A stretch of 64,000 nucleotides of DNA, taken from Methanolobus tindarius DSM 2278. Its GTDB lineage: Archaea > Halobacteriota > Methanosarcinia > Methanosarcinales > Methanosarcinaceae. The notes under the pieces are model-generated. The model had not been told where the DNA came from and ran no database searches. It saw nothing but the letters and a program-made list of their open reading frames with translations. Of the stretch, positions 1 through 64,000 are shown in pieces; position 1 is the first letter of the stretch; each line of letters opens with the position of its first letter. Where the stretch lies: the NCBI RefSeq assembly GCF_000504205.1, contig NZ_AZAJ01000001.1, forward strand, positions 248,001 to 312,000, given 5' to 3'. The position numbers and the translations under genes are program-made.

Positions 1-719
1 CGTCTTACATCAACACTCACTCCATAAACAGGTTCTATGTTTTCCGGTGTAAGAATATCAGTTCCACCTCCATGGAATATTTCTCCATCTTTCATCATGA
101 GTATTTTATCACTATATCTTGCTGCAAGGTTGAGATCATGTACGGACATAACAACAGTAACATCATTATTGGCCTGCTCCCTTGTGATTTCAAGAACTTC
201 CAGTTGATGTTTAAGATCAAGACTACTTGTCGGTTCATCCAGCAAAAGTATTTTTGGCTGCTGAGCGAGTGCTCTTGCAATTATTACTTTCTGTCTTTGT
301 CCCCCACTCAGTTCGTTGATATTCTTCATTGAAAAATCACTCAGGTCCATCATGTCTATGACATCTGATACTATCTCCAGATCTTTTGAGCTTGGAAGCC
401 ATTTCATGTGGGGTTTTCTTCCCATAAGCACTGTATCAAAAACAGATGTAGGAAATGCTCCTCTTTCAGCTTGGGGGATGTATCCAACTATTCTTGCAAT
501 ATCCTCTCTGTGCAGTTTATTCAGGTCATACTTATCAATAAGAATTGATCCTTTCTTAGGACTCAATATTTTATTCATACATTTGAGAAATGTAGTCTTT
601 CCTGAACCATTTGGCCCAATTATTGAAAGAAACTCTCCTTTGTCAACCTTTAAATTCATATTTTTCAATGTTGGTTTTCCATTATAACTGAATTCAAGTC
701 CTTCTATGTTTATTTTCAC
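1..719 (-). CDS. Metal-chelate ABC transporter ATP-binding protein (FecE/BtuD type), 3' end off window
   Basis: This is the ATPase that powers a FecCD/BtuCD-type importer for an iron chelate, heme or cobalamin-like substrate at the inner face of the membrane. About 239 residues are visible and all nucleotide-binding motifs are intact: Walker A GPNGSGKTT, signature ELSGGQ, Walker B ILLLDEP and the switch histidine in SVHDLNLA. The start is a GTG at 719-717 that overlaps the TGA of the upstream permease (GTGA), so translation is coupled. The reading frame is still open at base 1, so the C-terminus lies outside the window. It belongs to the broken left-hand module (binding-protein fragment, permease, ATPase). 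The substrate cannot be told from sequence. Confidence 0.93.
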   Translation of the reverse strand, partial: MKINIEGLEFSYNGKPTLKNMNLKVDKGEFLSIIGPNGSGKTTFLKCMNKILSPKKGSILIDKYDLNKLHREDIARIVGYIPQAERGAFPTSVFDTVLMGRKPHMKWLPSSKDLEIVSDVIDMMDLSDFSMKNINELSGGQRQKVIIARALAQQPKILLLDEPTSSLDLKHQLEVLEITREQANNDVTVVMSVHDLNLAARYSDKILMMKDGEIFHGGGTDILTPENIEPVYGVSVDVR

Positions 720-1777
720 CAGTATTCCCTCCCCTTGATAATCAGGTATATGAATAGAGGAGCACCCAGGAAAGATGTTATTATACCAACCGGCAGGACC
801 TGTGGCGCAATGATGTTTCTTGCCACGGTATCGGATGCAAGCAAAAGTAAACTCCCAATTATGCATGAAACCGGAAGTAAAAGCATTTCGTTTCCACCAA
901 TTATCTTGCGGACTATGTGTGGCACAACAAGTCCCACAAATCCTATGATCCCTACTAAAGAAACTATCAGAGCAGAAACAAAAGATGCTCCTATCATGGC
1001 TCTCATCCTTAGTTTATCAACATCAACTCCCAGACTTTTAGCTGTGTCATCCCCAGAGTTCAAGGCATTATAATTCCAGCTGTTATATGCAAACCATATT
1101 GAAACCGGGATAACAAATAATGAGATAAGTCCCAGTTCAGTCCATGTAGTCTTACTCACATCCCCGAATTGCCAGAAAATTACAGAAGCAATCTGCGTAT
1201 CTTCAGCAAAATACTGTATTGCACTGGTACCAGCAGTAAACAGCGACCCCAGTGCTATTCCTGCAAGTATCATTATCTCAGGAGTTGCTTTCTTGATTTT
1301 TGCAAGTGCCAGAATCACAGCTGTGGAAAATAGTGAACAGGTAAAGGCTGAAATACTGGTGATATAAGGGTTATCAAGGACAACAGCTCCGGTGCTGTAT
1401 GCGGTTCCGGTCCCCAGCAGGACAATGGAGCAGGAAGCGCCAAATGCAGCTGCATGTGATATTCCAAGTGTGAAAGGTGATGCAAGCGGATTTTTAAGGA
1501 CACTCTGCATAGCAGCACCTGATATAGCAAGACCTGATCCGGCAACGATAGCTGTTAGTATTTGTGGCAACCTTATATTCCATATTATATTGTAGGCAGT
1601 ACCACTAACAATCTGACCTGTGAATACGGCGTACATCTCTGCGTAGGTCAGTTTAACAGGACCGTTCAATATGGCATATATTGTAAGCAAAGTCAGCAAA
1701 ATCAGTACTGACATTGTGAATAACAATTTTTGCCCTATATCTTTCCTGTATTCATCCAGAACCTGATTTTGGAACAT
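716..1777 (-). CDS. FecCD-family metal-chelate ABC transporter permease (copy 1)
   Basis: This is a 353-aa polytopic permease of the FecCD/BtuC family, the membrane channel of a siderophore, heme or cobalamin importer. Visible family signatures are the segment IRLPQILTAIVAGSGLAISG near residue 70, NPLASPFTLGISHAAAFGA, the GDDTAKSLGVDVDKLR cytoplasmic loop that contacts the ATPase, and GFVGLVVPHIVR near the C-terminus. I chose the ATG at 1777 because GAGGG lies six bases upstream; a TTG at 1783 is also in frame. Its TGA overlaps the GTG of the ATPase gene. It is a close paralogue of the permease at 2865-3929, so the region probably arose by tandem duplication of an uptake operon. Confidence 0.93.
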   Translation of the reverse strand: MFQNQVLDEYRKDIGQKLLFTMSVLILLTLLTIYAILNGPVKLTYAEMYAVFTGQIVSGTAYNIIWNIRLPQILTAIVAGSGLAISGAAMQSVLKNPLASPFTLGISHAAAFGASCSIVLLGTGTAYSTGAVVLDNPYITSISAFTCSLFSTAVILALAKIKKATPEIMILAGIALGSLFTAGTSAIQYFAEDTQIASVIFWQFGDVSKTTWTELGLISLFVIPVSIWFAYNSWNYNALNSGDDTAKSLGVDVDKLRMRAMIGASFVSALIVSLVGIIGFVGLVVPHIVRKIIGGNEMLLLPVSCIIGSLLLLASDTVARNIIAPQVLPVGIITSFLGAPLFIYLIIKGREYW

Positions 1778-1786
1778 TTTCAACCC

Positions 1787-2491
1787 TCAGAACGAAAGTT
1801 GCCTGACACCGCCCCCTAATTCCTCTTTCACTTTATCGTATGCAGCTTCCCCGAGGAACATCTCATATATTTCATCAGCCTTTTCATCGATATCAACATC
1901 TTCAAAATTATCAGGATAAAGGACACTACCCATAAAGTATGAATTTATAAGCACATTTTCGTAATTACGTGAATATGAAGAAACAGGCAGGAATCCATAA
2001 ACATTGTTCTCTTCAAAGGCCTTGATATCTTTGTATGATGGGTTTCTTTCTACATCAGAAACCACAGTATCCAGATTTGAAAGATCAACAAATATTGCAT
2101 CAGGATTCCATGAAAACAGGTTTTCCTGGCTCACAATGAAGGCATATGATTCAATGCTCTCGTTATCTACTCCACCTTCTTCAAGAGCGTGCTTGGCATT
2201 TATGAAATCAAAAGATGCAAATGGGTATTGAGTAGAAAGAAATCCACGTCCACCTCTATACGAAAGGCCACATGGGAATGCAATTGGTTTTTCCTCATCA
2301 GAAATGTCTTCAGTTCTTGTATTAAGGTCTGCTATCACCTGTTCAGTATATTCCTGCAATTCATTTGCCCTGTCAGTTTTCCCCAGAACTTTTCCATAGA
2401 TTTGCCAGGTTTCATACAGGATTTCCCTGTCCCCATCAGCCAGATCCCCTCCGTCCATGTATATTACAGGAATCCCGGTTTTTGTCTGATA
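1787..2491 (-). pseudogene. FecB-type substrate-binding protein, 5'-truncated by a rearrangement
   Basis: These 234 codons match the C-terminal part of the intact binding protein at 3952-5127. Homology begins at QTKTGIPV, which aligns with LQDKTGIPV around residue 150 of the intact copy, and continues through IADLNTRTEDISDEEKP, FINAKHALEEGG and the C-terminal helices. Signal peptide, lipobox and the first lobe of the binding domain are missing. Upstream of 2491 the frame runs into an unrelated sequence (a permease on the other strand) and soon meets a stop. The first ATG inside the fragment is at 2458, which would give a 223-aa product without export signal. I call it a gene remnant. Its downstream permease and ATPase look intact and may depend on another promoter or binding protein. 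Confidence 0.88.
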
Positions 2492-2815
2492 ATCTTGCTT
2501 GCAATGTGTTTTTCAAGTTTCTCTATGTGCCTTGCATCATTGCTGAAAACCAGGGAAAAGATGATGGGAATAGGCCAGATGATAACTATGCCATTGTTTT
2601 TTGGTAGCAATGCAATCTATCCCATAACCCTGATGCCACCATGGCTTCAGTCTGTGTCTAAACTTAATCCTTTAACCTATGTGGTTGATGCACTTAGAGC
2701 CCTTCTTCTGACCGGAGATTATTCAAATATTCCTGATGACATAGCATTTCTGTCTGTAATCACTTTCGTTCTTGTAATCCTTGCTTCAATTTCCATTAGC
2801 AGATTGCTTGAATAA
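2492..2815 (+). pseudogene. ABC-2 type (DrrB-like) permease, 5'-truncated 3' fragment
   Basis: These 107 codons encode the C-terminal third of an ABC-2 export permease of the daunorubicin-resistance (DrrB) type. Recognisable parts are SLLKTREKMMGIGQM, then MPLFFGSNAIYPITLMPPWL and NPLTYVVDALRALLL, then a final membrane helix and SRLLE before TAA. Everything upstream of about 2492 in this frame is antisense to the binding-protein fragment, so the N-terminal two thirds are gone, along with the ATPase partner gene that normally precedes DrrB. No plausible start or ribosome-binding site is present. It is a dead fragment on the right-hand side of the breakpoint. Confidence 0.87.
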
Positions 2816-2840
2816 GTTATAGGAAAGTTACTTTTGCAAA

Positions 2841-2859
2841 TAAGCAAGTTTTTTGCTTA
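2841..2859. terminator. Hairpin between convergent transporter genes
   Basis: TAAGCAA (2841-2847) and TTGCTTA (2853-2859) form perfect 7-bp arms around GTTTT. The hairpin sits between the ABC-2 fragment ending at 2815 and the permease ending at 2865, with T-rich sequence on the + strand side. It is probably the terminator of one or both converging units. Confidence 0.55.
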
Positions 2860-2864
2860 AATTT

Positions 2865-3929
2865 TCACCTAATTCGTTTTCCTTTCAGTATAAGATAAAT
2901 AAATGCAGGTGCTCCCAAAAAAGATGTAAGAACAGCAACCGGAAGCTGATATGGCTGTATTATGACTCTGGCTATGGTGTCAGCGCTAAGCAGTAGTAGT
3001 GAGCCAGCTACGATACTGCCTGTTAAAAGAAATCTGTGGTCGTCACCAATAAGCCGCCGTGCCATGTGAGGACAAATTAGTCCCACAAAACCGATGACTC
3101 CAAGGAATGCCACGGTTGTGGCTGTTACAAGGGAAGCACACATCATCCCCCTGATTCTTACTTTATCCACGTCCACTCCAAGGCCTTTTGCAGTATCATC
3201 GCCTGCATCGATGGCATTGTATTTCCAGCGGTTCAATGCAAAATATATGCTTGCTACAATAACAACAGCAGAAATAAGTCCAAGTTCACTCCAGCTTGCT
3301 CTTGCTGTGTCCCCAAAGGCCCAGAACACTATAGATGATAGCTGAGTTTCATCCGCAAAGTACTGAAGGAACATTGTTCCTGCTGAAAAAAGAGAGCCCA
3401 TTGCCACTCCTACGAGTATCATTGTTTCAGAGGTATTTCCTCTTAATTTTGCAAACATGAGGATGACAAAAGTAACAAGCATCGCAGATGAGAATGCAGC
3501 GATAGTTGTTATGTAGGGGTTATTTATGATTATATCACTACTGCTGGTGCTTCCTGTGCCCAGGAGCATAATAGAAAATGCTGCTCCAAAGGCGGAAGCG
3601 TTTGAAATACCTAATGTGAAAGGGGAACCAAGAGGATTACGTAGAATAGATTGCATAACCACTCCGGTAATAGCCAATCCGGCACCTGCTACAATAGCTG
3701 TGAGTATTTGAGGAAGGCGTATGTTCCAGACTATACTGTCAAAGGTGGTTGAAACCGTATAACCTGTAAGCGTCCTTACTACATCTGTAACTGGAATAGC
3801 TACAGTTCCCGTTGCTATTGAAATTACTGCAATTGCCATGACAAGCGCAATCCCTGCTATTATGCAGGTTGCTTTCCTGCCGGTGTGCTCTTTGTATTGA
3901 CTGGCTATGTCCCCTTGCACATAGTTCAT
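2865..3929 (-). CDS. FecCD-family metal-chelate ABC transporter permease (copy 2)
   Basis: A 354-aa membrane permease, paralogous along its whole length to the one at 716-1777. It shows the same markers: IRLPQILTAIVAGAGLAITG, NPLGSPFTLGISNASAFGA, GDDTAKGLGVDVDKVR and GFVGLICPHMARR. The ATG at 3929 follows GGTGAG with good spacing. It lies 22 bp downstream of the binding-protein gene, so the two form an operon. No ATPase gene follows; the position where one would be expected is occupied by the ABC-2 remnant and breakpoint. It may share the ATPase at the left edge of the window, or have lost its partner in the rearrangement. Confidence 0.93.
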   Translation of the reverse strand: MNYVQGDIASQYKEHTGRKATCIIAGIALVMAIAVISIATGTVAIPVTDVVRTLTGYTVSTTFDSIVWNIRLPQILTAIVAGAGLAITGVVMQSILRNPLGSPFTLGISNASAFGAAFSIMLLGTGSTSSSDIIINNPYITTIAAFSSAMLVTFVILMFAKLRGNTSETMILVGVAMGSLFSAGTMFLQYFADETQLSSIVFWAFGDTARASWSELGLISAVVIVASIYFALNRWKYNAIDAGDDTAKGLGVDVDKVRIRGMMCASLVTATTVAFLGVIGFVGLICPHMARRLIGDDHRFLLTGSIVAGSLLLLSADTIARVIIQPYQLPVAVLTSFLGAPAFIYLILKGKRIR

Positions 3930-3951
3930 TTTCTCACCACTATCTATCTAT

Positions 3952-5127
3952 CTATTCAAATTCCATGCTTGCGTATGCAGGTGTATCGGAAATGGTCAGC
4001 ATAGTCTCAAAAACGGACTTTCCTTTTTCTTCATCGCCTTCGCATACAAGGAATCCATAGATCTCTGCAGCTTTATCCTCAACTGTAACATCTTCAAACT
4101 GTTCCGGGAAGAGAATAGTTCCTGCAAAGTATGCATCTACAAGTGCAGTATCAGGGTTGTGTGAGTAGAACTTGTAAGGCAGCACTCCGTAAACATTTCC
4201 ATTCTGGAATGCTGAAAGCTGGTGGTAGGTTTCATCATGTTCAAGCTGGTAAGGGGCGTAATTCTCTCCATAGAACATGCTGGGTCGCAGTTCTAAAAAT
4301 ATGATTTCAGGGTCCCATACAAGTATGCTTTCTTTTGAGACTTTCTCCACGCTCATATTGTCAGGATTATATGCTACGTTCTTTGCGTTGATGAAATAGA
4401 GTGAAGGATGATGTGAGTCGGTATTCAGGAAATCGTATGAACCGGAACTACCTACACCACCGGCATAACATGATATCTTCTCTTCATCGGGCACATCTAC
4501 TGTACGTTCATTGAGGTCTGCTATCTCTGCATCCATAAAAGATATTACTTCTTCAGCTCTTTCCCCTTTATCCATTACCTCACCCATTATGCGAAGTACC
4601 TGGTACATGTCTTCTCTTTCTTCTACCATGTCCCCCTCTGCGAGTGCAACCACAGGAATACCTGTTTTGTCCTGTAATTCATCAGGGTCGTATCCGTCTG
4701 CTGCATATATCTGGAAAATGACTTCCGGTTGTGGGTCAAGGGTCAGAATAGCTTCAAGGTTCTCGCCTCCGTATTTACCAAAGGTTGGATAGTCCTCAAA
4801 ATAGTTGTTTGCAACAGCGTATGCTTTGCCCACAGATACTTTGTATTCCATGCTGTCAACTGCGACAATCTTGCCCTGTGCTTCAAGGTATGTAAGGTAT
4901 CTAAGTGCACCACCGCCTGAACAAATTACAGCCCCAGGATTTTTTGGCACATCAACCGTTCTCCCTACTGAATCTGTTACAGTAATTGTTTTTGATTCCG
5001 TTATGGCTTCTTCCTGTGCCTGGATGCTTTGGGGCGCAACATCATCATCCACACATCCTGAAACAAAGGCTGAAACCATAATTAGTGCGATTAAAAAAGT
5101 TACTGGAATTTTTTTGCTTCCACTCAT
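3952..5127 (-). CDS. FecB-type substrate-binding lipoprotein of a metal-chelate importer
   Basis: A 391-aa extracytoplasmic binding protein (periplasmic binding protein family PF01497) that would capture an iron complex, heme or corrinoid and deliver it to the FecCD permease. The N-terminus is a lipoprotein signal: basic SGSKK, a hydrophobic run, then the lipobox VSGC. The domain begins at TITVTDSVGRTVDVPKNP, typical of the family. I chose the ATG at 5127 because AGGAG lies seven bases upstream; the in-frame ATG at 5145 would place the ribosome-binding site inside the gene. It heads the operon with the permease at 2865-3929. A short run of TCTA repeats spans its stop codon. The upstream region carries inverted repeats that may be operator sites. 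Confidence 0.93.
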   Translation of the reverse strand: MSGSKKIPVTFLIALIMVSAFVSGCVDDDVAPQSIQAQEEAITESKTITVTDSVGRTVDVPKNPGAVICSGGGALRYLTYLEAQGKIVAVDSMEYKVSVGKAYAVANNYFEDYPTFGKYGGENLEAILTLDPQPEVIFQIYAADGYDPDELQDKTGIPVVALAEGDMVEEREDMYQVLRIMGEVMDKGERAEEVISFMDAEIADLNERTVDVPDEEKISCYAGGVGSSGSYDFLNTDSHHPSLYFINAKNVAYNPDNMSVEKVSKESILVWDPEIIFLELRPSMFYGENYAPYQLEHDETYHQLSAFQNGNVYGVLPYKFYSHNPDTALVDAYFAGTILFPEQFEDVTVEDKAAEIYGFLVCEGDEEKGKSVFETMLTISDTPAYASMEFE

Positions 5128-5166
5128 GATAGTACTCCTATTCAAAAGTAACAGATGCAGTATATT

Positions 5167-5191
5167 ATTAGATTATATATGTTTTTCTAAT
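5167..5191. promoter_or_regulatory. Inverted repeat in the promoter region of the uptake operon
   Basis: ATTAGA (5167-5172) and TCTAAT (5186-5191) form exact 6-bp arms 40-64 bp upstream of the binding-protein start at 5127, within very AT-rich sequence containing TATATAT. The location suits the TATA box or an operator for a metal-dependent repressor. The function is inferred only from position. Confidence 0.35.
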
Positions 5192-5242
5192 AGATTACAA
5201 TAATTAGGATGAGACTTATATGCAATCGTATTAAACTATTAT

Positions 5243-5288
5243 AGGAGATTCTTTTTGAAAAGAAGCACAAATGATATTATGATCTCCT
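5243..5288. repeat. Nested inverted repeats in the divergent intergenic region
   Basis: AGGAGAT (5243-5249) pairs with ATCTCCT (5282-5288). Inside it TTCTTTT (5249-5255) pairs with AAAAGAA (5258-5264), sharing the T at 5249 with the outer arm. The structure lies between the leftward uptake operon and the rightward HAD gene. It could be an operator or a leader hairpin; nothing identifies it as a known riboswitch. Confidence 0.3.
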
Positions 5289-5379
5289 AAAAAATGAGAA
5301 TAAAGAATCTTTCAAATTAACAACATAAACAATGGGTTTATCCACAATGTTTATCAGAAAACATCTTCAAGAAAGACCC

Positions 5380-6033
5380 ATGATTAAAGGTATAATTTTC
5401 GACTCCGACGGAGTTCTGGTTAACTCGATGCCATTTCATGCAAAGGCATGGGTAGAAGTTTTTGCAGAATACGGTATCGAAGTTACCGAGGAAGACATCT
5501 ATGAGATTGAAGGCTCAAATCATGTAGGAGTCATTAACATCTTTTTTGGCAAAGCCGGAAGGACACCGGAACCTGAGATTTATGCTGAAATACTCGAAAA
5601 GAAAAGAGCACATTTCCTTGAAAATAACCGTGCCGAAGTTTTTGAAGGTATGTATGACTGCCTCAGTTCCCTTAAAAACAAGTTCAAACTAGCAGTTGCA
5701 TCAGGTGCCGACAGGACAATTGTTACATCACTTATGGATAAGTTCTATCCGGGAGTATTTGACGCTATTATTTCCGGAGAAGATGTTGAAAATGGAAAGC
5801 CTGACCCTGAGCCTTATGAGAAAGCAATTGTAAAACTAGGACTCAGTAAAGATGAATGTCTAGTTGTAGAGAATGCACCTCTTGGGGTAGAATCAGCAAA
5901 GAATGCAGGGGTCTTTTGTGTAGGAGTTCCGACTTATCTTGATGAATCTAAGCTTAAGGAAGCTGATTTTGTAGTTAGGAATCATTCTGAACTTATTGAG
6001 TACCTGACTGATTTGAAAGACAGTAGTTTATGA
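5380..6033 (+). CDS. HAD-superfamily hydrolase (beta-phosphoglucomutase/phosphatase-like)
   Basis: A 217-aa soluble HAD phosphatase of subfamily IA. The catalytic aspartates are in motif I, FDSDGVLVNS near the N-terminus; motif II is ASGADR; motif III and IV are KPDPEPY and VVENAPLGVESAKNAG. The cap domain between motifs I and II is helical, as in beta-phosphoglucomutases and phosphoglycolate phosphatases, so the substrate is a small phosphorylated sugar or acid that cannot be specified. I placed the start at the ATG at 5380 because the family begins just before motif I. An in-frame ATG at 5332 would add 16 residues without homology, and neither has a clear ribosome-binding site. Confidence 0.88.
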   Translation: MIKGIIFDSDGVLVNSMPFHAKAWVEVFAEYGIEVTEEDIYEIEGSNHVGVINIFFGKAGRTPEPEIYAEILEKKRAHFLENNRAEVFEGMYDCLSSLKNKFKLAVASGADRTIVTSLMDKFYPGVFDAIISGEDVENGKPDPEPYEKAIVKLGLSKDECLVVENAPLGVESAKNAGVFCVGVPTYLDESKLKEADFVVRNHSELIEYLTDLKDSSL

Positions 6034-6095
6034 ATTAAAAAAATAAAATGATTCTGCTCAAAAAGTTTATTTAGTTTAGGTATTTCCATACCTAT

Positions 6096-6989
6096 ATGAA
6101 ATTTTATCCCACCATACTTATTTTGTGTACTCTGTTAATAATATTTTCCGGCTGCATTGAAGACAATTCTGTGGATTCTTTGATAAATGATCTGGACAAT
6201 GAAAATGCGAGTATAAAGAATACTGCAATAGAAAAACTTTCACAAAAAGGTGATGAGAATACAATTTCATCCCTGATGCAGGTGACCAGCAATAATAACA
6301 ATCCAGTCGAAAAAAGGAAAAATGCAATTAAAGTCCTTGGAACGATTGGAAATAACCAGGCTTCTGAACTCTTGCTTAACATTTCTCTGGACAAAGGAGA
6401 AGAGAAAACTGTGAGAATGGCATCAATACTTGCTCTTGGAGAGATTGGCAACGAAACTATGCTCATGCCTCTTGCAAATCTCAGTTATGGTGATGACGGA
6501 CTTATCTTTTACCATGTTGCATATGTGTTTGATCAAGTAGAAAACGATAAAGAAAACGTTTATGCAAGTTATGGAAAGCTTCCATACCCTTTGAGTGAAG
6601 ATCAAAGGCTCTACAGGAACAATGTAGGTGAAATAATGGATGAATTCAGTTTGAACAATGGTTCACCTATAATTGAAAATGCTACAACTATCATGAGAAG
6701 CTATAATATCAAAAGTGGTTATATAGAAATTGCAAGTGACGTTGAGCCTGAAATCTCCGAAATGAATGTGATTTATCAAATTTATGATACAGAAGCAAGA
6801 AAGAAAGGGATAAATCAGGTGCCTGTAAGATTTGTCTATTGTGGAGTCGCAGTAATGCCAGTATGCCGGTATAATGTAACAGACTTGGAAGATATGAATT
6901 TTACGTACCTATATACAGTTGATGATGATGGTGATGTCGAAAGTCGCATTTATACTACAGACTTCAATTTTACAAATATGTCCAATTAA
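6096..6989 (+). CDS. HEAT-repeat lipoprotein
   Basis: A 297-aa secreted lipoprotein. Residues 1-20 form a signal peptide ending in the lipobox FSGC. Residues 25-150 are HEAT/PBS-lyase-like repeats, with units such as SIKNTAIEKLSQKGDENTIS, EKRKNAIKVLGTIGNNQASE and VRMASILALGEIGNETMLMP. The remaining 150 residues are a domain I do not recognise, containing two cysteines in FVYCGVAVMPVCRYN that may form a disulfide. No Shine-Dalgarno is visible. A TATA-like TTTATTTAG about 30 bp upstream suggests a leaderless mRNA. The likely role is a protein-interaction scaffold on the cell surface. Confidence 0.85.
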   Translation: MKFYPTILILCTLLIIFSGCIEDNSVDSLINDLDNENASIKNTAIEKLSQKGDENTISSLMQVTSNNNNPVEKRKNAIKVLGTIGNNQASELLLNISLDKGEEKTVRMASILALGEIGNETMLMPLANLSYGDDGLIFYHVAYVFDQVENDKENVYASYGKLPYPLSEDQRLYRNNVGEIMDEFSLNNGSPIIENATTIMRSYNIKSGYIEIASDVEPEISEMNVIYQIYDTEARKKGINQVPVRFVYCGVAVMPVCRYNVTDLEDMNFTYLYTVDDDGDVESRIYTTDFNFTNMSN

Positions 6990-7022
6990 ATCTGAGATCC
7001 CATTTTTAAAAAAGAGAACAGA

Positions 7023-7041
7023 TACGGTTATACCAACCGTA
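7023..7041 (-). terminator. Terminator overlapping the fttA stop codon
   Basis: TACGGTT (7023-7029) and AACCGTA (7035-7041) are perfect 7-bp arms around a 5-base loop. Read leftward, the hairpin is followed by a T-rich stretch ending in six T. It overlaps the fttA stop codon and lies at the junction with the convergent HEAT lipoprotein gene. Confidence 0.55.
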
Positions 7042-8938
7042 CTGTTTCAAGATTTGTAAGTGCTTTTGTCTCAAGCTTGTTCTTTTTGTGAAGTGAACTT
7101 GCAAGGTCTATGCATGAACGCTCATCACCATGTTCGGTGTAGACTCTTTCTGGACGTGGCTTCATCTTCTGGATGTAAGACATAAGCTGTCTCCTGTCTG
7201 AGTGACCTGAGAAACCATCAACAACCTCAACATTCATGTTCATTTTTACAACATGGGTGCCTTCTCTTGTAGAAATTGGAATTTCCTTCCATCCTTTCTG
7301 GATTCTTCTACCAAGAGTTCCATCAGCCTGATAACCTACGAAAACAAGTGTGTTATTCTCATTCTCAGCAAATGCTTTGAAATACTCGATAACCGGACCT
7401 GCATTCATCATACCTGATGTGGAAAGAATTACACATGGATGTGGTTCCTCGATAATCTTCTGGCGCAGTTCATTGGAATCTACGGGCTTGAAACACTCTG
7501 AAAGGAATGGGTTCTGACCTTTCTGGAAAATAAGCTTACGCAGGTCATTATTAAGATACTCAGGATATGTTGCATGGATTGCAGTTGCTTCCCAGATCAT
7601 ACCGTCCAGATAAACAGGAACATTTGGTATGATTCCCTTACGTATTGCATCCTCAAGAACTATCATTACTTCCTGACTTCTTCCTACTGCAAAGGCAGGG
7701 ATTAGAACGATTCCATCCTTCTTCAGTGTGGAATTGACAATGTTCTGCAGGTTTTGTTCAGCTTCCTGAAGTGAAGGCTGTGTTGCATTGGAGTTTCCAT
7801 ATGTGGATTCCATGATAACACTCTCAACACGTGGGAACCTGTTAACTGCTGCATCGAAAAGTCTTGTCTTCTCATACTTGAAGTCACCTGTGACAACAAC
7901 ATTGTGAAGACCGTCACCAATATGGAAGTGGGATACCGCAGAACCTAAAATGTGTCCTGCATTGTGGAATGTAAGTTTGATATCAGGAGCAATGTCTGTC
8001 ACTTCCTCATAATCAAGAACAATTGTGTGTTTCAGTCCTTCCCTGACATCCGCTGAAGCGTAAGGAGGCCTCTTGCCTTCCTTTGCAGCTACATCAATGT
8101 AGTCAAGCTGCAACAATGCCATGAGATCCCTTGTTGGAGGGGTGCAGTAAATTGGTCCTTCAAATCCATACTTGTAAAGAAGTGGAACAAGACCCTGGTG
8201 GTCAAGGTGAGCATGTGTCAGTACCACAGCATCAATCTGGTTGATTGGATATGCTTCTGGCACATAGAGATAAGGAGTCATGTTGTCATCAGAACCGACA
8301 TTGACACCACAATCTATCATTATGCGTGATTCAGGAGTTGATATAATAAAACAGCTTCTTCCTACTTCTTTTGCGCCACCAAGAGAGGTTACTCGTACCC
8401 ACTCATCTTTGGAAGTGCATCCCCTGTGGATCTTTCTTCCAACTGATTTGAGAATATCTTTTCTCTCTTTGTGATTGGTACGCATGAACTCACGTATGTT
8501 TTGTACTGTACGTGATTTTATAGGAGGAGTTCTCACAACTTTAGGAGTCCATCCTATCTTTTTAGTTATCTCCCTGAGAGTCTCTCCATGTTTTCCAATT
8601 ACAAGACCGGGCTTTTCAGCTTCTATTATCACTTCACCTACATCAGGATCGAAGTGATAATTGGAAACACCTGATTCTTCCGGAACAGTTTTTAATATTT
8701 TATCAATTGATTCCTCAGGTGGCATAAGCACCTTTGGATCAGGACGTACAACAATACGTGTCCTCAGTGCTTTTGCCAGGTTCCTGACAATATTACCGTT
8801 ATCTGCAAACTTTTTAGGCTCTTCTGTGTAAACAACTAACTGGGGGCCTTCAAACTCAACACTAGAAATAGTAGTACCGCTAGGTAATTTTTCTTCTATT
8901 TTCTTCTTCAGATCAGATAGTACTTCTTCTACCGCCAT
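7028..8938 (-). CDS. fttA: FttA (aCPSF1), KH/beta-CASP ribonuclease and transcription termination factor
   Basis: A 636-aa homologue of the archaeal CPSF73-like factor, which cleaves nascent RNA behind RNA polymerase and triggers termination at U-rich sites. Two N-terminal KH-type domains span about 1-150, with GKHG at 115-118. The metallo-beta-lactamase core starts near 180; the zinc motif THAHLDH is at 241-247, and further metal ligands are visible in GHILGSA and VVTGDFKYE. The beta-CASP region and the C-terminal SGHSDRRQL and [13 protein letters not shown] follow. Length and order match the archaeal family. It stands alone upstream of psmB on the same strand, with a TATA-like TTTAAATATA near 8992-9001 as its own promoter. 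Confidence 0.97.
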
Positions 8939-9038
8939 TAAAACAGCCTTCCTTATAAAAAAGTGAAAAATGATATAGTTAAAAGAACTATATTTAAAAT
9001 ATTAGCTAAATGAAAAATTAAAGGAGTATTGAACCTAT

Positions 9039-9668
9039 TTAGAATTCTTCCCTCATTTTCTTAACTTCATCCATATCAAGTCTTGTATATTTATCTTCGT
9101 TAATAACAACCACATCAATGTTCTCACCGGATGCAGAGTCTCTCTTCATTGCATTGTGAAGTGCTCTAACAGCCAGTTCAACACCTTCTTCTGTGGACAT
9201 ATTCTCTCTGTACCTGTCCTCAAGTACACCATATGCAAACGGGGAACCTGAGCCGGTGGATACAGCCTTTGTTTCTTCTATACTACCACCAAGGGCATCA
9301 AGTGAATATATTGAAGGTCCGTTCTTGTCATATCCACCAACAAGAAGCTGCACCATCAAAGGATAGTATCTCTGTCCACTGAGCATGTTGGATAAGAGTG
9401 TTGTGAGACCCTTAATGGTCATGGACTCTTTTCGCCTCATTTTGTACAACTTAGACTCTACACTCATGACCCTTACGATCTGCTGTGCATCTCCCACGGA
9501 GCCTGCAATGGTCATTGCAACCCTGTCATCAATCTGGTATACCTTCTTTGCAGTTTTACTTGCAATGAAATTCCCCATTGTTGCACGCTGTTCGGTTGCA
9601 AGAACAACACCGTCTTTGCAAACTATCCCTACAGTGGTTGTACCTTTGTAATGTTTATCATTAACCAT
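9039..9668 (-). CDS. psmB: Proteasome subunit beta
   Basis: A 209-aa beta subunit of the archaeal 20S proteasome, the catalytic ring of the cytoplasmic protease. A nine-residue propeptide (MVNDKHYKG) precedes Thr10, which becomes the N-terminal nucleophile after self-cleavage; the sequence TTTVGIV is the family hallmark. The catalytic lysine lies in TAKKVYQID and the GSVGDAQ motif is present. The ATG at 9668 is preceded by GAGGT at good spacing. The gene has its own strong TATA box. The alpha subunit is not in this window. Confidence 0.97.
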
Positions 9669-9747
9669 TAATTATACCTCATACAAAAATGAGAAAATAA
9701 ATTGAAAAATGTACAATGCATGACATGCATCAGTTATCCATTAGCAA

Positions 9748-9764
9748 TTTTTATATATATATTT
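9748..9764 (-). promoter_or_regulatory. TATA box region for psmB
   Basis: On the minus strand the sequence AAATATATATATAAAAA lies about 80-96 bp upstream of the psmB start and overlaps the last base pairs of the preceding HD gene. It is the most obvious archaeal TATA element in the interval and suggests that psmB is transcribed independently of the tfe-HD unit. Confidence 0.5.
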
Positions 9765-10281
9765 ATCCCTTGCCAAGTATAATTCCAATTTCCTCAGCAA
9801 GTGCCTTCACACGATTGATGCTTTCCCTGTTCATCCCTTTCTTTTCCATTTTATGCATACGCTTTTCAATGGAGATCCTTTTAGTACCCACTAAAAGGTT
9901 ATCAGCATGAGCCACAATCTTCTGTTCCAGAGTTACAGGAATGTAATCATCATCCGGAAGATGCAAATCCCTTGCTTCATCCCGCGTGATTCCTGCACCT
10001 ACATGTCTTTTGATTATTTCCTGTATTTCAGTTTCAAGACCGTAAGACTTTGCAAGTTCAACACCAAGAACAGCATGATCAATTCCATGGCTCTGGGCTC
10101 TGCCAAGGTCGTGAAGAAGACCTCCTATTTCCACAAGATCAAGATCAAGATCCTTTCCCTGAGATTTCATCCCGGCTGCAAGTTCCAGAGCAACACCTGA
10201 AACTGCAATGCAATGAGCTATAACTTTATCATTGCATCCAGATTCTTTCAAAATATTAAGAGCAGCTTCCCTGGAGATCAT
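9763..10281 (-). CDS. HD-domain phosphohydrolase (TIGR00295-type)
   Basis: A 172-aa HD-superfamily protein. The metal-binding residues are visible as VIAHCIAVS, then GGLLHDLGR (the HD pair) and HAVLGVELA, with a later aspartate in KIVAHADNLL. It resembles the archaeal HD family often called TIGR00295, whose substrate is not established. Its ATG overlaps the TGA of tfe (ATGA), so it is the second gene of a tfe-HD operon. A role in nucleotide turnover is a reasonable inference but not shown. Confidence 0.88.
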   Translation of the reverse strand: MISREAALNILKESGCNDKVIAHCIAVSGVALELAAGMKSQGKDLDLDLVEIGGLLHDLGRAQSHGIDHAVLGVELAKSYGLETEIQEIIKRHVGAGITRDEARDLHLPDDDYIPVTLEQKIVAHADNLLVGTKRISIEKRMHKMEKKGMNRESINRVKALAEEIGIILGKG

Positions 10282-10775
10282 TTTTCTTTGCCAAGGAATG
10301 CAAGACGCTTTTCAATCTTATTGATAAATTCAGCATTGTCCTCATACATCATATCCTCGCCGCAGTAAGGGCAAAGGAATTCACATTCAGTAGCTTCATT
10401 AAAATTCAGGCGGATGCAACCTTCAGGACAACCATAGAAAACATTTTCCTCTTCAAACTCAACTCTGGACTTGAGGTTCTTTACAAGTCTTTTCTTCTCT
10501 TTAAGAAGCTGAGGTCCAATATCGGTCATATCAAGTGTCCAGAGGTAAGTAAGCCACCCACTACTGGAATCACGCTCACGTCTGCATATTGCAAGCTTGT
10601 TTTCATTAAGGATAAAAAGGGTTCTTCGGACTATGTTCAAAAGAATACCAGTGGCTTCTGCAATCTGTTCATCGGTAACTTCGCCCTCGGGCATGTTCTC
10701 TACCATCTGCAGTCCATCTTCACCCACCAGCCGGACGAGATAACCTCTGACAACCGGATCATTCAAATCTATCAA
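10278..10775 (-). CDS. tfe: Transcription initiation factor E subunit alpha
   Basis: A 165-aa TFE-alpha, which helps RNA polymerase open promoter DNA together with TBP and TFB. The N-terminal winged helix covers about 1-85, with ENMPEGEVTDEQIAEATGI and NIVRRTLFILNENKLA. The C-terminal zinc ribbon has cysteines in YGCPEGC and LCPYCGEDM. The start is a TTG at 10775, chosen because AGGTGA precedes it at the right distance and the translated MIDLNDPVV is typical. A TATA-like TAATATTTAAG lies near 10817. It is coupled to the HD gene downstream. Confidence 0.96.
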   Translation of the reverse strand: MIDLNDPVVRGYLVRLVGEDGLQMVENMPEGEVTDEQIAEATGILLNIVRRTLFILNENKLAICRRERDSSSGWLTYLWTLDMTDIGPQLLKEKKRLVKNLKSRVEFEEENVFYGCPEGCIRLNFNEATECEFLCPYCGEDMMYEDNAEFINKIEKRLAFLGKEK

Positions 10776-10883
10776 AAAATTTCACCTCATGATGTGCATG
10801 TTTAATGCAATTTACTTAAATATTAACCTTTGCTTGGGAATTCTGTCCGATACAAAACATCAATACCTGTTTAAAGTCATTAT

Positions 10884-12074
10884 TCAGGATTCAAGTAAAT
10901 TCAATGATTCACGTATAAACATGACGCTATCTTTCATCTTACAGATAACTTCATCACGACTTTTTCCCGAACTCAACACAGATATAACAGGTTCATCAGT
11001 TCCAATAGCCTGACCTGCAACCGGAACATCACATACATTTATTTCAAGCAGCATATCCCGAACAGTTTCAGTCATTAACATTTTCCTGTCCGAATATAAA
11101 ATGCCTCGCCCAGCATACTTATTTTTACTGCTATTTTCTTTTTCGTCTTTTATTTCAGAAGACATCTCAATAATTCCTTCAAATGCCTTCAAATGTGCAT
11201 CCAGAAGATTGATGCCCGTTGCCATTTCAACCGAGTCAAGACTACCCTGGAAACGTGCATTCACTTCGATCACAACAGGCCCATCATCTGTAATTATAAA
11301 ATCAACACCATTGGAACCCACAAGTCCTAATTCAAGTATCACATTTTCAGCAATATATTTCATTTCCGATGCATGCGGAGTTTCAAACGGAGTTATATTA
11401 CCGCAATATGCAAACGGCATTTCAGTAAGCCAGGACGTACCAATAAGCTGTTCATTCACAGCGATTGCAACAGCCCTGTCCTTTGTAGATAAAACCGAAA
11501 CACTTGCCGGAATGCCTTCAACAAATTCCTGTGCTATTATCTTGCTCTTACCAGGCGGCATCCCAGCTTCATTCAACTTTGTTCCCAGAAGTAAAAGATC
11601 TTCCGGACTCTTAACTTTCATGTTGAATATTCCACCACCTGAACATGCAGGTTTTACCATTACCGGAAACTCCAGCATTCCAATATCTTGGAGAAGCACG
11701 GTTTCGGGATGAGCTATCCTTCTATTTTTCAGAAAAATAGAAAATAGATGTTTGTCAGATACTTCTGCCATTATCCGTGGATCATTTCCAAGAATCCAGT
11801 ATGGAAGTCTTTCAAAACCTATGGTTTCAAAACCTGAACCCGGAATTATAGCATCAAAATCAACGCCAAATCCTTCTATTAGCCCTGTAATTTCATCAAG
11901 CCTGATTTTACTTGCATCAAAACCTTCACCAATATCCAGTTTTACAAAACCTTTTGCACATTGCTGCAGGTCATGGTCACAAAAAGCATCAATAGCATAC
12001 ATGTTGTATCCGGCCCTGAAACCCGAACAAACAATACTACGGGTGCTAAAACCAATTACTAGTATGTTCATCAT
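10884..12074 (-). CDS. ATP-grasp domain protein (COG2232-like carboligase)
   Basis: A 396-aa ATP-grasp enzyme. The N-terminus NILVIGFSTRSIVCSG is a Rossmann-like pre-ATP-grasp domain. The ATP-grasp core includes FPVMVKPACSGGG, PGKSKIIAQEFVEG and the metal-binding VVIEVNARFQGSLDSVEMAT. Enzymes of this fold join a carboxylate to an amine or thiol using ATP; the substrates here are unknown. Conserved archaeal relatives are annotated as predicted carboligases. I start it at the ATG at 12074, 19 bp after the NMD3 stop; the next codon is also ATG. An upstream in-frame start at 12137 would overlap NMD3 and is unlikely. Probably co-transcribed with NMD3. Confidence 0.85.
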   Translation of the reverse strand: MMNILVIGFSTRSIVCSGFRAGYNMYAIDAFCDHDLQQCAKGFVKLDIGEGFDASKIRLDEITGLIEGFGVDFDAIIPGSGFETIGFERLPYWILGNDPRIMAEVSDKHLFSIFLKNRRIAHPETVLLQDIGMLEFPVMVKPACSGGGIFNMKVKSPEDLLLLGTKLNEAGMPPGKSKIIAQEFVEGIPASVSVLSTKDRAVAIAVNEQLIGTSWLTEMPFAYCGNITPFETPHASEMKYIAENVILELGLVGSNGVDFIITDDGPVVIEVNARFQGSLDSVEMATGINLLDAHLKAFEGIIEMSSEIKDEKENSSKNKYAGRGILYSDRKMLMTETVRDMLLEINVCDVPVAGQAIGTDEPVISVLSSGKSRDEVICKMKDSVMFIRESLNLLES

Positions 12075-12093
12075 AATTCCACAGACCAGATAA

Positions 12094-13140
12094 TTAAAGG
12101 TCAGCAATAGCAAGGAGACCTTTTTCAGTCTTAACAACAGGTATTTCAGTTCCCGGATCTGCAGAGAACATTACAGGTTTCCTGACTGTCACTGTTTCAT
12201 AAGTATCCGGATCAAGCACCATCAGGTCTTCATTTTCTATTGCAACTAGCATTGTTTTTGGAAGATCCTTTCTCTTTGCAATAAGTGTTGCACCATTAAT
12301 TTCTTCAGGAGTAGCTGTAAAACGAGCTCCGGTTTCAACATCTATTCCGGTTACATTTTTTGAGAACTTCCTAATCTCAATGATCCTTCCTTTGTGATCA
12401 ATAATATCCTGAGGCATAAATTCCGGCAGGCGTAACGAAAAAGTTATGCGATAGATATCCTTTCCATCTTTCATTCCCTGCAAAGAAGCTGACTCGGAAA
12501 AACTTCCACCCAGATGAGAAGTTATTTCCTTGCAGATATGTCTTGCTGCATTAGAAGAGCCAACGTAAAGATCAGTACCTTCCTTAAGTTCCAGGGAACT
12601 GGATATGAATGCAAGCCTGTCACCCTTATTAATCAACCTTTCAAGGACAGAACCTGCTATATTAATACATTCCTGTTTCTCTTCGTCAGATGGAATACGG
12701 TTGGTGGCACGTATCTGTAGTATGGCCTCGAAATAGCCACCTGATATTCTGCTACACATATCGCATGACTCACGGATTACCCGGACTTCTGTTTTAAGTT
12801 CCTGATGGAACATCTCATCAAGCAATAAAGCATCAACTTCAATATGAACTTTGTAAAGGTAAGGAGTCTGTGCCCTTGGCTCAATATATACCTCTATATC
12901 CTCTGCCATTTCATGCACAAAAAGTGCATCCTCTACAGTACGTATTACTATCTCTTCGAGACTGCCATGGTCTACCCATTTATTCTTTACATTGCGGGCC
13001 CCACAAGTAGGACATAACTTCGCATGCATTACAGGTGCTATTTCAGCAAGAGTGAAATTTTCCAGAAAACACTCCTTACAGCGACCATGGAATAGCTTTG
13101 TAGTGGATTTTCCGCATTTTGGGCATACGATATTGTTCAT
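12094..13140 (-). CDS. NMD3-family protein (ribosome export/assembly factor homologue)
   Basis: A 348-aa archaeal NMD3 homologue. The eukaryotic protein binds the large ribosomal subunit during its maturation and export; the archaeal role is presumed to be subunit assembly. Zinc-binding cysteines are visible as CPKC, CKEC, CPTC and CDMC, followed by the characteristic beta-rich domains with YLYKVHIEVDA and DIYRITFSLRLPEFMPQD. I prefer the ATG at 13140 because it begins directly with NNIVCPKCG; an ATG at 13155 adds five residues. Neither has a good ribosome-binding site, and an AT-rich TATTTAAC about 25 bp upstream of 13140 fits a leaderless mRNA. Confidence 0.88.
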   Translation of the reverse strand: MNNIVCPKCGKSTTKLFHGRCKECFLENFTLAEIAPVMHAKLCPTCGARNVKNKWVDHGSLEEIVIRTVEDALFVHEMAEDIEVYIEPRAQTPYLYKVHIEVDALLLDEMFHQELKTEVRVIRESCDMCSRISGGYFEAILQIRATNRIPSDEEKQECINIAGSVLERLINKGDRLAFISSSLELKEGTDLYVGSSNAARHICKEITSHLGGSFSESASLQGMKDGKDIYRITFSLRLPEFMPQDIIDHKGRIIEIRKFSKNVTGIDVETGARFTATPEEINGATLIAKRKDLPKTMLVAIENEDLMVLDPDTYETVTVRKPVMFSADPGTEIPVVKTEKGLLAIADL

Positions 13141-13190
13141 CGGCTCTGATACCATGCTTAGTTAAATATTGTTTTCGCTCAGATATAATT

Positions 13191-13205
13191 ATGTTCCAGG
13201 AACAT
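13191..13205. promoter_or_regulatory. Perfect 15-bp palindrome upstream of NMD3
   Basis: ATGTTCC, a single A, then GGAACAT forms a perfect dyad about 50-65 bp upstream of the NMD3 start. Its position next to the presumed TATA region suits an operator, but it could also be a second terminator hairpin for the upstream DUF362 gene. Confidence 0.35.
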
Positions 13206-13214
13206 TAGGTAAAA

Positions 13215-13233
13215 TCATGATTCACAATCATGA
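13215..13233 (-). terminator. Hairpin after the DUF362 gene
   Basis: TCATGATT (13215-13222) and AATCATGA (13226-13233) are perfect 8-bp arms with a 3-base loop, just past the stop of the leftward gene ending at 13241. Read leftward it is followed by TTTTACC. It probably ends that transcript before the NMD3 promoter. Confidence 0.5.
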
Positions 13234-13240
13234 ATCTAAA

Positions 13241-14302
13241 TTATTTACGTATCAATTCATAATTCATTCTTCCGATACCTATTTTCTCAGCAAATTCCAG
13301 ATGTATCATAGGGTCTATTCCCCACACGTTGTTGACACAGCCTCCACCATCATGCTTCATTCTTTCGTTGACAAGATCAAGACTGGCTTTATCAAGAGCT
13401 ACCGGATCCTTAGATGCTGTAATTCCAATATCCCCGGCAAATGCAGGAGATGAGAAATTAAAGCAGTCACATCCGGGAGTGAGATCAAATATCCAGTTAA
13501 TATATCCTATCTTGCCTGAGAGTAGTTTGATGGGACCATAAGCTGCTTCACCAAGCTTTTCCTGCATCCGTACCGGAGAATCTGCAGGAGGGACAATGGC
13601 ACCAAAATTGCAACTGGCAAAACATGCTAATTCTCCACGACACAAATCATGATCCACAATTGCTTTTCCGTCTACTACAGAAAGAGCATCCCATGGACAG
13701 ATATTAACACATTTTCTGCATCCAACACATTTATCGACATCTATAGAAGGTCTTGCTACTTTATGGACCGCAGTCTTTCCTGCCTTGTCCAGGCAACCCA
13801 TCCCCAAGTTCTTGACAGCCGCACCAAAACCTGATGCAGGATGTCCTTTGCAATGGGATATCACGATCATAGAATCTGCACTTGCTATTGCTGATGCAAC
13901 TGTAATACTGTCAATAACTTCCCCGCCTATATCAACATAAACTGAATCATCACCATGAATACCATCAGCACAGATAAATGGAGCACCCATAGTCCCCAGG
14001 GAAAAACCATTAGTAGCAGCCGTATTAAGAACATCTACACCATTGAATCTCTTGCTGGGATAGAGTACAGTAGTGTCGGTGACAAACGGAATGCCGCCTG
14101 CTTTTTTTACAATATCCACAACTGTCTTTACTATCACGGGGCGAACATAAGTCGTGTTTCCAAGTTCTCCGGGATGTATTTTTATGGCAACAATATCACC
14201 TTCGGAAACTGGCGATATTTCCGGAAACAGGTTAGTTACCTGATCTATCTGGGTATTCATAGGACCGATGTCCTCTGCAGCTTTGAAAAAAACTTGGCTC
14301 AT
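13241..14302 (-). CDS. DUF362 domain protein with two [4Fe-4S] clusters
   Basis: A 353-aa protein. The DUF362 domain occupies most of the length, with VAIKIHPGELGNTTYVRP, FVTDTTVLYPSKRFN and ISHCKGHPASGFGAAVKN. A ferredoxin insert near residues 190-240 carries CVGCRKCVNICPWDAL and CRGELACFASCNFGA, enough cysteines for two [4Fe-4S] clusters. DUF362 proteins are found in many anaerobes and are thought to be redox proteins; no reaction is assigned. The start at 14302 is supported by GGAG eight bases upstream; an upstream ATG at 14338 would swallow that site. It stands alone between two promoter regions. Confidence 0.88.
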   Translation of the reverse strand: MSQVFFKAAEDIGPMNTQIDQVTNLFPEISPVSEGDIVAIKIHPGELGNTTYVRPVIVKTVVDIVKKAGGIPFVTDTTVLYPSKRFNGVDVLNTAATNGFSLGTMGAPFICADGIHGDDSVYVDIGGEVIDSITVASAIASADSMIVISHCKGHPASGFGAAVKNLGMGCLDKAGKTAVHKVARPSIDVDKCVGCRKCVNICPWDALSVVDGKAIVDHDLCRGELACFASCNFGAIVPPADSPVRMQEKLGEAAYGPIKLLSGKIGYINWIFDLTPGCDCFNFSSPAFAGDIGITASKDPVALDKASLDLVNERMKHDGGGCVNNVWGIDPMIHLEFAEKIGIGRMNYELIRK

Positions 14303-14554
14303 AAATTCTTCTCCAGTATATGGTTTACAATCTAACATATTTATACATACTTCAGTTATGTGGACAGACCATGTATTTTATATATTAGAATACATAATAA
14401 TAAATATATTAAACATGTGTTGATGTAAAACAGACTAATTATTCAATAACAGAGACAGCACAAATAATAAAATATCCTTAAAAACGCAATTAATGAAGCT
14501 CCCAATTTGTTAGAAACAAAAAGTACCCAAAACACAAATATCTATATATATTTT

Positions 14555-14594
14555 ACAGATATAAATAGATTATATGCATCTTGTATATATCTGT
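14555..14594. promoter_or_regulatory. Palindromic promoter region of the small-gene operon
   Basis: The 336-bp gap from 14303 to 14638 holds no gene. Within it ACAGATATA (14555-14563) and TATATCTGT (14586-14594) are perfect 9-bp inverted arms, and a further ATATCTATATATA lies at about 14539-14551. The left arm overlaps a good TATA box (TATAAATA near 14560), which would place the start point near the right arm and give a leader of about 50 nt to the first small gene. A repressor covering both arms would block initiation. The rest of the gap is very AT-rich and contains the promoter for the leftward DUF362 gene. Confidence 0.45.
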
Positions 14595-14638
14595 GCATGG
14601 AGTATTAGAGTTTGAGAAAAGAAAAAAGGAGAGAAAAA

Positions 14639-14800
14639 ATGAAAAATATAAAAAAGTGTATGGAAATATATGCAAATTCCACAATAGGCGCATCAGAAGC
14701 CGGTCTCAAGCTGATAAAAAACGGTCAGTATAGAAACAATATGGATGAGGAAGACATAGAGTTTGCACGTTTCATGATAGGTGGAATGGGTGCAAAATAA
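14639..14800 (+). CDS. Small protein of unknown function, 53 aa
   Basis: A 53-residue protein that begins MKNIKKCMEIY and ends FARFMIGGMGAK. The ATG at 14639 has AGGAG seven bases upstream, which is why I reject an upstream start at 14612 that would bury the site. It has one cysteine, a basic N-terminus and an acidic middle (NNMDEEDIEF). I do not recognise the family. It is first in a run of three tiny genes on the + strand with strong ribosome-binding sites, and sits behind a palindromic promoter. Small size lowers certainty, but the ribosome-binding site and the linked genes argue it is real. Confidence 0.65.
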   Translation: MKNIKKCMEIYANSTIGASEAGLKLIKNGQYRNNMDEEDIEFARFMIGGMGAK

Positions 14801-14846
14801 AGCAGACATATAGACCATATTTGCCAATTTTAAGCGTGGGAGAAAC

Positions 14847-15014
14847 ATGAAAATAGAAGAAAGTCTGTGCTGTGAATTTTGCAATACCGAACTTAAGAGA
14901 CAGCTGATAGGATCAAATGTATTCTACTACTGTAAGGATTGCGGAAGGATTACTTCCGCAAAAGATCTGGTAACAATCAGAATAAACGATGATGGAGTAA
15001 AAGCATGTGTATGA
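14847..15014 (+). CDS. Small zinc-ribbon-like protein, 55 aa
   Basis: A 55-residue protein with two CxxC pairs: C9-E-F-C12 and C29-K-D-C32, spaced 16 residues apart, the layout of a minimal zinc ribbon. The C-terminal third (LVTIRINDDGVKACV) looks like a beta hairpin. The ATG at 14847 has GGGAG five bases upstream. The stop TGA at 15012-15014 overlaps the ATG of the next gene (ATGA), showing translational coupling. Such proteins often bind nucleic acid or a partner protein; no function can be assigned. Confidence 0.7.
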   Translation: MKIEESLCCEFCNTELKRQLIGSNVFYYCKDCGRITSAKDLVTIRINDDGVKACV

Positions 15015-15184
15015 TAGAGGAACTTGGGTATTCTGAAGAAAACAAAAAAATATACTGTACAAGCTGCATTATTTTCCAGAAAACAGGGAAATGCGAATTC
15101 CTGAACTACCTTGAATCAAAAATAACTGCAGATCTTAACAATGAGTATTTTCAGGAAATATTAATAGATGATTGCGGATTTTAA
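15011..15184 (+). CDS. Small cysteine-rich protein, 57 aa
   Basis: A 57-residue protein with C16-T-S-C19 and C28 in YCTSCIIFQKTGKCEFL, and C55 near the end, together enough to bind one zinc or form disulfides. The ATG at 15011 lies in the stop of the preceding gene. The C-terminal half, FLNYLESKITADLNN, is probably helical. It is the last gene of the three-gene operon and is followed by a hairpin. Its family is not known to me. Confidence 0.68.
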   Translation: MIEELGYSEENKKIYCTSCIIFQKTGKCEFLNYLESKITADLNNEYFQEILIDDCGF

Positions 15185-15201
15185 TACTGAATAAAACCGC
15201 A
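15173..15201. terminator. Imperfect hairpin at a convergent junction
   Basis: TGCGGATTTTA (15173-15183) pairs with TAAAACCGCA (15192-15201) with one bulged base. It overlaps the stop of the 57-aa gene and lies just before the convergent gene ending at 15213. T-rich sequence follows on the + strand. It probably terminates the small-gene operon. Confidence 0.45.
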
Positions 15202-15212
15202 GTCAATTTATA

Positions 15213-15560
15213 TTATTCTATGAACCAATCCACGTAAGCAAGCAGCTCTTTTTTATCCCAATTATCAATCTTTTGTGGACTATCGTTACGACTTCCGCCA
15301 AATACATCCGATTTTTGGTTATCATCAAGAACATGAACTTTGTATTGTCCTTCATCACTATCACGGATAAAATATCCAGGACTCATTGATTCCGATTTTT
15401 TCCACATACTGATTTTAGAATAATCCCACAAACAGTTTGCCCATTCTGCCATTTTTTCAATATGCTCGTCTTTCACATCCACAATGTCACCCATAATGAC
15501 ACAATGCATTCCATTACGTGTAAGTTCCATGCTATTGTGAGTTCTTACTATCAAGTCCAT
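15213..15560 (-). CDS. Hypothetical protein, 115 aa
   Basis: A 115-residue soluble protein I do not recognise. It starts MDLIVRTHNSMELTRNG, has an acidic central helix (KDEHIEKMAEWANCLWD) and ends in WDKKELLAYVDWFIE. It is rich in Trp and Asp and has no signal peptide or membrane segment. The ATG at 15560 has a weak GGGAT six bases upstream. It lies between the cdh terminator and the small-gene operon on the strand of the cdh operon, but the terminator in between suggests separate transcription. Confidence 0.62.
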   Translation of the reverse strand: MDLIVRTHNSMELTRNGMHCVIMGDIVDVKDEHIEKMAEWANCLWDYSKISMWKKSESMSPGYFIRDSDEGQYKVHVLDDNQKSDVFGGSRNDSPQKIDNWDKKELLAYVDWFIE

Positions 15561-15674
15561 TTTATCCCAGATTAACGATATTCAAATAATATAATAATTT
15601 TTTGTTCAGAAATATCTTTTCAGATAAAACAAAAATAGTAAAAAGCGACAAAAATAGCCAAAAAAGTAAATTAA

Positions 15675-15701
15675 AGATGCTATGCAAAAATCATAGCATC
15701 T
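15675..15701 (-). terminator. Terminator of the cdh operon
   Basis: AGATGCTATG (15675-15684) and CATAGCATCT (15692-15701) are perfect 10-bp arms around a 7-base loop, 20 bp past the cdhE stop. Read in the direction of the operon it is followed by a series of five-to-six-T runs between 15674 and about 15600. This combines a strong hairpin with the repeated U-tracts expected at archaeal terminators. Confidence 0.75.
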
Positions 15702-15720
15702 CAAAGTTTAAGAGATCAGA

Positions 15721-17130
15721 TTATTTCTTCTGTGGTGGCCAGTTCTTTTCCATCCAGCCAGGGATCCTACCGGAATCTGCAGGACCTACCATCACATTAG
15801 CACCTGTTGCATCTTCCACATCACCCTGCAGACGTGCTGCAAGTCCGGGGATGACAACAGTGTTGTGGCTTGTGTCCTTCTTCAGATCGAATCCGGAATC
15901 CTCGATTCCCTTCTTGATCTTCTCGGCGGTAAGCTGCCCACCGGCTACTGCAGCCTCTACACCGATACCGTCGGTATCAATTGCCCAGAGGAAACAGTCG
16001 ATCTTGTTGGATGCGATATCACTCTCTACTGTGTAGTATGTGAGAGCAAAGTTGGTTGTAACGAGAACTGGTGAATCTGCGGTTGGTTCTCCTACCTTGT
16101 ACATACCCGGATCTACTGTGACCGGCTTTCTTGGGTCAGTATAGATTGTGTCACGGATGTGCAGTTCAGGCAGCATTGCATAAGGCTCTGTGCTGTGGAG
16201 GATCATTATATCACCGTACTTGATGGTGAATACTGAAGCAACCACTGTTTCCCAGTAAGATGCACTTACAGGGTCATCGTGAGCCATCCATGCTGTGAAC
16301 GGAACTGCCATAATTGGGTAAGCTATCTCACGGTCACCGTCAATTCCAGCCCTGCGTACCTTGAGGAAATTGGTAAGTGTCTGTTTGAGCTGCTTGCCGG
16401 TTGGGAATGTTCCCGGATCGAGTACAAGTTTCTCGGTACCCATTTCTGCAAAGGTCTTTGCCAGTGTCTTGAGCATGTCAAGATCATCTGGTGCAAAGAG
16501 TGTTACAGGTACATCGTACTCAAGTGCGAGTTCCCCGACTTCTTTCCAGTTGTCCTTGTTTGCTGCGTAGAGCAGTGGGTTCCTGTCCTTTGATACCTCA
16601 AGACCAGCCTTTAAGACTGCAGGATCGAATGAACAGAGAATGATTGGCAGGTCTGTTGTCTCAACTACCTTCTTAACTGCTGCTGCAAACTTAGCAGGGT
16701 CTTTGGATGTGCAACGTACTGCAACCATGTCTACGGTGAGGAAGTTTCCTACATAGAACTTCTTGAAGTCCTGGACGTACTTTACCCTCTCAACGAGATC
16801 CTTCTCATCCATGCTGTCGGTTACATCGTATGCATATGCGGTCTGGTTGAAGAATGTAAGCTTGTGCCTGTAGAGAACATCATCTCCACCGATCTTTACG
16901 ATCTTGTCACCGACACCGATCTCAACTTCCCTGATCTCAGGAGCAAGAAGTGCGTCAAGCTCTTCGTACTTCTTCTTGAATTTTGCTTCAAGGATTGGCT
17001 TACAGTCAGTCAGTTTGTGTGACCTGTCGATGAGGTGTGCTGCAAAAGCCATACATGTAGCTTCACCACATTCACCACAGTTAGTAGCTGGCAGGAATTT
17101 GTAAGCTTCCAGTGGACTGTTAATTTTCAT
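15721..17130 (-). CDS. cdhE: Acetyl-CoA decarbonylase/synthase subunit gamma (corrinoid Fe-S protein large subunit)
   Basis: A 469-aa gamma subunit. With the delta subunit it forms the corrinoid iron-sulfur protein that carries a methyl group between tetrahydrosarcinapterin and the A-cluster of the beta subunit. The N-terminal motif NCGECGEATCMAFA with a later cysteine in KLTDCKP binds the low-potential [4Fe-4S] cluster near residues 18-43. A TIM-barrel domain follows (FYVGNFLTVDMVAVRC, LDPGTFPTGKQLK), and the C-terminal corrinoid-binding domain ends in PGLAARLQGDVED and GPADSGRIPGW. The ATG at 17130 follows GGAGGTG. It is the last gene of the operon, four bases after cdhD. Confidence 0.98.
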   Translation of the reverse strand: MKINSPLEAYKFLPATNCGECGEATCMAFAAHLIDRSHKLTDCKPILEAKFKKKYEELDALLAPEIREVEIGVGDKIVKIGGDDVLYRHKLTFFNQTAYAYDVTDSMDEKDLVERVKYVQDFKKFYVGNFLTVDMVAVRCTSKDPAKFAAAVKKVVETTDLPIILCSFDPAVLKAGLEVSKDRNPLLYAANKDNWKEVGELALEYDVPVTLFAPDDLDMLKTLAKTFAEMGTEKLVLDPGTFPTGKQLKQTLTNFLKVRRAGIDGDREIAYPIMAVPFTAWMAHDDPVSASYWETVVASVFTIKYGDIMILHSTEPYAMLPELHIRDTIYTDPRKPVTVDPGMYKVGEPTADSPVLVTTNFALTYYTVESDIASNKIDCFLWAIDTDGIGVEAAVAGGQLTAEKIKKGIEDSGFDLKKDTSHNTVVIPGLAARLQGDVEDATGANVMVGPADSGRIPGWMEKNWPPQKK

Positions 17131-17133
17131 TTA

Positions 17134-18459
17134 TCACACCTCCGCTCCAATCCAGTTGGTGATGTCTATCTCTTCGGACTCGATTGAACCGTAGAGTGTC
17201 TGTGTAATTTCCTTGAGCACCTGTACAGATGTTGGGTGCATCATCATGAACATATCGTTACCTGCAAGTGAGAGTGCAAGACCTGTGACGATCTCCCAGA
17301 TAGGTCCACGGTACTCCCTTGGTCCCCAGTCAGAGTCCTGGTTAAGCGGGGATGAGACCATCCATGCCTCACGAGCACCCCATGCATTGGTGGTACCGGA
17401 TGACATTGGGAATGTCAGTTCGTCGTCGCCCATAAGACCTGCAAGCCTTATACGCTCCATGTTGGTGTAAGCGTAGTCAAGACCATAACCAAGTGCAGCT
17501 GTTGTTGGATCCATTACAATTCTTTCCCTTGGGACATTACACTGCTTCATAAGTTTCCTGTTAAGCTCTTTCTGAGCGTTGATCTCAAGCTGTGTCCAGG
17601 AAAGTACGTTGTGTCCATAGTCCATTGCTGCCTTTGCAATCCTCTCGTAGTCAAGGTTCAGACTTGCGGACGCAAGGAGTACTCTCTCTCCTTCTGCAAC
17701 TTCTGCTGCCCTTTCGAGTACTTCAGGGTCCTTCTCAGGATTACCTGAACCACCGATAACGATTGGTACGTCAACTGCCTGAAGTACATCTTCGACAACC
17801 TTTGCTGCTTCCTTTGCAGGGGTGTCGTTGATTAGCGGGTCAGTTGAGATAAGGTGAATTGTTACCATGTCTGCGTTAAAGTCACGCACGACTTTCTTTG
17901 CCCATTCGGCAGGGTCGTTGATAACATCCTCGTAGTTGCCTTTTACTGCCTTAGCCATACCTATTGGCATGTCGAAAACATCCATTGTGACGTAGTTTCT
18001 GTGTGGCATTTCTGCATCGAAGTAATATGGAAGTGCATTCTCTCCACCAATGGTCACAGTGCTCTTCCTTGAGCCACCATCACCTGATGTTGCACCAAGT
18101 GTTACTTCCTGAATTGGGTTCTTCCAGTTGTCTACCTTTGCAACCTCAAATTTGGAAGCAAGGAGTTCCTGTATCTTCGGAGAAGTTGGAAGTGCTTCTG
18201 GCTGTGGCATCTCGCCAAGTCCGAAAGCAGATGCGAACAACTGTTCAGCAGGGAATCCAAGCATCCTTCCGATGTTGGCCATGTGCAGGGATATCTGGGA
18301 GATCTCATTTCCCAGTGCATAAGCGAGTGCAGGATTAAGACCTCCACCGCCTGTGATATTAAGCTCGATGTCACCTTCGATGGTCACACCTTCAAGTGAC
18401 TCCACATCGAGGTCCTGCAAAATATCACTGAGCTGTGATAATTTCATTTTCTTTGTCAT
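17134..18459 (-). CDS. cdhD: Acetyl-CoA decarbonylase/synthase subunit delta (corrinoid Fe-S protein small subunit)
   Basis: A 441-aa delta subunit, partner of CdhE in the corrinoid protein. It has the delta-type N-terminus ([19 protein letters not shown]), a linker, and a TIM barrel with [35 protein letters not shown] and [21 protein letters not shown], the last a conserved CFeSP signature. I start at the ATG at 18459 because AGGTGG is seven bases upstream; an ATG two codons earlier sits too close to that site. It lies between cooC and cdhE. Confidence 0.97.
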
Positions 18460-18485
18460 GTGCATTCCACCTAATGATAAATTTG

Positions 18486-19238
18486 TTACAAACCAAGTTT
18501 CTGAGCGATCTTCTCAACTTCCTGTACTGCAACGGAATCGTCAGGAAGATCAAATAAAGGTTCCCCGGCGAGATCTCTTTCCACGATCATCTCATCCACA
18601 GGGATCATTCCTATTAATTCAAGACCGAGTTCTTCAGCAGTACTGGAGATCCTCTCACGGTTTGCATCTGTGACCTTATTTGCAATAACGTAAATGTTGG
18701 AAACATCGGTTTCCAGCTCGTTAACAAGTTCCCTGATACGCTCAGCAGTCCTAAGACCCCTGCGTGAACCATCTGTAACAACCACAAGATCATCTACGTT
18801 CCTGAAGATTTTCCTGCTGAAATGTTCCAGACCGGCTTCAGCATCGATGATGAGTACGTCATAGTTTGTTACAAGCTTGTTCATGATACCACGAAGCAGG
18901 TTGTTGACATAACAGTAACATCCTGAACCTTCAGGCCTTCCCATGACCAGCAGGTCATATCCTGGCATCTCTTCAAGGATCTCATAGAGTTTTCCTTCCA
19001 GTATGGATTCCTTGTTGATGTCAGGAGGAAGGTTATCACGTTCCTCATGCATGTACTCTTTTATGTCACCAATTGTTTTGGTGGTATCACACCCGAGAGT
19101 TTCCGGGAGATTGGTATCAGGGTCCGCATCAACGGCAAGGACTACCTTGTCACCCTTTGTAAGTTGACGAATGAGAAGACTGGTCGTTGCCGTCTTCCCT
19201 GTTCCGCCTTTACCTGTCACTGCAATTATCTTAGCCAC
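18486..19238 (-). CDS. CooC-like ATPase, nickel insertion accessory protein of CODH/ACS
   Basis: A 250-aa MinD/ParA-fold ATPase related to CooC, which helps load nickel into carbon monoxide dehydrogenase. The deviant P-loop GKGGTGKT is at residues 9-16. [17 protein letters not shown] is the switch region, and [20 protein letters not shown] carries a CxC pair of the kind that binds metal at the CooC dimer interface. The start is a GTG at 19238 with GAGGT upstream; it lies 12 bp after cdhC. Its location between cdhC and cdhD is the usual methanogen order and ties it to maturation of the C- and A-clusters. Confidence 0.95.
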
Positions 19239-19250
19239 AGAAGACCTCTC

Positions 19251-20660
19251 TTAGTCCTGTTTCTTAATGATAACTTTCTCAATGCTTACTTTTGCATTCT
19301 TAAGGACGATCTTAACACCGCCGGATCCACCGCCGCTCATCATTGGCATGGAAGGCATGAAGTTGGTTGGCATCTGCATCTGTGGTGCAAATCCAGCCTG
19401 TGGAGCTGATTCAGCTGCTTCTTCCTCTTCCGGTGCTTCCTCTTCTTCCTCTACCCATCTCTCAAGAATTGGGTGATTCTTTTCCTTGAGGAAGTTTCTG
19501 AGACTCTCTACATCTGCCGCATCCTCTTCGGTTGCAACCATGTCACGCATCTCTTCAGGAATATCGTTAAGTACCTTGTCCTTGAGCATCTTTGGCATCC
19601 ATACAACTCTGTCCCAGCCACCATCAGCTTCGATGAACTTTGGTGAACGGAAGTAATTAACACCGATTCCAAGGAAACCTACTACCTGCTTACCTCCACC
19701 GGTCTGTCCTGCCATGGTTGAGAACTGGAGACCATTTGGTGCTGTACCTGCAAAGTCCCTGTCTACCCATCCGATACCGTCTACTTCTGGTATGTAGAAA
19801 CCTACTACTTCGAAGCATCCACAGGATGTGTGTGGGTATTCAAAGAATGAGTGGAGCTTTATACGGTCGTATTCACCGCTTGAAAGTCTCTTTGCTGCTT
19901 CATTGACACCGGTGTATTCTCCGGATTCTGCGTCAATGACATCTCCCTTTGGAATTGCAAACTGAGGACCTTCAGGATCTACCTTTGCAGCTGCCCTTCC
20001 ATCGAACCAGTTGATAGCACCACATAGTGAGATCCTGTCAGGGGTAACTACACAAACATTGGTAGGAGCGAATGATGCACAGAGAGTACATCCGTAGAAT
20101 GTGTCGACATCCTCATCATGAAGGTCACGGGTCCTTTCATCCCTTGCCTTGTAGACTGCTCTTGCGTTATCGATCTCCTTGTCGATCTCAGCTTCATCTG
20201 TGATGTAGATAGCCTCTACAGCCTCTATGAATGGAAGCTCGTTCTTAAAGAGCATCATAATAGCCTTTGCAACGGACTCGAAGGATGTCATGCCCTTTGC
20301 AACAGCGTCCTTGCTTACCCTCATCCAGACATCGTCTCTCTGGTTAAGGTGCATGAAACCCTGTATATAGTTCTGGAATTCGTGGTTCCTTCTTTCAACA
20401 ATTGACTCAAGATCTGCTTCTACAAGTTCTCCTGCGATCTTGTAGACCATTGCAAGAGGATATCTTGAACCTTCTTCCATGTCTGAAAGGTCCGGACCGA
20501 TAAGTGTGAACTTGTTATCCTCAACTTCGCTCATCTCAGCTGCTCTTACAAGCTCAAATCCTTTGGATTTAGGTCCACCGAGTTCCACGTGCATACCGTC
20601 TTTTCTAATCCTCTCTCCTTCAAACATAGGAGATATTTCAAAAGGGAATTCATCTGCCAT
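19251..20660 (-). CDS. cdhC: Acetyl-CoA decarbonylase/synthase subunit beta (acetyl-CoA synthase)
   Basis: A 469-aa beta subunit that makes or cleaves the C-C and C-S bonds of acetyl-CoA at the Ni-Ni-[4Fe-4S] A-cluster. A-cluster ligands are the cysteines in FYGCTLCASFAPTN and SLCGAIN, and the CGC triplet in HTSCGCFEVVGFYIPEVDG. The C-terminus contains an acidic run (EEEEEAPEEEEAAE) and a Met/Gly/Pro-rich stretch, then VKIVLKNAKVSIEKVIIKK; it tethers the subunit to the rest of the complex. The archaeal form lacks the N-terminal domains of bacterial AcsB, as expected. CGGAG lies seven bases before the ATG. Confidence 0.98.
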   Translation of the reverse strand: MADEFPFEISPMFEGERIRKDGMHVELGGPKSKGFELVRAAEMSEVEDNKFTLIGPDLSDMEEGSRYPLAMVYKIAGELVEADLESIVERRNHEFQNYIQGFMHLNQRDDVWMRVSKDAVAKGMTSFESVAKAIMMLFKNELPFIEAVEAIYITDEAEIDKEIDNARAVYKARDERTRDLHDEDVDTFYGCTLCASFAPTNVCVVTPDRISLCGAINWFDGRAAAKVDPEGPQFAIPKGDVIDAESGEYTGVNEAAKRLSSGEYDRIKLHSFFEYPHTSCGCFEVVGFYIPEVDGIGWVDRDFAGTAPNGLQFSTMAGQTGGGKQVVGFLGIGVNYFRSPKFIEADGGWDRVVWMPKMLKDKVLNDIPEEMRDMVATEEDAADVESLRNFLKEKNHPILERWVEEEEEAPEEEEAAESAPQAGFAPQMQMPTNFMPSMPMMSGGGSGGVKIVLKNAKVSIEKVIIKKQD

Positions 20661-20694
20661 GATTAGTTCTCCGTATTGTCACCTTAAAGTTAAA

Positions 20695-21207
20695 TTATAA
20701 ATTATCAATAAATTCGTCAAGCGCCTCGAGGTATACTTCCGGTTTAAGATTTCCGAAAGACAGTGTTGCATTCTGCATGAAATTTCTCTCGATAGCTATG
20801 GTCTTCAGATCTGTGAAGTTCTTGATACCGGCAAGTACCTGATTAAGATAGTACTTCTTGTGACCGATAAAAAGAATTGTATCATAGGAACCCTGCCCGT
20901 CAAGACCGCCCCAGTTCTTGTCACCAAGGAAGTGACCAAGTGAGTGGACATTGATATATTTTGCACCGATATCCTTGTCAACAAGTGCAGTGATGGAATG
21001 TCCGGTAGCTGCTACCGGAACACCTTTTCTTGCAATTGCAATTGTTTTCTCAACAAGTTTCTCATCTTTCAGGATCTCAGATCCTACTACCATAAGAGGT
21101 CTCTTAGCCTTGGTAATAAGCTTTCCTGCAACATTTGGGTTGACAGGTTTTGCTACATTTCGACCCCATGTTGCATATATCTGGGTGTTTTTAGTTGTGT
21201 CCACCAT
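20695..21207 (-). CDS. cdhB: Acetyl-CoA decarbonylase/synthase subunit epsilon
   Basis: A 170-aa epsilon subunit, which binds CdhA in an alpha2-epsilon2 CO dehydrogenase component and may bind FAD or assist electron transfer. It has a Rossmann-like DHS fold with [14 protein letters not shown] and VPVAATGHS, and ends [14 protein letters not shown]. The ATG at 21207 directly follows the cdhA stop (TAAATG), with GGGGGA upstream inside cdhA, so the two subunits are translationally coupled at equal stoichiometry. Confidence 0.97.
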
Positions 21208-23619
21208 TTAGCATTCCCCCTTGCAGAGTCTCTTTACATTTGTAGGCTGGGATGAAACATCGGATTTCATTGTTGGTCCTGAAAGGATCTTCTTACGCTT
21301 CCAGTCAATCTCCCATCCATGGTCTGCCTCAAGGATCTTAAGAAGCTCTTCACGCTTTGCAAGCGGAAGGTCTGTCTCTGTCCTTACGAACTTGTACCAG
21401 TCATCTGGTCTGTGACCAAGATACTTCTGGCTGAGTTCCATGTAGTGAGTGAGTTTGATCATCCTACCCATGTTGTTGTCGGATGGACGGATACAGTTCT
21501 TTGCAAGCATTGGAAGTAATTCTTCAATGGATTCTGCTGTTGTAAGCAAGAACTCTGGTGCTGCAGGAATTGGCATCTCTGAACCGTCTCTTGCATCGTA
21601 TACCTTCCAGTCATCTTCCTGGTAAGGTTTACCAATAAGAGCTCTTCTGTACTTGGAACCGTGTGGTCCAACTACTACAGGAATACCGAGTCTGTTACAT
21701 CCTGATGCAATGGATGCTGCCTTCTGGGAGTATGCTCCCCATGCAACACCAACAGCACCGATACGGTTTGTGATGTAATCAGCAATTTCTTCGTAGTTAC
21801 CTGAAACGTTCCTCTGAGCAAAAATAGCAGCTACCTTAATTGCTGTTCCTGTGATGTGTGAGTTTGAAACACATGAACCTACGTTAATGAGGTTACCAGC
21901 AAGGAACTTTGCAGGATACTTCTCATAGAGAGTCTCACCGTCTTCGTTCTTGTACATACCAAGGTCCATTGCAGAACATCCTGACATTACAACGATGTAG
22001 TTTCTTTTGAGCATCTCATCTGCTACTGTGTAAAGGTCTCTTGTACCATCAGGGTAGTTGGAACACCCTACCATTGCAACAATACCAGGTGTTGTTCCCA
22101 GTACAAGGTTGACACCTTCCTCACGGATTTCAGGGTCACTAATCTGACCTCTTCCTGCACGCATGAGGCCCTTCTCCTCACGGATGAGTTTCTGGGATGC
22201 CTTCTCTATCATATTAAGTACAGGAATATCCTTTGGACATGCCTGGTCACAGCGTCCGCAGGCAATACACTTGTCATGCAGGTACTCAAACTTGCTGAAG
22301 TCCTTGTCAACACCTGCTCTCATTGCCTCCATGATCGGGAGGTTGTCAGGACAATCCATCTCACAAGCGCCACACTGGACACACTTTGCGGAAAGTTCCT
22401 GAAGTTCGTCATCGCCTGGAAGTGCCTTGATACCCATTTCCTCGCGTATCTTTGACATCTTGATAGCAAGTTCAGGTGCAACTTCTCCGAGTACATCGAA
22501 GTCAAGAATGAGTGCTCCTGGTTCCTTGAAGGTTGAGAGATCTTCAATGATGTTTGCAGCGCTGTCGTTTGACCTGTTGCGCAGACCGTACATGATCTTT
22601 TCGTTAGTAGTAATTACAGGGATAGAGAGCTTCTTTGCCTCATCAAGGACATCTGCCCTGACACACTGTTCGTCAACAACAATAACATCAGGCACACCGG
22701 ACCTTATCATCTTGAGTTCCTTTGCAAGGGTACCGATGACCTTAGCCTGTGGTTTCTGGCCCTGGTCTGTCTGGTAACGTGTCATGTCAATTGCAGTACA
22801 GCAAAGTCCTGCAAGCTCCATCTTGTCTTCAAGACCGTGGTCGTGTATGTAATCCATAATGTTAGTAACACCTGCTACATTGTGACCGATAACAACAAGC
22901 ACCGGTTTGCTTGAGTCAATGCAACCCATTCCAATCTCTACAAGGGGAGCCTCAGGATCTGACTTTGGCATTCCAAGACATGATATCTGTGCAAGGTCGG
23001 ATACTTCCATACCTACGTGGTCAAGCATACCACCGTGGAGAATCTTTGACTCGAAATCGATTGCTGCTCCTTCCTGACCTGCGTGGATGGTTGCGAGCAA
23101 CTGTGTGAGCTGTTCCTCAACATAGTCCATTACTTCTTCAAGGTCACCAAGCGTCTCTGGCTTAATACCTGTTACAGCCTGTGTATTTGGTGCAATCAGG
23201 TTTGATGGACCAACTTCTATTGGCTTGTCCTCACCATAAAGATGAATCAGGTGGTGAAGGATGTGACGTCCGTGTCCTGCGTGTGCTGCAGCACCGGTAA
23301 TTACCCTGAGAAGTGTCTCACGTGCCTGGTGTGCTTCCATGTTGATACCACATGCACCTTCCTTGTTGTTTGAAAGGTCACATTTACCAAAGGTACAGTA
23401 ACAACACTGGTCACAGACTGGTGTGTAAACTGGCTGGTAACGGGACAGAAGTGTGTAGTCCCAGTCTCTCAGACCTGAGATGCCCGGCTTTGGAGTTGGA
23501 CCTACCTCAACCCCTTCTTCTTTTGCCTTTTTCTCAATGGCACCTACGATCTTACCGATTGTAATCTGAACATTTTCCAAATCATCAATAGAAAATTGTC
23601 CAGCTTCTAAGTCGCTCAT
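21208..23619 (-). CDS. cdhA: Acetyl-CoA decarbonylase/synthase subunit alpha (CO dehydrogenase)
   Basis: An 803-aa alpha subunit that interconverts CO and CO2 at the Ni-Fe-S C-cluster. The N-terminal [12 protein letters not shown] motif with a later cysteine supplies the B- and D-clusters. [10 protein letters not shown] holds the proton-relay histidines. Two ferredoxin-type motifs unique to the archaeal enzyme, [12 protein letters not shown] and [12 protein letters not shown], are in the middle. C-cluster cysteines are in [22 protein letters not shown] and [11 protein letters not shown] start at the ATG at 23619 because GGAGG lies just upstream; the ATG at 23667 would place that site inside the gene. 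It is the first gene of the operon. Confidence 0.98.
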
Positions 23620-23999
23620 GTTTGTTTTGTCCTCCTTTGTAGATGTCGAAGTGCTACTAAAAAACACTATTTTATGATTTATTATGAATTATCTCTAAAT
23701 TCGTAATATTTTTGAAACTGTAGTGTAGGATGTTCTAATAACACCATCCCCTATAAAAAAGTTTCCGGAATCTATCATGATTATTTGTTACCATTCATTC
23801 AATGTTTCACATCATGAGTCCGGTCAAAAAGATATATACGTACATATGAGTAATAAGTGACAACAATATACGATTTTAACATATAAGTGTTCCGATAACT
23901 GTCACGATTATTCTTGACATACCGATGCCCTACTATCGCGTATTTTTAGGAAATGGTTTTATTTAATGCCGTTCTACCATAAAGGAGCATTTAATCACG
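23620..23999. promoter_or_regulatory. cdh operon leader and divergent promoter region
   Basis: This 380-bp gap separates cdhA (leftward) from the rhomboid gene (rightward) and has no gene. On the minus strand GTATATATC at about 23831-23839 is a good TATA box for cdh, which would leave a leader of roughly 190 nt before cdhA. A long cdh leader involved in regulation is known from Methanosarcina, so a regulatory 5' UTR here is plausible. On the + strand an AT-rich TTTTATTTAA near 23957-23966 may serve the rhomboid gene. The motif TTCCGATAAC at 23890-23899 recurs upstream of the NYN gene. Confidence 0.5.
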
Positions 24000-24875
24000 G
24001 TGAATCATTTGGACAAAAAATGCTGGATATGTGGCAAGGAAGAGGCAATACCCTTTAAATGTCGTTTTTGCGGAAAAACATTTTGTTCAAGACACAGACT
24101 ACCTGAGCAACATGCATGCGAAGGCCTTGAACAGTTAAAAAAAGAAGGATATAGCAACGGAAGTTCTGCTTATGGAACTGACAGTACTGATGACATATTT
24201 AAGGATGCTTTAAAAAGCACTGCTAAATATGCGGCCAGGAGCGCAGTCAGAGGAGTTGGAAGTAATATAAAGTATTCCATGAAAAACAGTCCTGCAATGG
24301 CCATTATATATCTATGTATATTCTCATTCATATTGCAAATAATCCCAGGATATAAAGAAGCAATGTGGTTAGTTCCAAACCTAATAATTCAAGGGAAACA
24401 TTTGTGGACTTTAGTAACTCATATGTTTGTTCATTCAGGTTTTACACATCTTTTATTTAACATGCTTGTGTTATTTTTCTTCGGGCCTGAACTCGAAAGG
24501 AGAGCCGGCAAAAAGATATTCACTTATGTTTATTTTACAGCGGGCTTAGTAGCTGCTATAGCATATTCAATGACAACATTCTCAAGCAATACACAATATG
24601 TGCCTGTTGTTGGAGCTAGCGGTGCAATAATGGGAATATTCGCCGCTCTTGCAATAATAGCACCTGATATCAGAGTCTATGTATATTTCATACCAATGCA
24701 AATCACACATGCACTGGTGTTATTCATACTCCTTGACTTTTTCCTGCTTGGGTCAAATGACATGGTTGCTCACACGGCACATCTTAGTGGAGCCCTTGTG
24801 GGACTTCTCATGGGAAGCAGGATAAAGAGAGCGCAAAATCGATATAACTACAATGATACATATTACAGAAGGTGA
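24000..24875 (+). CDS. Rhomboid intramembrane serine protease with N-terminal AN1-type zinc finger
   Basis: A 291-aa membrane protease. Residues about 8-40 form an AN1-like zinc finger, CWICGKEEAIPFKCRFCGKT with FCSRHRLPEQHAC. A basic linker follows, then six or so membrane helices. The nucleophile is Ser207 in VVGASGAIMG and the base is His261 in HTAHLSGALVG; HMFVHSGFTHLLFNMLVLFFFG is the rhomboid L1/TM2 region. The start is a GTG at 24000 with AAAGGAG 13 bases upstream; a TTG nine bases later is possible. The AN1-rhomboid fusion occurs in other archaea and may link substrate recognition to cleavage. The next gene overlaps its stop. Confidence 0.92.
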   Translation: MNHLDKKCWICGKEEAIPFKCRFCGKTFCSRHRLPEQHACEGLEQLKKEGYSNGSSAYGTDSTDDIFKDALKSTAKYAARSAVRGVGSNIKYSMKNSPAMAIIYLCIFSFILQIIPGYKEAMWLVPNLIIQGKHLWTLVTHMFVHSGFTHLLFNMLVLFFFGPELERRAGKKIFTYVYFTAGLVAAIAYSMTTFSSNTQYVPVVGASGAIMGIFAALAIIAPDIRVYVYFIPMQITHALVLFILLDFFLLGSNDMVAHTAHLSGALVGLLMGSRIKRAQNRYNYNDTYYRR

Positions 24876-25294
24876 TACTGTTGGCTGCAGCCTCACACCT
24901 TGCCAAGGTTTTTCCAAGACCTGAAGAAGGTGAGACAATACCCATTCAATTTATTGACATGCAGGAAAAGCTTGCCGGTTGGTCACCTGAACTTAAAAGA
25001 TCTGTATATGTAGATGATTTTAAAGATACCGATGGCCTGAAAAGAGTGAGGGAAGTCCACCTGCTCAGAGTCTACAACTGGCTTCTGGATGGTGAAAGTC
25101 TTATTGAACTTTCTGATATGGAAAAAGCCCAGTTTGAAGAAGTGATGGATACGTTTATAAAAGATGGCGGTGAAATTCTTTTTACAAGAAAAAGAATGAG
25201 TGGGAGGTTTGTAAACTGCTTCATCCTTGGTGATGAAAGAAGGTCGCGGTCAAGTATCAAAAAGCATTATCTGGCGGAGATTATAGATAATTAA
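24872..25294 (+). CDS. Conserved hypothetical protein coupled to rhomboid
   Basis: A 140-aa soluble protein I cannot name. It has an acidic N-terminal half, a helix-rich middle (LKRVREVHLLRVYNWLLDG) and ends RSSIKKHYLAEIIDN. The GTG at 24872 overlaps the rhomboid TGA. A TTG nine bases later is also preceded by AAGGTGA and may be the true start. No signal peptide or membrane span is present. The tight coupling suggests it works with the protease or its zinc finger. Confidence 0.72.
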   Translation: MILLAAASHLAKVFPRPEEGETIPIQFIDMQEKLAGWSPELKRSVYVDDFKDTDGLKRVREVHLLRVYNWLLDGESLIELSDMEKAQFEEVMDTFIKDGGEILFTRKRMSGRFVNCFILGDERRSRSSIKKHYLAEIIDN

Positions 25295-25453
25295 GATCTG
25301 CCTCTTGCTGCAAAGCGGATAACACTTTAGTAAACTTATATTCAACAGTGCCATCATATGGCCACATCAGTAATTATTATATTCTATTAGATGTTATCCC
25401 CATTATTAACAGTTATAAATTACCAATATCGTCCTGATATATATTACCATAAA

Positions 25454-25478
25454 TTATCGGAAAATGATCTTCCGATAA
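25454..25478. promoter_or_regulatory. Perfect inverted repeat upstream of the NYN gene
   Basis: TTATCGGAA (25454-25462) and TTCCGATAA (25470-25478) are exact 9-bp arms with a 7-base spacer, 46 bp before the NYN start. The right half plus the next base repeats the TTCCGATAAC found upstream of the rhomboid gene. It could be an operator or a leader hairpin. The rest of the 230-bp gap (25295-25524) is AT-rich with no gene. Confidence 0.4.
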
Positions 25479-25524
25479 CGAGCATTACTCATAATCATTC
25501 ATATTACAATTATAGCGAGGCATC

Positions 25525-26127
25525 ATGGCCAATGTTAAAACCGGACTTAATTCAATAGTCAAATATCTTAGTACAAAAAAGGAAACCGGAAGAAGAAGTA
25601 TCGGGCTTCTTGTTGACGGTCCTAACGTGCTCCGAAAGGAGTTCAACGTAAATCTAGAAGAGATCAGGGATGTACTGAAAGAATACGGAAATGTTAAAAT
25701 CGGGAGAGTATTCCTGAACCAGTACGCATCTGACAAACTTGTGGAAGCAATTGAGAACAACGGATTTGAACCAATCATATGTTCAAGCGATGTGGACGTA
25801 AGGCTTGCTGTAGAAGGAATGGAACTCGTCTACAATCCCACTATTGACACAATGGCACTTGTAACAAGGGACGCAGATTTCAAACCTCTTCTGAACAAAG
25901 CCAACGAACATGGAAAAGAAACAATCATTTTTGGCGTTGAACCGGGATTTTCCACTGCTCTTAGAAATTCAGCTGATTATGTCATCTTACTGGAAAACGA
26001 CGAAATGAATTATTACGATGATTCACATTTTGAGGATGAAGATGATGACGACATTGAGTTTAACAACAACAACAATGATGTCGGCCAGAATTCCCGTAGA
26101 AAAAATGAAGCATTAATTGACTATTAA
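25525..26127 (+). CDS. NYN-domain protein (TIGR00288/LabA-like), putative nuclease
   Basis: A 200-aa protein. The NYN (PIN-like) domain covers about 20-155, with the acidic metal-binding residues in IGLLVDGPNVLRKEF, ICSSDVDVRLAVEGMEL and LVTRDADFKPLLNKANEHGK. That pattern, with VEPGFSTALRNSADYVI, matches the archaeal TIGR00288 family. NYN proteins are usually RNases. The C-terminus is an acidic, Asn-rich tail (EDEDDDDIEFNNNNND) that is probably disordered. It has no operon partner; its stop codon lies inside a hairpin shared with the convergent aksA. Confidence 0.92.
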   Translation: MANVKTGLNSIVKYLSTKKETGRRSIGLLVDGPNVLRKEFNVNLEEIRDVLKEYGNVKIGRVFLNQYASDKLVEAIENNGFEPIICSSDVDVRLAVEGMELVYNPTIDTMALVTRDADFKPLLNKANEHGKETIIFGVEPGFSTALRNSADYVILLENDEMNYYDDSHFEDEDDDDIEFNNNNNDVGQNSRRKNEALIDY

Positions 26128-26132
26128 TGCTT
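26108..26132. terminator. Bidirectional terminator between the NYN gene and aksA
   Basis: AAGCATTAAT (26108-26117) and ATTAATGCTT (26123-26132) are perfect 10-bp arms with a 5-base loop. They contain the last codons and stop of the NYN gene and end 2 bp before the aksA stop codon. T-tracts follow on the + side. Confidence 0.65.
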
Positions 26133-26133
26133 T

Positions 26134-27306
26134 TTACTGATTTTTAGTTTCATTGATCATAGTTTCCAGCCTGGAAGGGGAAATTCCATGCTTGGTTTCA
26201 GTACAGTTCTTAATCCTGTCAAGAAGTGCGGTAAGTTCCTCATTGGAAAGCGTATGCCCCATTTCTTCAACAATACCTTTCAGGGCTTTCATACCTGTGT
26301 GTTTGCCCACTATAAGATGGCGTTTTCCACCTACCATTTCAGGACTGAACAGTTCATAAGTACGTGGTTCTTCAAGAATAGCGCAAACATGAATGCCTGA
26401 TTCATGTGAAAATGCATGTTCACCAACAATCGCCTTGGTAACCGAAGGTTTAAGCCCGGAATACTGGTTCACCATTTCTGACAGCTCTGTCAGTTTAGTA
26501 GTATCATACCTGTCAATTCCATACTGTACCCTGAGTGCAACCAGAACTTCTTCAAGCGAAGCATTACCTGCACGCTCACCAATCGAATTTACAGTTGTAT
26601 GAAGCTGCTTTGCACCCGCCTCCGCTGCAGCAAGAGTATTTGCAGTTGCCATTCCAAGATCATTGTGACAGTGGATACAGATAGGAGTATTTACAGCTTT
26701 TTTGATTTCACTAACAAGATAATATGTACTGCTGGGATTGAGAATACCAATGGTATCTGCAATACTCACATAATCAACTTTGTATTCTTCGGCGGCCTTG
26801 AATGCCTTTTTAAGAACTTCAATATCAGTTCTTGTACCGTCTTCCGCTGCAAATCTCACACCAACACCATGGTCCTTTGCATACTGGACAGCTTCCATTG
26901 CAGCAGAGAACATTTCCTCGCAGCTTTTATGGTATTTATGTTTCAGGTGAAGATCTGACATTGCAATAAATATACTGATAAAATCAACATCACAGTCAAC
27001 AGCAACTTCAACATCACTTACCCTTGATCTTGAAAGACAGCATGTCCTGGAATTAAGACCCATATTGGCTATTTCCTTGACTATTTCTTTCTCACCAGCT
27101 GAGACAACAGGGAAGCCTGCTTCTATAATATCAACGCCAACTGAGTCAAGCTTTGTAGCAAGGGCAATTTTTTCCTCCCTTGTAAAGACCACTCCCGGTG
27201 TCTGCTCACCGTCCCTGAGTGTCACATCACATATCTCAATATCAAGAGGTGGCAAGTTCAAATAATCCATAAGCTTGTTTCTTGAGTAATCTTTATTTTC
27301 TGACAT
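26134..27306 (-). CDS. aksA: Homocitrate synthase family protein, AksA type
   Basis: A 390-aa alpha-isopropylmalate/homocitrate synthase family enzyme. In methanogens AksA condenses 2-oxoglutarate and its longer homologues with acetyl-CoA to build the 2-oxosuberate side chain of coenzyme B. The TIM barrel begins at DVTLRDGEQTPGVVFTREEK, with the metal site in HCHNDLGMATANT and the GERAGNASLEEVL motif, and the C-terminus ends in GISPSRLETMIN. I favour AksA over NifV or LeuA from the length, the methanogen background and the absence of a regulatory LeuA C-terminal domain. It stands alone. Confidence 0.9.
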   Translation of the reverse strand: MSENKDYSRNKLMDYLNLPPLDIEICDVTLRDGEQTPGVVFTREEKIALATKLDSVGVDIIEAGFPVVSAGEKEIVKEIANMGLNSRTCCLSRSRVSDVEVAVDCDVDFISIFIAMSDLHLKHKYHKSCEEMFSAAMEAVQYAKDHGVGVRFAAEDGTRTDIEVLKKAFKAAEEYKVDYVSIADTIGILNPSSTYYLVSEIKKAVNTPICIHCHNDLGMATANTLAAAEAGAKQLHTTVNSIGERAGNASLEEVLVALRVQYGIDRYDTTKLTELSEMVNQYSGLKPSVTKAIVGEHAFSHESGIHVCAILEEPRTYELFSPEMVGGKRHLIVGKHTGMKALKGIVEEMGHTLSNEELTALLDRIKNCTETKHGISPSRLETMINETKNQ

Positions 27307-27500
27307 GCATCTGACTCCTTTGATTGCTGGTCAATTTCCAGTTCCATTATATAACTGTTAGGTTTTTTAAGATAATTTCTTCTTTTTCCACAAATGTTCA
27401 AGAGCAATGTTTATTAAGAAATTAGAAGGCAATTTTATGCTGATTTTGTGTATTTTCATTTAAACCAGGAATCACATTAAAGGTTGCGCAATCTTAAACC

Positions 27501-28334
27501 TCATGATAGTTTACTCTGCACCTTTTCATAGAACCCGTTAATAGAGCTGCTCACAAACCTTGCAGGATTCTCAGCCCTTGTAACCGTAACAAGATCATTC
27601 TCCACCATGTTGTAGGAATGCTGGCCATCAATTACCAGTGCAGCTTCCTTTTCAGGAATTGTCATCTCAACTTTAATACTGCTGTTACCGGGTACTATCC
27701 AGGGTCTTGCTGAAAGCTTAAAAGGTGCAATTGGCACAATTATTGATGCATCCACACGTGGATCTACAATTGGCCCTCCTGCACTCATTGCATAAGCCGT
27801 TGAACCTGTTGGTGTTGCAACTACAATACCATCAGCCCTCATATCCTCAATTTCCGATTCATCAACTGCAATCCTGAAAGTAAGAATCTTTGCCGGTCTT
27901 GCTGTTATGAGAACGATCTCATTTGTTGCATCCTGTAACCTTTTACCGTTCAAATAAACACTCAGGCGTGAACGCTCCGTGTAACTAAAACCTTTAAGAA
28001 CATCAGCAATGTCTTTAATAGCATCTTCAGGAGGAACATCCACCAGAAAACCCAGTGTACCCAGATTTATGCCCAGAACCGGGAGAGGATCTTCCATCTT
28101 TGAAATGTTGCGGAGCACTGTACCATCACCACCAACTGAGATGATAAGCTGTACACCTGCATTCCGCATCTGCTCAACCGGAAGACAATTATCAGTTATA
28201 CCCAGATGCTGACCGGTTTTTGGTGAAAAGAAGATCTCCACTTTTGAGTTAAACTCATCATAGATCTTCCTGACCATATCAAGAGCATCCTGCTGGTCAA
28301 ATCGCGATACAATACCTATTTTACTTACCTTCAT
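27501..28334 (-). CDS. nadK: NAD kinase
   Basis: A 277-aa NAD+ kinase that makes NADP+ from NAD+ using ATP or polyphosphate. The diagnostic GGDGT is in IISVGGDGTVLRNISK; the NAD-binding loop is in LGTLGFLVDVPPEDA and the substrate region in GSTAYAMSAGGPIVDP. Length fits the family. It overlaps the stop of the upstream phosphatase gene by 14 bp, so the two are coupled. In some methanogens NAD kinase is fused to this same phosphatase, which supports a functional link. Confidence 0.96.
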   Translation of the reverse strand: MKVSKIGIVSRFDQQDALDMVRKIYDEFNSKVEIFFSPKTGQHLGITDNCLPVEQMRNAGVQLIISVGGDGTVLRNISKMEDPLPVLGINLGTLGFLVDVPPEDAIKDIADVLKGFSYTERSRLSVYLNGKRLQDATNEIVLITARPAKILTFRIAVDESEIEDMRADGIVVATPTGSTAYAMSAGGPIVDPRVDASIIVPIAPFKLSARPWIVPGNSSIKVEMTIPEKEAALVIDGQHSYNMVENDLVTVTRAENPARFVSSSINGFYEKVQSKLS

Positions 28335-29148
28335 TTGTTATCCCTGTTGAAAGCTTTAAGATACTATCATGTGCAAGTCCGTTGGATGCTATCACGCAAA
28401 CCCTGCTTAATAATTGGTTTTCTAACTTTAAAGGGTAACCGTTCCCATCGGTGACAATTCCACCGGCTTCCTCTATCATGAGTTTACCGGCCGCAATATC
28501 AGTCATACGCATGGTACCCCTGACATCTGCAAAAGCATCAATTTTTCCTGCTGCAACATAACACAACTCAAGTGCCACACTACCCAGTGACCTGATTCGC
28601 CTCACGTTCCCGGAAAGGCATGATGCAGCAGAAATATTTTGCCTGTAACCATAAACACTGACACAGAATTTCCGAATATCAGAATTATCGGATGTTTTCA
28701 GTTTTGTCCCATTGAAATAAGCCCCTTTACCATGTTCTGCATAAAATGTATCCCCATTGGCAAGGTTTCGGACATACCCGAATATTATATCATTAAGGTC
28801 AGTTGAAGCTATGGCAAGTGAAATACTATAAAAAGGAATACCCTGCACGGCATTGTACGTACCGTCTATCGGATCGATTATAAGTGTCAAATCAGGAAGC
28901 TCTGGAGAATGACCTACAATCTTTTCCCCGGCCTCTTCACTGATAATTCTGAAAGGACTGTCTTCCTTTCCCAGAACTTCAAAAATAGCTTTTTCCGAAA
29001 CGTCATCAATGAGTTTCGTAGGTGTACCATCGGCACCCATGTAAAGGATCTTGCCGGCCTCATCTGTGCCGACAATACCCCTGACAGACACATGCACTGC
29101 TTTTGCTATCCTTTCACTCAGTTCCAGGAATTCATTGCCGGAGTGCAT
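28321..29148 (-). CDS. Inositol monophosphatase/fructose-1,6-bisphosphatase family protein
   Basis: A 275-aa archaeal FBPase/IMPase (class IV). Metal and phosphate motifs are ISEEAGE, IDPIDGTYNAVQGIPFYSIS and MRMTDIAAGKLMIEEAGG, which hold the glutamate and aspartates for the Mg ions. Archaeal members dephosphorylate both inositol-1-phosphate and fructose-1,6-bisphosphate, so roles in gluconeogenesis and inositol lipid synthesis are both open. It is the first gene of a pair with nadK. The gap gene nearby encodes another gluconeogenic enzyme, on the same strand just upstream. Confidence 0.93.
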   Translation of the reverse strand: MHSGNEFLELSERIAKAVHVSVRGIVGTDEAGKILYMGADGTPTKLIDDVSEKAIFEVLGKEDSPFRIISEEAGEKIVGHSPELPDLTLIIDPIDGTYNAVQGIPFYSISLAIASTDLNDIIFGYVRNLANGDTFYAEHGKGAYFNGTKLKTSDNSDIRKFCVSVYGYRQNISAASCLSGNVRRIRSLGSVALELCYVAAGKIDAFADVRGTMRMTDIAAGKLMIEEAGGIVTDGNGYPLKLENQLLSRVCVIASNGLAHDSILKLSTGITNEGK

Positions 29149-29173
29149 GTAATCTGCTAAAGTAGTGACGAAA

Positions 29174-30181
29174 TTAAAGTCCCATTGCCTTGTTGGTCTT
29201 TGCTATGGACTTGGTACCGTCTGTCTCGATCTCTGTCAATGCACGAATAGCATCGACATTCTCTGGAATTACGTCAGACTCCTGGTGGATTGCCTGGAAG
29301 AAGTACAGTTCACCTTCATACATCGTAACAGATTCTTCCCAGATACAGTTCTCCCACATGTCGCCTCTTGGACGTCCCATATCCTTTCCAAGCTCCATGA
29401 TTTCAGCAGTAGAACCAATGCCCTGTCCAATCATCCTTACACGTGGCTGTTTTGCAAGAAGTGCCTTCACATCTTCAGTACTGCAGTCCTTTTCCATCTC
29501 GATGTTCAGAGTATGCAGGTGCATAAGCGTTGTTGGAAGCTTTACAGCTGTTGATGTGATATTGATGTGTGGAATTACGGACTTTACATCCGGACCGTGG
29601 TGTGAAGGGAGCTTGATTGGGTTTGGAACAATAGCATTAATAGGACCGTTCTTTACATCATTTGGATCTGCAGACCTTCTCATGAGTGTTACTCTTACCT
29701 TCTTTACACCATATTCCTGATCAAGAGGATAGATTACCCTGCACAGACCTGTTGTGTTACAGGAAACAACTCTTACAAAATCCCTGCCGAGTGCTTCTTC
29801 ATAATTAGCTTCAGCATTAAATGAGCAACCTGCAAGTTCATGTTTCTCGCCGCCCTGCCACATTGCCTTAACGCCTGCTTTCTCATAAAGAGCCTTGTTC
29901 TTTTCACCGATTCCACCTGGAGTACAGTCAACAACGACATCTGCTTCTGCGATCATGTCATCGATTGAACCTGCAGCAGGAATTCCTGCCTTCTTCATAT
30001 CATCTACCCTGTCAGCTAAGGTATAGACATTGTAACCCTTGTCATGTGCAACGAAAGCCTCATAATTTGGTCTTGTCTTTGCAATGCCTATTATTTCCAT
30101 GTCATCCTGCATGGTAACAGCATCAGCAACACGTTTACCAATTGTACCATATCCATTTATTGCAACTTTTACTTTTGACAT
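29174..30181 (-). CDS. gap: Glyceraldehyde-3-phosphate dehydrogenase, type II (archaeal)
   Basis: A 335-aa type II GAPDH that interconverts 1,3-bisphosphoglycerate and glyceraldehyde-3-phosphate, mainly for gluconeogenesis. The Rossmann motif is NGYGTIGKRVADAV; the catalytic cysteine is in VSCNTTGLCRV, typical of the archaeal enzyme; HGPDVKSVIPHINITSTAVK follows. GGAAGG lies seven bases before the ATG. A TATA-like TGTATATTTAAG near 30258-30269 suggests its own promoter. It is followed 25 bp later by the IMPase/FBPase gene, so all three genes may be one gluconeogenic unit. Confidence 0.97.
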   Translation of the reverse strand: MSKVKVAINGYGTIGKRVADAVTMQDDMEIIGIAKTRPNYEAFVAHDKGYNVYTLADRVDDMKKAGIPAAGSIDDMIAEADVVVDCTPGGIGEKNKALYEKAGVKAMWQGGEKHELAGCSFNAEANYEEALGRDFVRVVSCNTTGLCRVIYPLDQEYGVKKVRVTLMRRSADPNDVKNGPINAIVPNPIKLPSHHGPDVKSVIPHINITSTAVKLPTTLMHLHTLNIEMEKDCSTEDVKALLAKQPRVRMIGQGIGSTAEIMELGKDMGRPRGDMWENCIWEESVTMYEGELYFFQAIHQESDVIPENVDAIRALTEIETDGTKSIAKTNKAMGL

Positions 30182-30291
30182 ATTAGTTCCTTCCTATCTT
30201 TTCGTCCTTAATTTTAATATTAGTACCTCAATAATTGTGAATGAAATCTTAAATTCACTTAAATATACAATGTCTTTTATGTATATTAAAA

Positions 30292-30477
30292 TCATTTGTG
30301 AAGTGTAGCTTCACCAGTTCCAAAATTGATCTCTTTTACAGACCCTTTTACAGTCTCGCTCTCTCCAAATATACCGTAGACTGTAACGGAATCACCTTCA
30401 ACAACAAGTCTTGTTACCGATTCCATAACTACATCACGGTTCTCACCGTCAACGAGGATGACCTTTAGCTCACACAT
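30292..30477 (-). CDS. CooT-family nickel-binding protein
   Basis: A 61-aa protein matching the CooT family (PF10133), formerly called predicted RNA-binding proteins. It begins MCELKVILVDGE with the conserved Cys2 that binds Ni in CooT, and has the short beta-barrel pattern RLVVEGDSVTVYGIFGE. CooT takes part in nickel delivery to CO dehydrogenase in Rhodospirillum. GAGGG lies before the ATG. It follows the DUF89 gene by 21 bp as an operon, and the cdh genes with their CooC are about 7 kb away. A role in CODH/ACS maturation is inferred. Confidence 0.85.
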   Translation of the reverse strand: MCELKVILVDGENRDVVMESVTRLVVEGDSVTVYGIFGESETVKGSVKEINFGTGEATLHK

Positions 30478-30498
30478 ACTTATTCCCTCTTTAAATGC

Positions 30499-31374
30499 TT
30501 ACTCAAATAAACGGGCTACAGAACAGCCCTTTGGAGCCCCGATATCTTCTCCCACCGGGTCACACTTCACCTTTAGTAAATATGCGATTGGTCTATAACT
30601 CTCTTCTGACATGGTCTCGTAATTTGCCATGCCTTTACTGATGATAAGTGAAGCATTGTCCAGTGCATCCTTAAGTTCCTCAGGAGCTTCCTGAAGGCGA
30701 ACACCTATTGCATTGGACCCGGTTGTCAGAACACGGTCGACTTTGTCTGCAATTCCAAACTCCTCAATCTCTTCCATGGTCACATCGTTGAGTATTGGTG
30801 CACCCCTTACAACAAGAGTGATTTTTCCGCCCATTTTTTTAATAATCTCAAAAACAAGAGTGTCAATAAGAATCTCACCACAGTTATCTGCAAGATAGAC
30901 AACATTGCTGAGTTTATCCAGCATCCTGTCTGTATCATCTATGTCCAGGCCACGCTCGAAGTGGTCCTTAAATGTTTCATCGAAAACATCAATAGGAACT
31001 TCAAGACCCATTACACCGTAGTCAAAATAGTTACCAATGACTGCCGCAAGCACTGCGCGTTTAAATGTAGCAATATCATCCCCTTCACCGTTGAAAACAT
31101 GAGAGCGTATTACAGGCATGAACCTTTCAGCGGTCTTGCTACTGAGTTCTTTCATGCTTTTGTACGGATCATTATCATCCAGAATTTCGTAGGCTTTCCT
31201 GTGCATGGGAGTGGATAGTTCTGCCGCAGGCATTCCCGGCTCATAGAGTGAATTGAGCGTTTTTATTCCTCCGAGAATTGCTTTCTGGATCAGCTCTTCG
31301 TTATCAGTTGACAGTTCTGCTTCCTGGTGAACCCGGGATAACAGGCAATATGAACATCTTGGGTGAACTTTCAT
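30499..31374 (-). CDS. DUF89 (ARMT1-like) damage-control phosphatase
   Basis: A 291-aa DUF89 family protein. Members are metal-dependent phosphatases thought to remove damaged phosphometabolites. The N-terminal CSYC pair in HPRCSYCLLSR is typical of the archaeal subgroup. The active site includes VVYLADNCGEILIDTLV and ITLVVRGAPILNDVTMEE; SLIISKGMANYETM is a further conserved block. The C-terminus ends near the cysteine of GAPKGCSVARLFE. It heads an operon with the CooT homologue. Physiological substrate unknown. Confidence 0.9.
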   Translation of the reverse strand: MKVHPRCSYCLLSRVHQEAELSTDNEELIQKAILGGIKTLNSLYEPGMPAAELSTPMHRKAYEILDDNDPYKSMKELSSKTAERFMPVIRSHVFNGEGDDIATFKRAVLAAVIGNYFDYGVMGLEVPIDVFDETFKDHFERGLDIDDTDRMLDKLSNVVYLADNCGEILIDTLVFEIIKKMGGKITLVVRGAPILNDVTMEEIEEFGIADKVDRVLTTGSNAIGVRLQEAPEELKDALDNASLIISKGMANYETMSEESYRPIAYLLKVKCDPVGEDIGAPKGCSVARLFE

Positions 31375-31513
31375 CGGACCATTCCTGTGTGAGTTGTCTG
31401 TCGTGTATTTTTATCATCTGCTATAAGCTTAACCTTGCCAGTATCCTGAAATAGTCCGAAAAAGAAAAAAAGCTTTGTGTGTATCTATAGTCTGATAAGG
31501 ATTTAAGATAATT

Positions 31514-32071
31514 ATGAACTACAAAAGTATTTCAAAGTTTAAACGTTTTAAATTGAAAACCGAGCATGGGCGCTACATTATATTAGGAAGTATCGATGGC
31601 ATACTGGCTATTCTTGGTGTTGTCATAGGTACATCACATGTGGCAGATGACCCGGCAATTGTAATTAATGCCGCACTTGGAGGAGCTGTTGCCCTGGCAC
31701 TCACAAACGGAGTCGGATCATATCTTGCTGAAAGTGCAGTGGAGTTTGGCAAACTGGCAGAACTGGAAAAACCACTTCTTCGAAGTCTTAACAGGACAAA
31801 AATAGAAGAAGAAACTAAAAAGAAAATATGGAGCGATTCCATATTCCACGGCGGAGCAAGTTTCTGCGGCTCATTGGTACCAATACTTCCTTTCCTTCTT
31901 CTGGACGAATACTCACTTGAAGTGGCAGTGGTATTGAGTATATCAGTGCTCTCAGTACTTGGAGTGTACTCTGGAAAACTTGCAAAGCAGAGCATGATCA
32001 AACACTCAGTGCGCATGGTCGGACTGGGAATAATGATCGTAACTGCGGTTACTGTACTTGGGCTGGAGTAA
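31514..32071 (+). CDS. VIT1/CCC1-family membrane transporter (TIGR00267-like)
   Basis: A 185-aa integral membrane protein of the VIT1/CCC1 superfamily, which moves Fe2+ or Mn2+ across membranes. The first helix has the signature GSIDGILAILGVVIGTSHVA; a second conserved block is LALTNGVGSYLAESAVE. A cytoplasmic acidic/basic segment follows, then three helices. The archaeal members are shorter than plant VIT1 but share the pattern. Metal specificity is an inference. It is divergent from the DUF89 gene and stands alone. Confidence 0.87.
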   Translation: MNYKSISKFKRFKLKTEHGRYIILGSIDGILAILGVVIGTSHVADDPAIVINAALGGAVALALTNGVGSYLAESAVEFGKLAELEKPLLRSLNRTKIEEETKKKIWSDSIFHGGASFCGSLVPILPFLLLDEYSLEVAVVLSISVLSVLGVYSGKLAKQSMIKHSVRMVGLGIMIVTAVTVLGLE

Positions 32072-32229
32072 TGAATATTGGATTTGAAAATATTATCAAA
32101 TTAACCATAGATTTGTTTTGAATTATAATAAAATAATTTAGCAAAGCTTAAGAACAATATAGTTCAGTAACCACTTTTGCCAGTCAAAATTAATTTCTGG
32201 TACACAGTAAAACTAGAAGGTGGTTACTT

Positions 32230-32901
32230 ATTAAACACGGAAAAAATTTGTTATTGGTAATTGGTACTATGATTATTTCCTGCATGCTGGTAAGCACGGT
32301 ATCAGGGCAAACCTACAGTGGGGTTGAGTTTAGCTCAGGAGACCCTTCTTTTGCAGATGAAATTGTGGAATATCAATTAAATGGTGGTGCAGAAGATGGG
32401 AACATCAGCCGGATACTTGGAATTCCTGACAGGAAATCCGTGAGTCTCGGAGCCTATGGTTCTGTGGTTCTTAAATTTACAGATAATGCTCTTACATGTT
32501 CAGGAGATGAACAGGACGATCTGGTAGTTTATGAAGCCGGAACTTCTGCCCAGGAAATAGTAGAGGTATTTATCAGTGTGGATGGAAATGAATGGATTAG
32601 GGTAGGAACCGGAAACAGAAAAAGCTTCTTTGATATTGACTCTGTTGCGGGAGTTAAATACGGAGAAAAATACAGTTACGTCAAAATTGTGGACTACACA
32701 GGACTTAATATTGGTAGCTCATACGAAGGTGCTGACATGGATGCAGTGGGAGCTATAACTTCAACAGGCCCTGCAACAAATGAAGAAAGCAACAATGAAC
32801 TTCCTGTATCACAGACCGAAATACCGGAATTCCCTACAATAGCTACCCCAATGCTTGCCATTATGGGACTTGCTCTGATTAGTAGTAGGAAAAAACAGTA
32901 A
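32230..32901 (+). CDS. PEF-CTERM surface protein (archaeosortase substrate)
   Basis: A secreted protein of 223 aa if it starts at an ATT at 32230. It has a signal peptide ending near STVSGQT, a beta-rich middle with FSSGDPSFADEIVEY and LVVYEAGTSAQEIVEV (discoidin- or cell-surface-like), and the C-terminal tail PEFPTIATPMLAIMGLALIS followed by SRKKQ, a PEF-CTERM sorting signal for archaeosortase. The usual ATG is missing. AGAAGGTGG lies six bases before an ATT, just as AAAGGTGG sits before the ATG of the lipoprotein at 34028. The next in-frame start is a TTG at 32248, lacking a well-placed site and part of the basic n-region. A lost start codon is another option. Confidence 0.82.
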   Translation: MKHGKNLLLVIGTMIISCMLVSTVSGQTYSGVEFSSGDPSFADEIVEYQLNGGAEDGNISRILGIPDRKSVSLGAYGSVVLKFTDNALTCSGDEQDDLVVYEAGTSAQEIVEVFISVDGNEWIRVGTGNRKSFFDIDSVAGVKYGEKYSYVKIVDYTGLNIGSSYEGADMDAVGAITSTGPATNEESNNELPVSQTEIPEFPTIATPMLAIMGLALISSRKKQ

Positions 32902-32925
32902 AAACAATAGTATAAGCTATTGTTT
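32902..32925 (+). terminator. Intrinsic-type terminator after the PEF-CTERM gene
   Basis: AAACAATAG (32902-32910) and CTATTGTTT (32917-32925) are perfect 9-bp arms around a 6-base loop, directly after the stop codon. They are followed by ATTTTCTTTTTTTATTT on the + strand, a textbook hairpin and U-tract. Confidence 0.75.
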
Positions 32926-32992
32926 ATTTTCTTTTTTTATTTACAGGTTAATCACTATTTTCACTCATGTTTAAATCACATGGAAATATATA

Positions 32993-33946
32993 ATGACCCT
33001 CATGCTTGTAACGGTTGTATTATTGCTGGTAAGCCTTGTGATGATCACAAAAGGAGCAGATTGGTTTGTGGAATCTGCCGTAACTATTTCTGAAAAAAGC
33101 GGTATCCCTAAAATAATAATTGGCGCTACCATTGTCAGCTTTGCAACCACTGCACCGGAATTTACAGTTTCTGCCATGGCAGCCTATCTTGATCACGTTG
33201 AAATGACTGTAGGAAATGCAGTCGGTTCTGCAATCTGTAACATAGGACTTGTACTTGGCACGGTAATTGCCATTAAGGCAATACCTATAGAACTTCATGG
33301 CTTTACACGCAAAGGTGGATTCATGATTAGTTCTGCCTTGCTGTTGTTAGCAGTTTCATATGATGGTGTGGTAAGCTCTTTTGACGGGATACTCCTGTTG
33401 CTTGTGTTCGTTGGATTCATGTATTATAATTTCCGTCTTCAACGTGCAGTTTTTGACGGTAATGAAGAGCTCAGGGAAAAAGTGCCTCTAAGTGACTTAA
33501 AAAAAGATATTGTTCTTTTCATAACTGGTGCGTTACTGGTAGTAATCGGCAGTAGAATACTTGTTGATGCAGGAATTACCATTGCAGAATGGCTCGGTAT
33601 TCCTGAAATGATTATAGCTCTTACACTGGTGGCACTTGGAACATCCCTTCCTGAATTAATTACCGCAGTTTCAGCTACCTTAAAAGGACATCAGGACATA
33701 TCAATAGGAAACATACTCGGTGCCAATACAATGGACATTGCACTCATCCTTGGAGCATCTTCGCAGATAAGACCTCTCACAATACTTTCACAGTCATTGA
33801 ATTATGATTTTCCGATAATGATCGCATTGATGCTGATTCTGATAATTTTTGGTATCACAGGGAAAAAACTGGAAAGATGGGAAGGTGGAGTTATCCTTGG
33901 AGTTTATGTGGGCTACATAGCTGGCCTGTTCACTCTTTTCAACTAA
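32993..33946 (+). CDS. Calcium/sodium antiporter (CaCA family)
   Basis: A 317-aa membrane antiporter that exchanges cytosolic Ca2+ for Na+ or H+. It has the two alpha repeats of the family: ATIVSFATTAPEFTVSAMAA with GNAVGSAICNIGLVLGTV in the first half, and TLVALGTSLPELITAVSATL with GNILGANTMDIALILGAS in the second. About ten membrane helices are evident. No clear Shine-Dalgarno is seen before the ATG, so the mRNA may be leaderless. It is a monocistronic gene by context. Confidence 0.94.
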   Translation: MTLMLVTVVLLLVSLVMITKGADWFVESAVTISEKSGIPKIIIGATIVSFATTAPEFTVSAMAAYLDHVEMTVGNAVGSAICNIGLVLGTVIAIKAIPIELHGFTRKGGFMISSALLLLAVSYDGVVSSFDGILLLLVFVGFMYYNFRLQRAVFDGNEELREKVPLSDLKKDIVLFITGALLVVIGSRILVDAGITIAEWLGIPEMIIALTLVALGTSLPELITAVSATLKGHQDISIGNILGANTMDIALILGASSQIRPLTILSQSLNYDFPIMIALMLILIIFGITGKKLERWEGGVILGVYVGYIAGLFTLFN

Positions 33947-34027
33947 AAAGTGTAATAACGAATGTAATGACAAAACGATAAATTTAAGTTACGACACTTG
34001 CTAGTTCTAATAGAAAGGTGGTATATT

Positions 34028-34489
34028 ATGAAAAATAAATTTATGATATTCATTTTGTTGCTGGTACTGTCCCTTGCAGTATCCGGATGTAGCGATAAAG
34101 AAGAGACAATTACTGTTCAGGATGAAGAAGGTAATGATGTGGATATTACCTACACAGAAGGTTCAGAAGATGAAGTCTGCCCTGTAGGTTCAACCATCAC
34201 AATGAGCAATCCAAACACCGGTGAAGGCATGGTTATGGAAATTGTAGGTACTGAAGTCATAGAAGGAGTAGAAATGTGCCACATGGTTGCTGATATAAAC
34301 GCCGAAGATGGAGAAGTAGCTAAAATGGAGATGTACACTCCGATTAATGATGATGATGAAAGCTTCATCATGACTTATTATGATGAGGATGGCAATGTCC
34401 TGTCAGAAATGAAATTCATGGACGGAAAAATGACTATGACGGACGAGAACGGTGAAACTTTTGAAATGACCGGAGGAATGGGAGAATAA
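34028..34489 (+). CDS. Small acidic lipoprotein
   Basis: A 153-aa lipoprotein. Residues 1-22 form the signal peptide with lipobox VSGC. The mature part is strongly acidic and rich in Met (GEGMVMEIVGTEVIEG, FMDGKMTMTDENGETF), with two cysteines in DEVCPVGST and VEMCHMVAD that may pair. I do not know the family. The start at 34028 has AAAGGTGG seven bases upstream; an ATG at 33998 would place this site inside the gene. It may bind metal through the Met and acidic residues, but that is a guess. Confidence 0.8.
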   Translation: MKNKFMIFILLLVLSLAVSGCSDKEETITVQDEEGNDVDITYTEGSEDEVCPVGSTITMSNPNTGEGMVMEIVGTEVIEGVEMCHMVADINAEDGEVAKMEMYTPINDDDESFIMTYYDEDGNVLSEMKFMDGKMTMTDENGETFEMTGGMGE

Positions 34490-34604
34490 TCCTGTTTCCT
34501 CATTTTACTCATCCTTATTCTACTTTTTAATTTAAACTCACTGTTTTCTTCAGTATTGTTTTCTGAATTGATTTTAAATAGGATAATTACCATGAGTAAT
34601 AACT

Positions 34605-35162
34605 ATGCAATTGCCGTCCCCAGATGAACTGAAACAGAAAAGGATTGATCTCGGCCTGACGCAGAGTGACCTTGCAAAACGTGCAGGAGTAAGTCAACCA
34701 CTTATTGCAAGAATAGAAGCAGGAGATGTGGATCCCAGGTTATCAACTCTCAGGAAAATAATCGATGTTTTTAATGATATCGAAAAAGAGGACATATACC
34801 TCAGGGACATCATGAACAGAGAGCTTATTTCTGTTGATCCTAACGAGAGTATTGATAAAGCTGTCAGCATCATGGAAAAATACAATATTTCCCAGATACC
34901 TGTAATTAAGGACGGAATTTCAGTTGGCAGTATATCTGAAGAGATGATCGTCAGGTCCATGGCTAACAAAAAAGCATCTGAGGTATCACATATGAAAATA
35001 GGTGATATTATGGGAGATTCCTTCCCGACACTTTCCCCGGGAACTGATGTTAAGACCGCATCTTATATGCTTGAGAAACATCCTGCAGTACTCGTACTGG
35101 AAAAAGGGCAGGTTGCAGGTGTTGTTACCAAATACGATATTCTTAAATTGCTGAGTGAATGA
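34605..35162 (+). CDS. HTH-CBS transcriptional regulator
   Basis: A 185-aa protein. An N-terminal XRE-type helix-turn-helix spans 6-55 (KQKRIDLGLTQSDLAKRAG, SQPLIARIEAGDVDPRLSTL). Two CBS domains follow, about 65-122 and 127-185, with DIMNRELISVDPNESIDKAV and IMGDSFPTLSPGTDVKTAS. CBS pairs bind adenosyl nucleotides, so this regulator probably senses AMP, ATP or SAM. A TATA-like TTTAAATA near 34572 lies about 30 bp before the ATG, consistent with a leaderless mRNA. It is 30 bp upstream of a site-2 protease gene and likely co-transcribed. Confidence 0.93.
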   Translation: MQLPSPDELKQKRIDLGLTQSDLAKRAGVSQPLIARIEAGDVDPRLSTLRKIIDVFNDIEKEDIYLRDIMNRELISVDPNESIDKAVSIMEKYNISQIPVIKDGISVGSISEEMIVRSMANKKASEVSHMKIGDIMGDSFPTLSPGTDVKTASYMLEKHPAVLVLEKGQVAGVVTKYDILKLLSE

Positions 35163-35192
35163 GTTTAATGATATACAAATTCAGGGGAAACA

Positions 35193-35909
35193 ATGAGTAA
35201 GGCTTACAAAATTGGGAAAATTATTGGAATACCTATAAAAATAGACATTTCATTTCTAATTGTACTGCCTTTATTTGCATGGTTCTTTTCTTCATATGTA
35301 CAGCCATTTGGATTCGCAGGTGTCCAGCCTGAGATAATGAAATATGCTTTTTCATTGCTGACTGCAATTCTGCTTTTTGTATCCGTACTGGTACATGAAC
35401 TTGCACACTCATATTTCAGCCTGATATTCGGAGGAAGTATTAAAGAGATAAGACTCCATCTGCTTGGAGGAGTCGCTTCCATGAATAGAGAGGTTAAGGA
35501 GCCATTGAAGGTAATGGTAATTGTAGCCGCAGGACCACTTTCAAGCATAATACTTGGAGTATTGCTTCTCGTTTTGAATTATATTTTAAACCCTGCATCC
35601 TTTACAGAAGGAAATACAACATTATTGATGCTTTTTATTCTGGGATACGTCAATATTTTCATGGGGCTTTTCAACCTGATTCCTGCATTCCCAATGGATG
35701 GAGGAAGAATACTAAGGGCTTTTCTTTCATTGTTTATGGATTATGTTAAAGCAACAGAAAAAGCCGTTTTAATTGGAAAGATAATTGCTGTTTTATTGGG
35801 AATATTTGGTTTATTCACTGATTTGTGGTTACTGCTTATTGCATTATACATCTACGGCAATGCAAGCAGAGAAGAGCAGCTGGTAAAAATGAGATATAGC
35901 AGATTTTAG
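35193..35909 (+). CDS. Site-2 protease family zinc metalloprotease (M50)
   Basis: A 238-aa membrane protease of family M50. The zinc site is HELAHSYFSL in the second helix, and the third ligand is the aspartate in NLIPAFPMDGGRILRA. Six or so hydrophobic helices are visible. Such proteases cleave membrane-anchored regulators or leader peptides. AGGGGAAAC precedes the ATG. The CBS regulator just upstream is the likely operon partner; many archaeal S2Ps carry CBS domains fused at the C-terminus, whereas here they are on a separate HTH protein. Confidence 0.93.
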   Translation: MSKAYKIGKIIGIPIKIDISFLIVLPLFAWFFSSYVQPFGFAGVQPEIMKYAFSLLTAILLFVSVLVHELAHSYFSLIFGGSIKEIRLHLLGGVASMNREVKEPLKVMVIVAAGPLSSIILGVLLLVLNYILNPASFTEGNTTLLMLFILGYVNIFMGLFNLIPAFPMDGGRILRAFLSLFMDYVKATEKAVLIGKIIAVLLGIFGLFTDLWLLLIALYIYGNASREEQLVKMRYSRF

Positions 35910-36081
35910 AATTTGCTCAAGTAAATTTTCTCCTGTCTAACATAGATGCTAACATTCATGATTATTAATTATAAGGTTCAGTCCAATTCTAATAAATTTA
36001 AATATTAAGAAATCCAATGAGATTGATGCAATTATATAATAATATCATAATATATTGTAGATTTTAGGCTGGATGGAAAAA

Positions 36082-37551
36082 ATGAAAACAAAATTAATAG
36101 CATTAGTAGCAATGCTCACAATATGCATTGTGGCACTTTCAGGATGTACTGATATCAGTGACTCCTACAAACCCGGAAGTTTCGGAGCAACCGAGGAAGA
36201 ACAACAGATAGTGGATGCAGTTACTGAAAAATATGGTGACATGACAGCCAGCGGAGAACCAAGACTCCTTGAAGTGATGATGACTTCATCAACTGTAAAC
36301 TTCATACCTGTTGATAAAGTACTCAAATACTCAAAAGACTCAGAAGAATTGTATGCATGGTTCATCTATGACAACTTCAATTACGATACAATAAGTGTGG
36401 AATGGATTTACCTTGAATCTGATTATTCAATTTACACATTCGAGTCTGAAACCGGAGAAGACTTTGGACGTGGAACTTTCATTCTTGAACAACCGGATGA
36501 CGGTTGGCCGCTCGGAGATTACAGAGTAGTAATTAGTGGTGCAGGTATTGAAGAATCAGTAGACTTTGAAATTATAGACGGAGCAACCGTCTCAGAACCA
36601 TTTGACTTGCTGGATGGTGCAACTGTTGACAGCCACAAAGCAGATTTCGGAAGCTCAGGTACAAGTGACGAAACACCAGCTCCGCAAAGTGGATTCACAG
36701 CCGAAAGCACATCGCACAGCTTTGTGGGTGAATGGTCTTCCAACTGGGGTGACATGGAATTCTGGGAATCAGACGGCAAGATATATGGTGAGTACACACA
36801 CGATGCAGGTAGACTTGAAGGTGTTGTGAACGGCGATGTCTTCATAGGAACATGGTCTGAAAGCCCTTCATACGCAGAACCAAACGATGCAGGTGATGTG
36901 GAAATTAAACTCAGCAGTGATGGGAATTCATTTGAAGGAAACTGGAGATACGGCTCAGACAGTTCAACATGGAGCGGGGGATGGACAGGAACCAGAGTAG
37001 GAGAATCAACGACTGCGACAAGTTCAGCTTCATCAGGCGTTACACCTGGATGGTACCTTGTTACAGTTGAAGATTACGGAGATAAAGTAATCAGCACAAA
37101 TGACTACTACTCATACGATGTCGACTATGAGAGAGGTAATGTCTGGACAAGTAACACCGGAGATCACGGTGAAACAGTACAGGTCAGAACCATCAGTGAT
37201 GAACCAGAAGACTTCTATGCTGCTGAAGAAGAAATCGTTATCAATGTCAGAAAAGAGGGTGAACTTATAGCACCAGACGATCTCGGGCTTTATGATACAA
37301 GTTCTATTGGTATAGACTTTGCTGATGTAGCTGTTGACAGAGGAACCTCAAGCTCGTATTCCCTTGAAGATGAAACGTACGGAGCATATTTCAAGATGGG
37401 ATGGGGCGATCAAACAGGTGATATTAAAGAAGGTACATTCAAGGCAAATGCCCCGGGAGCAGATGCATTTGGAGGTTCATTCAGAATACTTTATTACTAT
37501 TCTAATGGAGGAACCTACAGAACAAACTACATCTACGAATGGAAAGAGTAA
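36082..37551 (+). CDS. Secreted lipoprotein, unknown function, 489 aa
   Basis: A large lipoprotein with a signal peptide and lipobox LSGC within the first 25 residues. Region about 30-185 is beta-rich with YAWFIYDNFNYDTISVEWI and YRVVISGAGIEE, resembling an immunoglobulin-like fold. A Ser/Thr-rich linker leads to a Trp/Gly-rich domain (FVGEWSSNWGDMEFWESDG, FEGNWRYGSDSSTWSGGWTG). A third region from about 320 to the end is also beta-rich. I start at ATG 36082 with GGATGG upstream; ATG 36073 is also possible. Probably a cell-surface protein; the family is unknown to me. Confidence 0.8.
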   Translation: MKTKLIALVAMLTICIVALSGCTDISDSYKPGSFGATEEEQQIVDAVTEKYGDMTASGEPRLLEVMMTSSTVNFIPVDKVLKYSKDSEELYAWFIYDNFNYDTISVEWIYLESDYSIYTFESETGEDFGRGTFILEQPDDGWPLGDYRVVISGAGIEESVDFEIIDGATVSEPFDLLDGATVDSHKADFGSSGTSDETPAPQSGFTAESTSHSFVGEWSSNWGDMEFWESDGKIYGEYTHDAGRLEGVVNGDVFIGTWSESPSYAEPNDAGDVEIKLSSDGNSFEGNWRYGSDSSTWSGGWTGTRVGESTTATSSASSGVTPGWYLVTVEDYGDKVISTNDYYSYDVDYERGNVWTSNTGDHGETVQVRTISDEPEDFYAAEEEIVINVRKEGELIAPDDLGLYDTSSIGIDFADVAVDRGTSSSYSLEDETYGAYFKMGWGDQTGDIKEGTFKANAPGADAFGGSFRILYYYSNGGTYRTNYIYEWKE

Positions 37552-37762
37552 TTCTCTTCCATTTCTCTTTTTTAATTATTCCACAATATTTGTTTGAACT
37601 ATTCCTTATTCGCCCCTACTTTATCGTATCCTGCTGAATTACCTGCAAAGCGAATGTTTCTTATAAATTCAAAGATTCTATGATGTTATTTGCTGAATGG
37701 AATTGGCTGAAATATGTATATCCTTTATGGAATCAGAAATTGAACTGAGAGTCCATAATAGG

Positions 37763-37799
37763 TTTATATAATAGGGTTGCATATCAGGCAAAAGTTGCC
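37763..37799 (+). promoter_or_regulatory. Promoter and dyad upstream of the aminotransferase-flavin genes
   Basis: The 325-bp gap 37552-37876 holds no gene. A TATA box TTTATATAA starts at 37763. Around the expected start point, GGCAA (37787-37791) and TTGCC (37795-37799) are inverted arms with a 3-base loop. A dyad straddling the start point could be an operator. The leader of about 80 nt does not resemble an FMN riboswitch. Confidence 0.45.
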
Positions 37800-37876
37800 G
37801 CATGGACAAGATGCCCACAGGCAAATAAAATTTCATATTTCAATTACATTAACACTAATATAATCAGGAGATTAAT

Positions 37877-39025
37877 ATGGATCTTGAAGATACACTTCTT
37901 ATGATGCCAGGACCGGTTCCGGTCGCACCTCGCGTTCTCAGGGCAATGTCAAAGCCTATGATTAATCACAGGGGAGCAGAGTTCTCAGCAATGTTTGATG
38001 ATTGCCGTGAAATTCTTGCCGATGTTTTCCAGACAAAAAATGATATTTTCATTTTAAGCGGCTCAGGTACCGCTGCAATGGAAGCTGCTGTGGGATGCAC
38101 AGTAGGAAAGGATGATGTTGTAGTTGCCCTTGAAAATGGTAAATTCGGAGAGAGATTCAAGGACATTGCTGCAAGGTACGGAAAAGTAAACGCACTTGAA
38201 AACGAGTGGGGACATTCCTTTAACCTTGAAGAAGTTGAAAAGAAACTTGAGGAAGGCGCAAAGGCAATCACTCTTGTCCACAACGAAACATCCGTAGGTA
38301 TACAGAACCCTGCAGAAGAAATAGGAAAACTCGCAAAGAAGTACGATGCTCTCTTTATTATGGATGGTGTTACAACCCTTGGAGGAGACACTGTGAAAGT
38401 AGATGACTGGGGCGTTGACATTGCTGTTGTAGGTTCACAGAAATGTCTTGCTGCACCGCCAGGACTTTCCATGATCTCTGTCAGTGAAAAAGCACTTGAA
38501 GCAATGAACGAGAAGGATGCACTTCCATATTATCTTGATCTTAAAGCACACAAAAAGAGTGCTGATAAGTCGCAGACACCATACACACCAGGAGTTCCTT
38601 TATTCTTTGGTCTTCAGGAAGCACTCCACATTGTAAAGGAGGAAGGTATGGAGGCAAGGATCAAACGCCACGCAACAGGTGCAAAAGCAATCAGGACTGC
38701 TGCAGATGCAATGGGACTTGAAATGTTCCCACAGCTTAATGATGAACACAGTCATTATTCAAACACAGTATCCGCAATGAAAGCTCCGGAAGGAGTAAGT
38801 GGAAATGATATTAAGAAAGACCTGATGGCAAAAGGAATCACCATCGCTGGTGGCCAGGCACATCTTAGCGGCAAGATCTTCAGGATAGGAAGCATGGGTA
38901 ATGTCCAGCCAAAGGACATTATGCTCACAATACAGGAACTTGAAATGACCCTGGTGAAAAGAGGAGTTGTTTCTGAATTCGGAGCTGGCGTTGAAGCAGC
39001 AGCAGAAGTGCTGAACACACTTTAA
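37877..39025 (+). CDS. Pyridoxal-phosphate aminotransferase, alanine-glyoxylate/serine-pyruvate type
   Basis: A 382-aa class V aminotransferase. The N-terminus MMPGPVPVAPRVLRAM, the motif LSGSGTAAMEAAVG and the PLP-lysine in VVGSQKCLAAPPGLSM identify the alanine-glyoxylate/serine-pyruvate group. In methanogens members of this group act as broad-specificity transaminases, for example on aspartate, alanine or phosphoserine analogues, so substrate is open. CAGGAG lies seven bases before the ATG. The ribC gene follows 44 bp downstream on the same strand, and the two may share the promoter near 37763. Confidence 0.92.
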   Translation: MDLEDTLLMMPGPVPVAPRVLRAMSKPMINHRGAEFSAMFDDCREILADVFQTKNDIFILSGSGTAAMEAAVGCTVGKDDVVVALENGKFGERFKDIAARYGKVNALENEWGHSFNLEEVEKKLEEGAKAITLVHNETSVGIQNPAEEIGKLAKKYDALFIMDGVTTLGGDTVKVDDWGVDIAVVGSQKCLAAPPGLSMISVSEKALEAMNEKDALPYYLDLKAHKKSADKSQTPYTPGVPLFFGLQEALHIVKEEGMEARIKRHATGAKAIRTAADAMGLEMFPQLNDEHSHYSNTVSAMKAPEGVSGNDIKKDLMAKGITIAGGQAHLSGKIFRIGSMGNVQPKDIMLTIQELEMTLVKRGVVSEFGAGVEAAAEVLNTL

Positions 39026-39066
39026 TTTCAAAAAATATCCGGATATAATCAGGCAAGTACAGGTAA

Positions 39067-39534
<468 letters not shown>

Positions 39535-39594
39535 AAGGACAGAAACCAACAGAAAGTTAATATTAAATTTAAATCTAAACTTTAAGTGATTATT

Positions 39595-39999
39595 ATGACA
39601 ATAAAATTGGGATTTGTAATAGCTGAATTTAACAGGGATCTTACATTCCAGATGGAAATGCTTGGTGAAGAGCATGCTAAGTTCCTCGGAGCAGAGGTTG
39701 TAGAAAAGATCCTGGTTCCAGGAGTATATGATATGCCACTGGCTATCAAGAAACTCTGTGAGCGCGATGACATCGATGCTGTTGCCACCATGGGAATTGT
39801 CATCGAAGGTGCAACCCAGCACGATGAAATTGTTGTTCAGCATGCAGCAAGAAAGATAACTGATCTTTCACTGGAATACAACAAGCCTGTTACACTGGGA
39901 ATTGCAGGACCCGGTATGACCAGAATGGAAGCACACCAGCGTGTGGATTACGGAAAGCGTGCTGTTGAGGCAGCTGTCAAGCTTGTACAGCGCCTGTAA
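39595..39999 (+). CDS. ribH: 6,7-dimethyl-8-ribityllumazine synthase
   Basis: A 134-aa lumazine synthase that joins 5-amino-6-ribitylaminouracil with 3,4-dihydroxybutanone phosphate. Signatures are [29 protein letters not shown] and [17 protein letters not shown] use the ATG at 39595 because AAGTGAT sits just upstream and the family starts here; a GTG at 39586 adds three residues. It pairs with ribC upstream. Confidence 0.95.
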
Positions 40000-40074
40000 G
40001 TATCAAAAGTTAAACTACAAAACATTATATTTAGAATTTCAAAGTGCAAAACTAAAAATGGTTGTGTTAATTGC

Positions 40075-41217
40075 ATGGCATCATCAAGGTTAAAGAGGGT
40101 GGAAGAATCAGCAACGATGAAAGCTGCAAATACTGCCAACAAAATGAAAGAGGATGGTATTGATGTTATCAGTTTCACTTTAGGTGAACCTGATTTTGAT
40201 ACTCCTAAGCATATTTGTGACGCGGCAGCAGATGCAATGTACAGGGGGGAGACACACTATGCACCCGGAGCAGGAATCTCCGAACTGAAAAAAACTATTG
40301 CAAATAAGCTTTGCACAGAGAATAAACTGGATGCTAAGACTTCAGAAATTATCGTAACACCTGGTGCTAAACAGGCTATTTTTGAAGTCATGATGTCAGT
40401 TCTTGACGACAATGATGAAGCAATACTCTTTGATCCTGCATGGGTTTCATACGATCCTGCCATTAAATTTGCAGGTGCGAACACCAGATGGGTTCCAACT
40501 GACACTGAAAATGGTTTTAAGCCCATTGATCTTGAAGAGTACATCAATGAGAAAACAAAGCTCATTGTAGTCAACAGTCCCGGCAACCCAACAGGTGCTG
40601 TTTATGATAAGCAGACACTCAAAAATATAGCTGACATTGCCATTGACAATGACATCCTTGTACTTTCCGATGAAATATATGAGAAGATAATCTACGATCA
40701 GGAACATATCAGTATAGGTTCATTTGAAGGAATGCAGGACAGAACCATTACTGTTAACGGTTTCTCAAAAGCCTATGCAATGACAGGCTGGAGACTTGGT
40801 TATGTTCATGCGAGATCCGATGTTATCAAACCCATGCTAAAAATCCAGTCACATTCAGTAAGCAGTGCAACCAGTTTTGTACAGTACGGTGGCATTGCAG
40901 CGCTTGAAGGACCACAGGAACCTGTAGCTGAAATGGTTGAAAGGTTCAGGATGAGAAGAGATGTTCTTGTGGATGGCCTGAATGAAATTGGAATCAAGTG
41001 CCAGAAACCTGGCGGTGCTTTCTATGCATTTGCAGATGTCAGCGAGTACGGGGATGGAAATTCCATTGCTGAAAAACTCCTGCTGGACGCACATGTAGCA
41101 GTCACTCCGGGATCAGCTTTCGGAGAAAGTGGTAAGAACTTCATCAGAATTTCCTACGCCACATCAATAGAGAGAATACAGGAAGGTCTGGAAAGGATTA
41201 AGACAGCACTTGTCTGA
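40075..41217 (+). CDS. Aspartate aminotransferase family protein (class I/II)
   Basis: A 380-aa fold-type I PLP aminotransferase. Family signs are SFTLGEPDFDTPKHI, VTPGAKQAIFEVM, VNSPGNPTGAVYD, and the PLP-lysine in NGFSKAYAMTGWRLGY; the substrate arginine is near FIRISYATS. Aspartate or aromatic amino acids are likely substrates. No Shine-Dalgarno is seen; a TATA-like ATTATATTTAG lies about 45 bp upstream, so the leader is short. The gene ends 17 bp before the target duplication of an insertion sequence. Confidence 0.94.
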   Translation: MASSRLKRVEESATMKAANTANKMKEDGIDVISFTLGEPDFDTPKHICDAAADAMYRGETHYAPGAGISELKKTIANKLCTENKLDAKTSEIIVTPGAKQAIFEVMMSVLDDNDEAILFDPAWVSYDPAIKFAGANTRWVPTDTENGFKPIDLEEYINEKTKLIVVNSPGNPTGAVYDKQTLKNIADIAIDNDILVLSDEIYEKIIYDQEHISIGSFEGMQDRTITVNGFSKAYAMTGWRLGYVHARSDVIKPMLKIQSHSVSSATSFVQYGGIAALEGPQEPVAEMVERFRMRRDVLVDGLNEIGIKCQKPGGAFYAFADVSEYGDGNSIAEKLLLDAHVAVTPGSAFGESGKNFIRISYATSIERIQEGLERIKTALV

Positions 41218-41234
41218 TCCTGTCCTTTTTTCAA

Positions 41235-41242
41235 TTAATTTA
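41235..41242. repeat. Left copy of 8-bp target-site duplication
   Basis: TTAATTTA directly left of the insertion sequence, identical to 42517-42524 on the right side. Confidence 0.9.
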
Positions 41243-41268
41243 GGATCTCCTCAAGATTGAGTGGGTAA
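41243..41268. repeat. Left terminal inverted repeat of the IS element
   Basis: It begins GGATCTCC and ends GTGGGTAA, and aligns with the reverse complement of 42491-42516 at 20 of 26 bases. Confidence 0.85.
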
Positions 41269-41299
41269 TTTAATATTCTGTTCATCCAATCCATATTGG

Positions 41300-42508
41300 A
41301 TGGACGATAAACTCTTGATTCAAATGGCTCTGGGAATAACCCCTCCATGGTATGTGAAAGACATTGATCTTAATGTTTCTAAGAAAAGAATGGATATTTA
41401 TCTAGATTTTACCAAGGGAACGAAGTTCCCTTGCCCAGTTTGCAACAAACTGTGTGATCTCCATGATACCAAAGAAAAAGTATGGAGACACCTTGATTTC
41501 TTCCATCATGAAACATACATTCATGCACGAGTTCCCCGAACAAAGTGTGATGGAGATGATGTAAAACTTGTTGAAGTTCCATGGACAAGACAAAATACTG
41601 GATTTACATTATTTTTCGAAGCACTAATCGTTGCAATGTCCAAAGAAATGAGTGTTTCTTCAATTGCTGAATTGATCAATATTCATGAAAATTCTGTATG
41701 GATAATTCTAGCTCATTATGTTGAAGAAGCCAGAGCAAAGATGGATCTCTCTGAGTTAGATACTATTGGAGTAGATGAAATATCTGTCAAAAAAGGTCAC
41801 AGCTATGTGACCTTGTTCTATGATCTACATCAATCAAGAGTAATTCATATTGAAAATGGAAAGAAAAGAAGTGTTTTCAAGAACTTCAGGGAAGTTCTTT
41901 CCAGAAAAATAGACCCTGATAATATCAAGTATATTTCAATGGACATGTATCCTGCTTTTAGGGGTGGAGCAAGGGAATATTTCCCAAATGCTAAGATCGT
42001 TTACGATAAGTTCCATATTGTCAAAATGATGAATGATGCAATTGATAAGGTTCGAAGAAAGGAGTATCAAACAAATAAAGATCTGGGTAAAACGAGATTC
42101 ATGTGGTTGAAAAATCCTGAAAATCTATCGGATAGGGAAATAGCTAAGATTCGATCAATCAAAGATTTGGATACTAAAACAGCAAAAGCTTACAGATTTA
42201 AGCTTGGACTTCAACGTCTGTGGGATATAAAAAATATAGAGGTAGCGAGGGAATATCTTGACAAATGGCATTATTGGGGAACACATAGCAACATCAAGGA
42301 AATTATCACATTGGCCAAGATGATTAAAAGAAATTCTCATGGGATATTGGAATCAATCAAACAAGGTATCAGCAACGGTGTTGTTGAAGGATTGAACAAC
42401 AAAATTAAAACTGCTTTTAAGAGATCATATGGATTGAAGACTGAGAAGTGTAGGAATACAATGATATTCTTGATGGCGGGTAAACTTCGTTTACCCACAC
42501 GATGTTAA
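41300..42508 (+). CDS. ISL3-family transposase
   Basis: A 402-aa DDE transposase. The N-terminal zinc-finger region has CPVCNKLCDLHD; a helix-turn-helix follows (MSVSSIAELINIHENSVW). The catalytic residues are D159 in TIGVDEIS, D215 in SMDMYPAF and E363 in GVVEGLNNK. The C-terminal GLNNKIKTAFKRSYGLK is the ISL3 hallmark. I start at ATG 41300; a GTG at 41261 would begin inside the left inverted repeat. No frameshift or stop interrupts it, so it may be functional. Confidence 0.95.
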   Translation: MDDKLLIQMALGITPPWYVKDIDLNVSKKRMDIYLDFTKGTKFPCPVCNKLCDLHDTKEKVWRHLDFFHHETYIHARVPRTKCDGDDVKLVEVPWTRQNTGFTLFFEALIVAMSKEMSVSSIAELINIHENSVWIILAHYVEEARAKMDLSELDTIGVDEISVKKGHSYVTLFYDLHQSRVIHIENGKKRSVFKNFREVLSRKIDPDNIKYISMDMYPAFRGGAREYFPNAKIVYDKFHIVKMMNDAIDKVRRKEYQTNKDLGKTRFMWLKNPENLSDREIAKIRSIKDLDTKTAKAYRFKLGLQRLWDIKNIEVAREYLDKWHYWGTHSNIKEIITLAKMIKRNSHGILESIKQGISNGVVEGLNNKIKTAFKRSYGLKTEKCRNTMIFLMAGKLRLPTRC

Positions 42509-42516
42509 AGAGAACC
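42491..42516. repeat. Right terminal inverted repeat of the IS element
   Basis: It contains TTACCCACAC and ends GAGAACC, the imperfect inverse of the left repeat. It overlaps the end of the transposase gene. Confidence 0.85.
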
Positions 42517-42524
42517 TTAATTTA
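42517..42524. repeat. Right copy of 8-bp target-site duplication
   Basis: TTAATTTA, identical to 41235-41242. Confidence 0.9.
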
Positions 42525-42562
42525 TTATTTGCATAATTACTGAAAGATGATTTGAGGAACGA

Positions 42563-42985
42563 TTATTCCTGATATCTTTCGAGCACTTTTTTAACTATTT
42601 TCCCACTGCCGCATAAAAGACAGTTAAGCGATGTCTCAATTCTGACAACCTTGCAATCAAAACCTCTGGAACGAAGTTCCTTTTCAAGATGGCGGGCATC
42701 GAAACCCTGATCGTATCCAAGTGCAATAATATCCGGTTTGATTTGCATAATTGGATCAAAAATATCAGATTCACTACCTAGAAGAGCTTTATCCACTATT
42801 TTCAGAGAACTGACCATTTCCAGTCTTTGCTCATCCGGTATTATTGGTTTTGGTTTATGTCTTATCATGGACTCTCTGGCAACGATAACGTAAAGCTTGT
42901 CACCAAGTTTTTTTGCTTCGCTAAGATAATGGATATGGCCCGGATGAAGCAGATCGAATGTTCCTGTTGCAAGTACTTTTACCAA
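42563..42985 (-). CDS. ribL: FAD synthase (RibL), cytidylyltransferase-fold
   Basis: A 140-aa nucleotidyltransferase that adenylates FMN to FAD in archaea. The HxGH motif is in TGTFDLLHPGHIHYL and the second motif is in ALGYDQGFDARHLEKEL; the C-terminal CLLCGSGKIVKK with two cysteines is typical of archaeal RibL. The start is probably a TTG at 42985, since AGGTGAT precedes it and the family begins VKVLATGTF; an ATG at 43021 is also in frame. It is convergent with the IS element and completes the flavin genes of this region (ribC, ribH). Confidence 0.9.
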   Translation of the reverse strand: MVKVLATGTFDLLHPGHIHYLSEAKKLGDKLYVIVARESMIRHKPKPIIPDEQRLEMVSSLKIVDKALLGSESDIFDPIMQIKPDIIALGYDQGFDARHLEKELRSRGFDCKVVRIETSLNCLLCGSGKIVKKVLERYQE

Positions 42986-43247
42986 AACATCACCTGTATG
43001 CTGCCTCCTATAAACAATCATCTATTATAAAGATAGCTCAAGCTTTAGTTTTTAAAAAGATATTCAGCTAAAAATATAGCGATAATCTAAATTAATATTA
43101 TATACAAACTTATATAGTATATACACATAATTTAATTGTCAAAATGTTACACAAGCAACGTCCTGTGCACCGGATAATTTATAAATTAAATACGAAAACA
43201 TTTTAAATCAGTATGATTCCTCTGTTATGGAATAATATGGTGACTGC

Positions 43248-46187
43248 ATGAGAATTTATAATAAAACAATAACGATTCTGGGAATTATTTTTATTTTCCT
43301 CTTTTTCCTCACTGCATCAGTCACCCATTATGTATTTTTAACGCATACTGAAGAAGTCGAAAGTAATGTTTTACAGGACAATGCTCTAAGAGTCCAGCGA
43401 GCTTTTGAAAATGAAGTAAAGCACATTGATAAGAATACTTACGATTGGGCTACATGGGATGATACGTATGAGTTTATACAGAATAGAAATAATGAATATA
43501 TCAAATCCAACATTGATGATATCGAAACACTATTAACACTCGATATAAATTTCATGCTTTTCTACAACAAAGATGGAGAACTTGTTTATGGACTTGCCTG
43601 TGATCTTGAAAATGAAGAGGAAATTAACCTTTCACCAGAACTTCTTAGAGATATCGAAAATAATAGTGTACTCTTAAACCACACCTATATTGAATCATCT
43701 TATTCAGGAATCATTGAACTCTCAAATTCAACTCTCATAATTGCATCCAGGCCTATTACAAAAAGTGATTATGGAGGACCTATTCAAGGGACACTGATCA
43801 CTGGACGTTTCCTTGACGAATCATTTATTGAACCAATGGAAGAGCAGACACTCCTTCCAATAGATTTCCAGAAACTTGACAGCAAAAACCTGCCGGCAGA
43901 TTATGCAGCAGTAAAAGAACAGGTACTGGATGATGGGTACGTGACAATGATTGAAGAAAAAAATGGCTTTATTAATGCCTATTTCCTTGTAAATGACATA
44001 AATGGTGAACCTGCCCTCATATTCAAAACAAAAATGGAAAGAGTAATTTATAAAGAAGGTCTGGCAACAATATATACTACTTTTTACCTTTCACTTATTA
44101 TATCAATAACATTTGCGTTTTTACTTCTTTCACTCCTAAATAAAAACTTGATTTCACGAATAACATCCCTTAAAAATGGAATTAAAGAAATAGACTTCAA
44201 TGCTGACATAAAATCCCGTCTAAAAAAAGAAGGAAATGATGAGCTCTCCGAACTTGCAGACAATATTAATTCAATGCTGGATTCCCTGCAGGAAAAAAGT
44301 ATAATATTCCAGTCAACAATTGAATCTGTATCCTATGGTCTCATTGCGTTTGATAGAAATGCAAAAGTCCTTTTCATGAATCCGGAATACAGGCACATAT
44401 TTAATCTTCCGTCTTATATTGGACATGAAACTGACGGGGATACCATACTTAAAGAAATCCTGAATTTAGCTGAGAATCCTGAAGCTGTAGAAAACGAAGT
44501 CAATAGAAGGAAATATTCAACTGATTCTAACAGGACATTATTGAAACTCAGGGATGGAAGAACAATTCAGACATATTCAATTCCACTGGTAATTAATAAT
44601 GAAATCTATGGCAGGATATATACCCATAATGATATTACGGAAATACTTCTTCATGAGAAGGAACTTAGGAATGAAATAAACAGAAGAGAAGATGCTGAAG
44701 AAAAGTTGAGGCTAAGCGAAGAGAAGTTCTCAAAAATAGCAACATCAGCCAATGATGCAATAATAATGCTCAACAACGAGGGTAAGACTATATTCTGGAA
44801 TGAAGCAGCTACCCGGATGTTCGGATATTCAGAAAGTGAGATCATTGGTCAGGAAGTCCATAGCTTCATTGCCCCTGATAAATACATTGATGACTACAAA
44901 GAAAGCTTTAAGATCTTCACTAAAACCGGACATGGAGAAGTTGTTGGAAATACTATTGAGCTTGAGGGAAAACATAAGGATGGAACAGAGTTCCCGATTG
45001 AACTTTCCCTGTCTTCCATGCAGCTTTCAGACGGATCATGGAATGCAGTAGCAATTATTCGTGATGTTACTGAAAGAAAAAAAATCGATGAAATGGAACA
45101 TGAAATTCTTGAAAGATTAACAACCATCATTAACAATATCAATAGCGGCATACTCCTTATAGATAAAGAGAACAAAACAATAGCAGATGTGAATCCTGTT
45201 GCTGCAAAAATGATAGGACTTCCCAAAGAGGAAATAATAGGCAATGTTTGCCATAAATTCGTTTGTAACGCACTCGAAAACCAGTGTCCTATAATTGATC
45301 TGCGTCAAAAAGTAGACAAATCGGAGAGAATACTTCTGGACAAAGACGGAAATGAAATACCTGTAATCAAATCCGTGGTTTCTGTAAAACTTAAAGGAAA
45401 AGAATACCTTGTTGAAAGTTTCTACGACATTTCAGGAAGGAAAAAAGTTGAAGAAGCACTTATTAATGCTAAAATTGCAGCAGAGGAATCTGACAGGTCT
45501 AAAAGCGAGTTTTTGACAAATATGAGCCATGAGCTTCGCACACCTCTAAATTCAATTATCGGATTTTCCGACATGCTACTGCATATTGGAGACCATGATT
45601 TTAACAGGAAACAGACAAGGTATCTTAACAACATATCCAACAGTGGAAAGCATTTACTTGAAGTTATCAATGATATTCTGGATATTTCCAAGATAGAAGC
45701 CGGCAGAATGGATCTTTCAATTGAAGAAACAAATGTTGTTGAGATCATGGATGAAATCATGAAAAATGTCTCTTCATTAGTAGAACAGAAAAACCTGACA
45801 CTTGAATTTGAGATTGAAGATGATGTTACTATTATAGAAACGGACAAACTCAAATTCAAACAGATATTGTACAACCTGATAGGCAATGCAATTAAGTTCA
45901 CAATGGAAGGTGGAAATATCAGGGTAACAGCAAAAAGAACTCTTAACATGATAGAAGTGGCGGTAACGGATACCGGCATTGGTATACCCGAAGCTGACCA
46001 GAAAGATTTGTTTGAACCTTTCAGACAGGTTGATTCTGCGCTAAGCAGAAACTACCAGGGTTCTGGCCTGGGACTTGCAATTGTCAAAAAATACCTTGAA
46101 ATGCAGAAAGGTTCTATACGGGTTGAAAGTGAACCTGATTTAGGTTCATCATTCATATTTGAATTGCCTATCTATAACAATTCCTGA
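43248..46187 (+). CDS. Hybrid-sensor-type histidine kinase: CHASE4, HAMP, three PAS, HisKA, HATPase
   Basis: A 979-aa membrane sensor kinase. TM1 spans 8-30, an extracellular CHASE4 domain runs to about 275 (NTYDWATWDDTYEF), TM2 is near 280-300, then HAMP. Three PAS domains follow near 355-470, 500-615 and 625-725. The third contains C668, C673 and C680 (CHKFVCNALENQC). The H-box is MSHELRTPLNSIIGFSD with His761, and the ATPase has YNLIGNAIKFT, DTGIGIP and GSGLGLAIVKKYLE. GGTGA precedes the ATG. No receiver domain or response regulator gene is adjacent. The ligand is unknown; the cysteines suggest a metal or redox cofactor in PAS3. Confidence 0.95.
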   Translation: MRIYNKTITILGIIFIFLFFLTASVTHYVFLTHTEEVESNVLQDNALRVQRAFENEVKHIDKNTYDWATWDDTYEFIQNRNNEYIKSNIDDIETLLTLDINFMLFYNKDGELVYGLACDLENEEEINLSPELLRDIENNSVLLNHTYIESSYSGIIELSNSTLIIASRPITKSDYGGPIQGTLITGRFLDESFIEPMEEQTLLPIDFQKLDSKNLPADYAAVKEQVLDDGYVTMIEEKNGFINAYFLVNDINGEPALIFKTKMERVIYKEGLATIYTTFYLSLIISITFAFLLLSLLNKNLISRITSLKNGIKEIDFNADIKSRLKKEGNDELSELADNINSMLDSLQEKSIIFQSTIESVSYGLIAFDRNAKVLFMNPEYRHIFNLPSYIGHETDGDTILKEILNLAENPEAVENEVNRRKYSTDSNRTLLKLRDGRTIQTYSIPLVINNEIYGRIYTHNDITEILLHEKELRNEINRREDAEEKLRLSEEKFSKIATSANDAIIMLNNEGKTIFWNEAATRMFGYSESEIIGQEVHSFIAPDKYIDDYKESFKIFTKTGHGEVVGNTIELEGKHKDGTEFPIELSLSSMQLSDGSWNAVAIIRDVTERKKIDEMEHEILERLTTIINNINSGILLIDKENKTIADVNPVAAKMIGLPKEEIIGNVCHKFVCNALENQCPIIDLRQKVDKSERILLDKDGNEIPVIKSVVSVKLKGKEYLVESFYDISGRKKVEEALINAKIAAEESDRSKSEFLTNMSHELRTPLNSIIGFSDMLLHIGDHDFNRKQTRYLNNISNSGKHLLEVINDILDISKIEAGRMDLSIEETNVVEIMDEIMKNVSSLVEQKNLTLEFEIEDDVTIIETDKLKFKQILYNLIGNAIKFTMEGGNIRVTAKRTLNMIEVAVTDTGIGIPEADQKDLFEPFRQVDSALSRNYQGSGLGLAIVKKYLEMQKGSIRVESEPDLGSSFIFELPIYNNS

Positions 46188-46235
46188 AATACAAAATAAA
46201 AAAGATAGTAAAAAAAGATATGAGATAACTTGTAA

Positions 46236-46472
46236 TCACTCTTTTATCTTTCCAACAACCGGGAAATTATCCAGTGCATCTGTTTCATGAGGAGCTTCCA
46301 GATCAAGAGATTCAGTTAAATCTGTTCCTGCTTCATGCAAGCCCATGTGTTCTCCTGATTCCCAGAACTCACTTGCAGTCACATCATAAACCTGACCTGC
46401 ATAAACAACATAAACTTTCTCATTATCAGTGCCATTGTATTTGGCTACTTCTTCAAGTGTAAATTCCTGCAT
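46236..46472 (-). CDS. Cytochrome b5-like heme/steroid-binding domain protein
   Basis: A 78-aa small cytochrome b5-fold protein. It begins QEFTLEEVAKYNG, has VVYAGQVYDVTASEFWESGEHMGLHEAGTDLTE and ends NFPVVGKIKE. The histidine in GEHMGLHEAGTDLT and another near APHETD could serve as heme ligands. It resembles single-domain b5-like proteins of methanogens and clostridia whose ligand is uncertain. GGTGAG precedes the ATG. It is convergent with the kinase gene and upstream of nothing obvious. Confidence 0.92.
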   Translation of the reverse strand: MQEFTLEEVAKYNGTDNEKVYVVYAGQVYDVTASEFWESGEHMGLHEAGTDLTESLDLEAPHETDALDNFPVVGKIKE

Positions 46473-46559
46473 ATCCTCACCACTCTACAATCATCTTTCA
46501 AATTAATAGACTTTTGGGTATTTATTCCACTATCAAAGTAAAAATAAGATTGAAAGTAC

Positions 46560-47069
46560 TTATTTGAAAAAACAGCCACCCTGCGTACCTGTCTTTTCAA
46601 AATACTGTTGATGATATTCCTCTGCCCTGTAAAACGGACCAGCAGGCAGTATCTGTGTTACTACAGGATTTTTGAAGCGATTTGATAGTTCCAGTTCATT
46701 TTTAGAGAAAATAGCTTTATTCTTCTGGTCTTCGTTATGATAGAATATAGCAGAACGGTACTGAGTCCCAACATCCGGGCCTTGCTTATTTAGACTTGTT
46801 GGATCATGCAGTTCCCAGAAAAGTTCCAGCAGCTTCTCATATGGAACTATAGTTGAATTGAAAAGAAGTTCCACAGCTTCAGCATGTCCCGTATTACCCA
46901 TACAGACTTCTTTGTAAGTAGGATTTTCTTTGTTCCCGCCAGTGTAACCGACCTGTGTGAATTCAACACCCTGCACTTTTCTGAATACTGCTTCCACACC
47001 CCAGAAACAACCTGCTGCAAATGTTGCTTTTTCATAGCCCTTGCCAAGTAATTCCTCTTGAGATAGCAT
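46560..47069 (-). CDS. msrA: Peptide methionine sulfoxide reductase MsrA
   Basis: A 169-aa MsrA, which reduces the S-form of methionine sulfoxide in proteins. The catalytic cysteine is in [15 protein letters not shown]; other conserved stretches are [44 protein letters not shown] and [14 protein letters not shown]. The final cysteine in TQGGCFFK probably resolves the sulfenic acid. I start at ATG 47069, preceded by AGGTGAT; the upstream ATG at 47099 would add ten residues. It serves oxidative repair in an anaerobe. Confidence 0.96.
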
Positions 47070-47117
47070 CCCATCACCTATGAAAAGGTGAGCATGCATA
47101 AGCCATAAATGTTTCTG

Positions 47118-47921
47118 TTAATGGGATTTTACAAGAACTTCGTCTTTAATATCCGAATAACATTTTTCAAAAAGGCTTTGTCCACCTTCAACTTCAAGTA
47201 CTTCAAAGTCAAAGATTTCTGCAAACTCGTCGACTTTTTCATCAAAATTCTCGGTGTAAGTGAGTCCGGTCCTGACCTTTGCAACCCTTTTATACCCCGT
47301 GACCTCATTGACCTTTCTAAGCATCTTTATGGTTTTTTCAGGTTTCTCAGGATCAACTCTCATAATCTCACGCCATGCATGAGCAAACATTGGAGTAAAA
47401 AGAAACGTCCCATGCTCGCTGAACTTTTTAAGCGTCGCCAGATATTCCTGACAGCCTCCAAGGGTTGCACCAACACAATCGTCCACGGTGCGTGTTTCAT
47501 CCCTGAGTATTCTCACAGGACATGTTCCTTCAAGGTGTGCATAATCTGATTCTATTTTATCAAACACATTACCGCATAAACCGTAGAACATCAGGATAGC
47601 ATTTGAACATGTACTCAATTCATCTAATAATTTATAGATTTCAGCTTTGAGTATTTTGGGGAACTCATGGAGTGCAAGTTCAACCATATAGATCATTACT
47701 GTATACTGTTCAGGATTATTCCTGTAACTCTCCGTGTCAGAACGAATTTTTGCAGGTGAAATTATACGAAAATCAATACCTGATTTCCTAAGCTTAAAGA
47801 CAAAATCGTCTTCCTGACCGTTACCAACTACAAGAATCTCATCCACGGAACTATCATTTTCAAGTATGTGCACGATCTCATCCTGAAGTATCTTGCACGA
47901 CAGTATTGTCAGTAATGGCAT
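47118..47921 (-). CDS. DUF1638 domain protein
   Basis: A 267-aa protein of the DUF1638 family. It begins LLTILSCKILQDEIVHIL and has a conserved FYGLCGNVFD, DDCVGATLGGCQEYL and GTFLFTPMFAHAWREIM. The conserved cysteines in SCKI, GLCGN, DDCVG and GGCQE may bind a metal or cofactor. DUF1638 genes are frequent near corrinoid methyltransferase genes in methylotrophic methanogens, but no such gene is adjacent here. The biochemical role is not known. It lies 49 bp upstream of msrA on the same strand. Confidence 0.85.
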   Translation of the reverse strand: MPLLTILSCKILQDEIVHILENDSSVDEILVVGNGQEDDFVFKLRKSGIDFRIISPAKIRSDTESYRNNPEQYTVMIYMVELALHEFPKILKAEIYKLLDELSTCSNAILMFYGLCGNVFDKIESDYAHLEGTCPVRILRDETRTVDDCVGATLGGCQEYLATLKKFSEHGTFLFTPMFAHAWREIMRVDPEKPEKTIKMLRKVNEVTGYKRVAKVRTGLTYTENFDEKVDEFAEIFDFEVLEVEGGQSLFEKCYSDIKDEVLVKSH

Positions 47922-48007
47922 ATCACTATGTTTTCACTACTGGTTATTGACCCTTTTGCCTGTTTTCCATAAATGCAGATAAAAAGCCTATGAAAAATGG
48001 GGAGTGA

Positions 48008-48937
48008 TTAAATATATCCCAGTGACAGAGCCATTTCCCTGATAAAAGCATAATCGCTGTTATTAGCTTCTACATATAAGGCATGCCCTTCGCGCACATC
48101 CATGAAATTCTGAAATGTCTCAGGAGATTTTTCATGCATTTCAAGGAAAGCATTCTTGATTTTCTCTTTGAGTGCAGGGTCCATATCTCCTCTCACTGAA
48201 ATCGGATCTGTGGGAATAGAATCGGATTCCCAGATAATTATAATATTATTTTCTGAAGAGTTATCATCTTCGAAATAACGCTCATAGGTTGACGATGACA
48301 CTGCACCGGAATTAATAATATTGCCTGACAGTACAGCATCTATAGTGTTATCGTGTCCCCCGGAAAACAATGTGTTCTTGAAATCTTCATCAGGGTTAAC
48401 ACCCTGTGATAACAGATATCCGCGAGGAATAAGATTACCTGAAGTAGAAGCAGGATTTACAAAAGCAAATGATATATTCTGAGAATTGTTTACCAGATAG
48501 TCAATACTAGTAATATCTGACTTTCTGTTAGTGATAATGTAGCTGTTGTAAGTTTCAAGATTACCATCGGCATTCCCACCAGCTACAATGATTTCAGAAC
48601 CCGAACTCTCAGCTGAAATGACTGCAGAAAATGGACCAAAAAAGGCGATGTCCAGTTTTCCTGCTTCCATTGCATCTATAATAGCATAATAATCTGTACT
48701 TTTTATAGTTACTACATCCATTCCAAGTTCCGAACCAAGATATTCTTCTACAGCAGTAAACTGTTTGGTAACTTCCACAGGAGTGTCCCACAATATAAGT
48801 CCGATTCTTAGTTCATTCTGTGAACTCGGATCTTCAACAGGTTCCTGTTCTTCTACACATCCGGATAGGACTGTACTCAGAATTAATGCAATTATTAAAA
48901 TATAGAATCTCTTTATATGGTTCTGAAAAACATTCAT
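48008..48937 (-). CDS. PhnD/PhnS-like phosphonate-type substrate-binding lipoprotein
   Basis: A 309-aa extracytoplasmic binding protein of the phosphate/phosphite/phosphonate type (PF12974). It has an n-region with basic residues, a hydrophobic helix and the lipobox LSGC. The domain shows LRIGLILWDTPVEVTKQF, DIAFFGPFSAVISAE, NPASTSGNLIPRGYLLSQG and SSTYERYF. I start at ATG 48937; ATG 48949 directly abuts the AAAGGA motif and is less likely. No permease or ATPase gene is nearby, so this is an orphan receptor that may feed a distant transporter or a sensor kinase such as the one at 43248. Confidence 0.9.
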   Translation of the reverse strand: MNVFQNHIKRFYILIIALILSTVLSGCVEEQEPVEDPSSQNELRIGLILWDTPVEVTKQFTAVEEYLGSELGMDVVTIKSTDYYAIIDAMEAGKLDIAFFGPFSAVISAESSGSEIIVAGGNADGNLETYNSYIITNRKSDITSIDYLVNNSQNISFAFVNPASTSGNLIPRGYLLSQGVNPDEDFKNTLFSGGHDNTIDAVLSGNIINSGAVSSSTYERYFEDDNSSENNIIIIWESDSIPTDPISVRGDMDPALKEKIKNAFLEMHEKSPETFQNFMDVREGHALYVEANNSDYAFIREMALSLGYI

Positions 48938-49083
48938 AGTTAAATTCATTCCTTTATTGGACGTAGGTACCTTGGCATTTCTTATTATAGCATCTGATTT
49001 TAACCTGGACAATGATGATGCATGATATTTAATAAATACATAAACTTATAAGATTTTATGCAAATTGACCATACCTATATATA

Positions 49084-49245
49084 TTATCTTTCAAAAGATA
49101 TAAATGATAATATAAAAGCAATAAATCCACACGGAATACCTATAAACAGTGAAAAATAAATAGTATCTTCCAGTGCCTGAGTAACAATTATAGTAACCAA
49201 TAAGGAAATAACCAGACTTATAATCAGAGATTTTAGAACTTTCAT
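49084..49245 (-). CDS. Small two-helix membrane protein, 53 aa
   Basis: A 53-residue protein with two predicted membrane helices, LIISLVISLLVTIIVTQ and SLFIGIPCGFIAFILSFIS, separated by an acidic LEDTIYF turn. The n-terminus MKVLK is basic and the end FER is charged. No clear ribosome-binding site is seen before the ATG at 49245, but codon pattern and helix-turn-helix layout look genuine. It lies between the PhnD-like gene and a GNAT gene. Function unknown; a small accessory subunit of a membrane complex is one possibility. Confidence 0.6.
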   Translation of the reverse strand: MKVLKSLIISLVISLLVTIIVTQALEDTIYFSLFIGIPCGFIAFILSFISFER

Positions 49246-49357
49246 TGTTATTAACTTGCTCTTTTATTGTTTTAAAAGATTCGATAGAAATAATACTAAT
49301 TCAATATTATGACAGGTTGATATTATGAATTAATCATAACTCCATGAAGGTATAAAA

Positions 49358-49861
49358 ATGAAAGATGAAAATGATTTAAGATGTGAAATCACTGTTAGGC
49401 ACACAGATGAGAATGATATTCCTCTTATAATGAATCTTGTACGGTCCCTGGCTGATTTTGAAGACCTGAGTGATCACGTCCTTTCAACAGAAGAAACTCT
49501 TCATGAAGCCCTTTTCGGCGAAAGAGTATATGCAGAAGCCATAATAGCCGAAATTGACAGGAAACCTGCAGGTTTCATTATATTTTTCCATAACTTTTCC
49601 TCATTTACCGGTAAACCCGGACTCTATATTGAAGACATTTTCGTCTATCCTGAATATCGCAGCAAAGGTGTAGGTAAAGCACTTATGGTCCATTGCGGAA
49701 AAATTGCCAGGGAACGAAACTGTGGCAGACTGGAGTGGAGTGTACTTGACTGGAATCCCGCAAGAAAATTTTATGAACATATGGGCGGTGAACACCAGAA
49801 AGAGTGGCTTCTGTACAGGCTTGATGAAAGAGGTATAGACGAGCTTGCCGAAAGAAGATAG
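49358..49861 (+). CDS. GNAT-family N-acetyltransferase
   Basis: A 167-aa GNAT enzyme resembling diamine or thialysine acetyltransferases. It starts ITVRHTDENDIPLIMNLVRS, contains FFHNFSSFTGKPGLYIEDIFV (the beta-4/beta-5 region), the acetyl-CoA loop PEYRSKGVGKALM and ends LEWSVLDWNPARKFYEHMGG. The pattern LYIEDIFV and LDWN is typical of the SAT1-like group, so a polyamine or amino acid is a plausible acceptor. A gene for arginine decarboxylase, a polyamine enzyme, is 1 kb away. Confidence 0.9.
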   Translation: MKDENDLRCEITVRHTDENDIPLIMNLVRSLADFEDLSDHVLSTEETLHEALFGERVYAEAIIAEIDRKPAGFIIFFHNFSSFTGKPGLYIEDIFVYPEYRSKGVGKALMVHCGKIARERNCGRLEWSVLDWNPARKFYEHMGGEHQKEWLLYRLDERGIDELAERR

Positions 49862-49939
49862 TATTCAGTGATAAAAAAAGTCAAACATAATAAAATCAGC
49901 AAAAATTAGAACAAAATAATAGTATAAAAAGATCATGTT

Positions 49940-49974
49940 CCTGGCATTTCAATATTATATTGTACAATGCCAGG
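49940..49974. terminator. Bidirectional terminator between GNAT and lipoprotein genes
   Basis: CCTGGCATT (49940-49948) and AATGCCAGG (49966-49974) are perfect 9-bp arms around a 17-base AT-rich loop. Read leftward from the lipoprotein gene it is followed by runs of T. It sits between converging genes. Confidence 0.6.
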
Positions 49975-49994
49975 TAGATCTAAAATAAACAGGA

Positions 49995-50312
49995 TTAAGC
50001 ATCTGTTGTTTCGTTGGTAGCTTCTTCGGTTGCAGCTTCTTCAGCAGCTTCCTCTGTTGCTTCTTCTTCGGTTGCTTCTTCCTCAGTTACATCTGCTTCC
50101 ATGTCTTCTTCGGTTGCATTCTCAGCAACATCTGCTGCCATGTCATCTTCTGCAACTTCTTCAGTTACATTCTCGTTTACAGCATCTTCTGCTACTTCTT
50201 CTGCATTTTCTGCGTGTTCATCTGCTGCTTCTTCTGTTGTGTCTGCACAACCTGATACGGCTACAAGTCCGATCATCAGGAAAACCATAAGTATGCTTAA
50301 AAATTTCTTCAT
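49995..50312 (-). CDS. Low-complexity acidic lipoprotein
   Basis: A 105-aa lipoprotein. The signal peptide has lipobox VSGC near residue 21. The mature chain is almost only Ala, Glu, Asp, Thr, Val and Asn in short repeats such as EEVAEDD, AENATEED and TEEEATEEAA, with no cysteine after the lipid anchor. It is probably disordered and highly charged, perhaps a spacer or cation-binding coat on the cell surface. GGAG lies before the ATG. No known family. Confidence 0.82.
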   Translation of the reverse strand: MKKFLSILMVFLMIGLVAVSGCADTTEEAADEHAENAEEVAEDAVNENVTEEVAEDDMAADVAENATEEDMEADVTEEEATEEEATEEAAEEAATEEATNETTDA

Positions 50313-50484
50313 GTTACGTCTCCGATCACTACGAATCTATATATTCTATAGACGTCTACGGATAAACCATAAATTACTTAAGTTTTTCGATATGCAATGT
50401 TTCTTGATATCATATTTTTAAAGAAATAATATCCAGAGAAATTGCGATTCCTGAGAAAGTTAATCTGCATCAAATGATGATAAA

Positions 50485-50718
50485 ATGAATATAAAAAGCA
50501 TGTGGATAGACGGTTTAAAAGGTTTTGAAGATGCATACAGTGTGCATAAGGACGTTTTTGTAATTGAACAGGATGATGAAAAACTTGAGATGGATATGAA
50601 TGACGATAAATCAATCCATCTAACACTTTATGATGAAGCAACTCCTGTGGCAACTGGAAGATTATTTGCCGATGGAGAAGGATTTCATATTGGGAGAATA
50701 TCTGTCCTGAAAGAATAA
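50485..50718 (+). pseudogene. GNAT acetyltransferase, 3'-truncated
   Basis: These 77 codons encode the first half of a GNAT enzyme: IDGLKGFEDAYSVHKDVFVIEQ, a beta sheet with HLTLYDEATPVATGRLF and GFHIGRISVLKE, then TAA. The family would continue with the acetyl-CoA loop (R-G-K-G-x-G) directly after VLKE. The downstream 70 bp do not encode it in any frame. I call it a remnant of a deletion. A short functional product is possible but would lack the CoA site. Confidence 0.75.
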
Positions 50719-50791
50719 CGAAAGATGAAACTTGTCATCTGAAAATAAAAATGTAACAACAAAAAGAATCACAAGTAAAAGGTAACTCCTT

Positions 50792-51343
50792 TCACTCGAT
50801 AAACACCATGGCGGCTATAACAGTTGTCCATTTGCCATCCTTATCACCGTATGCGGTCTGGCAATAATGTGTAGTGTCTATAATATGACCGCTTGCCTTG
50901 TAGACCTGTTCCCTTTCCTGCCATGCACAATCTGAATCGAATTCAATTCCAAGAGTGGTTGCAAGCATTGTTGCTGCAATATCTTCAGCATATTCACCGG
51001 CTATCTCTTCATTTTCCCCGAAAGAGTGATGTTCTGAAATATATCCGTAATTATTTTCATTTACAGGAACTGCAGTGCCAACAGCTGCTGCAATAAGTCT
51101 GTGAGGCTCTTTTGTTTCATTGCGTGCAAGAACGCAATGTACAATTTCCCCTGCAGGCAGGTCTTTAACTCCTTCTTCACGTGATACTAATTTACAGTTT
51201 GGAGGAAGTATGCTGGAAACGGTAACAAGATTATATTTCTGAATAAGTGCCTCACGCAGTGCCAATTCAAAAGATGCTAATTTATCTTTATGAACACCAA
51301 CACCTTTAGTCAAAAAGCATTTTTTTGGAACCATTTCAATCAT
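50792..51343 (-). CDS. pdaD: Pyruvoyl-dependent arginine decarboxylase
   Basis: A 183-aa proenzyme that self-cleaves between Ser43 and Ser44 in LVTVSSILPPN; the new alpha chain then begins with a pyruvoyl group. It decarboxylates arginine to agmatine, the first step of archaeal polyamine synthesis. Other markers are VPKKCFLTKGVGVHKDKLAS near the start and NENNYGYISEHHSFGENEEIAGEYAED split by active-site residues. I keep the ATG at 51343; ATG 51334 would shorten it by three residues. It has no operon partner here. Confidence 0.95.
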   Translation of the reverse strand: MIEMVPKKCFLTKGVGVHKDKLASFELALREALIQKYNLVTVSSILPPNCKLVSREEGVKDLPAGEIVHCVLARNETKEPHRLIAAAVGTAVPVNENNYGYISEHHSFGENEEIAGEYAEDIAATMLATTLGIEFDSDCAWQEREQVYKASGHIIDTTHYCQTAYGDKDGKWTTVIAAMVFIE

Positions 51344-51582
51344 CGCATTATATATTATTCATCTGTGTTTACATTTACAGAAATTTATCGTTTTCGACAT
51401 TTCTAAGTATAAACTGGAACTGATAACATCAATCCAAAAGCATACTTGAAATTGTATCTTTATATATGAAGATTATGAGTGCTTGAAAAACAATAATAGG
51501 AGATTTTTTCCTTCTAAAGTTGATTTGCAGGTGTAAGATATTAAAGGATGAACTCCTTAACAAAGCGCGGAGCAGACTAAAA

Positions 51583-54387
51583 ATGGATATTTCCCGGCTG
51601 GTAGAAAAAATAAAATCATCAAGAAGATATGATGGGCAAATTACACACATAGAGGATGTACCAGCCAGAGAGCCATCTTACAAAGAACTGGAGATGAATC
51701 CACTTATAAGATATGCTTTGAACCAGAAAGGAATCCAGCAACTGTACGCACATCAGGCTGAAGCTGTTGAGAGGACAAGAAATAGGGAAAATATAGTTCT
51801 TTCCACAAGCACTGCCAGCGGAAAATCATTATGCTACATGCTCCCTGTTTTTGAAAGTCTGCTTAAAGAACCGCATGCAACTGCACTATACATATCACCC
51901 CTGAACGCTCTTGTAAACGATCAGCTTGATACTTTCAGGGAACTGAGTCAGACAATGACTTTGAACGTCAAAATTGACCGTTTTGTAGGCTCAATGACAA
52001 AAGCTGAAAAGGATGCCGTAAAGCATGGAAATACAAAAATCATATTTACAAATCCTGAAATGCTTCATTTGAGTTTCCTTCAATGGAAGCAACAGTGGAG
52101 ACAGTTCCTTTCCAATCTTAATTATATCATCATTGATGAGAGTCATTCATACAGCGGTGTCATGGGAAGCCATATGGCAAACCTTCTCAGAAGACTGAAT
52201 CGTATTTGTGATAACTATGGTGCCAAACCCCTTTACATCTGCTGCACGGCCACAATCGGAAATCCGGTTGAACACAGTTCCGCCCTTACAGGCAGGAAAA
52301 TGACACTTATCGACAACGATAGTTCCGGCCAGGGTGCACAGAAATTTATGTTCTGGAACCCGCCCCTGTACTCACGTGCAAGAAATTTCACCCAGAGAAA
52401 AGCCAGCTTTGGGGAAACTGTAGACCTTTTTACAACTTTTGTGCAGAGTGATCTCCAGACAATTGTCTTTGCAAGGTCCAGGCAGAAAGTTGAAAGGATG
52501 TACGTGCAGGCAAGAAATACACTTGCAGAAAGAGGTGTGGATAAAACTATCAGCCCCTATCGTGGAGGTTACCACGGAAACGAACGCGAAGATATCGAAA
52601 AAGGACTTGCTTCCGGTGAAATAGAAGGAGTGATATCCACCAACGCCCTTGAACTTGGAATAGACATCGGTGGGCTGGATGCCTGTATAATGGATGGTTT
52701 TCCCGGGACTATTATGAGTGCCAGGCAGCAGGCAGGAAGAGCTGGACGTGGAAGCAGGGAAAGTATAGTTACCCTTGTAGCAGATTCCAATGCTCTTGAC
52801 CAGTACTACATGAGAAATCCCGGGGATTTTTTCAGGCGTGATTGTGAGGAAGCTGTCATAAATGTTTCAAACCGCTACATCCAGGCAGGTCATCTGCTCT
52901 GTGCAGCAAGGGAACTGCCGCTAAAACCTGAAGACAAAGAATATTTCGGACCTGAATTTGATACTATTGTGCAGGTTCTTGAAGAAGAAGGCCTTCTGGA
53001 AGGAGAATTTGAGAAGCGTTCACGTGACCCGGCTCCACACATGAAAATATCCATAAGAAATATTGAAAATGACAGTTACACCATAATTGATAAGGCTACC
53101 AGAAAACCGCTTGAGAAAGATATCGAAAGGTTAAGAGCATACAGGGAAGCTTTTGAAGGTGCGGTCTATATCAATAAAGGTAAGCCCTATTGTGTCACAA
53201 AACTGGACCACGATAAAAAAGAGATTCATGTTGAACCGGCAAGTGATGGATATTACACAAGAGCCATGGTCGATTCAGATATTGTTGTCAGGGAAGTAGT
53301 TGAAACAAAAGACCTGCCCTCATGTCCTGAAGTGAAAGTTGGTTTTGGAGATGTTGATGTCACACAACAGGTAACAGGTTACAGGAAAATACAGCAGAGG
53401 TCAGATACTGAGCTTGGTCAGCATTCACTGGAAATGCCACAGTTCAGTCTTGAGACTGAAGCCATATGGCTTGAGCTGCCATATTCTTTTACAGCCCTTG
53501 TTAATGAACATGAACGTGACCTTGCAGGAGGGATCCATGCAATTGAGCATGCAATCATCGCAATGTACCCGTTACATCTTTTAGCTGACAGAAATGATGT
53601 TGGTGGAGTTTCAACACCATCACATCCTGATATCTCAGGCAACAGCGGTATTTTTGTGTATGACGGCCATCCCGGTGGCGTTGGTTATGCTGAAAGTGGT
53701 TATGGAAGGATCACTGAAATGCTTGAGGTCACACTGAAATCAATAGAAAGCTGTCCATGTTATGATGGATGTCCATCATGTATCCAGTCTCCTAAATGTG
53801 GAAACAACAATAATCCACTGGACAAGGATGCTGCAATAATGATCCTGAGGAAGATGCTCGGCAAACCAGCATATATCCCGCAGAAAAAGAAAGTAACAAG
53901 AAAGGTTGAAAGACCTGTGAAAGATGAAAGTTACGTACCTGTGCAGAGAGATCCGAAGGACAGGCCATTTGACCATACTGCAGCACTGAACAGGGCAAGG
54001 AGAAAACTCAGGCAGCGTGACCGTAAGAGTGCTGATGAGTGGATTAGGGAAGGCATCAAAGCCGGAAAAGAAAAAGATCATGAACTGGCTTTTGAATGCT
54101 TCTCAGCTGCCCTGCAACTTCAGCCTTCAAATGCAACAGCACTAATGAATAAAGGTATGACATGCCTGAGACTCGGACAGAACCAGATGGCATTAACTAT
54201 TTTCAACAAACTCATAAGCCGGGGATATGGGAAAAGTGTTGTATGGAAGCACAAGGGAATAGCTCTTCACCGCCTTGGTGATTTTGTCGGTGCTGTAGAA
54301 ATGTTCGATGAAGCTCTTAAAGAAAAACCTGATGATATAAAACTTCAGGAACTCAGACAAAAGTCCTATGAGAAGACCCTGAAATAG
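51583..54387 (+). CDS. DEAD/DEAH helicase with DUF1998 domain (MrfA/Hrq1-like), C-terminal TPRs
   Basis: A 934-aa superfamily 2 helicase of the YprA/MrfA/Hrq1 group, which act in DNA repair. Motif I is STASGKSLCYMLP, motif II is IIDESHSY, motif V and VI are STNALELGIDIGG and RQQAGRAGRGS. The DUF1998 zinc site is CPCYDGCPSCIQSPKCG near residue 730-745. Beyond it, about residues 825-930, lie TPR repeats (AFECFSAALQLQPSNATALM, AVEMFDEALKEKPDD), an addition not typical of MrfA. I start at ATG 51583 with GGAG ten bases upstream; an earlier start at 51520 is weaker. Confidence 0.93.
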   Translation: MDISRLVEKIKSSRRYDGQITHIEDVPAREPSYKELEMNPLIRYALNQKGIQQLYAHQAEAVERTRNRENIVLSTSTASGKSLCYMLPVFESLLKEPHATALYISPLNALVNDQLDTFRELSQTMTLNVKIDRFVGSMTKAEKDAVKHGNTKIIFTNPEMLHLSFLQWKQQWRQFLSNLNYIIIDESHSYSGVMGSHMANLLRRLNRICDNYGAKPLYICCTATIGNPVEHSSALTGRKMTLIDNDSSGQGAQKFMFWNPPLYSRARNFTQRKASFGETVDLFTTFVQSDLQTIVFARSRQKVERMYVQARNTLAERGVDKTISPYRGGYHGNEREDIEKGLASGEIEGVISTNALELGIDIGGLDACIMDGFPGTIMSARQQAGRAGRGSRESIVTLVADSNALDQYYMRNPGDFFRRDCEEAVINVSNRYIQAGHLLCAARELPLKPEDKEYFGPEFDTIVQVLEEEGLLEGEFEKRSRDPAPHMKISIRNIENDSYTIIDKATRKPLEKDIERLRAYREAFEGAVYINKGKPYCVTKLDHDKKEIHVEPASDGYYTRAMVDSDIVVREVVETKDLPSCPEVKVGFGDVDVTQQVTGYRKIQQRSDTELGQHSLEMPQFSLETEAIWLELPYSFTALVNEHERDLAGGIHAIEHAIIAMYPLHLLADRNDVGGVSTPSHPDISGNSGIFVYDGHPGGVGYAESGYGRITEMLEVTLKSIESCPCYDGCPSCIQSPKCGNNNNPLDKDAAIMILRKMLGKPAYIPQKKKVTRKVERPVKDESYVPVQRDPKDRPFDHTAALNRARRKLRQRDRKSADEWIREGIKAGKEKDHELAFECFSAALQLQPSNATALMNKGMTCLRLGQNQMALTIFNKLISRGYGKSVVWKHKGIALHRLGDFVGAVEMFDEALKEKPDDIKLQELRQKSYEKTLK

Positions 54388-54394
54388 AAGTTCA

Positions 54395-54832
54395 TCAACC
54401 CTTTGCTTTTTCGATGTACTTTATCAGGTCATGTAAAGGTTTTGTGCCACCGGATATCAAAAAGCCTGTAACTGTGATGTCGATTATCGGAGAAACTGCC
54501 ACACCCAGCATCAGTAGAAAGCGTATCTGCAAAATGAAGGCCAGAATAATTCCAAGAAAAGATGTCATAAGGAATATCTCAAGGACCATACGATTGTCCC
54601 TTTGATTGCGATATTTTAACTGGCTTTGAAGTTCATCATATAACCTGTCTTCTCTGTCCTTATCGCAGTCAACACCAAGCCTGGATTTTATTTTTTCTAT
54701 CTTAAAAGAAGTTACCTCTATGTCAGCTTTAGTATCATCATACGACCGCATTAGTTTTATGATCGAATCTGTAATTCGTTCAATCACCTGAGCAGCCACA
54801 TAAAATATTGCAAATACATTAATTACGGACAT
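54395..54832 (-). CDS. Membrane protein of unknown function, 145 aa
   Basis: A 145-aa protein with a first helix (VINVFAIFYVAAQVIERI), a charged cytoplasmic segment of about 65 residues rich in Lys, Asp and Arg that is probably coiled coil (KIEKIKSRLGVDCDKDREDR), and two more helices (EIFLMTSFLGIILAFILQI and LMLGVAVSPIIDITVTGFLI). I start at ATG 54832, preceded by AGGTGAGG; an in-frame start at 54853 exists. It converges with the helicase at 7 bp spacing. No family known to me. Confidence 0.78.
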   Translation of the reverse strand: MSVINVFAIFYVAAQVIERITDSIIKLMRSYDDTKADIEVTSFKIEKIKSRLGVDCDKDREDRLYDELQSQLKYRNQRDNRMVLEIFLMTSFLGIILAFILQIRFLLMLGVAVSPIIDITVTGFLISGGTKPLHDLIKYIEKAKG

Positions 54833-54974
54833 TGCCTCACCTGAGATATTCAAAATAACCGAATAAATATAATATATCTGATGAATGCAATGGTATATAT
54901 CAATTCCTAATAATTTTCAAAGAAAAGAAACTGAACTCTTATAGAGTTCAATTTTTAAAAAGATTCAATTGATT

Positions 54975-55400
54975 TTATGCTTCAACAACAGTGATGCTGA
55001 AAGTAAGTGCTTTTCCAGCAAGAGGATGATTCATGTCAAGTGTAAGTGTTTCATCTGTCACTTCAGTTATCTTTGCAGGCATCTGCTGACCATCTGCAGT
55101 ACCTACCACAATTGTCATACCTGCTGTTATCTCGGTGTCACACTGAAGCATGGATTTTGGAACTGTCTGTGTCATGGCTGGATTTGGTTCGCCGTATGCA
55201 TCAGCAGCTTCAATTCTGAATGTCTTTTCTTCCCCAACTTCCATTCCCTTTACAGCCTCATCAAAACCTGAAATGACCTGACCTGCACCAACTGTAAATT
55301 CAAGAGGTGCATCGTGGTTTTCAGAACTATCAAAAACAGTACCGTCATCAAGTGTGCCGGTATATGAAATTTTTATTGTATCTCCGTCTTTTATTGCCAA
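54975..55400 (-). CDS. FKBP-type peptidyl-prolyl isomerase (SlyD-like)
   Basis: A 141-aa FKBP of the short archaeal/SlyD class. The FK506-binding half domains are GDTIKISYTGTLDDGTVFDSSE at the N-terminus and the insert-in-flap loop around EEKTFRIEAADAYGEPNPAM, which acts as a chaperone domain; the C-terminal half is HPLAGKALTFSITVVE. It assists protein folding by proline isomerisation. I start at a TTG at 55400 because the family begins AIKDGD; another TTG at 55409 adds three residues. Confidence 0.93.
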   Translation of the reverse strand: MAIKDGDTIKISYTGTLDDGTVFDSSENHDAPLEFTVGAGQVISGFDEAVKGMEVGEEKTFRIEAADAYGEPNPAMTQTVPKSMLQCDTEITAGMTIVVGTADGQQMPAKITEVTDETLTLDMNHPLAGKALTFSITVVEA

Positions 55401-55588
55401 AAATATCAACTCAGTTTATAAAAATAAGTTAGCACTCATTTAGCTCAAGGACGTGAGGACTTTACTTAGGTGTTTTGGTGAAAAATGCATGCAGTTGTCA
55501 TTCCAAGTTTTAAAGTAGGATTGCTGACAATATGAATATTAGATTAGGACTTAGAAGTCCCACAAATCCCGAAAACTGGAGAAAAAAC

Positions 55589-56275
55589 ATGACTGATAAA
55601 GATCTGACAAAATCATTACAAGAAACTGCTTTTGAAATGAATGCTGACATTATTGGATTTGCAGATCCGGCATGTTTTCTGAACCCTGAATACACAGGAA
55701 ATAAACCACAGGATGTAATGTCCGATGTCAAATCAGTTCTTGTCCTTGGAGTCAGTGTCCCACGAGGTGCATTTGAAACATTACCAGCAGGAAGAGCAGA
55801 ATACACAAATACTCTTATGGCAGGTACTGCAACCCTAAGAGTAATAGCATTCCAGCTTGCAAAACTCATTGAGAAAAAAGGCTACAAAGCTACAATATTA
55901 CCATCCGAGGGAAGTGAATTCGGCTACTGGTATGCCAATAAAGAGACACTGAAAGCCAATATGTCAATCAAATATGCTGCATACCATGCAGGTATCAGCA
56001 ACTTCGGCATGAACCATTTACTTATAAGTAAGGAGTACGGTCCAAAGGTCCGCATGACTGCAATATTAACTGATGCTGAGCTTGATAATGAGACTGATAT
56101 TACCTTGCCTTTTGTCCATGAACATTGCAGCAGTTGCCTGAAATGCATAAAAATATGTCCTGTTGGAGCACTTTCAGAAGACGGAACAATTGATAGGCAC
56201 AAATGTGCAGATTATATGTTCAACACTCTTGGTGGACTCAGGTGCGGAATGTGCATAAAGGTCTGTCCACTATAA
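55589..56275 (+). CDS. 4Fe-4S double-cluster protein, QueG-like
   Basis: A 228-aa protein. The N-terminal part resembles the corrinoid-binding domain of epoxyqueuosine reductase (DVKSVLVLGVSVPRG, EKKGYKATILPSEG, ISNFGMNHLLISKEYGPKVRM). The C-terminus carries two ferredoxin motifs, HCSSCLKCIKICPVGAL and GLRCGMCIKVCPL, enough for two [4Fe-4S] clusters. QueG itself has extra C-terminal HEAT repeats, absent here, so it may be a reductive activator or an unrelated redox protein. I start at ATG 55589 with GGAG seven bases upstream; an upstream ATG at 55532 lacks one. Confidence 0.88.
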   Translation: MTDKDLTKSLQETAFEMNADIIGFADPACFLNPEYTGNKPQDVMSDVKSVLVLGVSVPRGAFETLPAGRAEYTNTLMAGTATLRVIAFQLAKLIEKKGYKATILPSEGSEFGYWYANKETLKANMSIKYAAYHAGISNFGMNHLLISKEYGPKVRMTAILTDAELDNETDITLPFVHEHCSSCLKCIKICPVGALSEDGTIDRHKCADYMFNTLGGLRCGMCIKVCPL

Positions 56276-56297
56276 AGACAGAACCAAAAAGAAAATT

Positions 56298-56350
56298 GGC
56301 ATCAATGATGCCTTGTTGATTTAAAAGGAGTAAAAACATCTTTGATGTTT
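56298..56350. terminator. Two hairpins between the Fe-S and chemoreceptor genes
   Basis: GGCATC (56298-56303) with GATGCC (56307-56312), and AAACATC (56334-56340) with GATGTTT (56344-56350), are perfect arms with 3-base loops. They lie between two convergent genes and are followed by T-rich sequence on the leftward strand. Each could end one of the converging transcripts. Confidence 0.55.
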
Positions 56351-56359
56351 GAAGTAGAC

Positions 56360-58900
56360 TCAGGCAAGAGTATATTCATTACTTATTTTATCGATGCTTG
56401 CTTCCGGCTGATAAGTCTGTCCACCTCTGGAACTACTGGAATCCAATATGAATTTATCAACTACAGACTTCATCTCTCTTGCAAGAGATGAGAGATCTTC
56501 TGCAGAATGTGAAAGATCCTGCATGGTGGCATTCTGTTCATGCACAGCAGCTGATGCTTCTTCAGTTCCATTAGCCGATTCCTCAGATATGGCACTTACT
56601 TCTTCAATCGATGACGTTACTTCCTCTATTGAAGCTGCCTGCTCCTCTGCGGCTGCAGCAATATCCTGAACCATATTAGCAATCATGTTTCCGGCTTCAA
56701 CCACTTTTTCAACCACTTCAACTACTTCAGTCAGAGCGGCAGAACCGGTTTCGACCTCATTAACACCCTGATTCATGGAAGTTACTGCATTGTGAGTGCC
56801 GGTCTGGATTTCGGAAATCAGTGATTCGATTTGTTTTGCAGCATTTCCTGAATCTTCTGCCAGCTTCCTTACCTCATCTGCAACAACCGCAAACCCACGG
56901 CCATGTTCACCTGCACGGGCTGCTTCAATAGCTGCATTGAGAGCCAGAAGATTGGTCTGGTCAGCAATATTGGTAATAAGACTGACTATCTCACCAATTT
57001 GCCTGGACTTGGAATCAAGTTCCATTATAACACTGGAAGAATCCCCTGTAGCACTTTTTATTGAGTTCATTTTTGCAAACAAATCTCTTGCTATAGCTCC
57101 TAAATTATTTATGAGATCATTGGAGTCCTTTGCACTATCAGCTGCCTTTTGGGAATTTTTGGCTACTTCCTGTACCGTCATTGTCATGTCAACCATTGCA
57201 CGTGTAACCTCTTCAGTCTTAGAAGCCTGGTTCTGGGAACCCTGTGCAATATCAGAAACTGTTTCAGCTATCTGGTGTGATGAAGATGTCATTTCCTCAA
57301 TTGATGCAGACATTTCCTCAGATGTTGCTGCAACATCCCTTGAGCTTTCATGGACCAGCGAAACCACATCGTTCAATGAATTTCTTGTCTTTTCAATTCC
57401 ATCAGTCAGGACTTTGAACTCGCCTATTCCATGGACTTTAACCGGTCTGCTCAGGTTATTATTGGAAATGGCTTCAAGCACTTCGGATGAATCTGCAATA
57501 ATTGATTGCAACTCCTGCCCGAAACTGTCAAGTGTTGAAGAAAATTCATGGAAATCACCCTTTGTTTCAAAGCTGAACCTGGCATCAAGATGACCTTCCG
57601 AATAATTGTGAACAATATCCATTGATTCTTTCAGAGGAGTTACCAATGCATCTATTGCAAGATTTACCGTATCAATTGCCTCCTTGAACCCTCCTTCAAA
57701 TTCAGAACTTGATGCACGATATTTGAGATGACCGGCTTCCGCTGCATTTCCAAGTTTAATGAACTCGTCAACAATACCCTGAATATTACTTAGCATTGAT
57801 ATGTAACAGGGAACCAGTTCATCATTTTCCGAACGCTTCCCCATTTTCTGAAGGCCTTCAAGATCACTCATATCGCCAATAGCGATCTTCTTGTTCATGC
57901 TCATAATAGTCAGCAGCCTTTCATGAATACTATTGGTTGCAGATGCAACCTCCTCAAATATTCCCTGATACTGCCCTTCTACTTTTCTTGTATGATCATT
58001 ATAGACCATTAACTGCAGGACTTCATTGCTTTCAACAAGTCCTCCAAGGCCGTCAATACAACTATTAAGGTTGTTCTTGATTTCGTTGAAGTCACCATAA
58101 TATTCATCTGTGATTTTTTCAGGAATGTCACCTTTTGAGATACGTTCTACATATTCTGCCGTCACATTCAGCGGGCTTATAACAGCATCAAAAGCACCAT
58201 TTACAGTTGATACTGCTTCATTGAACATACCCTGGAATCTAGTATTATCTGCACGATAATCGAGTTTACCATTTTCAGCTGACTGGCCAAGCAGTATGAA
58301 CTCATCAGTCATTCCTTTTATTGTTTCCATCATACTAACCATGGAAGGAAGAAGTCTGTCATTTTCAGAGCGCTTTCCAATCTGCTTATACATTTCAAGG
58401 TCATTGAAATTTCCTTTTGACATATCTTCCAATGTATGCTGCACGTTCATTAATCTCGCACGAACTTCATTTACAGCCTGCATATTTTCTGCAAATATTC
58501 CCTGATATTCAGTTTCCACATTGTCCTGAAAATCATTAACCCCATATTTTTTCAGAATGGAAATGCTTTCATTCAGAGGTTTAACAATATTGTCAAGCAT
58601 GCTATTGATTATTTCTGCAAGTTCAGCCGAATTGGAATTAAAATCATCTGTTTCCAGACGGAAGTTTAAATTTCCTATCGCAGTTGCATTCAGAGCAGCC
58701 TTCATTTCTTGTGATAGTTTTGTTTGCTCATCAGCTTCAGTTTTCCATTCCAAAGCCCTGTCCAGAAAACTGTTAAAAGCCTCAGCAAAGTCTCTGTCTT
58801 TACCATTCCGATGTAAGCTTAACCTTGCATCTTCTTTACCGGACTCGATAGAATCCAGAACGTTGATGATTTCTCTTTTTTGTTTATCATTCCCTAACAT
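56360..58900 (-). CDS. Soluble methyl-accepting chemotaxis protein with tandem sensor repeats
   Basis: An 846-aa chemoreceptor without membrane segments or signal peptide. The C-terminal signalling domain has the canonical tip [20 protein letters not shown] followed by [21 protein letters not shown], which binds CheA and CheW. The N-terminal 500 residues hold a repeated module: [20 protein letters not shown] with [18 protein letters not shown] near 190-240, and [20 protein letters not shown] with [18 protein letters not shown] near 375-425. A shared [38 protein letters not shown] follows each. I start at ATG 58900 with GGTGA upstream. It likely senses a cytoplasmic signal. Confidence 0.94.
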
Positions 58901-59018
58901 ATTTTCACCACATAAAACAGGTATTGAACCTGTTTCAGATCTGCACATACAAACCACAACATATCAAACATTATAGATTAGTACCTGCAAACAGTATTAA
59001 TATATTAATAATATAAAA

Positions 59019-59049
59019 GTGTATCATTAAACATAAAAGTGTGATACAC
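59019..59049. promoter_or_regulatory. Candidate operator between chemoreceptor and aminopeptidase genes
   Basis: GTGTATCA (59019-59026) and TGATACAC (59042-59049) are perfect 8-bp arms. ATAAAAGTGT occurs at 59013-59022 and again exactly 20 bp on at 59033-59042, two helical turns apart. The site lies in the divergent promoter region and could bind a regulator of one or both genes. Confidence 0.45.
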
Positions 59050-59162
59050 TGTGACATTCTTAACTGATTATTCATATTTGGCTAATACAAATGTATGTAT
59101 AACAGCATAAACCAATAGATAGCAATTAATCTACAGAATTGATCATAAAAAGAGGGAATTTG

Positions 59163-61991
59163 ATGAACAGAATATACAAATATTATCCTGAAGATTTTGG
59201 CGAACTGAGTGTAAAAGTCATTCATATGAACCTTATATTCGATGTTTTTGATGATCATACAAAAGTGACATCCGACCTGAAATTGCAAACCCTCGACAAA
59301 CCCATTGATAAACTTGAACTTAACTGTAAGAAACTGGAAATACTGTCAGTAAGCTGCAGTGAATATGAAATTGACCACGAATACAAAATTAAAGACGATA
59401 TCCTGCTAATCAAATTCAAGCAAAATGTACCCGAAAACACTGAAATTGTAATTCATACAGAAACTATCTGCAGGCCAACAGATAATATTCTAGAAGGGCT
59501 CTATTATGATGAAACACCTGCAGGTGCTCCCCCACAACAGATTACCCAGTGCCAGCAGTGGGGATTCCAGCGCATTGTTCCATGCATTGACGACATGACC
59601 GCAAAGTGCACCTATACTACAACCATCATTGCCGATGAGAGATACACAAATCTCATCACCAACGGAGATATCATAGAGGAAAGACACTCTGTGGGAAATG
59701 GCAGGGACATGATAGTCTACGATAACTCTGTAACTCCAATGGCGACCTATCTTTTCTTCCTGGGTGTTGGCACATATGATACATTCAAAAAGGAATTTGA
59801 ATACCCTGAAGGCGATACCTTTGATCTGGAATTACTTGTACCTCCTGGCTCTGACCCTGTGATTGCCGGAAGGTCACTTGATGTCCTTTACGACTCAATT
59901 ATGTGGATGTATCTCTTTACAGGCCCTGAACAATATAAACAGCCTGAAAAGCGCAAAGAGATCATGGATATGATCAAGGAGAGAGATCTTCTTAAAAATG
60001 AAGGTGAAGCTGCAAGTGAAAAACTGGAAAAAATAAGGAAAGAACTGAAAAAAGCTGTTTCATTAATTAAACCGGGATACAAGTACACAGGCACTGTTTA
60101 CAGGGAAATCGGAATGCAGAACTCCAATTTCGGCGGAATGGAAAACGTAGGAAACACCACTATCAGTACCAATCGTATAATGCCATTCCCTCAAATGACA
60201 GATACTGCTTTTGAATATCTCATGAGGGTTAAGGTGCATGAATTTTACCATAACCTGAACGGTTCAGAAGTCACAGGCTGGAGTCCTTTTGAAATATGGC
60301 TTAACGAAGCTGTTACTGTTCACATTGAAAGGATGTACCATGCTTATCACTTTGGTGAGGAATACAGCCGTCTTGGTGAAGTGCTTACTCTTCTGGCACC
60401 GGGTTCCGGAACATTCGCTCTGGATAAAGGAGCAGCTTCAATGCCAATAATCCCTGACGGCTTCAATGACCCGGACGACCTCATCAGTTCAGTTACATAC
60501 GTTAAAGCTCCTGAATTTGTGAATATGATCGAGACCATGATGGGAAAGGAGACTTTTGTAAAAGCTCTGGATTCTTACCACTGCAAATTCAAACACTCAA
60601 ATGCCTCAAGCTGGCAGTGGCTTGATGAGATGGAAAAAGCTTCCGGCATGGATATCAAGGACATGGCAAATATATGGCTTAAACAAACACAGTTCCCGGT
60701 GCTTCATGTTGATTCTTCATACAGTGAAGATGAAAGAAAATGTACTTTATCCTTTAAACAGGAAGTTCCTGAAGGAAAATCCTTCTGGGAATTGCCAATA
60801 TGTGCAGCCCTTGTGGATGGAAATGGAAACGACCTTGCGCAAGTCATGGAGCGCATGACAGCCGGGGAACAGGAAATTGTGATTGAAAATGTTGACAGGC
60901 CCGCATTCCTTTCCCTTAACCGCAACTATTCATTCTTTGGAAAGGTCGTTCATGATGCAAGTATTGATGAGTTGATTCTGCAGGCTAAAACGGACTCTGA
61001 CCTGATAAACCGGTTCCTTGCATTCTACAGGATAGTGGATTCTGAAAAGATGAAACTTATAAGAGATAGTGATGCTCTGCCATCTGAAGAATTCATAGAT
61101 CTTTTCCATGAACTTATAATGAATCTCGACCTGATGGAAAGAGCAGGTTCACAATTCCTGGCCATCTTTGAATCTGTGGAAGATGATAAGTTTTCACACA
61201 GCTACCAGTTGTTGTACGAAGTTAAACAAAGAATTTTAAAAGCCATCGCAAGCAGACATGAAGAAAGTCTCATGTCACTGTATGAAGCTTGCAATGCAAA
61301 AATCAGTGATAGTTTAGATTACCTTGAAGGGCAGGTTCATGCTATCAAGTGCAGACAGGTTAAGAATAAATGTCTGTCTATTCTTTCAACTCTTGATACT
61401 CCGGCTATTCATGACATGATCAGGAGGCAGTTTGAAACTGCACAAAATGCCACAGATAAACTAACTGCTTTTGGACTTTATCTTGACAGTTCTGCATCTG
61501 ACAAAATAGAGCTTATGCAGAATTACCAGAAGGAAGCTGAAAAGAACCCGGTCAGCTGGGAAGCTTACCTGAGAGTTATCGGGGGAAGCAGCGGGGATGA
61601 TGTAACTGACCTGGTAAAACAGGTTGAAAAATCCAAAACTTTCAGGATAGAGCAGGCAAATGACCAGAGAGCACTCTTTGCAAGTTTTGCTTTCAACAGG
61701 AAAAAATCCCTGCAAACTGAAAAGGGAAGAGAGCTTCTAAGTGAAATCGTTCCAAAACTGGCTACGGTGAATGAATATAATACTGTGGCAATTCTCAATG
61801 TGCTGGCCAACATTGACAGGATGAAAGATGAATATCATATACCCCTTGTGGAAATGATGTTCGGTTTCCTGAACAAGCTTGACCCTGAAAACAACCCGAG
61901 TGTATATAACAGGATAAGAAAGATATTGCTCAATACTCCAAGTGCTGTGGCAAAGTATGAGGAGATCAACGGGAAGGTTGACCTGAGTTGA
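59163..61991 (+). CDS. M1-family aminopeptidase
   Basis: A 942-aa zinc aminopeptidase of family M1. The exopeptidase motif is GGMEN at 324-328, the zinc ligands are in HEFYH at 359-363 and Glu382 after exactly 18 residues, and the proton-donating tyrosine should lie near VTYVKAPEFVN. The N-terminal beta saddle (NLIFDVFDDHTKVTSDLKL) and C-terminal helical solenoid are present. An unusual charged helical stretch, KEIMDMIKERDLLKNEGEAA onward, about residues 265-305, is inserted before GGMEN. Cytoplasmic, since it has no signal peptide. GAGGG precedes the ATG at 59163; it ends peptide degradation after the proteasome. Confidence 0.95.
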   Translation: MNRIYKYYPEDFGELSVKVIHMNLIFDVFDDHTKVTSDLKLQTLDKPIDKLELNCKKLEILSVSCSEYEIDHEYKIKDDILLIKFKQNVPENTEIVIHTETICRPTDNILEGLYYDETPAGAPPQQITQCQQWGFQRIVPCIDDMTAKCTYTTTIIADERYTNLITNGDIIEERHSVGNGRDMIVYDNSVTPMATYLFFLGVGTYDTFKKEFEYPEGDTFDLELLVPPGSDPVIAGRSLDVLYDSIMWMYLFTGPEQYKQPEKRKEIMDMIKERDLLKNEGEAASEKLEKIRKELKKAVSLIKPGYKYTGTVYREIGMQNSNFGGMENVGNTTISTNRIMPFPQMTDTAFEYLMRVKVHEFYHNLNGSEVTGWSPFEIWLNEAVTVHIERMYHAYHFGEEYSRLGEVLTLLAPGSGTFALDKGAASMPIIPDGFNDPDDLISSVTYVKAPEFVNMIETMMGKETFVKALDSYHCKFKHSNASSWQWLDEMEKASGMDIKDMANIWLKQTQFPVLHVDSSYSEDERKCTLSFKQEVPEGKSFWELPICAALVDGNGNDLAQVMERMTAGEQEIVIENVDRPAFLSLNRNYSFFGKVVHDASIDELILQAKTDSDLINRFLAFYRIVDSEKMKLIRDSDALPSEEFIDLFHELIMNLDLMERAGSQFLAIFESVEDDKFSHSYQLLYEVKQRILKAIASRHEESLMSLYEACNAKISDSLDYLEGQVHAIKCRQVKNKCLSILSTLDTPAIHDMIRRQFETAQNATDKLTAFGLYLDSSASDKIELMQNYQKEAEKNPVSWEAYLRVIGGSSGDDVTDLVKQVEKSKTFRIEQANDQRALFASFAFNRKKSLQTEKGRELLSEIVPKLATVNEYNTVAILNVLANIDRMKDEYHIPLVEMMFGFLNKLDPENNPSVYNRIRKILLNTPSAVAKYEEINGKVDLS

Positions 61992-61999
61992 AACCTGAT

Positions 62000-62032
62000 T
62001 TCTTCATTATGAAACAACATCATAATGAAGAA
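62000..62032. terminator. Bidirectional terminator with 12-bp arms
   Basis: TTCTTCATTATG (62000-62011) and CATAATGAAGAA (62021-62032) are perfect 12-bp arms with a 9-base loop. They lie 8 bp past the aminopeptidase stop and include the last codons and stop of the convergent methyltransferase gene. Confidence 0.65.
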
Positions 62033-62840
62033 TACAGGACGATTTCCTGAATGTGGGTATAAGGCTCATAAAATGACCTTTCATGCCCCATCTTTTTTTC
62101 TCCACATCCATGTAGTAAAGAGTATCACGATGTTTAATATTTGAATTCCAGCATTCGATTTCAGAAACATCGTTCAGACCCCAGACAAAATCTGCTTTAA
62201 CATGCTTAATAGTATCATGCCATTTTGAATGCTTACAAGCCCACTGGCTTACTGCATCAAAATGGATTTCAGAACCCGGAAAATGACTGGCAAGATTACA
62301 GATCACAGATTTTACCTGAGACTTTGAGAAATACATCAACACTCCTTCAATTACAAAAATAAAATTACCCTGAGGATGATTGTCTGCCAGTATCTCCATC
62401 CATTCGCTTTCAAGCATTGAAGCACTTATGTACTTCTGATTTGACTTTGCCGGCAAAAGGATCTGTCTTAATTTTATGACCTCAGGAAGATCAAGCTCAT
62501 AGAAAACAGCCTTTTTGCTGTTAGAAAGTCTCTGGTAACGTGTATCAAGCCCGCAGCCTATCAGGACAACCACAGGATGCTGGTGTTTTTCAATAAAGCC
62601 AGACACTTTAGTATCAAAGTGACGAACTCTTATTGAAGTCCCGATACCACTCATTTTTCCTTTGCTGAATTTTGAAAAGTCATAATCGATTTTGCTGACA
62701 AGATCTTCAGCTGTCGGGTCACTGATAATTCCACCCGGATTTTTAGTCTCTTCGCTTCGCATGTATAAAGTGATAAATAAAGTCTCAGCTATTTCATTTG
62801 AAATCTGAGGCCTTATTTTAGGAATTAAAGATTCTTTCAT
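62007..62840 (-). CDS. Class I SAM-dependent methyltransferase (LCMT/Ppm1-like)
   Basis: A 277-aa methyltransferase of the leucine carboxyl methyltransferase-like family (COG3315). The SAM site is VVLIGCGLDTRYQRL; FYELDLPEVIKLRQILL supplies the acidic ribose ligand, and FVIEGVLMYFSKSQVKSVI is typical of the group. In bacteria relatives modify polyketides or small acids; here the acceptor is unknown. GGGAGTG lies before the ATG. It is 36 bp downstream of the surface-protein gene at 62877-63587. Confidence 0.9.
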   Translation of the reverse strand: MKESLIPKIRPQISNEIAETLFITLYMRSEETKNPGGIISDPTAEDLVSKIDYDFSKFSKGKMSGIGTSIRVRHFDTKVSGFIEKHQHPVVVLIGCGLDTRYQRLSNSKKAVFYELDLPEVIKLRQILLPAKSNQKYISASMLESEWMEILADNHPQGNFIFVIEGVLMYFSKSQVKSVICNLASHFPGSEIHFDAVSQWACKHSKWHDTIKHVKADFVWGLNDVSEIECWNSNIKHRDTLYYMDVEKKRWGMKGHFMSLIPTFRKSSCILHYDVVS

Positions 62841-62876
62841 TATTTCACTCCCTGAAAATGATTTTACTGAATTACA

Positions 62877-63587
62877 TTATTTACGACCTTTTATTTTCAT
62901 AACCCCTAACAAGACCACAAGAGTTACCATAAATGCAACTGCAATTCCTGAAACCGAAGATATTGTAGAGGTCTCTTTTGGAGTAGCAGGTATGGATTCT
63001 CCGGAGGAAACAGGTACATTATCTGCAGTACTTTCAAGTATTCCATTGTCGTTTTCATCAACAACATTGACATCTGCATCTTCAGTTTCTCCTGATTCAA
63101 CCGATGAAGCAGAGGTTCCCATGTTACCTGAAGTACCGGAAGATGAACTGCTCTTACTGCTACCAGTTTCTGAATCTGATGAAGCAGAGACTGAAAGATC
63201 AAGACTTACAGTGTCACCGGGGTTTGAGGTACTAAAATCCGCACCCGAAATCCCGGATTCAACTCCATCCACATAAAACTTTATATTTTCATAATCCGCA
63301 GGCTCACATGTTACAACAAGCTTTGTACCTGGCTGATCCCCATAAACTCCGTCCGAACTGACAGTTGTACTTCCAATGACCTGTCCGTCAAGTTCTGCTG
63401 TTATTTCAGTTCCTGCTGTGGCTGCTTCATCTCCCGTGCTGACACTGCCTTCAATTATCAAGGGAAGGGAAGGAACAGTACTTGAATCTGCAGATGCAGG
63501 AATGGCAGACATTCCCACAACTACCATCATAAGTATAACCAGACATCTCGTATTGTAAAAACTGTGAATTCCAAATTTTAAAAACAT
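62877..63587 (-). CDS. Secreted or membrane-anchored surface protein with C-terminal helix
   Basis: A 236-aa protein. It has an N-terminal signal peptide (CLVILMMVVVGMSAIPASAD), a beta domain with PLIIEGSVSTGDEAATAGTE and YENIKFYVDGVESG, a long Ser/Gly/Thr-rich linker, an acidic segment (EDADVNVVDENDNG) and a C-terminal membrane helix followed by KIKGRK. This tripartite plan suits an archaeal surface protein anchored by its tail. The domain resembles a carboxypeptidase-regulatory-like fold found in other archaeal secreted proteins. AAGGTGA precedes the ATG. It lies downstream of another surface protein at the window edge. Confidence 0.83.
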   Translation of the reverse strand: MFLKFGIHSFYNTRCLVILMMVVVGMSAIPASADSSTVPSLPLIIEGSVSTGDEAATAGTEITAELDGQVIGSTTVSSDGVYGDQPGTKLVVTCEPADYENIKFYVDGVESGISGADFSTSNPGDTVSLDLSVSASSDSETGSSKSSSSSGTSGNMGTSASSVESGETEDADVNVVDENDNGILESTADNVPVSSGESIPATPKETSTISSVSGIAVAFMVTLVVLLGVMKIKGRK

Positions 63588-63625
63588 TTTTTCACCTTAA
63601 ACACTAATAGGAAAAAGAGGAAGAA

Positions 63626-63649
63626 GAAGATGGGAAAATACCCATCTTC
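63626..63649 (-). terminator. Hairpin between two surface-protein genes
   Basis: GAAGATGGG (63626-63634) and CCCATCTTC (63641-63649) are perfect 9-bp arms with a 6-base loop. Read leftward, it is followed by TTCTTCCTCTTTTTCC. It probably ends or attenuates the transcript of the gene at 63684. Confidence 0.6.
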
Positions 63650-63683
63650 AACTCATTCCAATCCATTCTCCGTCATCCATTCA

Positions 63684-64000
63684 TCAGAAACCGTACAATA
63701 TTGTCTCCTGTGTTACCAGAATCCAGTATCCATTATAGGGGGCCATCTCAAAAGAGTCAGTGCCTACATGACTGCCGGAAATTACTCCTGTTTCACCATT
63801 ATGTCCCACATAACCGTAAGACATGGTTTCGGAATAATAAGGACCTTTGATCAATGAATATGAATCATCCATTGACTGAAGTGTCATTTTCGCAGACAGG
63901 GAATCTGCAGCATCACTATATCCTATGGCATTCCAGCCTTTGTGCAGGCTTATTGTTGCAGGAACTGCTGGTACCGCGGGCTTGAGTTTGTCACTTGAAA
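63684..64000 (-). CDS. Surface protein, C-terminal part only (5' end off window)
   Basis: At least 105 residues of a gene that starts beyond base 64000. The visible C-terminus has a Pro/Ala linker (KLKPAVPAVPATISL), then HKGWNAIGYSDAADSLSAKM and MAPYNGYWILVTQETILYGF. The pairing of K-G-W-N-x-I-G with G-Y-W-I is a module common at the end of archaeal secreted S-layer-like and carbohydrate-binding proteins. The frame is open to the edge with no stop, so the predicted ATG at 63887 is not the true start. Confidence 0.8.
   Translation of the reverse strand, partial: SSDKLKPAVPAVPATISLHKGWNAIGYSDAADSLSAKMTLQSMDDSYSLIKGPYYSETMSYGYVGHNGETGVISGSHVGTDSFEMAPYNGYWILVTQETILYGF

Follow-up and report, generated by a model that had tools for sequence, protein, structure and literature searches.

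Comparison with relatives shows that three very small genes of Methanolobus tindarius DSM 2278 form a genuine operon-like array that is translated, is under purifying selection and occupies a fixed place in Methanolobus. We put at roughly 40% the probability that the array is a lineage-restricted operon of metal-binding small proteins together with an adaptor peptide related to a neighbour of sufS, and that it works as a module tuning sulfur or metal handling. The array lies in a 64,000-nucleotide stretch, here called the window, of a genome of 3.15 Mb in a single contig. The closest named relatives, in a search with the gene 3 protein alone, were Methanolobus vulcani and M. profundi; other genera of the Methanosarcinaceae are labelled g6, g7, g9, g11 and so on. 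The features, in window coordinates, are as follows.

14542-14592, + strand: conserved promoter block, made up of CTATATA (14542-14548) and ATATAAATAGATTATATGCATCTTGTATATATCT (14559-14592), with candidate TATA boxes; from 25 aligned Methanolobus upstream regions.
14639-14800, + strand: gene 1, 53 aa; C-terminus RFM(I/V)GGxx(A/G/S)K; paralogue of a sufS-linked small gene; dN/dS 0.06-0.30.
14847-15014, + strand: gene 2, 55 aa; predicted C4 zinc ribbon with C9, C12, C29 and C32 invariant; dN/dS 0.04-0.21.
15005-15184, + strand: gene 3, 59 aa; MCxIExxGYS..NK..YCxxCIIF..GKCEYL, with C2, C18, C21 and C30 conserved; dN/dS 0.01-0.10.
15164-15211, + strand: 3' hairpin, probable terminator, overlapping the last codons of gene 3; z = -4.0.

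The three consecutive ORFs on the + strand reported in the initial annotation were all found again, as were the Shine-Dalgarno sequences described for the first two (GGAG at 14628-14631 for gene 1 and GGGAG at 14838-14842 for gene 2). The lengths originally given, 53, 55 and 57 codons, hold for genes 1 and 2, but gene 3 has 59 codons. Genes 2 and 3 do overlap, although not by an ATGA with a start at 15011 as first proposed; the overlap is 10 nt (ATGTGTATGA), and we place the gene 3 start at 15005 on the strength of an N-terminal Met-Cys (positions 1-2) shared by 23 relatives without exception. These relatives span six genera, and the Met-Cys is also found in genera in which genes 2 and 3 do not overlap. 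With this start, C2 becomes a fourth conserved cysteine of gene 3. The end of gene 2 (Cys-Val-stop) shares its bases with the gene 3 start, so its conservation need not be functional. The hairpin said to end the operon was confirmed (-17 kcal/mol, with no shuffled sequence equally good); it is common to close relatives, and in the more distant genomes it is weak or differs.

Short ORFs are easily spurious, and conservation here might be due to RNA or promoter sequence, with the ORFs themselves untranslated. We consider this extremely improbable, given that synonymous change far exceeds non-synonymous change in all three genes (the dN/dS values above are against six relatives), that starts, Shine-Dalgarno sites and cysteines are conserved, and that Rfam gave no match. 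The initial annotation would have been abandoned had neither the cysteine patterns nor the gene order been conserved and had both classes of site diverged equally; relatives in fact keep both patterns and order, with strong suppression of non-synonymous change.

The intact triad was present in the same order in 21 of the 27 Methanolobus genomes. Of the 27, 26 carry the operon copy of gene 1, and nearly all have genes 2 and 3 in unchanged order. One genome, 70% complete, did not have the locus (G048), and five had a lost, truncated or frameshifted member (G041, G042, G049, G050 and G051), which makes the operon dispensable in some lineages. In Methanolobus it is flanked by a DUF362-ferredoxin gene on one side and by the acs/cdh (CODH/ACS) operon on the other. 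The order is a ZPR1-like gene and the divergent DUF362/4Fe-4S gene, then genes 1-2-3, then the convergent ORF115, cdhE, cdhD, cooC and cdhC, and it is constant in both Methanolobus and genus g11. ORF115, a 115-aa frame between the operon and cdhE (15213-15560, - strand), is retained by nearly all Methanolobus and by g11 genomes and has no Pfam or NCBIfam match. Genus g11 also carries an extra small gene, ending EYFTC(I/V)DD(V/I)NF, which comes after gene 3 or, behind gene 1, takes the place of genes 2 and 3 (L097, reverse complement 3979-4140; L091; L093); in one g11 genome, G065, a different small gene stands behind gene 1 in place of genes 2 and 3.

This fixed neighbourhood, combined with the sequence features of metal binding, could mean that the small proteins help Ni/Fe-S insertion or regulate the acs/cdh products in the manner of CooT/CooJ. 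We judge such an accessory role improbable. The operon is convergent with cdh and lies outside the cdh operon. Its homologues are far from cdhE in g7, g9 and g10, and on other contigs in g14 (for example 1.607 Mb versus 0.411 Mb in G029, and 1.792/1.799 versus 1.502 Mb in G032). Growth of Methanosarcina on acetate depends on CODH/ACS, yet our search for relatives found gene 3 absent from Methanosarcina. Since there is no cdh linkage outside two genera, and members are broken in the five Methanolobus genomes, a core role in CODH assembly is unlikely. The linkage to CODH/ACS is thus a feature of Methanolobus and g11, not of the small-gene system as a whole.

Upstream of gene 1, the initial annotation had described a 9-bp inverted repeat, ACAGATATA/TATATCTGT, and a tightly controlled promoter. 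The repeat is present (14555/14586), but it is neither above chance nor kept in relatives: 0.25 such repeats are expected in a spacer of 25% G+C (P = 0.14), the window holds 43 of them, and relatives retain one arm or neither. A palindromic operator was therefore rejected; the exact repeat has few genomic sites, near the control count, and is not conserved. A different element, CTATATA at 14542 with ATATAnATAGATTATnTGCATcttgTATATAT at 14559-14592, averaged 1.17 bits per column, versus 0.59 in the flanks, across 25 Methanolobus genomes. The block comprises more than a TATA box alone and may include a regulator site. A search of the genome for its regulon gave only its own site and one site with two mismatches. 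The claim of tight control had been based on the non-conserved palindrome. The conserved block occurs essentially once in the genome and so revealed no regulon.

The C9xxC12 and C29xxC32 motifs first noticed in gene 2 are present and invariant in 13 aligned sequences, and the protein is predicted to fold around one Zn2+ as a C4 zinc ribbon. The C16xxC19/C28 pattern noted for gene 3 is real in the 57-codon frame but is not the full set, which comprises C2, C18, C21 and C30; through these four the protein would bind a metal or an Fe-S cluster. The label of small zinc proteins, earlier applied to the operon, suits gene 2, and by sequence only; in gene 3 a single CxxC is accompanied by two lone cysteines, and gene 1 lacks any conserved cysteine. 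The overlap of genes 2 and 3 implies co-translation and thereby suggests that the two act together.

Gene 3 appears from its alignment to be a previously undescribed MC...CxxC...C family, with convincing relatives in six Methanosarcinaceae genera only and a poor AlphaFold model (pLDDT 58). In five genomes of g10 (for example L083) a TAG closes gene 3 after 39 codons; similarity to the profile extends a few residues past it. Neither gene 1 nor gene 3 had an informative match in Pfam, NCBIfam, PHROGs, PADLOC, Rfam or PDB, and our literature search found no paper describing any of the three genes. Defence or phage genes were considered as well, with no match for the small genes.

Small ribbons related to gene 2 occur in tandem in Methanosarcina and also beside ppdK. 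The tandem genes were seen in Methanosarcina and g2 (L166 3692-4172; L089 831-1106), and the ppdK-side paralogue at G000:C1:2723247-2723354 (L171). The two arrangements point to small zinc ribbons as a wider family. They also lend something to a reading that makes gene 2, together with gene 3, a small factor associated with transcription or translation, like Fin or the zinc-finger micro-proteins of Haloferax, with gene 1 as a bystander. Gene 2 has a weak, below-cut-off similarity to eL43/L37a-type and other zinc ribbons, and such micro-proteins have pleiotropic phenotypes in H. volcanii (PMC6562870). We find this reading doubtful, as binding of nucleic acid or RNA polymerase by gene 2 is purely putative and the retention of gene 1 as first gene in several genera is unexplained for a bystander.

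Gene 1 belongs to what is, on the evidence of profile searches, a previously undescribed family of about 50 residues ending in FM(I/V)GGxx(A/G/S)K. The family was detected in 104 of 112 Methanosarcinaceae genomes; in a sample of the phylum it occurred in 62/393 genomes, all of them Methanosarcinaceae, and in 0/331 others. Two types of copy were found. The commonest, present in most Methanosarcinaceae genera, has its stop codon 40-46 nt upstream of the start codon (ATG) of a SufS-type cysteine desulfurase (47 of the 50 copies scored for spacing), and the alignments show gene 1 to be a paralogue of this sufS-linked protein. The second type heads small zinc-ribbon operons, as a gene 1-gene 2 pair in g7 and g10 and as gene 1-gene 2-gene 3 in Methanolobus, g9 and g11. 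In the window genome itself the second gene 1 copy (G000:C1:983099-983257, L101; stop TAG) is directly upstream of a SufS-type desulfurase. The leader AGAGACAGGAGG before the sufS-linked gene 1 is strikingly conserved, the gene 1-sufS pair being found in most of the genera. One copy (L095 2577-2729, in G047:C27) appears to be a recent duplicate with similar upstream sequence and without genes 2 and 3.

Conservation in gene 1 is highest over the last ~15 residues, including the final Lys, with F45, G48, G49 and K53 invariant (window numbering), and the N-terminus is variable. The AlphaFold model, of low confidence (pLDDT 67), consists of a short beta-hairpin and a C-terminal helix. No cysteine was invariant among 37 aligned members, which means that gene 1 cannot serve as a persulfide carrier in the manner of SufE/SufU. 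The desulfurase beside the paralogue scored 410 bits against TIGR01979, the best of all families although below the cut-off of 475, and carries the active-site Cys motif ICVRSGYHCAMP. Genera g6 and g8, and other families too, have SufS but no gene 1; gene 1 is therefore not needed for SufS and, because SufS is more broadly distributed than gene 1, their co-occurrence gives no independent support for a link.

The spacer between the sufS-linked gene 1 and sufS contains an inverted repeat, TGCAGG/CCTGCA, that spans the gene 1 stop codon, with a T-tract behind it. Over 27 sequences, 95.1% of cells were paired and two pairs were changed on both sides, above slid controls. In L102 (4280-4341), for example, the repeat overlaps the apparent sufS core promoter; the two-sided compensations are in G004 and G072. 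A repeat of this kind, the constant distance to sufS, the invariable position of gene 1 as first cistron and the conservation of its C-terminal end could all reflect a regulatory leader peptide, controlling sufS or gene 2-gene 3 through ribosome arrest or in response to a metabolite. We think this rather unlikely. Genera that have neither gene 1 nor the repeat keep the T-tract block (L181-L186), which sits where a leaderless promoter would, ~26 nt upstream of the sufS start codon, and L116 and L163 keep the right half of the repeat without pairing. Moreover, the stop codon varies (TAA, TAG or TGA), no such hairpin lies between gene 1 and gene 2 in the window copy, and some copies have no obvious downstream gene (L095 and L117). 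The GGxxK end is conserved in operon copies that do not have the sufS-side repeat, so that selection acts on the gene 1 peptide itself.

Persistence of the block without gene 1, and of the right half without pairing, makes the block at least a leaderless-type sufS promoter. Leaderless transcripts are 15-16% in M. psychrophilus (PMC5378194). Thus sufS probably has its own promoter, conserved where gene 1 is absent, and nothing here implies that gene 1 and sufS are co-transcribed. Hairpin and promoter functions may overlap in this spacer.

We return to the reading that we prefer, a module for sulfur or metal tuning. Gene 1 would be a short adaptor, docking on a larger partner through the conserved C-terminal helix of the model. 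The sufS-linked copy might act on SufS or on its sulfur supply, and the operon copy might co-operate with the putative metal-binding proteins 2 and 3. The module would tune sulfur or metal handling with no catalytic step of its own. SufE/SufU sulfur carriers are rare in methanogens (PMC8351635), which leaves a SufS partner missing there. It is conceivable, if a long shot, that gene 1, together with its sufS-linked paralogue, represents a new, non-cysteine class of SufS partner specific to the Methanosarcinaceae, replacing SufE/SufU, with genes 2 and 3 receiving and passing on the sulfur or metal cargo.

Genes 1 and 3 represent two families, under strong selection in one of the major families of methanogens, for which neither Pfam nor NCBIfam has an informative entry. 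The gene 1 family is a concrete candidate for routing sulfur from cysteine without SufE/SufU, and one that is testable in the genetically tractable Methanosarcina. If unrelated to sulfur, the operon would still be a clear case of overlooked methanogen small proteins.

Among known systems, the closest kind is, for gene 2 only and by its sequence, the archaeal zinc-finger micro-protein, known in Haloferax volcanii as HVO_2753, HVO_0758 and others (PMC6562870, PMC13370731). Gene 2 fits the C(P)XCG type, having 55 aa (the limit is 70 aa) and two conserved CxxC motifs; like the Haloferax proteins it is archaeal, shorter than 70 aa and free of other domains. Unlike them, it is encoded in a conserved operon with two small genes, one of which has no conserved Cys, and it has no above-cut-off match to a named family. 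Genes 1 and 3 fall outside the definition, gene 3 having one CxxC plus C2 and C30. With eL43/L37a, Fin and Zn_ribbon_6, gene 2 shares the C4 zinc-ribbon spacing, at a similarity that is weak and below the cut-off. The operon resembles CooC, CooT and CooJ in that metal-related genes stand beside CODH genes, but no similarity to these proteins was found and its cdh link is limited to two genera.

SufE and SufU resemble the gene 1 family as small proteins encoded beside a SufS-type desulfurase, which is true of the sufS-linked paralogue and not of the window copy. They differ in that the gene 1 family is ~50 aa long, has no conserved cysteine and matches neither in sequence. ISD11 is the LYR-motif partner of the desulfurase NFS1. 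Like ISD11, gene 1 is a small non-catalytic protein tied to a desulfurase, in its case by position, and LYRFM occurs in many sufS-linked copies; unlike in ISD11, the motif lies within the C-terminal 15 residues, and the Methanolobus operon copies do not have LYR there. No statistical match to ISD11 stands behind this likeness.
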